IMG/VR virus record: IMGVR_UViG_3300042324_000640
Coordinates: 1 to 22,431 of that record
Direction: 5' to 3' (one strand)
Source: a virus
Length of the DNA: 22,431 nucleotides
Below the pieces are notes generated by a model. It was not told the origin of the DNA. It saw only the letters and a list, made by a program, of their open reading frames with translations, and made no database searches. Of the stretch, positions 1 through 22,431 are shown in pieces; positions within the stretch are counted from its first letter, which is position 1; each line of letters begins with the position of its first letter. The translations under genes were made by a program, and so were the position numbers.

Positions 1-492
1 CCCTTTGCTACAATATCCAATGTTGTATTTTACAATATCACATTTGGTTAGATTGCGTTTCTTGGCATAGTTCTTGGCAATTTTATATTCTATGCTGCCA
101 TCATTTTCAAGCAAACTCTTAAACTCTGACATCAGAGTCAGTAAATCTGTTTCCTCGTGTGTATTCTTGCCGGTCTTGAGTGATAGAATCTTGTTATCAA
201 ACTCCGATATATTTGCTTTATTTCCGATGTATTGGACATCATCTCGCACTCTGTCCAATATATCGGAGGACACATTCATTTGTTTAAATAACCAATACAG
301 CCCACGACCTTTTATATTACAAGTCCAACAGTGCCAAGCACATGGATCGTCGAGACAAACCTCTAGTTTGCGTTTTCTATGGTGACATTTAAAGCAATGA
401 TATGTAAGATTATTGCCTTTACGCAACCGTCCTTCTTCTTTAAATACTTTATTTAGTAATGTGGTTAGTTCTGATTGTCTATACGCACTCAT
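1..492 (-). CDS. DNA primase, N-terminal part (cut by window edge)
   Basis: The reading frame starts at ATG 492 and stays open to base 1, so 164 N-terminal residues are visible and the rest lies outside. It shows a DnaG/gp61-type zinc-binding domain: C33-x2-C36, then C55-x2-C58 in the context WHCWTCNIKGRG, the usual phage primase zinc ribbon. Around residues 136-160 the pattern YKIAKNYAKKRNLTKCDIVK followed by YNIGY matches the start of the TOPRIM-primase core of the DnaG family. The family makes RNA primers for lagging-strand replication with the replicative helicase. No Shine-Dalgarno is visible before the ATG. A strong sigma70-like promoter lies so close that the transcript would begin almost at the start codon. 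A terminator separates the gene from its upstream neighbour, so it is its own unit. Family assignment is firm; the catalytic half is not seen. Confidence 0.88.
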   Translation of the reverse strand, partial: MSAYRQSELTTLLNKVFKEEGRLRKGNNLTYHCFKCHHRKRKLEVCLDDPCAWHCWTCNIKGRGLYWLFKQMNVSSDILDRVRDDVQYIGNKANISEFDNKILSLKTGKNTHEETDLLTLMSEFKSLLENDGSIEYKIAKNYAKKRNLTKCDIVKYNIGYCSKG

Positions 493-562
493 TTTTGACA
501 ATCATACCACAAAATGCAGAGTTGTCAATAACCGACTGAAAAATGTGAATATTTTTGACAAT
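491..562. repeat. repeated TTGWCAA boxes around the primase promoter
   Basis: The 12-mer ATTTTTGACAAT occurs at 491-502 and again at 551-562, exactly 60 bp apart. A third heptamer, TTGTCAA, is at 522-528 in the opposite sense. The heptamer TTGWCAA is almost self-complementary, so 495-501, 522-528 and 555-561 form three operator-like sites with centres 27 and 33 bp apart. The middle one contains the -35 box and the first touches the -10 box and start codon. This could be a repressor operator or chance in AT-rich DNA. Confidence 0.35.
501..528 (-). promoter_or_regulatory. sigma70-like promoter for primase
   Basis: On the minus strand a perfect -35 box TTGACA (528-523) is followed after 16 bp by TATGAT (506-501), one mismatch from the consensus -10. 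The predicted start of transcription is about 494, only a few bases before ATG 492, so the mRNA would be nearly leaderless. It lies just after a terminator, which supports an independent unit probably read early by host polymerase. This is a sequence match only. Confidence 0.62.
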
Positions 563-590
563 AAAAAACCCGCCGTATTTTGGCGGGTTT
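563..590 (-). terminator. intrinsic terminator after the 658-885 gene
   Basis: A perfect 9-bp inverted repeat, AAACCCGCC (566-574) and GGCGGGTTT (582-590), has a 7-base loop. Read on the minus strand the hairpin runs into six T residues (568-563). It lies 68 bases past the stop of the 75-aa gene and upstream of primase, so it ends the rightward block before the primase promoter. The plus-strand flank ATTTTAT is less T-rich, so the minus-strand direction fits better. Confidence 0.8.
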
Positions 591-657
591 ATTTTATACT
601 CTTTTTTCCGCTATTCTATTCTTATTTAATAGAAAAATGGACCAATCCCTTTAAATT

Positions 658-885
658 TTATTTGGCGGGATTTGATGGCTTTTGATACATATTGTTACTT
701 ACATAATACGCATCATAATTGTCTGGATTTAGGTCCAACATTCCTCCTTTTTCCCAAGCCGAAATGCTTATAATATCCCAATAACCATCTTTCTTATTCT
801 TAAGTGCAACCATCTTGTCTGGTCCAGCACCTTGCACTTCTTCAATCGTCTCTCTGATCAATTTTTTTAGTTCGCTACGTGTCAT
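658..885 (-). CDS. small conserved phage protein, function unknown
   Basis: A 75-aa protein starting MTRSELKKLIRETIEE. This short amphipathic N-terminal helix, with the pattern xxELxxxIRxxxxEE, recurs at the start of the 150-aa protein at 15410-15862 and is, from memory, common in aquatic T4-like phages. The remainder has an aromatic and acidic core (GYWDIISISAWEKGG, then NPDNYDAYYVSNN). No catalytic motif is visible. It follows the RuvC-like gene with a 65-bp gap containing the TATATTTATT motif, and an intrinsic terminator follows its stop. The start context is TATATG with no strong Shine-Dalgarno. I do not know its function. Confidence 0.75.
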   Translation of the reverse strand: MTRSELKKLIRETIEEVQGAGPDKMVALKNKKDGYWDIISISAWEKGGMLDLNPDNYDAYYVSNNMYQKPSNPAK

Positions 886-913
886 ATATTTTTGTTAGTT
901 TGAGGGTTGTATC

Positions 914-923
914 AATAAATATA
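914..923 (-). promoter_or_regulatory. TATATTTATT motif upstream of the 75-aa gene
   Basis: The coding strand reads TATATTTATT, ending 28 bases before ATG 885. It is one of nine matches to a motif placed before transcription units across this window. It is a candidate late-control element, and its role is inferred from recurrence only. Confidence 0.4.
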
Positions 924-950
924 TGATAATATCAAAAAACGAAATATATA

Positions 951-1442
951 TCAACCCGCCAAGCTTAACACAAGAGCATCATATACATCTTCCATACGCT
1001 TGTCTGGATTCTTTATCTTATTATAAATAGTCCAAGGCGTCATGTCATATAATTTCTCAACTTGCTCTTTTACAAACACTTTTGGCTTGATTCCCTTGAC
1101 TCTCGCCATGCCAAATGCTTTCTTGCGTGCGGTTTGGGCATGTATGCTATCTACTTTTATGTTATAATGATTTTCTAGGATATAACCAACAACCGCCTTG
1201 TTTTTTACTAGTTTGATTATAATCTGTTGAGAAGTGCCACCGCCAGCAAAGCCAAAAAGACTTTCTTCTATGATGATTTTCTCAAAAGTATGATTAGCCA
1301 GCGCAGTTATAATAAGATCGGCTTTTTCTTTGTATGATTCTATACCTGCTATATCAACAAAGCCAGCACCAATAATCTTTTTATCCTCTGTTACAACCCA
1401 TCCGCACGTAGTTGTGCTTAAATCCAAACCCAATATTTTCAT
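951..1442 (-). CDS. RuvC-like Holliday junction resolvase
   Basis: A 163-aa protein with an RNase H-fold resolvase signature. D7 lies in the first strand (KILGLDLSTTTCGW), acidic E59/E60 in IIIEESL, and D152 and D155 in MEDVYDALVLSLAG. The D-x2-D spacing at the C-terminus equals that of RuvC (D138/D141). Length is close to bacterial RuvC (about 170 aa). The expected role is cutting branched DNA before packaging, which T4 does with the unrelated endonuclease VII. It sits 25 bp after the 91-aa gene. Upstream sequence TATAAAAAGGTTATATG offers an AAGG ribosome site and the TATATG start context common here. The basic stretch ARKKAFGMARVKGIK probably contacts DNA. Confidence in the fold is high; substrate choice is inferred. 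Confidence 0.87.
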   Translation of the reverse strand: MKILGLDLSTTTCGWVVTEDKKIIGAGFVDIAGIESYKEKADLIITALANHTFEKIIIEESLFGFAGGGTSQQIIIKLVKNKAVVGYILENHYNIKVDSIHAQTARKKAFGMARVKGIKPKVFVKEQVEKLYDMTPWTIYNKIKNPDKRMEDVYDALVLSLAG

Positions 1443-1467
1443 ATAACCTTTTTATAAAAACTATATA

Positions 1468-1743
1468 TTACAAACGTCCGCTTGGAGCGTACTGCGTCGC
1501 ACGAACTTTTAGGGTGTTGGCATAACCCAGTCCCTTGTCCGTAAATTGAGTTTGTTGAAGCGGTTGCTTAATTTTGAAGTTTTTTTGAACCGCGTCGTTT
1601 CCAACAAAATGGTCGCTTGCGTTAATTGCGTCAGTTGCTCCGGCTGGTTCTCTACCAACTTCTTTTGCGTTGAATGTGCGGTCATGGTCGCCAACAGCTG
1701 GTGCAATAATGGCCTTTGAGTTGTATAATTCTAGTAAAGTCAT
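1468..1743 (-). CDS. conserved phage protein of unknown function (91 aa)
   Basis: A 91-aa soluble protein beginning MTLLELYNSKAIIAPAVG and continuing with GDHDRTFNAKEVGREPAGAT. It has no membrane segment, signal peptide or recognisable catalytic motif. It has the clearest ribosome site in the window, AGGAG nine bases before ATG 1743, preceded by the TATATTTATA motif. It lies between the large appendage gene and the resolvase, so it could be a virion or assembly protein. A shorter frame inside it (1509-1706) is a shadow. Function unknown. Confidence 0.78.
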   Translation of the reverse strand: MTLLELYNSKAIIAPAVGDHDRTFNAKEVGREPAGATDAINASDHFVGNDAVQKNFKIKQPLQQTQFTDKGLGYANTLKVRATQYAPSGRL

Positions 1744-1766
1744 ATATATGTTCTCCTATTGTTTAT

Positions 1767-1776
1767 TATAAATATA
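1767..1776 (-). promoter_or_regulatory. TATATTTATA motif upstream of the 91-aa gene
   Basis: An exact match to the motif consensus on the coding strand, ending 23 bases before ATG 1743, with the AGGAG ribosome site between them. This spacing would suit a -10 element with a short leader. Confidence 0.45.
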
Positions 1777-1779
1777 ATG

Positions 1780-4700
1780 TTATGTATCAAAACGAACAAC
1801 AATATTGACCGGCCAATCAATTAAATTTTTTATAGGGCGACCAAGTTTGCCTACGGCAACAAGTTGGTTGTCTTGATATAGTCCGATTGTTGTAATATAT
1901 GGAGCAAGGAATGAACCTGTTGGGTCATATGATGAGCTATATTGATAGTTTAGAAATTCCGGAGTTACTTTAGAACGATCTACGCCGCAATATTGATTTA
2001 GATAAGCTTCAATATCTTTAACATATATCCGAGTTGATGCTGCTGTAATATAGTTGGATAGTTTTGTTGGATTTAACTTACCAAAGTAATATAACGAAAA
2101 GATATATCCATCGTTTAAATTGATAATGCCGTCGCCGTCAATGTCAAGTATTCCGGTATTAACTAGATTAGCTTCAATATAATCAAATGCTTTTTTGGTG
2201 AACGGATCAAATGAAGCACTCGCAAGATATGCAGCATAATCACTTTCTTGTTGAAGAACGTCGGTTGCTTCTGTTTGAAGAATGTCATTTGCCCACCAAC
2301 TATAATCTTCAAGAGTGTCTGGTTCTAACACAATGCCGTTTTCATCAAATACAAATTCAGCATAAAACTTTTTCATTTGTAGATAACGCATAACCAAATT
2401 AACATCTTTATAATCTACAACGCCGTCTTGATTTACGTCAAAGTAAAGAGGGTTTTGTACAAGCGATGATGGATTTGTACTATAGTTGAATTCACCCGGC
2501 CGAACTGATACTAGATGTTCATGTTCGTAAATTGTATGAGCACCTTGATAGTTCATTTCAAAACCTCTTGAACCTGTGCCCATGAATATGTTTTGGTAAT
2601 TTGAACCAGTGTTGGTAATAACAAAATATCCATTGTTGTAGAATATATTTCCAATCAACGGATTGGTTTCATATTTTCTCATGTTATAGATATATCCAGA
2701 ACCAGAGTATGAAGATGGAAACGAAGATGAAACTTGATTGTTCTCATCAATGATTTGGCTATATGAAGAAGGTGCGGCTATATTTACAATTGGAGCACCA
2801 ACGCACATATAATCAGAACCAAGAGAAATAGAATATCCATATATGTTGTATGGATTATTTTCTTCTTTGTTTCTTCTTAATTCGCCGGTGATATGCCAAG
2901 CATCAGAACTGTCGTCATAATTGTATATTGTAGCACGACCTAATACAGAATCGGCAGAACCACTTGATTCATAACTAAAGTTTTCAAGTATATAACTTCC
3001 AGATGAGTAATCTACAGCATTGGTCAGTTTATCTGGTAAAGATGTAACGGCTGCGGTAGATCCTTCAACAGATACAGCCCAACCAAATTTATTGTTTGTT
3101 TGGTATTTTCTATCACCAAAAGTTTTTGTCTTTAAGTCGTATTGAAAATCAATACATTCTTCGACATATCCATATTGATAAAAGTATGCAGCTCCAAGAA
3201 CAAGAGCACTGCCTGTATAAGCATAGTATGGCTTATAAGCTTTGTCATATTGACAACCAACAACAACATTCTTGCCGCTGGTAGATACAGAGTATCCAAA
3301 CTTGTCTGTGATGATTTCACTTGATACATCAACAGAATATTCTGGACCATTGATATTCAAGTCACCGGTAGTATTATCTTTTCTAAATATTTGAATTTGT
3401 TTCCAAGATGCCGTTGGGCAACTATTCATAGATGCTGAATAGTATGAGCAAGTAAACATTGTAGCATAGCCGGTGCCGTATTTGTTTGTACCAACGACCA
3501 ATCTATTTGCATCAACAGATACAGACCAGCCAAAATTATCACCAATTGCTTGGATACTAGAAGTCAATACAGTTTCATATGTCCAAGTATAATTTCCCGA
3601 AACAAATGTTGGAGTATAACTTTGTGTTACGATTAATGAACTTGTTGCTAATTCAGCACAAAAATCAGAAGCAAATACAACTTGCTGCCAACTTGACCCT
3701 GTTGGTATATCTAAACACGAACCAGAATCCATATATCTATGCTTTCTGAAAATATAAACAGCACCTTTGCTTCCACTATATGCCGGAGCACCAACTGCAA
3801 GAATATCATTGTCAATAGCAACAGAGTTTCCAAACTTGTCTCCATCACTTTCTCCCTTTAGCATGTTTATGATTCCCCAATTATCTGGACCGCCTTTGTT
3901 CTTGTCATATACACAAACATATCCGTTGTATAAATTGACTAAACATGCCGAGCCAGTTGGAGAGCCAGCAGCCAAGAAGTTGTCACGTAACGAAACTGAA
4001 TATCCAAATGAATCTTCAAAGTAAGAAGATGTGCCCGCTGCACTTTGAGTAAATGGAAAGTTTATTTTTGCTACTAAGCGATGAGCATCTTTCTTAGAAT
4101 CATGCTTGAATACAGAAACATAACCTGTGCGACGAGTTGAAAGACTGTTGGCATCCATAGATGAACCAACTGCTATATATGGTCCCCACGAACTAACAGA
4201 TTCACCAAAATGTTCATTGGTTGATTCAAAATAATCTCTACTAGTAGAATCATCCCATGCCCAAGAACCTGTTTCTGGCTCAACATATGTAACTGGAATA
4301 CCCATTGCCATATATTGTTTGGCGTTGGCTAAATTTACATATTGTATTTCACCGTTACTAAAAGTAACATAAAATTCTCCACTTGAGCTTACCCAATATG
4401 GGCGAGAAACAAGATTTCTGTATCCACCTATTCTTTGATTGCCCGGAAAATGAGAACCGGTCAAATATAAATTGGTATAACCATCGTCACGTATATCAAA
4501 AGTTTGATGAAGATTAGAATCGTCAATAATCTGTATAGTTTCAGGTATTACTTTTTCTCCCCAAACATTGTGCTTTAGGTTTGCTGTTATTATTCTATCA
4601 TGAATTTCACGAACTTCTTTCTTACCTGTAACTGGATCTTCTATATACTTTTCAACGCCAAACAAGCTTAATGGATCGCTGGCATTTCTATAAAACATAG

Positions 4701-4959
4701 CATCCGTAACGCTGTATATGTTTCTAGCATATTTACCCGAATGATTGATTGGTTCGCTTCCAGATACAAAGTAGATACTTTGACTTGGATAAAAGATTGT
4801 GTTTAGCTTCAAACCTTCGTTGATTTCAAGCTTTCCATTATAATAAGTACTATATCCATAAGCATCTAAACTTGACGAGTCAATGCTCTGTAGTGTCCAA
4901 TTCTTGAACGTTTTGAATGGCCTTACTGTGATATCTCCCGCAGAAAACTGCTTAATCAT
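1780..4959 (-). CDS. large virion appendage protein with FG-GAP propeller and dockerin-like module
   Basis: A 1059-aa structural protein. Residues 1-240 resemble the N-terminal half of the neighbouring 369-aa protein (MIKQF start; a segment ending IIDDS near 147). Seven FG-GAP-type repeats follow, starting at about 251, 318, 376, 476, 554, 625 and 707 (pattern FGxSVSxxxxxLxVGAP), as in integrin-type seven-bladed propellers. Residues 760-830 carry a phage module (IYEHEHLVSVRPGEFNYST). Two dockerin-like calcium loops, DVNQDGVVDYKDV (841) and DIDGDGIINLND (939), lie between this module and its C-terminal end (YITTIGLYQDNQLVAVGKL, 1021-1039), which is the same end found in the 369-aa protein. It probably projects from the baseplate and binds a receptor or particles. 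No catalytic site is visible. The TATTTATC motif lies 5 bases before the ATG and there is no Shine-Dalgarno. Confidence 0.85.
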   Translation of the reverse strand: MIKQFSAGDITVRPFKTFKNWTLQSIDSSSLDAYGYSTYYNGKLEINEGLKLNTIFYPSQSIYFVSGSEPINHSGKYARNIYSVTDAMFYRNASDPLSLFGVEKYIEDPVTGKKEVREIHDRIITANLKHNVWGEKVIPETIQIIDDSNLHQTFDIRDDGYTNLYLTGSHFPGNQRIGGYRNLVSRPYWVSSSGEFYVTFSNGEIQYVNLANAKQYMAMGIPVTYVEPETGSWAWDDSTSRDYFESTNEHFGESVSSWGPYIAVGSSMDANSLSTRRTGYVSVFKHDSKKDAHRLVAKINFPFTQSAAGTSSYFEDSFGYSVSLRDNFLAAGSPTGSACLVNLYNGYVCVYDKNKGGPDNWGIINMLKGESDGDKFGNSVAIDNDILAVGAPAYSGSKGAVYIFRKHRYMDSGSCLDIPTGSSWQQVVFASDFCAELATSSLIVTQSYTPTFVSGNYTWTYETVLTSSIQAIGDNFGWSVSVDANRLVVGTNKYGTGYATMFTCSYYSASMNSCPTASWKQIQIFRKDNTTGDLNINGPEYSVDVSSEIITDKFGYSVSTSGKNVVVGCQYDKAYKPYYAYTGSALVLGAAYFYQYGYVEECIDFQYDLKTKTFGDRKYQTNNKFGWAVSVEGSTAAVTSLPDKLTNAVDYSSGSYILENFSYESSGSADSVLGRATIYNYDDSSDAWHITGELRRNKEENNPYNIYGYSISLGSDYMCVGAPIVNIAAPSSYSQIIDENNQVSSSFPSSYSGSGYIYNMRKYETNPLIGNIFYNNGYFVITNTGSNYQNIFMGTGSRGFEMNYQGAHTIYEHEHLVSVRPGEFNYSTNPSSLVQNPLYFDVNQDGVVDYKDVNLVMRYLQMKKFYAEFVFDENGIVLEPDTLEDYSWWANDILQTEATDVLQQESDYAAYLASASFDPFTKKAFDYIEANLVNTGILDIDGDGIINLNDGYIFSLYYFGKLNPTKLSNYITAASTRIYVKDIEAYLNQYCGVDRSKVTPEFLNYQYSSSYDPTGSFLAPYITTIGLYQDNQLVAVGKLGRPIKNLIDWPVNIVVRFDT

Positions 4960-4964
4960 ATAGA

Positions 4965-4974
4965 GATAAATATT
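4965..4974 (-). promoter_or_regulatory. AATATTTATC motif upstream of the appendage gene
   Basis: A variant of the recurrent motif, ending only 5 bases before ATG 4959. If it were a -10 box the transcript would be nearly leaderless, so this copy fits a classical promoter less well. Confidence 0.32.
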
Positions 4975-4979
4975 TACTT

Positions 4980-5010
4980 ACCGCGAGATTTGGTAACATC
5001 TCGGACCGGT
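4980..5010 (-). other. intergenic hairpin after the 369-aa gene
   Basis: CGAGAT (4984-4989) pairs with ATCTCG (4998-5003) across an 8-base loop, and ACCG (4980-4983) with CGGT (5007-5010) across a 3-base bulge. It begins just past the stop at 5014-5016 and is not followed by a T run on the minus strand. It may be a weak terminator, an mRNA 3'-end stabiliser or chance. Confidence 0.35.
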
Positions 5011-5013
5011 TTC

Positions 5014-6123
5014 TCAAACATCTATCTTAATTTTTATCAAGCACTCGTTAGTAAAGTCCTTGAGAAGAGGCTGACTTAGCTTGGCAACAGCCACCAAATC
5101 ATTGTTTTCGTTGTACAAACCAACACTGGTAATATATACCTTTGGATTTGTATAAAAGTCCGAAAAACGTAACTTTCCAATATCTTGTGAGTTTGAAGCA
5201 TCATCTTTTGATATAACAAACGTTGGATTGTTGGAATAGTTATATTCTTGATTCTTTACTCTTACAAAGAAGTGACGAGCTGGAACATATTCAGTTACAC
5301 GCGCCGTCATACCGCTCACTTGCGCACCGCCTTTTGCAATCGTTGTGAACAGTAAGTTTTGCATTCTTGCAAACTGACCATTCCAATCGGAAGCTGTAAA
5401 TGATAGAGACTTTCCATCAACAACCCCTATAAATTTACTAATTGCGGATGCATTTAAAACAACCAAGCCCAAATCTGGATACATCAATCCAATTGCTTCA
5501 TATGTTCCTGTGCTCAAGGAACCACCAGCAAGTGTTCCTCTGATTAGGTTATATCTACGACCGCCCGTTTGTGCAGTTATATCAAGATTGTCTTTAGAGT
5601 CATCAATGATAGTGATTCCAGTTCCAACATCGCCCTTTAGGGTAATTTGGAATTGGCCAGGATCAAGGCGATCTTTCATCTTTGATCCTCTGAACGAAAT
5701 TACATAAATTTCATCGGAATCTATAGTTGATACGCTAGATGCATTAGATGAAGTTGCAAACGTGAATTTGCTGTCGCCGGGAGTCAATAGCAAGTTTCTA
5801 TACTGGTTATATACTGCTTTTGTTGGATATAGCAAGCTACCTTGAGAAGAACTTGTATCAAACGTGGACGAACCCGAACCGTTTACGTTTCCATAAGCAA
5901 CTGAAAAATAAATTTCAGAATCAACAGAACCGGTTGGTTTATCATATACATTCGTGTAATATAATCCGTTCAATGGTTCAAACTGTGAAGATGATGGAGT
6001 TGTTTGTCTGCTACTTGTGTAGAATGCAGACCAACTTGAAGTACCGGCGCTCCACATACCAGTAGAAACTGGTTGTGTTCTTCCTGCCACGATGTCTGTT
6101 GTATCAAATTGTTTAAAAATCAT
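5014..6123 (-). CDS. virion structural protein, paralogue of the 1059-aa protein ends
   Basis: A 369-aa Ser/Thr/Gly-rich structural protein. Its start MIFKQFDTTDI, its middle (YNQYRNLLLTPGDSKFTF, then QITLKG and ITIIDDS near 170) and its C-terminus (HFFVRVKNQEYNYSNNPT at 285, YITSVGLYNENNDLVAVAKL at 330) each have a counterpart in the 1059-aa protein encoded next downstream. The two therefore look like paralogues sharing an attachment scaffold, this one without propeller or dockerin inserts. It has no signal peptide, membrane segment or catalytic motif. It follows the 208-aa gene by 18 bp. The sequence before the ATG (TAATATTTTATCACC) is only a weak relative of the TATTTAT motif. It is probably part of the baseplate or tail appendage; exact position unknown. 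Confidence 0.82.
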   Translation of the reverse strand: MIFKQFDTTDIVAGRTQPVSTGMWSAGTSSWSAFYTSSRQTTPSSSQFEPLNGLYYTNVYDKPTGSVDSEIYFSVAYGNVNGSGSSTFDTSSSQGSLLYPTKAVYNQYRNLLLTPGDSKFTFATSSNASSVSTIDSDEIYVISFRGSKMKDRLDPGQFQITLKGDVGTGITIIDDSKDNLDITAQTGGRRYNLIRGTLAGGSLSTGTYEAIGLMYPDLGLVVLNASAISKFIGVVDGKSLSFTASDWNGQFARMQNLLFTTIAKGGAQVSGMTARVTEYVPARHFFVRVKNQEYNYSNNPTFVISKDDASNSQDIGKLRFSDFYTNPKVYITSVGLYNENNDLVAVAKLSQPLLKDFTNECLIKIKIDV

Positions 6124-6141
6124 GGTGATAAAATATTATGT

Positions 6142-6768
6142 TCAGTTGACATTAACGGTCACTGGGATTGTTGTAGATCCGCCACTTTCATTACCAACAA
6201 TTGTTAATGTTGTCGTAGTTGTTTGTGTTAGTGATGCGTTTGGAACGAATCTGAATCTTAGTCCGATAGAAACTTGTGCTGTGGTGGCGGACACATCTCC
6301 AATAAATGATGGGATGGTTGCGCTTGCTACGCCTTGTAGTTGCTCACCGATAATTGTACCAACCGACTTGTTTGACAAGATGGCTGTATATCCAAGAACA
6401 GTGTTGTATACTGGATTTGTTGCTGGAACAATAACAACTTCGCCCTTATAATCTTTATCAACGTTGATAGAACTTTGACCAAGAGAAATGACTGGAATAG
6501 AAGTAACACCGGCTGGTAGAGTGACTAGCTTATATTTCATCAATTGGTTTTCGTCCGTGAAGGCTTCAAATACTGGAGTATTGCGAATAGCCAAATCATA
6601 GTATGCTGAACCTTGTGGGTGATTTGGTTGATATAGACGATAATCAATTTCATCGTCGGCAAGTGCGTATGTTGAGATGTTCAAACCGCCGTTTGCGGCC
6701 AATAATTCGCGGCCTTTTTTTGTAAGAACTGCATCGACCGTGATTGTTTCGTTGTTGATATAAGCCAT
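6142..6768 (-). CDS. probable virion structural protein (208 aa)
   Basis: A 208-aa protein starting MAYINNETITVDAVLTKKGR, with ALADDEIDYRLYQPNHPQGS at 36-55. From memory this N-terminal region is well conserved in aquatic T4-like phages, next to tail and baseplate genes. The last 60 residues are Thr- and Val-rich beta-strand sequence (TTTTTLTIVGNESGG). No enzyme motif, signal peptide or membrane segment is visible. It stands between the gp7-like gene and the paralogous appendage genes. The start context is TATATG, with AGAAAG as a possible ribosome site and the TATATTTATT motif 16 bases upstream. Structural role inferred from neighbours. Confidence 0.78.
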   Translation of the reverse strand: MAYINNETITVDAVLTKKGRELLAANGGLNISTYALADDEIDYRLYQPNHPQGSAYYDLAIRNTPVFEAFTDENQLMKYKLVTLPAGVTSIPVISLGQSSINVDKDYKGEVVIVPATNPVYNTVLGYTAILSNKSVGTIIGEQLQGVASATIPSFIGDVSATTAQVSIGLRFRFVPNASLTQTTTTTLTIVGNESGGSTTIPVTVNVN

Positions 6769-6784
6769 ATAGTGTTACTTTCTA

Positions 6785-6794
6785 AATAAATATA
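6785..6794 (-). promoter_or_regulatory. TATATTTATT motif upstream of the 208-aa gene
   Basis: The coding strand reads TATATTTATT, ending 16 bases before ATG 6768 in the 51-bp gap after the gp7-like gene. It probably marks the start of a new late unit. Confidence 0.42.
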
Positions 6795-6819
6795 TATATG
6801 TTTTACTTTTATTCACATT

Positions 6820-9800
6820 TTACACTGTTTTTGTTTCAACCGGATCGCTATTGTCTAAAAGACCGGTAGTTGGGTCTATGGTAGTTTTTTTATTTTGACT
6901 GCCTCTTTTCCAATTAAATGTGGTATTTGATTGGTCGTATAAATTGATGTCCTTTTGTGAAAACTGCTGCTTGGTGTATTTATAATGGGTATGATAATAG
7001 CCGTTCAATATCTCGGCATTATATGGATAATTTTGAATAGATACGCTCTTTCTATAATCTATTCCATATCTAACAGACCCAAAGCCCGGCCCATATGTTT
7101 TATTTCTAAACTCATCGAATATAGAAAGTTCTATATCTTTTGACATAAACAATCCACTATATGCAGTTGCCGGAGTTCCCAATAATTGTATTGTGCCCTC
7201 AAACATTTGCAAGCTACTACTTACACTAAAGTTTCCGGCAAAAACAATCACATTGGTTCCCGAGTAACTGGCCGTAACATATATACCGGGTGATATGATT
7301 CCACTGATTCCAACCCCACCGCCAAATACAGTAATAGGTCCATACATTATACCATCTATTGTATGCGCTACGCTAGAACTATATGCGGCGATTCCATTTG
7401 CTAATCCCAAATACAGACCAATGCTGCCACTAAAGTTTACAGTGTTTTGTGGAGAAAAATTCAACGGATATTCATATATCATTGGCAATCTTGCCAAGTT
7501 TGTTTTGTAGTATGAACGACTAATAGTTTCTACAGTGCCGTCGAGGTTTACATTCTTTTCATAATCATCCAATGATGATTTTGGCAATGCATATTGATTA
7601 TAGCCCTGATATTGTTTCTTGTTTCTAACAACATCTGCGCGATAATAGTCACCTTTGTAATAAGTTATACCATTGTCAGAGTATATTGAGAATCCAAATT
7701 CGTCTGTGTCTGTTGGGTAAAATACACTATTTACGTCATTGATTATTGTTCTGCCCGTATTGTTTATAGAGGATGTTCCAACATGAGCTAATAGATTGGT
7801 TGCGGCAATCTTTGTCTGCGCCGGTACATCTCCAACTTTTTGCTGTATTACTTCTTGTGTAAGTGGCTTTAGTTGTATTTTTGGTCTTTCCAAAATAGAT
7901 GGTTCGATCAATATACCATCAACAAGCTTTGCTCTGGCTGGAATGATTGACTTGATATATTTGAACATCGCCTTGTCAAAATAGAATCTAACAACGTTCA
8001 TGAATAGTTGATAATCTATAGCGCCGAAGCCTTGGTCGTAAAATACTTGCTTGAATTTTTCAAACTTATCATATGAATTTTTGTATACGCACGCAGGATC
8101 ACCAATCAAGTCGCCCAATGGATATTCACCAAAGAATTTTATGATTTCTGTATTTTGTATTTCAGCTGGCGAGAAGAAGATTCCAAGTTTGTTTGCACCG
8201 ACAGATAATAGTTCGCTCGACTTTCTTGATGAACGCTCTGTTGCCGACAAAGCAGAAACTAACTCTTGTTCAACATAATTAATCTTGTTGCTTCTAAATT
8301 TATTAGAGCCGTAATCAGGAAGTCTTACAGTTTGTCTTGTATCTTTTCTTGTAAATTGCCAAGGAAATGCAGAACCACTTACAGGATCACAATCAGTCTT
8401 TTGCGGCAATGGTTGTATATCCAACGGGAAGTTGACCGCTTCAAATGTTGGAAAGTCTGTTCTGAATGATAAGTTGTTTAATACAACAGATGCTGTCTCG
8501 TTTAAATCCAACGGGCGCTCAAATGATATTCTGAATAGATTTTCAGAAATCATCGCATTTGGAGAAGTTAAATCATATGCATTTTGGTGTAATGTATGAC
8601 TTTCAAATCTTGCGTCGGTTAAAGCACATTCCCAAATCTTTATTTCGTCAACGTTTCCATAGAACGCTTCTGGATCTAGGTTAAGTGACGCTGTGTTTTG
8701 ATTATAGTTTCCAATATAAACATATGAACCTAGTCTAAAGTTCTCGTTATAACTTCCACTCATATATTGACTACCCGTTGCTGTGAATGTTATTCTAGCA
8801 TCGTCGGCACGTTGAACATATACATCATACTTGATTGGATATTGATCTGCTTCTGCTAAAGTGAAACTATAAACTCCAAATGCATCCACGGAATTGTTTC
8901 TACGAACCATTGCATGATATGTGTTGCCGTCAAATATAGGAGCTTTGCCGGTCATTATTGTCTTTGTGTTGCCAAAACCATCGTCCAAGCTAAAGAACAA
9001 TTTCCCCCACACTTCTCCTCTTTCTCTATAAGCTCCAACTACCCACTTGTCTGAGCAGTTTGCTAGTCTAAATATTTTACCCTCTTCACTTGTTTTGCTT
9101 GTATCAAAAGCAAAATTGAATTCTAAAGATTGAGCACTACCTGTCCAATTTAACTTGAAGTATTCTCCACTTCCACTAAAATATGGCTCGTATTTTACTT
9201 CATCTATGATATACAAAGATGTGTCTTGTAGATTGTGAATTTTTTGTATGCCACCATATTCTTTAATCTTGATAATGTTCTTTGGAATACCAAAACAAGA
9301 AAGTAGTGCCGACAATGAAGCTTCGGTGCCCTTTGTCTTGTATATGTGCGGAAGACTGTTTAGTATTCTCTTCCATATAACTTGGTTTCTTTGCTCTTCT
9401 GAAAGTTGACGAGTTTTGTTATACATGTCACTGCCAACATCAAAACTGTTTTGAGAGAATGATGCTAATAGCAACGGCAAGTTTTCTTTAGAAATTTCAG
9501 CATCCCAACCAAGAGAAGCAAGCATGTCTTCAACTATATCTACAGATATACCATAACTCGGGCTGTTTGAATAGTTGTTCTTTTCTGTAATTTGCTTTAT
9601 TAGCAAAGACATATTGTCAAAGAAATGACCAATCATTCCAACGAACACAATATAATCTTGGTTGTATGTATAATCCTCAACTATGAACTGCGGAATATTA
9701 TTGATAAGAGAGTTTCCATTATTTTTATCGTACATTGATGCCGACGCGGCGTGCTCTGTATACCACGGCTCATTGTTATACAAGAATTTTTCATATCCAT

Positions 9801-11448
9801 CCATCGACGCTTCTAGTCTATCAATTTCATCATTGGCATCGGACTTTTCTTTTATGTAAAATTGGTCATCTGGATTTTCGTTTAGCTTCGCGTTTAATTC
9901 GGCAATCAATGAATATTGCTCTGTTATTTGAGCCTTCTTTGAGTCAAACGCGGATATTCTTAAATCTGCCGAAGAGAAATTAACAAAGTTTTCAAATTTT
10001 CTGTAGTTTGTGTTGTCAATAATGCTGTTGGCAGGAACACTTAACTTGCTCAACATTTCATCATAAGCACTTCCAGTTTGATTTATCAACTGGTCCATTG
10101 ATACTGCTTCTGTAGAATTTCCTTGGCTTTCTATTTGAACTAAAAAGTTTGGACCTCTCAATGGAATGGTCTTGATATATGGCTTTGTAAAATAGTATAA
10201 GTTTTGTACTATTGGTAAGAATCCAAAGTCGTTTGTAATCCACACATCATCCCCAACCGAAACATCAAATGGCAATGGAGATTCTAATTTAAGAGCAAGT
10301 TTGTTATAGTATGTTGGGTCGTTTGATTCCACAACCTTTTTGTTGAGCAATGAAACAGAAAGACCTGAATTTAAATTTATATAGCTCTTAAAGTATCCAG
10401 ACAAATCTACGTTATACTTTACTTCTAGCAAATATATCTTTGGATAGAATATGATATTGTAATATATCTTTTGTAAGAATCCAACAACAAGATCATAATC
10501 ATCTGGCTTCTTATTTGTTACTCTGTTAAGTTCTTGATTTACGACGTAATTGAATAGGCTGTAGTAATAGTCACGAATATCTTGGAATGTAGCACCGACT
10601 TCGTAATTTTGATATAACCAATTCTTGAATTGGTCGTATATGCCTAGAATATCATTTGATGCAATCTGCCCGTTGTTTCTTAGATTTCCTTTTTTAACTC
10701 CGTAATAAAGATCTGTAACAAATGATATAACGTCCGTGTCACTATTTGAATCAACGCCGCGTTGACTAAATCCGTAATTCTTTTTTAGAGCTTCCAATCC
10801 CACAGGATCTTCTTTCTTGGCAACATAATATGTTGTGTATATTTGAGGCGAAGAAAGTGAGTTTATCAAATCATCAACAACATTTTTTATTTGAAGTTGG
10901 TTGTTGGAGAAAATATCATACTCTGTAACTAGTTCCGATGTTGTACCTTTTAGAGATTTTGGTATTAGATATACTTCATCGCGATTTGTAGAAATAGTAT
11001 CAATGATTAGTTTATCATCTGACGACATTTCAGAACCAACTGAGTTTCTTAATAGTTCTATTACAACTTTGTAATTTCCATCAAGGATATTTAACTTGTT
11101 AAGCTCTTTGGACACATCCAAAAATAATGAACTTGTTTCACTTGTTAGTATTGGCCAATCGCCGTTGAATTTTGTGTATGAGTATGAAACGTATTTATTA
11201 GCTACATCATAAAATGATTGAGTATATGCCTTGTATGTTCCACCAGCATATATCATTGATGAAGTTACGATACTTTCATCAAAGTTATATACGGTCAACT
11301 TTGCGGCGTCTTTGTCTGATTTACCAAATGGAAAGTTGACAGAAGTATTATTGTCTGTGAAAAAGATCAAATCTTCTTTGGAAAGAAATGAACCAACACT
11401 CAATGACGACGTTGAAATATTTCTGTATGTTATATCATTAAAATTCAT
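6820..11448 (-). CDS. gp7/gpI-like baseplate wedge protein with LamG domain
   Basis: A 1542-aa structural giant, the largest gene here. Residues 690-735 (RILNSLPHIYKTKGTEASLS, then CFGIPKNIIKIKEYGG) resemble the conserved segment of P2 tail protein I, whose T4 counterpart is wedge protein gp7; the order gp25, gp6, then this protein supports that role. Residues about 770-945 form a LamG/concanavalin-like jelly roll (FNFAFDTSK, WVVGAYRERGEVWGKLFF, FYGNVDEIKIWECALT), a fold that often binds glycans. Residues 500-550 are predicted coiled coil. The C-terminal 200 residues are Tyr/Ser/Gly-rich. T4 gp7 is 1032 aa, so this is half as long again. The start overlaps the stop of the 73-aa gene (ATGA). 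The wedge role is inferred; the LamG domain is fairly clear. Confidence 0.82.
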   Translation of the reverse strand: MNFNDITYRNISTSSLSVGSFLSKEDLIFFTDNNTSVNFPFGKSDKDAAKLTVYNFDESIVTSSMIYAGGTYKAYTQSFYDVANKYVSYSYTKFNGDWPILTSETSSLFLDVSKELNKLNILDGNYKVVIELLRNSVGSEMSSDDKLIIDTISTNRDEVYLIPKSLKGTTSELVTEYDIFSNNQLQIKNVVDDLINSLSSPQIYTTYYVAKKEDPVGLEALKKNYGFSQRGVDSNSDTDVISFVTDLYYGVKKGNLRNNGQIASNDILGIYDQFKNWLYQNYEVGATFQDIRDYYYSLFNYVVNQELNRVTNKKPDDYDLVVGFLQKIYYNIIFYPKIYLLEVKYNVDLSGYFKSYINLNSGLSVSLLNKKVVESNDPTYYNKLALKLESPLPFDVSVGDDVWITNDFGFLPIVQNLYYFTKPYIKTIPLRGPNFLVQIESQGNSTEAVSMDQLINQTGSAYDEMLSKLSVPANSIIDNTNYRKFENFVNFSSADLRISAFDSKKAQITEQYSLIAELNAKLNENPDDQFYIKEKSDANDEIDRLEASMDGYEKFLYNNEPWYTEHAASASMYDKNNGNSLINNIPQFIVEDYTYNQDYIVFVGMIGHFFDNMSLLIKQITEKNNYSNSPSYGISVDIVEDMLASLGWDAEISKENLPLLLASFSQNSFDVGSDMYNKTRQLSEEQRNQVIWKRILNSLPHIYKTKGTEASLSALLSCFGIPKNIIKIKEYGGIQKIHNLQDTSLYIIDEVKYEPYFSGSGEYFKLNWTGSAQSLEFNFAFDTSKTSEEGKIFRLANCSDKWVVGAYRERGEVWGKLFFSLDDGFGNTKTIMTGKAPIFDGNTYHAMVRRNNSVDAFGVYSFTLAEADQYPIKYDVYVQRADDARITFTATGSQYMSGSYNENFRLGSYVYIGNYNQNTASLNLDPEAFYGNVDEIKIWECALTDARFESHTLHQNAYDLTSPNAMISENLFRISFERPLDLNETASVVLNNLSFRTDFPTFEAVNFPLDIQPLPQKTDCDPVSGSAFPWQFTRKDTRQTVRLPDYGSNKFRSNKINYVEQELVSALSATERSSRKSSELLSVGANKLGIFFSPAEIQNTEIIKFFGEYPLGDLIGDPACVYKNSYDKFEKFKQVFYDQGFGAIDYQLFMNVVRFYFDKAMFKYIKSIIPARAKLVDGILIEPSILERPKIQLKPLTQEVIQQKVGDVPAQTKIAATNLLAHVGTSSINNTGRTIINDVNSVFYPTDTDEFGFSIYSDNGITYYKGDYYRADVVRNKKQYQGYNQYALPKSSLDDYEKNVNLDGTVETISRSYYKTNLARLPMIYEYPLNFSPQNTVNFSGSIGLYLGLANGIAAYSSSVAHTIDGIMYGPITVFGGGVGISGIISPGIYVTASYSGTNVIVFAGNFSVSSSLQMFEGTIQLLGTPATAYSGLFMSKDIELSIFDEFRNKTYGPGFGSVRYGIDYRKSVSIQNYPYNAEILNGYYHTHYKYTKQQFSQKDINLYDQSNTTFNWKRGSQNKKTTIDPTTGLLDNSDPVETKTV

Positions 11449-11666
11449 AACTGATTAAATGTAACGTTGTATTTTGTTTGAACCTTGATTGGATTATATA
11501 CCACATTTTGCAATGGTATAGTAATCGAGGATGAATACATTTCTCCTTGAACATTTTGGATAATCAAATTGGCATACGAATCTATATTCGGAATTATTGA
11601 CCCGCTGATATATAGCTTCTCAACATCTGTTTGTTTATACCCAGCCAAGTATGGATTTGCGTTCAT
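11445..11666 (-). CDS. small conserved virion-operon protein (73 aa)
   Basis: A 73-aa protein joined to both neighbours by ATGA overlaps (11663-11666 and 11445-11448), which strongly supports translation by coupling. The sequence MNANPYLAGYKQTDVEKLYI and the later IIQNVQGEMYSSSITIPLQN suggest a small beta-rich structural protein. It has no cysteine, membrane segment or catalytic motif. Lying between the DNRLRE protein and the gp7-like wedge protein, it may be a baseplate accessory. Function unknown. Confidence 0.75.
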   Translation of the reverse strand: MNANPYLAGYKQTDVEKLYISGSIIPNIDSYANLIIQNVQGEMYSSSITIPLQNVVYNPIKVQTKYNVTFNQL

Positions 11667-12997
11667 CTAGAAATTTTGAATGCGGTTGGAATTGAGTATG
11701 TCATTATAGAGCCACTTTGCTCTGAACGAATTTCTACTTTGTAGTATCTTTCTTGAGGAAGGCCGGTTGTGTCCAACATAAAATAGTTTCCGTATGAATC
11801 AAAACTCAATCTGGTATATTCGTCGTATGGTAATATAGACTCTTCGGTTTCGGCATCTTTGATAGAATAGAAACTTGAACTTGGTAAATAATATGGAGTC
11901 AAATAATCCGAAAGTTTGTTGGTAAATGTTTTTTGTGGATAACGCTTTCTTGAAGTTACATCCATTCTTAAGATAGAACCGTGCTTATATTCTTTAGCAA
12001 GATTCTTCATATCAACAACAGCATCTCTTAATTGAATTGGATCTGCGCTACCGGTTTCAATGATAGCATCTGCCCATGAAACATCAATATATGGAGAATA
12101 TATTGTATTGGTTTCTTTAGAGAAGAATCTCAATTTTCCATAATCAATAGAACTTGATTCGTCGCTGTGCAATACAATCAATCCATTATTTTTAATTCCA
12201 CTTGTTAGCCATGCTTCTACGATTGGAGTTACATCCATACGAACGTCGCTGGTTTGATAATCAAACGATTGAGTACAAGCATATCCACCCGTTACTGGTG
12301 ATATATAAGATGAAGTTGCTGGGGGAACATAAATGTCGCCGCAGTTTGGAAATGGATTGTATGGATTGTTGTATGGCGGTTGAGCGTATCCAGAACCAGA
12401 ACCTAATAGGCTTGATGAAACCCACCACACACCACCTCCGCTGCAATCTGTCAAAGAACCGCTCATCCATTTTTCAGAGAATCCATCGGCAAACTTCCAA
12501 TTTGCTCCATCAGACGCAGCTTGACCATCGTATTTGTATCCAGAACCCATTCCCCACGATTGAGAAATTGGATATGCCGCGAGTGTATATTTTACAGGAA
12601 CTTCTTTAGATTCACATGTTTTGAGAACAAGATAAAAACGAGGATTTACTATCTCGTTGCATACTATAGAAGCAGACACGTCGCTTAAATCAAATTGCAA
12701 CAATGCTCTAGACAATACAGCACCTTGAGTAACTTGACTGGTTTGAATATATGAACTTGATACAACTTTTGGATCGGTTGAGCCTGAATTAAAAGAGCCT
12801 GACATAGATCCACTCAAAAGTTCAATGCTTGAACTGGTAAATGAAATCAATGTAGAATATGTACTATTGCTTGAGCAGCTACCATAAGACACCCGTTTTT
12901 CAACTTCAAGAATTTCGTCCAAGCCCATGTTTTTGAACATGAACTCTGGCTCATTGCTAATGGTAGTATCTTTGGTTGGATATAAAAAGTAATGCAT
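11663..12997 (-). CDS. DNRLRE-domain-like virion protein (444 aa)
   Basis: The N-terminus MHYFLYPTKDTTISNEPEFM followed by NMGLDEILEV is familiar from aquatic myophage structural proteins. Residues about 96-308 follow the DNRLRE pattern: SRALLQFDLSDV, then YTLAAYPISQSW, DVTPIVEAWLTSG, GLIVLHSDESS and LRFFSKET with YSPYIDVSW. DNRLRE domains are beta-sandwiches found in cell-surface and carbohydrate-acting proteins. Cysteines are unusually many for a phage tail protein (at 41, 113, 128, 185, 219 and 240). The C-terminal 130 residues are a second beta-rich region. It heads an ATGA-coupled operon with the 73-aa and 1542-aa genes, behind TATATTTATA and an AAGGAA ribosome site. It is probably a baseplate-wedge or receptor-side protein. 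Confidence 0.8.
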   Translation of the reverse strand: MHYFLYPTKDTTISNEPEFMFKNMGLDEILEVEKRVSYGSCSSNSTYSTLISFTSSSIELLSGSMSGSFNSGSTDPKVVSSSYIQTSQVTQGAVLSRALLQFDLSDVSASIVCNEIVNPRFYLVLKTCESKEVPVKYTLAAYPISQSWGMGSGYKYDGQAASDGANWKFADGFSEKWMSGSLTDCSGGGVWWVSSSLLGSGSGYAQPPYNNPYNPFPNCGDIYVPPATSSYISPVTGGYACTQSFDYQTSDVRMDVTPIVEAWLTSGIKNNGLIVLHSDESSSIDYGKLRFFSKETNTIYSPYIDVSWADAIIETGSADPIQLRDAVVDMKNLAKEYKHGSILRMDVTSRKRYPQKTFTNKLSDYLTPYYLPSSSFYSIKDAETEESILPYDEYTRLSFDSYGNYFMLDTTGLPQERYYKVEIRSEQSGSIMTYSIPTAFKISR

Positions 12998-13015
12998 GTG
13001 CTATATTCCTTACTT

Positions 13016-13025
13016 TATAAATATA
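13016..13025 (-). promoter_or_regulatory. TATATTTATA motif upstream of the 444-aa gene
   Basis: An exact consensus copy on the coding strand, ending 18 bases before ATG 12997, followed by AAGTAAGGAA with a ribosome site. It lies in the 54-bp gap after the gp6 gene and would start the DNRLRE-gp7 unit. Confidence 0.48.
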
Positions 13026-13051
13026 CACCCAACATATATTTGGGGCTATAT

Positions 13052-15007
13052 TTATGCTACCCGACCAACAATGTCTTTGGATGGGAAGCGAACCTCAAAT
13101 ACAGACGGGTCAACGGATGGATATACAACCTTGTCTTTGGTTGCTTTGATTATATCATATTCATACGGAGAATAGTCACCGTCTCTGGTAGTCAAATTCT
13201 TAATTTTTAGTGAAGAAACCGATTGTACACCGTCAACTTTGGCTATTTCTAGCTCCAATCTACTTAAATTGATAGGTTGACAGAATTGAATATTGTTTAT
13301 ATCAAAGAAATTTTGAACCAAAGTTAAGCAGTTAGCCAAAACTTCACGCTTATTATAGTTTTTATAAGCAACAATCGTAAAGTCTACACCAATGTTTATG
13401 ATATATCCATCAATTAAATTGACGCTATCTGTGAGCATTCTGTATTGATTTAAGTAGTTTGTTAAGTTTTGACGAATAGCTTCGTTAGTATTGATCAAAC
13501 GCTGGTTAGTATCATATCCTAGAATATACAAGTTTACAGCAAAAGGGTTGTTTGGTGCTATATATTTCGTATTTGTGCTGGCCGGTGACAACGAACTTGT
13601 AACGGTTTCGTTTGGCTGGGCTTGTATATTTGCCGGATCAAGTTGAGTATCTGTTACAGCATATGCCTTGGCAATAGAACCAAATTTTGAAGGCATTCCG
13701 TATGTTCTTACAACATAATCTTTTTGTGTAACTGCTCTTCCTTGCGAAGCGCAATTTGCCAATGCATTGTTTCTGATTTCGTCATCCGTTTCAGGGCCGC
13801 GACCACCCGAAGCCGCAACTGGGTTGTTTACTTTAATAGAACGTCTTACAAGACTTGTTAAATTTTGTTCAAACACTGGTAACTCTGTGATGTCTCCGAA
13901 GAATTCTATGTTGGTTGTATTCTTAATAGAATTTGCGTTTACATTACTTTGTAATCCGCCGCCGGTAATATATCTAATTGTTAGTGTTGTATTACTTGGT
14001 GCTTGTCCAAATGCTCTTGATGACAAGAAATTCGCTGGGTCATATGAAACACTTTCGTTTCTGAATGTAGAGGGTTTGCCCACGGTGTAAACATTTGGAA
14101 CAATAATTTCATCGTCTGAAATATTTGTGCCCGAACCAAATTCCAAGAATGTTGTATTGTCTGCTTGAACACCTGTAACAAATCTCTTGGAAGTTCTTAA
14201 ATATTTTAACAAGAATGGAACAGTGTCTCTGTATGTTGAAAGCGACATATCATTCTTGAATATATTTTCAGACTCTATAGGTACCAAATCTTGGGCAAGA
14301 TAATCTGTTTCATTCCATCTGTTTCCATCGGAGTCATATACATCAAACACCTCAATGATGTTTGTGTCGGACAAATATATCTTATAAAATGGTGTAGCGG
14401 CAGCAACAGAAACATCTTTGGTTACAATTTGTCCAGAGAATGCATCAACCGTTTTCTTTAATACATAAAATTCTGGTTGTCCCGCTGGGTTTCTTTGATA
14501 TACAGAAATTTCCAATGGATCATTCTTGGTATCGACTGTAAAATCAACAGGTACGCTAGTCAAAAATGGAACTCCTGTATCGCTAACGGTGGCCATGCCC
14601 GGTTTTATTATTTGAGCATAATTTGTATCAGGTGATGGATTGCCATCACTATCCAATTTTGCTGGTATCAATTGATACACATCTAATTTGGTCACGCTTG
14701 GACCTGATGGTTTTGTTTTGTAACTTAAAGAGCGTGCAGAATCAATAATGTTTTGACGTTCTTCTGCATTTGCAAGCATAGACTCTTTAAATTGATAGTC
14801 TATATAGTATGACAACACGTCGCCAACATATGCCGCCATTTCAATAAACATCATACCCGTAGATGCTTCACTAAAGTCTTTATATGAGTTTGGGTAATAT
14901 GTTTTAGCAAACTCCGTCAAAGAAGATTTTAACTGTGAAAAATCCTTGTTGAGATATTTAATGTCTCGTTTGCCTGGCTGAAAAGATTTTGGTGTGTCTA
15001 AAATCAT
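13052..15007 (-). CDS. baseplate wedge protein gp6, Baseplate_J family
   Basis: A 651-aa protein, close to T4 gp6 (660 aa). Residues 1-100 include the usual opening (RDIKYLNKDFSQLKSSLTEF, then MMFIEMAAYVGDVLSYYID). Residues 330-440 hold the Baseplate_J hallmark: LTIRYITGGG, VNNPVAASGGRGPETDDEIR and the following VTQKDYVVRTYG. The C-terminal domain (about 490-610) ends in LELEIAKVDGVQSV. In T4 a gp6 dimer clamps gp7 and gp53 and forms the inner baseplate ring that opens on contraction. It overlaps the gp25 gene by ATGA, the usual gp25-gp6 coupling of contractile tails. Assignment is secure. Confidence 0.93.
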   Translation of the reverse strand: MILDTPKSFQPGKRDIKYLNKDFSQLKSSLTEFAKTYYPNSYKDFSEASTGMMFIEMAAYVGDVLSYYIDYQFKESMLANAEERQNIIDSARSLSYKTKPSGPSVTKLDVYQLIPAKLDSDGNPSPDTNYAQIIKPGMATVSDTGVPFLTSVPVDFTVDTKNDPLEISVYQRNPAGQPEFYVLKKTVDAFSGQIVTKDVSVAAATPFYKIYLSDTNIIEVFDVYDSDGNRWNETDYLAQDLVPIESENIFKNDMSLSTYRDTVPFLLKYLRTSKRFVTGVQADNTTFLEFGSGTNISDDEIIVPNVYTVGKPSTFRNESVSYDPANFLSSRAFGQAPSNTTLTIRYITGGGLQSNVNANSIKNTTNIEFFGDITELPVFEQNLTSLVRRSIKVNNPVAASGGRGPETDDEIRNNALANCASQGRAVTQKDYVVRTYGMPSKFGSIAKAYAVTDTQLDPANIQAQPNETVTSSLSPASTNTKYIAPNNPFAVNLYILGYDTNQRLINTNEAIRQNLTNYLNQYRMLTDSVNLIDGYIINIGVDFTIVAYKNYNKREVLANCLTLVQNFFDINNIQFCQPINLSRLELEIAKVDGVQSVSSLKIKNLTTRDGDYSPYEYDIIKATKDKVVYPSVDPSVFEVRFPSKDIVGRVA

Positions 15008-15408
15008 ATGTTATTGGTGGTCATTGCTACGTCTAAATTTTGAGTTTGGGTGATTCCAGCTGACGGAACCGTAAATGAAACAGAAACATTTAATCTGTTA
15101 TAGTTGCCGTCTTGATTGTTTTCGACGTTTATAGATTGAACATTAACATAACCCATCCAACGAGCAATATCTTTTCTGATAGTGCTGTCGATGATTGGAG
15201 TCAAATCTTCTGTGTTATTTTCAAATAAAACAGACCATAGACCAGATCCAAATTCTGGACTCATACGACGCTCTCCCTTTTTTGTCTTTAACAACAAATT
15301 GAGGTTAGACTTTACTTGCTCAAGCACACTGTAACTTTGGTTAAAATAACCTTGAGGCCCATGTGTTATGGGTAAAGTTATGCCATATGGTTGTGTGCCG
15401 ATTGCCAT
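15004..15408 (-). CDS. baseplate wedge protein gp25
   Basis: A 134-aa protein, matching T4 gp25 (132 aa). It carries the GPW/gp25 family signature at 42-63: TKKGERRMSPEFGSGLWSVL, then FE, with the conserved GER and the P-x-FG-x2-L-x3-LFE core. The C-terminal beta strands (RLNVSVSFTVP) are typical. In contractile tails gp25 joins the gp6 ring to the sheath and starts sheath polymerisation; lysozyme activity once ascribed to it is doubtful. The gene begins two bases after the stop of the 150-aa gene and overlaps gp6 by ATGA. Assignment is secure. Confidence 0.93.
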   Translation of the reverse strand: MAIGTQPYGITLPITHGPQGYFNQSYSVLEQVKSNLNLLLKTKKGERRMSPEFGSGLWSVLFENNTEDLTPIIDSTIRKDIARWMGYVNVQSINVENNQDGNYNRLNVSVSFTVPSAGITQTQNLDVAMTTNNI

Positions 15409-15409
15409 T

Positions 15410-15862
15410 TTATATACGTTTTGCTTTTGCCTTAGCGTCGATTGCCTTCATCATTTGAGAATAATCGCGGGTTAATGCGGTTGCTACTGCTGCAACTTCT
15501 TTGTTTTCTGCCAATACTTGCTTTGGTAGATTTGCGATGGTATCCATTGCCGATGGGCCTGTGTCCGCTTCTAATGGCAAGCCACCGACGGTTTCATTTA
15601 ACACAGCATTTAGAGCCGGATTCGTGGAGAAGATGCGAGGAGCTTGTGCGGGTGCCTGTTTTAGTGGGGCATCTAGAGCAACACTTGGGCTTCTTCTAGG
15701 AGCCGCCGCTGGTTGAACTGGTGCGGTGGCACCTTGTTCACTTAATACCGTTTGATTGGAAATTTTTTCTGCCAAAACTTCCATGAGAAATTGCGGGAGA
15801 GAATTATTAATTTCTTCCCGAACGACTGTTCTGATGATTTCTACTAGTTCTGTCTTTTTCAT
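15410..15862 (-). CDS. Pro/Ala-rich virion-operon protein with ELxxxIR N-terminal helix
   Basis: A 150-aa protein beginning MKKTELVEIIRTVVREEINN, the same N-terminal helix type as the 75-aa protein at 658-885. A Pro/Ala/Gln-rich linker follows (residues 46-80), then a helical C-terminal half (ALTRDYSQMMKAIDAKAKAK). No catalytic motif. It heads the operon with gp25 and gp6 and lies one base from gp25, so a baseplate or assembly role is likely; it could be a scaffold or chaperone. AAGGAAT is a good ribosome site, the start context is TATATG, and TATATTTATA lies 15 bases upstream. Function unknown. Confidence 0.78.
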   Translation of the reverse strand: MKKTELVEIIRTVVREEINNSLPQFLMEVLAEKISNQTVLSEQGATAPVQPAAAPRRSPSVALDAPLKQAPAQAPRIFSTNPALNAVLNETVGGLPLEADTGPSAMDTIANLPKQVLAENKEVAAVATALTRDYSQMMKAIDAKAKAKRI

Positions 15863-15877
15863 ATATATGATTCCTTA

Positions 15878-15887
15878 TATAAATATA
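15878..15887 (-). promoter_or_regulatory. TATATTTATA motif upstream of the gp25-gp6 operon
   Basis: An exact consensus copy on the coding strand, ending 15 bases before ATG 15862, with AAGGAAT between. It lies in the 40-bp gap after the 329-aa gene. Confidence 0.48.
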
Positions 15888-15902
15888 ACCTATTTTTGAT
15901 AA

Positions 15903-16892
15903 TTATCCTGTTGGTGGCGTGTTGAATGCGGTTATTTTGCTTCCAATCGCCGATGTTGTACTTGATACTGAGTTTGATATTGCGGATAAACTTAAATTTG
16001 ATGTACCGGCGGTCAAGTTTACGGACGGCGTCATGTTTGATAATGACAGGTTGCCGGTCAATCCACCAACCGACGTAGTTGCTGCATCAGATACCGCCCC
16101 AGTTGCTCCGGAAATGGCTCCTTCAACCGCACCAGTTGCACCGGCAACAGAGTCTTGTATTCCTTTAAGTTGATCTTGCATACCAGATATACCAGTTTGG
16201 TCCAACGCTCCTTTTACCATATCACCTGCTTGATTTTTTAATTCTCCAACCGCTTCACTTACCAAATCTTCGGCTAACGATTTTAATATAGCACTTGGAT
16301 TTCCAGAAGACAGCGCCGAAATTATAGCAATCGCTCCACCGACCATAGCCATGTTTATTTTAATTCCCGGTGCAAATGGCGGAACTATAGTTGTATACTT
16401 TGTAATTTTATCCGCTATAAATTTTGGTCCAGCGCCGAGAAGAATGCCCGCTTTGTCAAGACCTGGAATTTTTGGCATTGCTGGTAAATTTAGTTTTGGC
16501 AAAACCGTATTGAAACTTGGAAGACCGGCTGCTCCCAATGCACCTGTCAAAGATGCAGGTCCACCAAACGCGGCGGATATTCCTCCTATTGAAGTTGGCG
16601 CTCCAAAAGCGGCGGCAGCGCCCGCCAATGTTGTAGGAGCACCGACGGCTGCGGCAAGACCGCCTATGCTTGTTGGCACAGCGGCGGCAGAAATACTACC
16701 AAGCGATAAATTTGAAGTATTTGTAAAATTTACCGTTGGAGTTAATGAGCCTAGAGATAATTTTGGAGAAGGTAACGCCGGTACAGAAGAAAAAGATGGA
16801 ATAGCCAAGCCGACGGACACTTTACTTGATACACTTGGTAAAGATATAGTCGGTGCTGTAAATTTTGGAATTGTTGCTTCTAGTAGTGGCAT
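15903..16892 (-). CDS. Ala/Gly/Ser-rich repeat protein after the spike gene
   Basis: A 329-aa protein of low complexity. Residues 74-125 are four tandem 13-residue repeats of the type TSIGGLAAAVGAP. Residues 45-71 (LSLGSLTPTVNF, then TNTSNLSLGSISAAA) recur as 282-308 (LSLSNMTPSVNL, then TAGTSNLSLSAISNS), so the two ends carry a duplicated segment. GATGAV is repeated at 251 and 263. A hydrophobic stretch near 180-196 (INMAMVGGAIAIISALS) could be a membrane-interacting helix. It lies 5 bases after the spike gene and ahead of gp25, so it may cap the spike, form a tape-like segment or be released at the membrane; none of this is shown. No PAAR motif was found. The start context is TATATG. Confidence 0.72.
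   Translation of the reverse strand: MPLLEATIPKFTAPTISLPSVSSKVSVGLAIPSFSSVPALPSPKLSLGSLTPTVNFTNTSNLSLGSISAAAVPTSIGGLAAAVGAPTTLAGAAAAFGAPTSIGGISAAFGGPASLTGALGAAGLPSFNTVLPKLNLPAMPKIPGLDKAGILLGAGPKFIADKITKYTTIVPPFAPGIKINMAMVGGAIAIISALSSGNPSAILKSLAEDLVSEAVGELKNQAGDMVKGALDQTGISGMQDQLKGIQDSVAGATGAVEGAISGATGAVSDAATTSVGGLTGNLSLSNMTPSVNLTAGTSNLSLSAISNSVSSTTSAIGSKITAFNTPPTG
16518..16673 (-). repeat. four tandem 39-bp repeats coding 13-aa units
   Basis: The four units begin at residues 74, 87, 100 and 113 of the 329-aa protein. Each ends in a Gly-x-Pro or Gly-Pro turn and has a central Ala-rich run. The first three are closest (TSIGGLAAAVGAP, TTLAGAAAAFGAP, TSIGGISAAFGGP); the fourth (ASLTGALGAAGLP) has diverged. 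This suggests unequal-crossover expansion. Confidence 0.7.
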
Positions 16893-16897
16893 ATATT

Positions 16898-18337
16898 TTA
16901 ATCATCCCCTCCTGCAACAAACACTCTTCCGCTCATCAATGAACTTAATTGTGATCGAAGTGCAAGCAAACTGATTTGCTGCGCTTTTAGTGAAAGTATT
17001 TGATCCGCCCACATAACAGATGCTGGCGGAAGTATAGGAAGTAATGTCGGTCCGGTTTTTGTTATATGGGTATGTAGTTGCAACGCAAGAAGCACTTCTA
17101 GCTGACTATTTACGTTTAATAACATCCAATCACACATTGAATACATCCAAGCCACAGTACTTCTTCCTAACAATGCTGGTTCATACGTCTTACCGTGATC
17201 TCCCAAATATATCTTCGGGGAATTGATGGTTGTTGTCTTTAACGCGGTCAGTGTTATTCTATCTTTGCAAGATATAGAAATTGAATCATCGCTGGTCATT
17301 CCTATTTTCTTTTTTGAGAAGAAGAACATCTCATTGGCTTTTGACGAAAATACTAATCTGTCGCTGTTTATTACAATCTGGTCGCCATCTAGTTTTGGTA
17401 ACTGTACTGGCGAAGTTCCGTATATTATCGGATGCGTCGTCGTTGGCTTAAAATTAGAAATTGTTTTACCCGAAGTAAAATGTATAGACGAACCATCGTT
17501 GTTTATATCTTCGGCTGTATAACCTTTTGCTGTAAATCCTTGTGCATTTTTAACAGGTGCTTGGCGATTTCTAAATAAAATCATTGGATTTCCCGCACCA
17601 TCTTTATATTCACCGCCAGCACCAACGTCGTTGCTTCTATTGTCATCATATGCTCCAAATCTTATGCTAGATCCAAAACGAGATTCTAAAATAGTATCTC
17701 CTTCATATCTCTTGAGTGCGCGGATATGATGATTAAATTTAAAATAACTTCCAAGAACTCCTGTATAGTTTTCACCACCTGAAAAATTCATGGTAGATTT
17801 TGGACCTTTCATTGGAGTTTCTGCATTTCCCGCGTACTCATCAAAATTCTGTTCTACAAATCCAGAAACTCTTTCAGTTATAAAACTGGCATTGCTGTTT
17901 ACAACAGACTTGAAGTTTAGTTTCTTTGTATAAAAATATTTGTTTAGATATTTGCCCACAATAACAACTTCATTCATCAATGGATACTCGGTTATTCCAG
18001 TATTTTCTATTGGAAATGCCCAAGCAAGTTGTTCTTTGTCTTTGCCGCGCTCGCTGTTTAGAAATCTAAACTTTATTCTGCCAATCAAACTATAATCTTT
18101 GTCACCAACAATTGGCTCACTTCCATCAATATTTGGGGGCCAATCTACTACATCAAGTTCTGTATTTCTGAATTCCGGATGTGAGTCGTCCAATATAACA
18201 TCCAACACAACTGCTTCTTCTAATTCATAAAAATACGAACTATCTGGCTTACGTTCAATAACAAATCTTTTAGACGCAAGTAAGTCGTCTTGCTTGATAT
18301 TTAAATCGCTGCGACGGTCTGTGTGTGTATATGACAT
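16898..18337 (-). CDS. gp5-like baseplate spike protein without a lysozyme domain
   Basis: A 479-aa protein. An N-terminal OB-fold-like region (about 75-145; SLIGRIKFRFLN, EYPLMNEVVIVGKYLNKYFY) leads to RYEGDTILESRFGSSIRFGA (210-229), the gp5/VgrG spike signature. Residues 318-378 (GDQIVINSDRLVFSSKANEM, ISISCKDRITLTALKTTTIN) look like the repeating strands of a triple beta-helix spike. The C-terminus holds LALQLHTHITKTGP. T4 gp5 (575 aa) carries a lysozyme domain between OB-fold and helix; no catalytic lysozyme segment is evident here. In the tail the trimer forms the membrane-piercing tip. It is one base after the 127-aa gene and 5 bases before the 329-aa gene, with no separate promoter. Confidence 0.85.
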   Translation of the reverse strand: MSYTHTDRRSDLNIKQDDLLASKRFVIERKPDSSYFYELEEAVVLDVILDDSHPEFRNTELDVVDWPPNIDGSEPIVGDKDYSLIGRIKFRFLNSERGKDKEQLAWAFPIENTGITEYPLMNEVVIVGKYLNKYFYTKKLNFKSVVNSNASFITERVSGFVEQNFDEYAGNAETPMKGPKSTMNFSGGENYTGVLGSYFKFNHHIRALKRYEGDTILESRFGSSIRFGAYDDNRSNDVGAGGEYKDGAGNPMILFRNRQAPVKNAQGFTAKGYTAEDINNDGSSIHFTSGKTISNFKPTTTHPIIYGTSPVQLPKLDGDQIVINSDRLVFSSKANEMFFFSKKKIGMTSDDSISISCKDRITLTALKTTTINSPKIYLGDHGKTYEPALLGRSTVAWMYSMCDWMLLNVNSQLEVLLALQLHTHITKTGPTLLPILPPASVMWADQILSLKAQQISLLALRSQLSSLMSGRVFVAGGDD

Positions 18338-18338
18338 T

Positions 18339-18722
18339 TTATTTTGATTTATCCTTGGCGGTTTCTTGTGGTTCTTTTACCGCTTTGGCAGTTTCTTCTA
18401 TAGCGGACATAAGTTGTTTCTTTTCTTCGTCAGTTAACATAGCTCCACCGCCTTCTCCATCTGGACCAATCTTGCCGCTCATCAATCTTTGAACGATGGC
18501 GGCAAGTTTGATTAGTTGTTCGTCATTTCTAATTCCAACGTCAAAATATTCTTTCAGCAATGGAACAATAGTAACGGCATCATTTACGGTTTTTATCATT
18601 TCACGCAAATCAGTAATCAATATATCAATCTGGTTCTTCTTTTCTTCCGAGTTGGATACAATGTCTTTGCACAAAGAAGCAAAGCTCTTTCCCTTGTATA
18701 ATTCAAATTCATGAGTTTCCAT
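18339..18722 (-). CDS. conserved small helical protein upstream of the spike
   Basis: A 127-aa mostly helical protein: METHEFELYKGKSFASLCKD, then a coiled-coil-like segment (EEKKNQIDILITDLREMIKT), a central helix ending NDEQLIKLAAIVQRLMSG, a Gly-rich hinge (KIGPDGEGGGAM) and a charged Lys/Glu tail. From memory, proteins with this opening occur in other T4-like aquatic phages next to tail genes. It has no catalytic motif. It begins the spike unit, with ATG 18722 only 4 bases after a TATTTATA motif. An in-frame TAG just upstream rules out an earlier start. A tail-assembly role is possible; function unknown. Confidence 0.76.
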   Translation of the reverse strand: METHEFELYKGKSFASLCKDIVSNSEEKKNQIDILITDLREMIKTVNDAVTIVPLLKEYFDVGIRNDEQLIKLAAIVQRLMSGKIGPDGEGGGAMLTDEEKKQLMSAIEETAKAVKEPQETAKDKSK

Positions 18723-18726
18723 ACAC

Positions 18727-18736
18727 TATAAATAGT
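18727..18736 (-). promoter_or_regulatory. ACTATTTATA motif upstream of the spike unit
   Basis: The core TATTTATA on the coding strand ends 4 bases before ATG 18722. The core is exact but the first two bases differ from the consensus. The spacing is too short for a normal leader if this is a -10 box. Confidence 0.36.
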
Positions 18737-18798
18737 TAAGGTTTGGTAGTTTTACCCACCATTATTCTCTTTTTCAATTCTCGCATACGCTAACAAAA

Positions 18799-19701
18799 TT
18801 AATCAAATGCCCCTGTTATTTTACCCGTACTATAATATTCGTCACGGATTTTTCGTTGCGGTTCCATTAGTTTATTTATCACCTTTGTGATATGTTGAGT
18901 TTGGCAGTCGGCGATCTCTCGTATATATAGATATAATGCCTTCTTGTTGAACACATCTATTCTGTCAGCGTTCCTGAATATCTCAACAACGGCATTAGCA
19001 ATCTTCAAATCGCGTTCTTTTGTGAAGTGCTTTCCTACATTCTTGTCCCAATATTCAACCATAAGTTTGATAAACTCTCTAGTTTCGCTTTCTTGTTTTT
19101 CGTGCTCTGGCTCAACTACAAACTCACCAGCATCACCCGTTTGTTCACAGATTTCAACATGCTTCTTAAACCGTCTGTATGTTGTATTGTTGTCTAATAT
19201 AAACCAGTGCTTGGCTACAATACTGAAATAACTAAACGCTTTGCCTTTACCCTTTTCATATTTGCTCATGTTAGCAACCATATGTGAAATGGCTTGCTTT
19301 TGAATTTCTAGAGGACTTACATCGGCATAACTGAACTTGAATGTGTTATATACATTCTCAGCAATTTTTCCAAATGCACCCTGAATACTTTCGTTATAGA
19401 TTCTATCTTTTTCTCTTGCATCTTCTGTTTCATTGTATGCTACAATAGCATCTTCGGTTGCTGGAGTAAAATATACATTTGATACTTTCTTTTCTGCAAC
19501 AACTCCGTCAATCGGTTCTATCTTTTTCTTCTTTCCTTTCGGACGCCCACGAGGTCTTGCGATCTTTTCTTCAACATGTGAAGAATCTTCAACTTGAATA
19601 ATTTTTAACTTTATCTTACCTTTATTCTTTTTTGGTTTTTGTTTCTTTGAAACTTTTTTTACAAATTTCTTTTGCTTGCCGTTTTTTTTAAGTTTTTTCA
19701 T
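18799..19701 (-). CDS. gp55-like late-transcription sigma factor with AT-hook
   Basis: A 300-aa protein. Residues about 75-175 resemble gp55/sigma region 2: YFTPATEDAIVAYNETEDAR, then QKQAISHMVANMSKYEKGKG and KAFSYFSIVAKHWFI, the segment that binds the core polymerase coiled coil and reads the -10 box. T4 gp55 is 185 aa, so there are two additions. The N-terminal 74 residues are extremely Lys-rich and contain a consensus AT-hook (PRGRPKG, 50-56). The C-terminal 70 residues (ALYLYIREIADCQTQHITKV, then INKLMEPQR) resemble a helix-turn-helix, possibly a region 4 that T4 gp55 lacks. It probably directs host polymerase to late genes, including the baseplate block next to it. It starts 5 bases after the endonuclease stop and has no clear Shine-Dalgarno. 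Confidence 0.82.
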   Translation of the reverse strand: MKKLKKNGKQKKFVKKVSKKQKPKKNKGKIKLKIIQVEDSSHVEEKIARPRGRPKGKKKKIEPIDGVVAEKKVSNVYFTPATEDAIVAYNETEDAREKDRIYNESIQGAFGKIAENVYNTFKFSYADVSPLEIQKQAISHMVANMSKYEKGKGKAFSYFSIVAKHWFILDNNTTYRRFKKHVEICEQTGDAGEFVVEPEHEKQESETREFIKLMVEYWDKNVGKHFTKERDLKIANAVVEIFRNADRIDVFNKKALYLYIREIADCQTQHITKVINKLMEPQRKIRDEYYSTGKITGAFD

Positions 19702-19706
19702 TTTTA

Positions 19707-20420
19707 TTATTTGAGTGTTTTTGACTTTCTTGGTCCCCGTTTTATCCCCATCATTGATAGAGATTTTCTAAGTTTCCTTTCGTCTGTCCATTTTCCTTTC
19801 GGCCTACCGATGAGAGATTTTGATATTTTAATCTTAGATTCTTCACTTTGCCGAATGCCAATGTGTGATTTTGATAATTTATTACAATGTTCCGATGTAA
19901 GAGATTTATTGATTCTCTCCGCAGACATTCTCGCACGGGCTTCAACTGAAACATGGTCATTTTTAATTTTTTGGTTTGCTCTAGCAGTTCTTATTTTTTG
20001 TTTTGTTTCTTCCGTGTGTTTTTTACCAAGCATTGGTTTGTGGTCGAATATACCACCCGCGTTGCAATTGTATCCATTTTTAAAAGAATTTTTTTCTTTT
20101 ATCCAAAAAGTTTCTCTTTCATTTAGAATATCGCGGTCTAATTCGCAAAGTTCTAATATTATTTCTTCAAAATTTTCATATCCATATTTTAATATTGCGC
20201 GATATATTTTTGGTTGGCCTTCACATCGCAACCCCCTGTAATCAGAAAATCTGTTTTTTATTTCGTTGCATGTTTGCCCAACATACCATTTATTTGTAAT
20301 TTTATTTTTCAATCCGTATATCCCTATCTTTTTTTGTGTGATATCTTGTAAGATTATTGGCCCGTTCTTTGACGGCGTGTTTCCAATAACTTCGCATTCG
20401 TTGTTCGTTGTGTCTTTCAC
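19707..20420 (-). CDS. GIY-YIG homing endonuclease with NUMOD3 repeats
   Basis: A 237-aa free-standing homing endonuclease of the Seg type. The GIY-YIG domain spans about 32-125: GIYGLKNKITNKWYVGQT (33-50), the catalytic-Glu segment ERETFWIKE (101-109) and GYNCNAGG. NUMOD3 DNA-binding repeats follow (MLGKKHTEETKQKIRTARAN at 130, then SHIGIRQSEESKIKISKSLI with GRPKG). It nicks or cuts a cognate site and spreads its own gene. It sits between the small membrane protein gene and the late sigma gene, 5 bases from the latter, so it has invaded that junction. The listed start is GTG 20420 with AAGGAG upstream. However, another frame from ATG 20460 reads into this one at an A7 run (20329-20335), so the true N-terminus may be different. 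Confidence 0.87.
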   Translation of the reverse strand: MKDTTNNECEVIGNTPSKNGPIILQDITQKKIGIYGLKNKITNKWYVGQTCNEIKNRFSDYRGLRCEGQPKIYRAILKYGYENFEEIILELCELDRDILNERETFWIKEKNSFKNGYNCNAGGIFDHKPMLGKKHTEETKQKIRTARANQKIKNDHVSVEARARMSAERINKSLTSEHCNKLSKSHIGIRQSEESKIKISKSLIGRPKGKWTDERKLRKSLSMMGIKRGPRKSKTLK

Positions 20421-20460
20421 GTTTTTGCTCCTTAGTTATATTTAACGGTTTTCTTCCCAT
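20302..20460 (-). CDS. overlapping short frame, possible true N-terminus of the homing endonuclease
   Basis: ATG 20460 opens a 52-codon frame reading MGRKPLNITKEQKRERHNEQ, then RMRSYWKHAV and NNLTRYHTKK, ending at TAA 20302. It overlaps the first 40 codons of the endonuclease frame, before the GIY motif. At the A7 run (20329-20335) dropping one A joins HTKK directly to IGIYGLKN. It starts 3 bases after a TATATTTATT motif, like other genes here, and its basic Trp/Tyr-containing sequence looks more protein-like than the first 30 residues of the GTG frame. It could be a broken or slippage-dependent endonuclease start, a homopolymer sequencing error, a separate small protein or chance. Confidence 0.4.
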   Translation of the reverse strand: MGRKPLNITKEQKRERHNEQRMRSYWKHAVKERANNLTRYHTKKDRDIRIEK

Positions 20461-20463
20461 ACC

Positions 20464-20473
20464 AATAAATATA
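20464..20473 (-). promoter_or_regulatory. TATATTTATT motif before the endonuclease region
   Basis: The coding strand reads TATATTTATT, ending 3 bases before ATG 20460 and 43 bases before GTG 20420. It would serve the endonuclease and the late sigma gene. The gap (20421-20511) is otherwise A/T-rich, with a direct repeat of ATCACAAAAA. Confidence 0.4.
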
Positions 20474-20511
20474 AAAAAATTTAATAAAAATCACAAAAAA
20501 ATCACAAAAAT

Positions 20512-20766
20512 TTATTTTATTTTTTCGTCAAATTCATTTATAATCCGTTGAATTTCGGAAAAAACAAAACCAACATCTTCATCGTTTGGAAATAATTCTT
20601 TGTCATCCACCATCTTGAGTCGCTTTTTAACTTGCACGACTTCTCCCCTAAAATATTCAATCCACTCTTCGTGAACCTCTATCTTTTTTAGCATGTTGAA
20701 ACATGCATATGCTAGTGCGCAAGTTGAAATAAAAAACAGAACCATCAATGATATTATTATCCACAT
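20512..20766 (-). CDS. small membrane protein with cytoplasmic coiled helix
   Basis: An 84-aa protein with one N-terminal membrane segment (residues 2-24, IIISLMVLFFISTCALAYAC) followed by a charged helical domain (EEWIEYFRGEVVQVKKRLKM) and an acidic segment (DDKELFPNDEDVGFVFSEIQ). From memory, small proteins with this DDKE...DDEVGFVF ending are common in T4-like cyanophages and their relatives, but their role is unknown. It is 3 bases after the small acidic gene and appears co-transcribed with deformylase. The start is ATG 20766 in an AATATG context. A role at the host membrane during infection is inferred. Confidence 0.78.
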   Translation of the reverse strand: MWIIISLMVLFFISTCALAYACFNMLKKIEVHEEWIEYFRGEVVQVKKRLKMVDDKELFPNDEDVGFVFSEIQRIINEFDEKIK

Positions 20767-20769
20767 ATT

Positions 20770-20928
20770 TTATTCCTCGGCTTCTTCGGAAGATTCGTCG
20801 GCTTCATAACCCAACTCCTCTTTTAGTATTACTAAAGCATCTTCAACCGCTGGCCAATTGCGGCTTTCTAATGCATGTTCAAGTAATTCTTTGATTTCTT
20901 CTAAATTGTCAGGATCGATATTTTTCAT
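20770..20928 (-). CDS. small acidic protein after deformylase
   Basis: I prefer ATG 20928, giving 52 residues (MKNIDPDNLEEIKELLEHAL, then ESRNWPAVEDALVILKEEL). It follows the deformylase stop by one base, with the AATATG context seen at other starts. A start at 20955 would add nine residues and overlap deformylase by 26 bases, which is less likely. The protein is strongly acidic, two-helix-like, and ends in an Asp/Glu/Ser tail (GYEADESSEEAEE). No motif identifies a function. It is co-directional and tightly packed with deformylase and the membrane protein, so probably one operon. Confidence 0.72.
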   Translation of the reverse strand: MKNIDPDNLEEIKELLEHALESRNWPAVEDALVILKEELGYEADESSEEAEE

Positions 20929-20929
20929 A

Positions 20930-21544
20930 TTATATAATTTTCCAACCTTCTCCAATTAATTCTAAAGCTTTTTTGTATTTGATATACTGGGTTTGACCAT
21001 CTTTTTCAACCACAACTTTATCATTGCGACCATGCTTAACTGCGGACTTGGTTGGTACTACGAATCTCACACCATCGTCGGTCATGAGAATACCATTTAG
21101 ATGGTCAATCTCATGCTGAACTACAACAGATTCTAAAATACCATAGTCGTCTCTTGTGCTTTCTTGTGTCATTGGTTCAATGTCTGGACCAAATGGCATT
21201 GGATTTGCGTGGTTTAAAGTGGATACAGTAACCTTTGTTGTTCTCAAAGTTGCTGTTTGCTTACCTGGCAAACTTAAACAACCTTCAAGGTATACAAGTT
21301 TTTCCGAACTGGATTCTGTGACAATAGGATTTATGAGTATAACTGGCGGACGATCTTTTCTGGCCCGAATCACAGACACACTTTTTGGTATTCCGATTTG
21401 ATTGGCTGATAATCCCAACCCATATGGCAATCCATTTAGTGTCTCGATTAATTTATTTGCGATTTCATTACCTTCTTCGATGGAATCAACCGGTGTTGTT
21501 TTCTTGTGAAGATAATCTTTGTTTTTGACAATTTTGTAACTCAT
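20930..21544 (-). CDS. def: peptide deformylase
   Basis: A 204-aa protein with all three deformylase motifs: GLGLSANQIG (42-51), EGCLSLP (87-93) and QHEIDHLNG (143-151). C89, H144 and H148 bind the metal and E145 is the catalytic base, so it should be active. It removes the formyl group from new N-terminal methionines; phage copies are known from marine T4-like phages. It differs from typical bacterial enzymes by a loop insertion between motifs II and III (about 117-135, PFGPDIEPMTQESTRDDYG) and a C-terminal extension (KYKKALELIGEGWKII). It leads a small operon behind a TTGACA promoter. No Shine-Dalgarno is evident; the start context is AATATG. Confidence 0.94.
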   Translation of the reverse strand: MSYKIVKNKDYLHKKTTPVDSIEEGNEIANKLIETLNGLPYGLGLSANQIGIPKSVSVIRARKDRPPVILINPIVTESSSEKLVYLEGCLSLPGKQTATLRTTKVTVSTLNHANPMPFGPDIEPMTQESTRDDYGILESVVVQHEIDHLNGILMTDDGVRFVVPTKSAVKHGRNDKVVVEKDGQTQYIKYKKALELIGEGWKII

Positions 21545-21576
21545 ATTTGTGTGAATAGTACTATATACAACTCACA

Positions 21577-21604
21577 TATATATGTTTATGTTTTAATTTG
21601 TCAA
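21577..21604 (-). promoter_or_regulatory. sigma70-like promoter for the deformylase operon
   Basis: On the minus strand TTGACA (21604-21599) is followed after 16 bp by TATATA (21582-21577). An 18-bp spacing would give TATATG. The predicted transcript starts near 21570, leaving a leader of about 25 bases before ATG 21544. It has the same -35 box and spacing as the primase promoter, supporting an early class read by host polymerase. Confidence 0.55.
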
Positions 21605-21609
21605 TATAT

Positions 21610-21619
21610 AATAAATAAA
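21610..21619 (-). promoter_or_regulatory. TTTATTTATT, weak copy of the recurrent motif
   Basis: The core TATTTATT is on the coding strand, 65 bases before ATG 21544 and just upstream of the TTGACA box, in an A/T-rich gap. It is the farthest copy from a start codon and may be chance, or a second, late promoter for deformylase. Confidence 0.25.
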
Positions 21620-21630
21620 AATTTAAAATA

Positions 21631-22431
21631 TTAAGTGCGAGACTTGCCGCTTGTGATTCCGTGTGGAACTCTTGGTGGCGGTGGAACTGGTGAAATAAAG
21701 TCACCTTTCACTTCCACCGGCGTAAATGAAACTGGTTCTGATGTTGGTTCGGATGTTGCCGTTGGAGTGAAAGTAGGTTCCGGAGTTTCTGTTGGAACCG
21801 GTGTAGAAGTTGGTTCAGGCGTTGGCGTGGAAGTTGGTTTTAAAGTTTCCATCAGAGCCGGTGTAAAAGTTGGTCGGGGAGTTGGAGTAGGAGTTGGTTC
21901 TGGAGTATCCGACTGTTTTAATGCCTCCGGTTTTTTATTTCCGCCAATTAGCATATTGAAAACAAGAATCAAACATATTGCCAACGGATCGAATACAATC
22001 ATGATCAACCATATAAAATAATTTACAGCATTATCCAATGGTATATTCAAGCTACTGGCTATGAACTTAAATGTTCCAACGTCCGTGTTAACAATTTTTT
22101 CTTTGGCTATATCATTTTGAACGTGCAATGTTTGTATAGTATTTTGGTCTTCAACTATCTTCTTCTTATTTTGCTCTATCAATTCTCCTTTTTTAACATT
22201 AAGTGCCGCAATCTTCTCGTCGCACTCTTTGTTGTATGCCGAAATAGAAATCATAGTATCTGCGTTTTCTTTTTCTAAATTTTTGATACTCGCTTCGGTT
22301 TCTCCTCTTTGAGATTTGGCACGACCTTCGATTGCAGCAACGCGATCATTATACTCCTTTACTTGCACAGCGTATCCAGTACGAAGTTTTTCTATTCTAT
22401 CTTGAGAATTTTTAATCTGGGCGTCGATATC
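21631..22431 (-). CDS. coiled-coil membrane protein with Pro/Thr-rich tail (start outside window)
   Basis: The frame is open to the right edge, with 266 residues visible. A GTG at 22368 is in frame, but 21 more sense codons precede it (DIDAQIKNSQDRIEKLRTGY), so it is probably internal. From the edge to about residue 118 the protein is a charged coiled coil (YNKECDEKIAALNVKKGELI). A membrane region follows at about 138-164 (YFIWLIMIVFDPLAICLILV), with the FDPLA motif that I recall from other phage membrane proteins. After this comes a 63-residue Pro/Thr/Glu repeat (TPEPTPTPTPRPTFTP and variants) and a Pro-rich end. It may span the host inner membrane with the rod-like tail extended, for example as a lysis or exclusion accessory; function unknown. 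Confidence 0.8.
   Translation of the reverse strand, partial: DIDAQIKNSQDRIEKLRTGYAVQVKEYNDRVAAIEGRAKSQRGETEASIKNLEKENADTMISISAYNKECDEKIAALNVKKGELIEQNKKKIVEDQNTIQTLHVQNDIAKEKIVNTDVGTFKFIASSLNIPLDNAVNYFIWLIMIVFDPLAICLILVFNMLIGGNKKPEALKQSDTPEPTPTPTPRPTFTPALMETLKPTSTPTPEPTSTPVPTETPEPTFTPTATSEPTSEPVSFTPVEVKGDFISPVPPPPRVPHGITSGKSRT
21721..21909 (-). repeat. Pro/Thr-coding degenerate repeat
   Basis: About 63 codons encode degenerate units of the type T-P-x-P-T, as in TPEPTPTPTPRPTFTP, KPTSTPTPEPTSTPVP and TETPEPTFTPTATSEPTSEP. The DNA repeat is imperfect and gives a long open plus-strand shadow frame. Such tails usually act as extended spacers. Confidence 0.7.

Follow-up and report, generated by a model that had tools for sequence, protein, structure and literature searches.

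A predicted dockerin-type calcium domain inserted in the propeller-bearing tail adhesins of uncultured phages

What might a pair of dockerin-like calcium loops be doing inside a tail protein of a phage? The window analysed here is a virus record of 22,431 bases in IMG/VR, and all features given for it below are on its minus strand. It encodes a propeller adhesin of 1059 residues (P0001, 1780-4959; FG-GAP_2 at E 7.8e-32, plus Dockerin_1) that carries such a module. Its gene lies in a run of tail genes including gp25-type and gp6-type baseplate wedge proteins, and this neighbourhood, together with homology, suggests that the adhesin is part of the virion. Similarity to the relatives in IMG/VR spans the full length of the protein. 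An N-terminal anchor region (residues 1-235, 4255-4959) is followed by the FG-GAP_2 beta-propeller region (residues about 236-765, 2665-4254), which Pfam FG-GAP_2 matches in six stretches; both boundaries are approximate. In the clade of the window a single gene encodes anchor and propeller-dockerin part as a fusion, while L085, L082, L143, L166, L149 and L175 have a separate gene for each. A C-terminal module, interrupted by the insert, completes the protein and recurs in a paralogue of 369 residues without insert (P0002, 5014-6123), whose structural model had a pLDDT of 81.6. Homology between the anchor and the N-terminus of this paralogue was unsupported (hhalign probability 0.1%); the N-termini being undetectably related, the part shown to be shared by the two proteins is the C-terminal module alone.

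Several neighbouring features and variants were recorded alongside. Three relatives of the adhesin (L091, L093 and L094) reach 3136-3150 residues with the dockerin at the C-terminus in all three, and in L094 the propeller is found near the N-terminus. A gene for 91 residues (1468-1743) directly downstream of the adhesin recurs in 37 loci. The 444-residue tail protein encoded at 11663-12997 looks, by eye only, like a beta-sandwich carbohydrate-binding protein of the DNRLRE type, with no match in Pfam. At 19707-20420 a probable GIY-YIG homing endonuclease, recognized by eye, is found among the phage genes, and the protein encoded at 21631-22431 has a proline-threonine-rich repeat tail (PTPTPEPTSTP).

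The loops themselves lie within positions 2086-2439 of the window, corresponding to residues 841-958. A first, sequence-only reading had described two canonical calcium loops 98 residues apart, and this spacing proved exact: loop 1, DVNQDGVVDYKD, covers residues 841-852 (2404-2439) and loop 2, DIDGDGIINLND, residues 939-950 (2110-2145). No other strict D.[DN].DG.[ILVFM][DN]..D motif occurs in the window's open reading frames of 100 residues or more. When the 1059-residue protein was shuffled 20,000 times, one strict motif appeared in 4 shuffles and two motifs in none, which rules out a chance origin of the two-loop motif. The ligands were counted in 63 non-redundant IMG/VR relatives. In loop 1, position 1 was D in 60, position 3 N or D in 55, position 5 D or N in 58, and position 12 D in 59 and N in the other 4; in loop 2, the corresponding counts were 62 (D), 63 (D or N) and 59 (D or N), with D in 62 and E in 1 at position 12. 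Throughout this set the duplicated loops show the ligands expected of a dockerin at positions 1, 3, 5, 9 and 12, with loop 1 degraded in three or four members. The first ligand of loop 1 is gone in L181, L183 and L190 (GVINT...), and it is present in L166, where loop 1 is otherwise degraded; loop 2 is retained in all four. Loop 2 is expanded in L070, the glycine at position 6 is relaxed in many relatives, and an R/K-Y motif recurs in the helix after each loop. Overall, the homologous phages retain the calcium ligands, whose loss would have spoken against a dockerin, the exception being the degraded loop 1 of three or four relatives. The degraded cases indicate that two calcium ions are not always needed, and the overall ligand pattern suggests that the two loops bind calcium.

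Profile searches, proposed in the sequence-only reading as a check, supported the dockerin assignment. Pfam Dockerin_1 scored 26.5 bits against the C-terminal region, above its gathering cutoff of 22.9, and 22.3 bits, just below that cutoff, on a scan of the whole protein. It matched all 42 aligned relatives at E values up to 1, the best being 6.6e-10. A profile of the relatives compared with the PDB returned dockerins first (E 2.2e-5) and calmodulin at E 0.18 or worse. A calmodulin-type EF-hand was rejected, EF-hand_1 scoring 15.4 bits against a cutoff of 25.4 and no helix entering loop 1.

Structure prediction gave the paired-helix dockerin fold that had been anticipated. The AlphaFold2 model, built from 42 sequences and covering the C-terminal 298 residues only (762-1059), was poor overall, with a mean pLDDT of 58; block means were about 86-92 for both F-hand regions and the middle helix, and the flanking module stayed mostly below 50. 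Helices were predicted at residues 850-861, 922-933 and 948-958 in protein numbering. F-hand 1 (loop 841-852 and the next helix, 2374-2439), core helix 2 (residues 922-933, 2161-2196; H161-172 in model numbering) and F-hand 2 (loop 939-950 and the next helix, 2080-2145) would accordingly form a three-helix core of the dockerin type, in which a loop precedes its helix and no E helix enters the first loop. Out of 61 structures compared with the model, six reached a Z of 2 or more, and all six were dockerins. The chains 5nrm_B (Z 4.8, rmsd 2.9, 66 of 66 residues) and 4dh2_D (Z 4.8, 70 of 70 residues) aligned completely once the linker of the phage domain was skipped; that these scores stay below 5 follows from the small size of the domain. 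A structure search of a viral library gave weak matches only, the best two being laminin-G phage proteins (E 0.04-0.07), and PHROGs had no family for the region. We take the feature to be a true dockerin-type calcium domain, predicted to comprise two loop-plus-helix F-hands and a middle helix.

The way in which this domain interrupts its host module could be read from the insert-free proteins. The first half of the C-terminal module, delimited by alignment to insert-free paralogues (residues 766-829, ending in EFNYSTNP, 2473-2664), has a mean pairwise identity of 72.5%. The insert follows (residues about 830-1016, 1912-2472), and the second half runs from TGSFLAPYITTIGLY to the end (1783-1911) and recurs at the very C-terminal end of about 100 tail proteins. 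From EFNYSTNP to YITTIGLY there are 199 residues in the adhesin and 38 in the 369-residue paralogue, so that the insert adds, net of the paralogue's loop, about 160 residues to a module that is nearly continuous in the paralogue, as had been estimated at the outset. Across all proteins with the C-terminal module this distance falls into two classes, 20-50 residues without and 170-222 with insert and none between; two extra rows at about 330 fit L096, a relative with an additional LysM domain, and its copy. The protein of L065/L108 belongs to those with the insert. A profile of the dockerin-bearing region aligned to insert-free paralogues on both flanks with the middle skipped, for example to L176 at profile columns 37-74 and then 259-297 (E 1.5e-11). 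In a profile-profile comparison with hhalign the last 39 columns alone were aligned to the paralogue (E 2.4e-11), and the upstream flank is thus less strongly supported. In the model of P0002 the insertion point falls in a loop of low confidence at about residues 290-325, between strands 272-289 and 329-337. We conclude that the C-terminal beta module took up the dockerin-like domain in an exposed loop at its surface.

Insert and propeller go together. FG-GAP_2 was found in 16 of 16 insert-bearing proteins tested and in 0 of 5 insert-free homologues, in which either laminin-G or no domain of known type was present; since insert-bearing queries had contributed part of the insert-bearing loci, absolute frequencies mean little. 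In a tree of the paralogue, the insert-bearing phages formed one group (SH-aLRT 96), for which a single gain is enough. The insert was thus probably gained once, in the ancestor of a clade of uncultured phages, and its association with the propeller may go back to a single ancestral event. No named phage was found to carry it: searches of 50,697 records, with three divergent members as queries, yielded insert-free homologues only. Our literature search found no paper describing phage tail fibres with a dockerin module. For an E. coli phage protein, structural resemblance only to a cellulosomal module has been described (PMC5967307), and elsewhere a blast resemblance only was reported (PMC3558961).

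Dockerins would call for a cohesin, and the sequence-only reading had accordingly offered two options, a plug-in site within the virion or attachment to cohesin-bearing surfaces of the host. The dockerin fold in a tail module was upheld, and the cohesin partner was not: Pfam cohesin was absent from the 17 IMG/VR records searched, among them records of 184 and 297 kb, and from Mel-JY01 and LR756508. The sole match in a phage was in Flavobacterium phage immuto, which lacks the insert, and concerned a secreted, host-type protein. This small cohesin-domain protein (QQO91933.1, L109:7692-8423) has a C-terminal part resembling a secretion-sorting domain and is encoded near a C-type lectin gene; the open reading frame preceding it ends with a dockerin-like start, GDVNGTGLN. 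A secreted cohesin-domain protein was also found in one Flavobacteriales MAG. Co-occurrence revealed nothing clear in the way of a gene tracking with the insert, the locus flanks being too short for most genes.

The fold, the conservation of the ligands, the insertion site, the restriction to one clade and the association with the propeller, all established by computation, are the ground on which a function can be proposed. The best reading, which we favour tentatively and as somewhat short of an even chance, is that at the base of the propeller adhesin the domain forms a calcium-locked joint with a structural or assembly role. The C-terminal module would probably attach the adhesin to the baseplate and the FG-GAP propeller would be the exposed head. 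Locked by two calcium ions, the dockerin-like domain would most likely be a rigid joint at the propeller base, packing against the propeller or a constant neighbouring tail subunit, and head and baseplate would assemble in a calcium-dependent manner. Both the partner and the function as a joint are our inference. Within the window's own clade, identity between relatives is 72% for F-hand 1, 61% for F-hand 2, 51% for the propeller and 72-81% for the C-terminal module; F-hands more conserved than the propeller suggest a constant partner, and a part contacting a receptor would, on a modest inference, be expected to vary more than they do.

The same conservation bears on the two docking options. 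If the domain docked a cohesin-like domain on another virion protein, as a plug in a socket, its well-conserved surface would be accounted for, and so would the relatives in which the propeller-dockerin protein is encoded apart from the anchor and must therefore attach non-covalently. However, no cohesin was present in any insert-bearing record searched and no gene was found to track with the insert, within the limits of the flanks, and we consider this arrangement unlikely. That the domain docks to proteins or scaffolds of the host surface that bear cohesins appears distinctly improbable. Some relatives infect or come from Bacteroidota, the context in which both secreted cohesin-domain proteins were seen, but a cohesin occurs in only 1 of 41 genomes of the MAG's family, which may not be that of the host, and F-hands more conserved than the propeller are the opposite of the usual receptor-binding pattern. 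Between these two options the intra-virion one would fit better, given this conservation and the insert's association with the propeller. Taken together as a calcium-switched plug-in joint of the cohesin-dockerin kind, linking tail proteins to one another or the phage to the host surface, by which adhesin heads would be mounted or exchanged non-covalently, docking is a doubtful reading.

The linker between the F-hands points to a further possibility, that the insert is a display platform whose calcium core holds a variable linker in contact with receptors or glycans. This expanded linker (residues 863-921, 2197-2373) is of low confidence in the model, and together with the helix before loop 2 it is the least conserved part. 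In L096 the two F-hands enclose a nested LysM domain (L096:16628-16759, residues 1812-1855 of a 2047-residue protein; E 2e-9). Against this, Trp888 is invariant and Trp889 near-invariant among relatives, the linker is no more variable than the propeller within the window's own clade, and the LysM occurs in one relative only, which makes a display platform rather improbable. Least probable is a passive insert, stabilised by calcium but without a partner and of little function: insert-free homologues do exist in related phages, but the insert is retained and its ligands are conserved across relatives down to about 33% identity. The calcium-locked joint is the reading we prefer. Dockerins are known as plugs of the cellulosome, and this fold, conserved in the tail adhesins of a large clade of uncultured phages, would be a new setting for them. 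It would provide a possible calcium-dependent joint in the virion and turns the docking partner of the adhesin into a directly testable question, while the nested LysM shows how adhesins may gain modules.

Several known systems can be set beside this adhesin. T4 gp8, a baseplate wedge protein, was the best match of the 369-residue paralogue on a second look, a weak one (Z 4.7 over 70 residues); it was absent among the plain Foldseek matches listed, none of which was significant, and no sequence similarity was found. The genes upstream of the paralogue are gp25 and gp6-like, and the fold of the module that takes up the insert found no firm counterpart. In Microcystis phage Mel-JY01 and Flavobacterium phage immuto the baseplate genes are homologous and tandem tail genes encode the same C-terminal module as here, but the dockerin insert and the propeller are both absent. 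In Mel-JY01, five tandem tail genes (L097:3468-12411) have different heads and this module at their end, and the last fibre has a laminin-G domain instead. With the integrin-alpha-like FG-GAP propeller proteins, all 16 insert-bearing proteins tested share FG-GAP_2 repeats, whereas the only strict calcium loops of the window's protein are in the dockerin and not in the propeller blades. Finally, cellulosomal type I dockerins (PF00404) likewise have two F-hand repeats with D-x-N/D-x-D/N...D ligands, R/K-Y helices and a three-helix core. Classical dockerins have their repeats about 30 residues apart, consistent with the 60-75-residue dockerin chains matched in the PDB. The phage version, for which no cohesin was found, differs in its place in a tail adhesin and in its spacing: instead of closely spaced repeats in a compact domain of about 60-70 residues, it has loops separated by 67-100 residues (228 in L096), owing to a linker that parts helix 1 from helix 2. 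The phage module is thus an expanded dockerin in a new setting.
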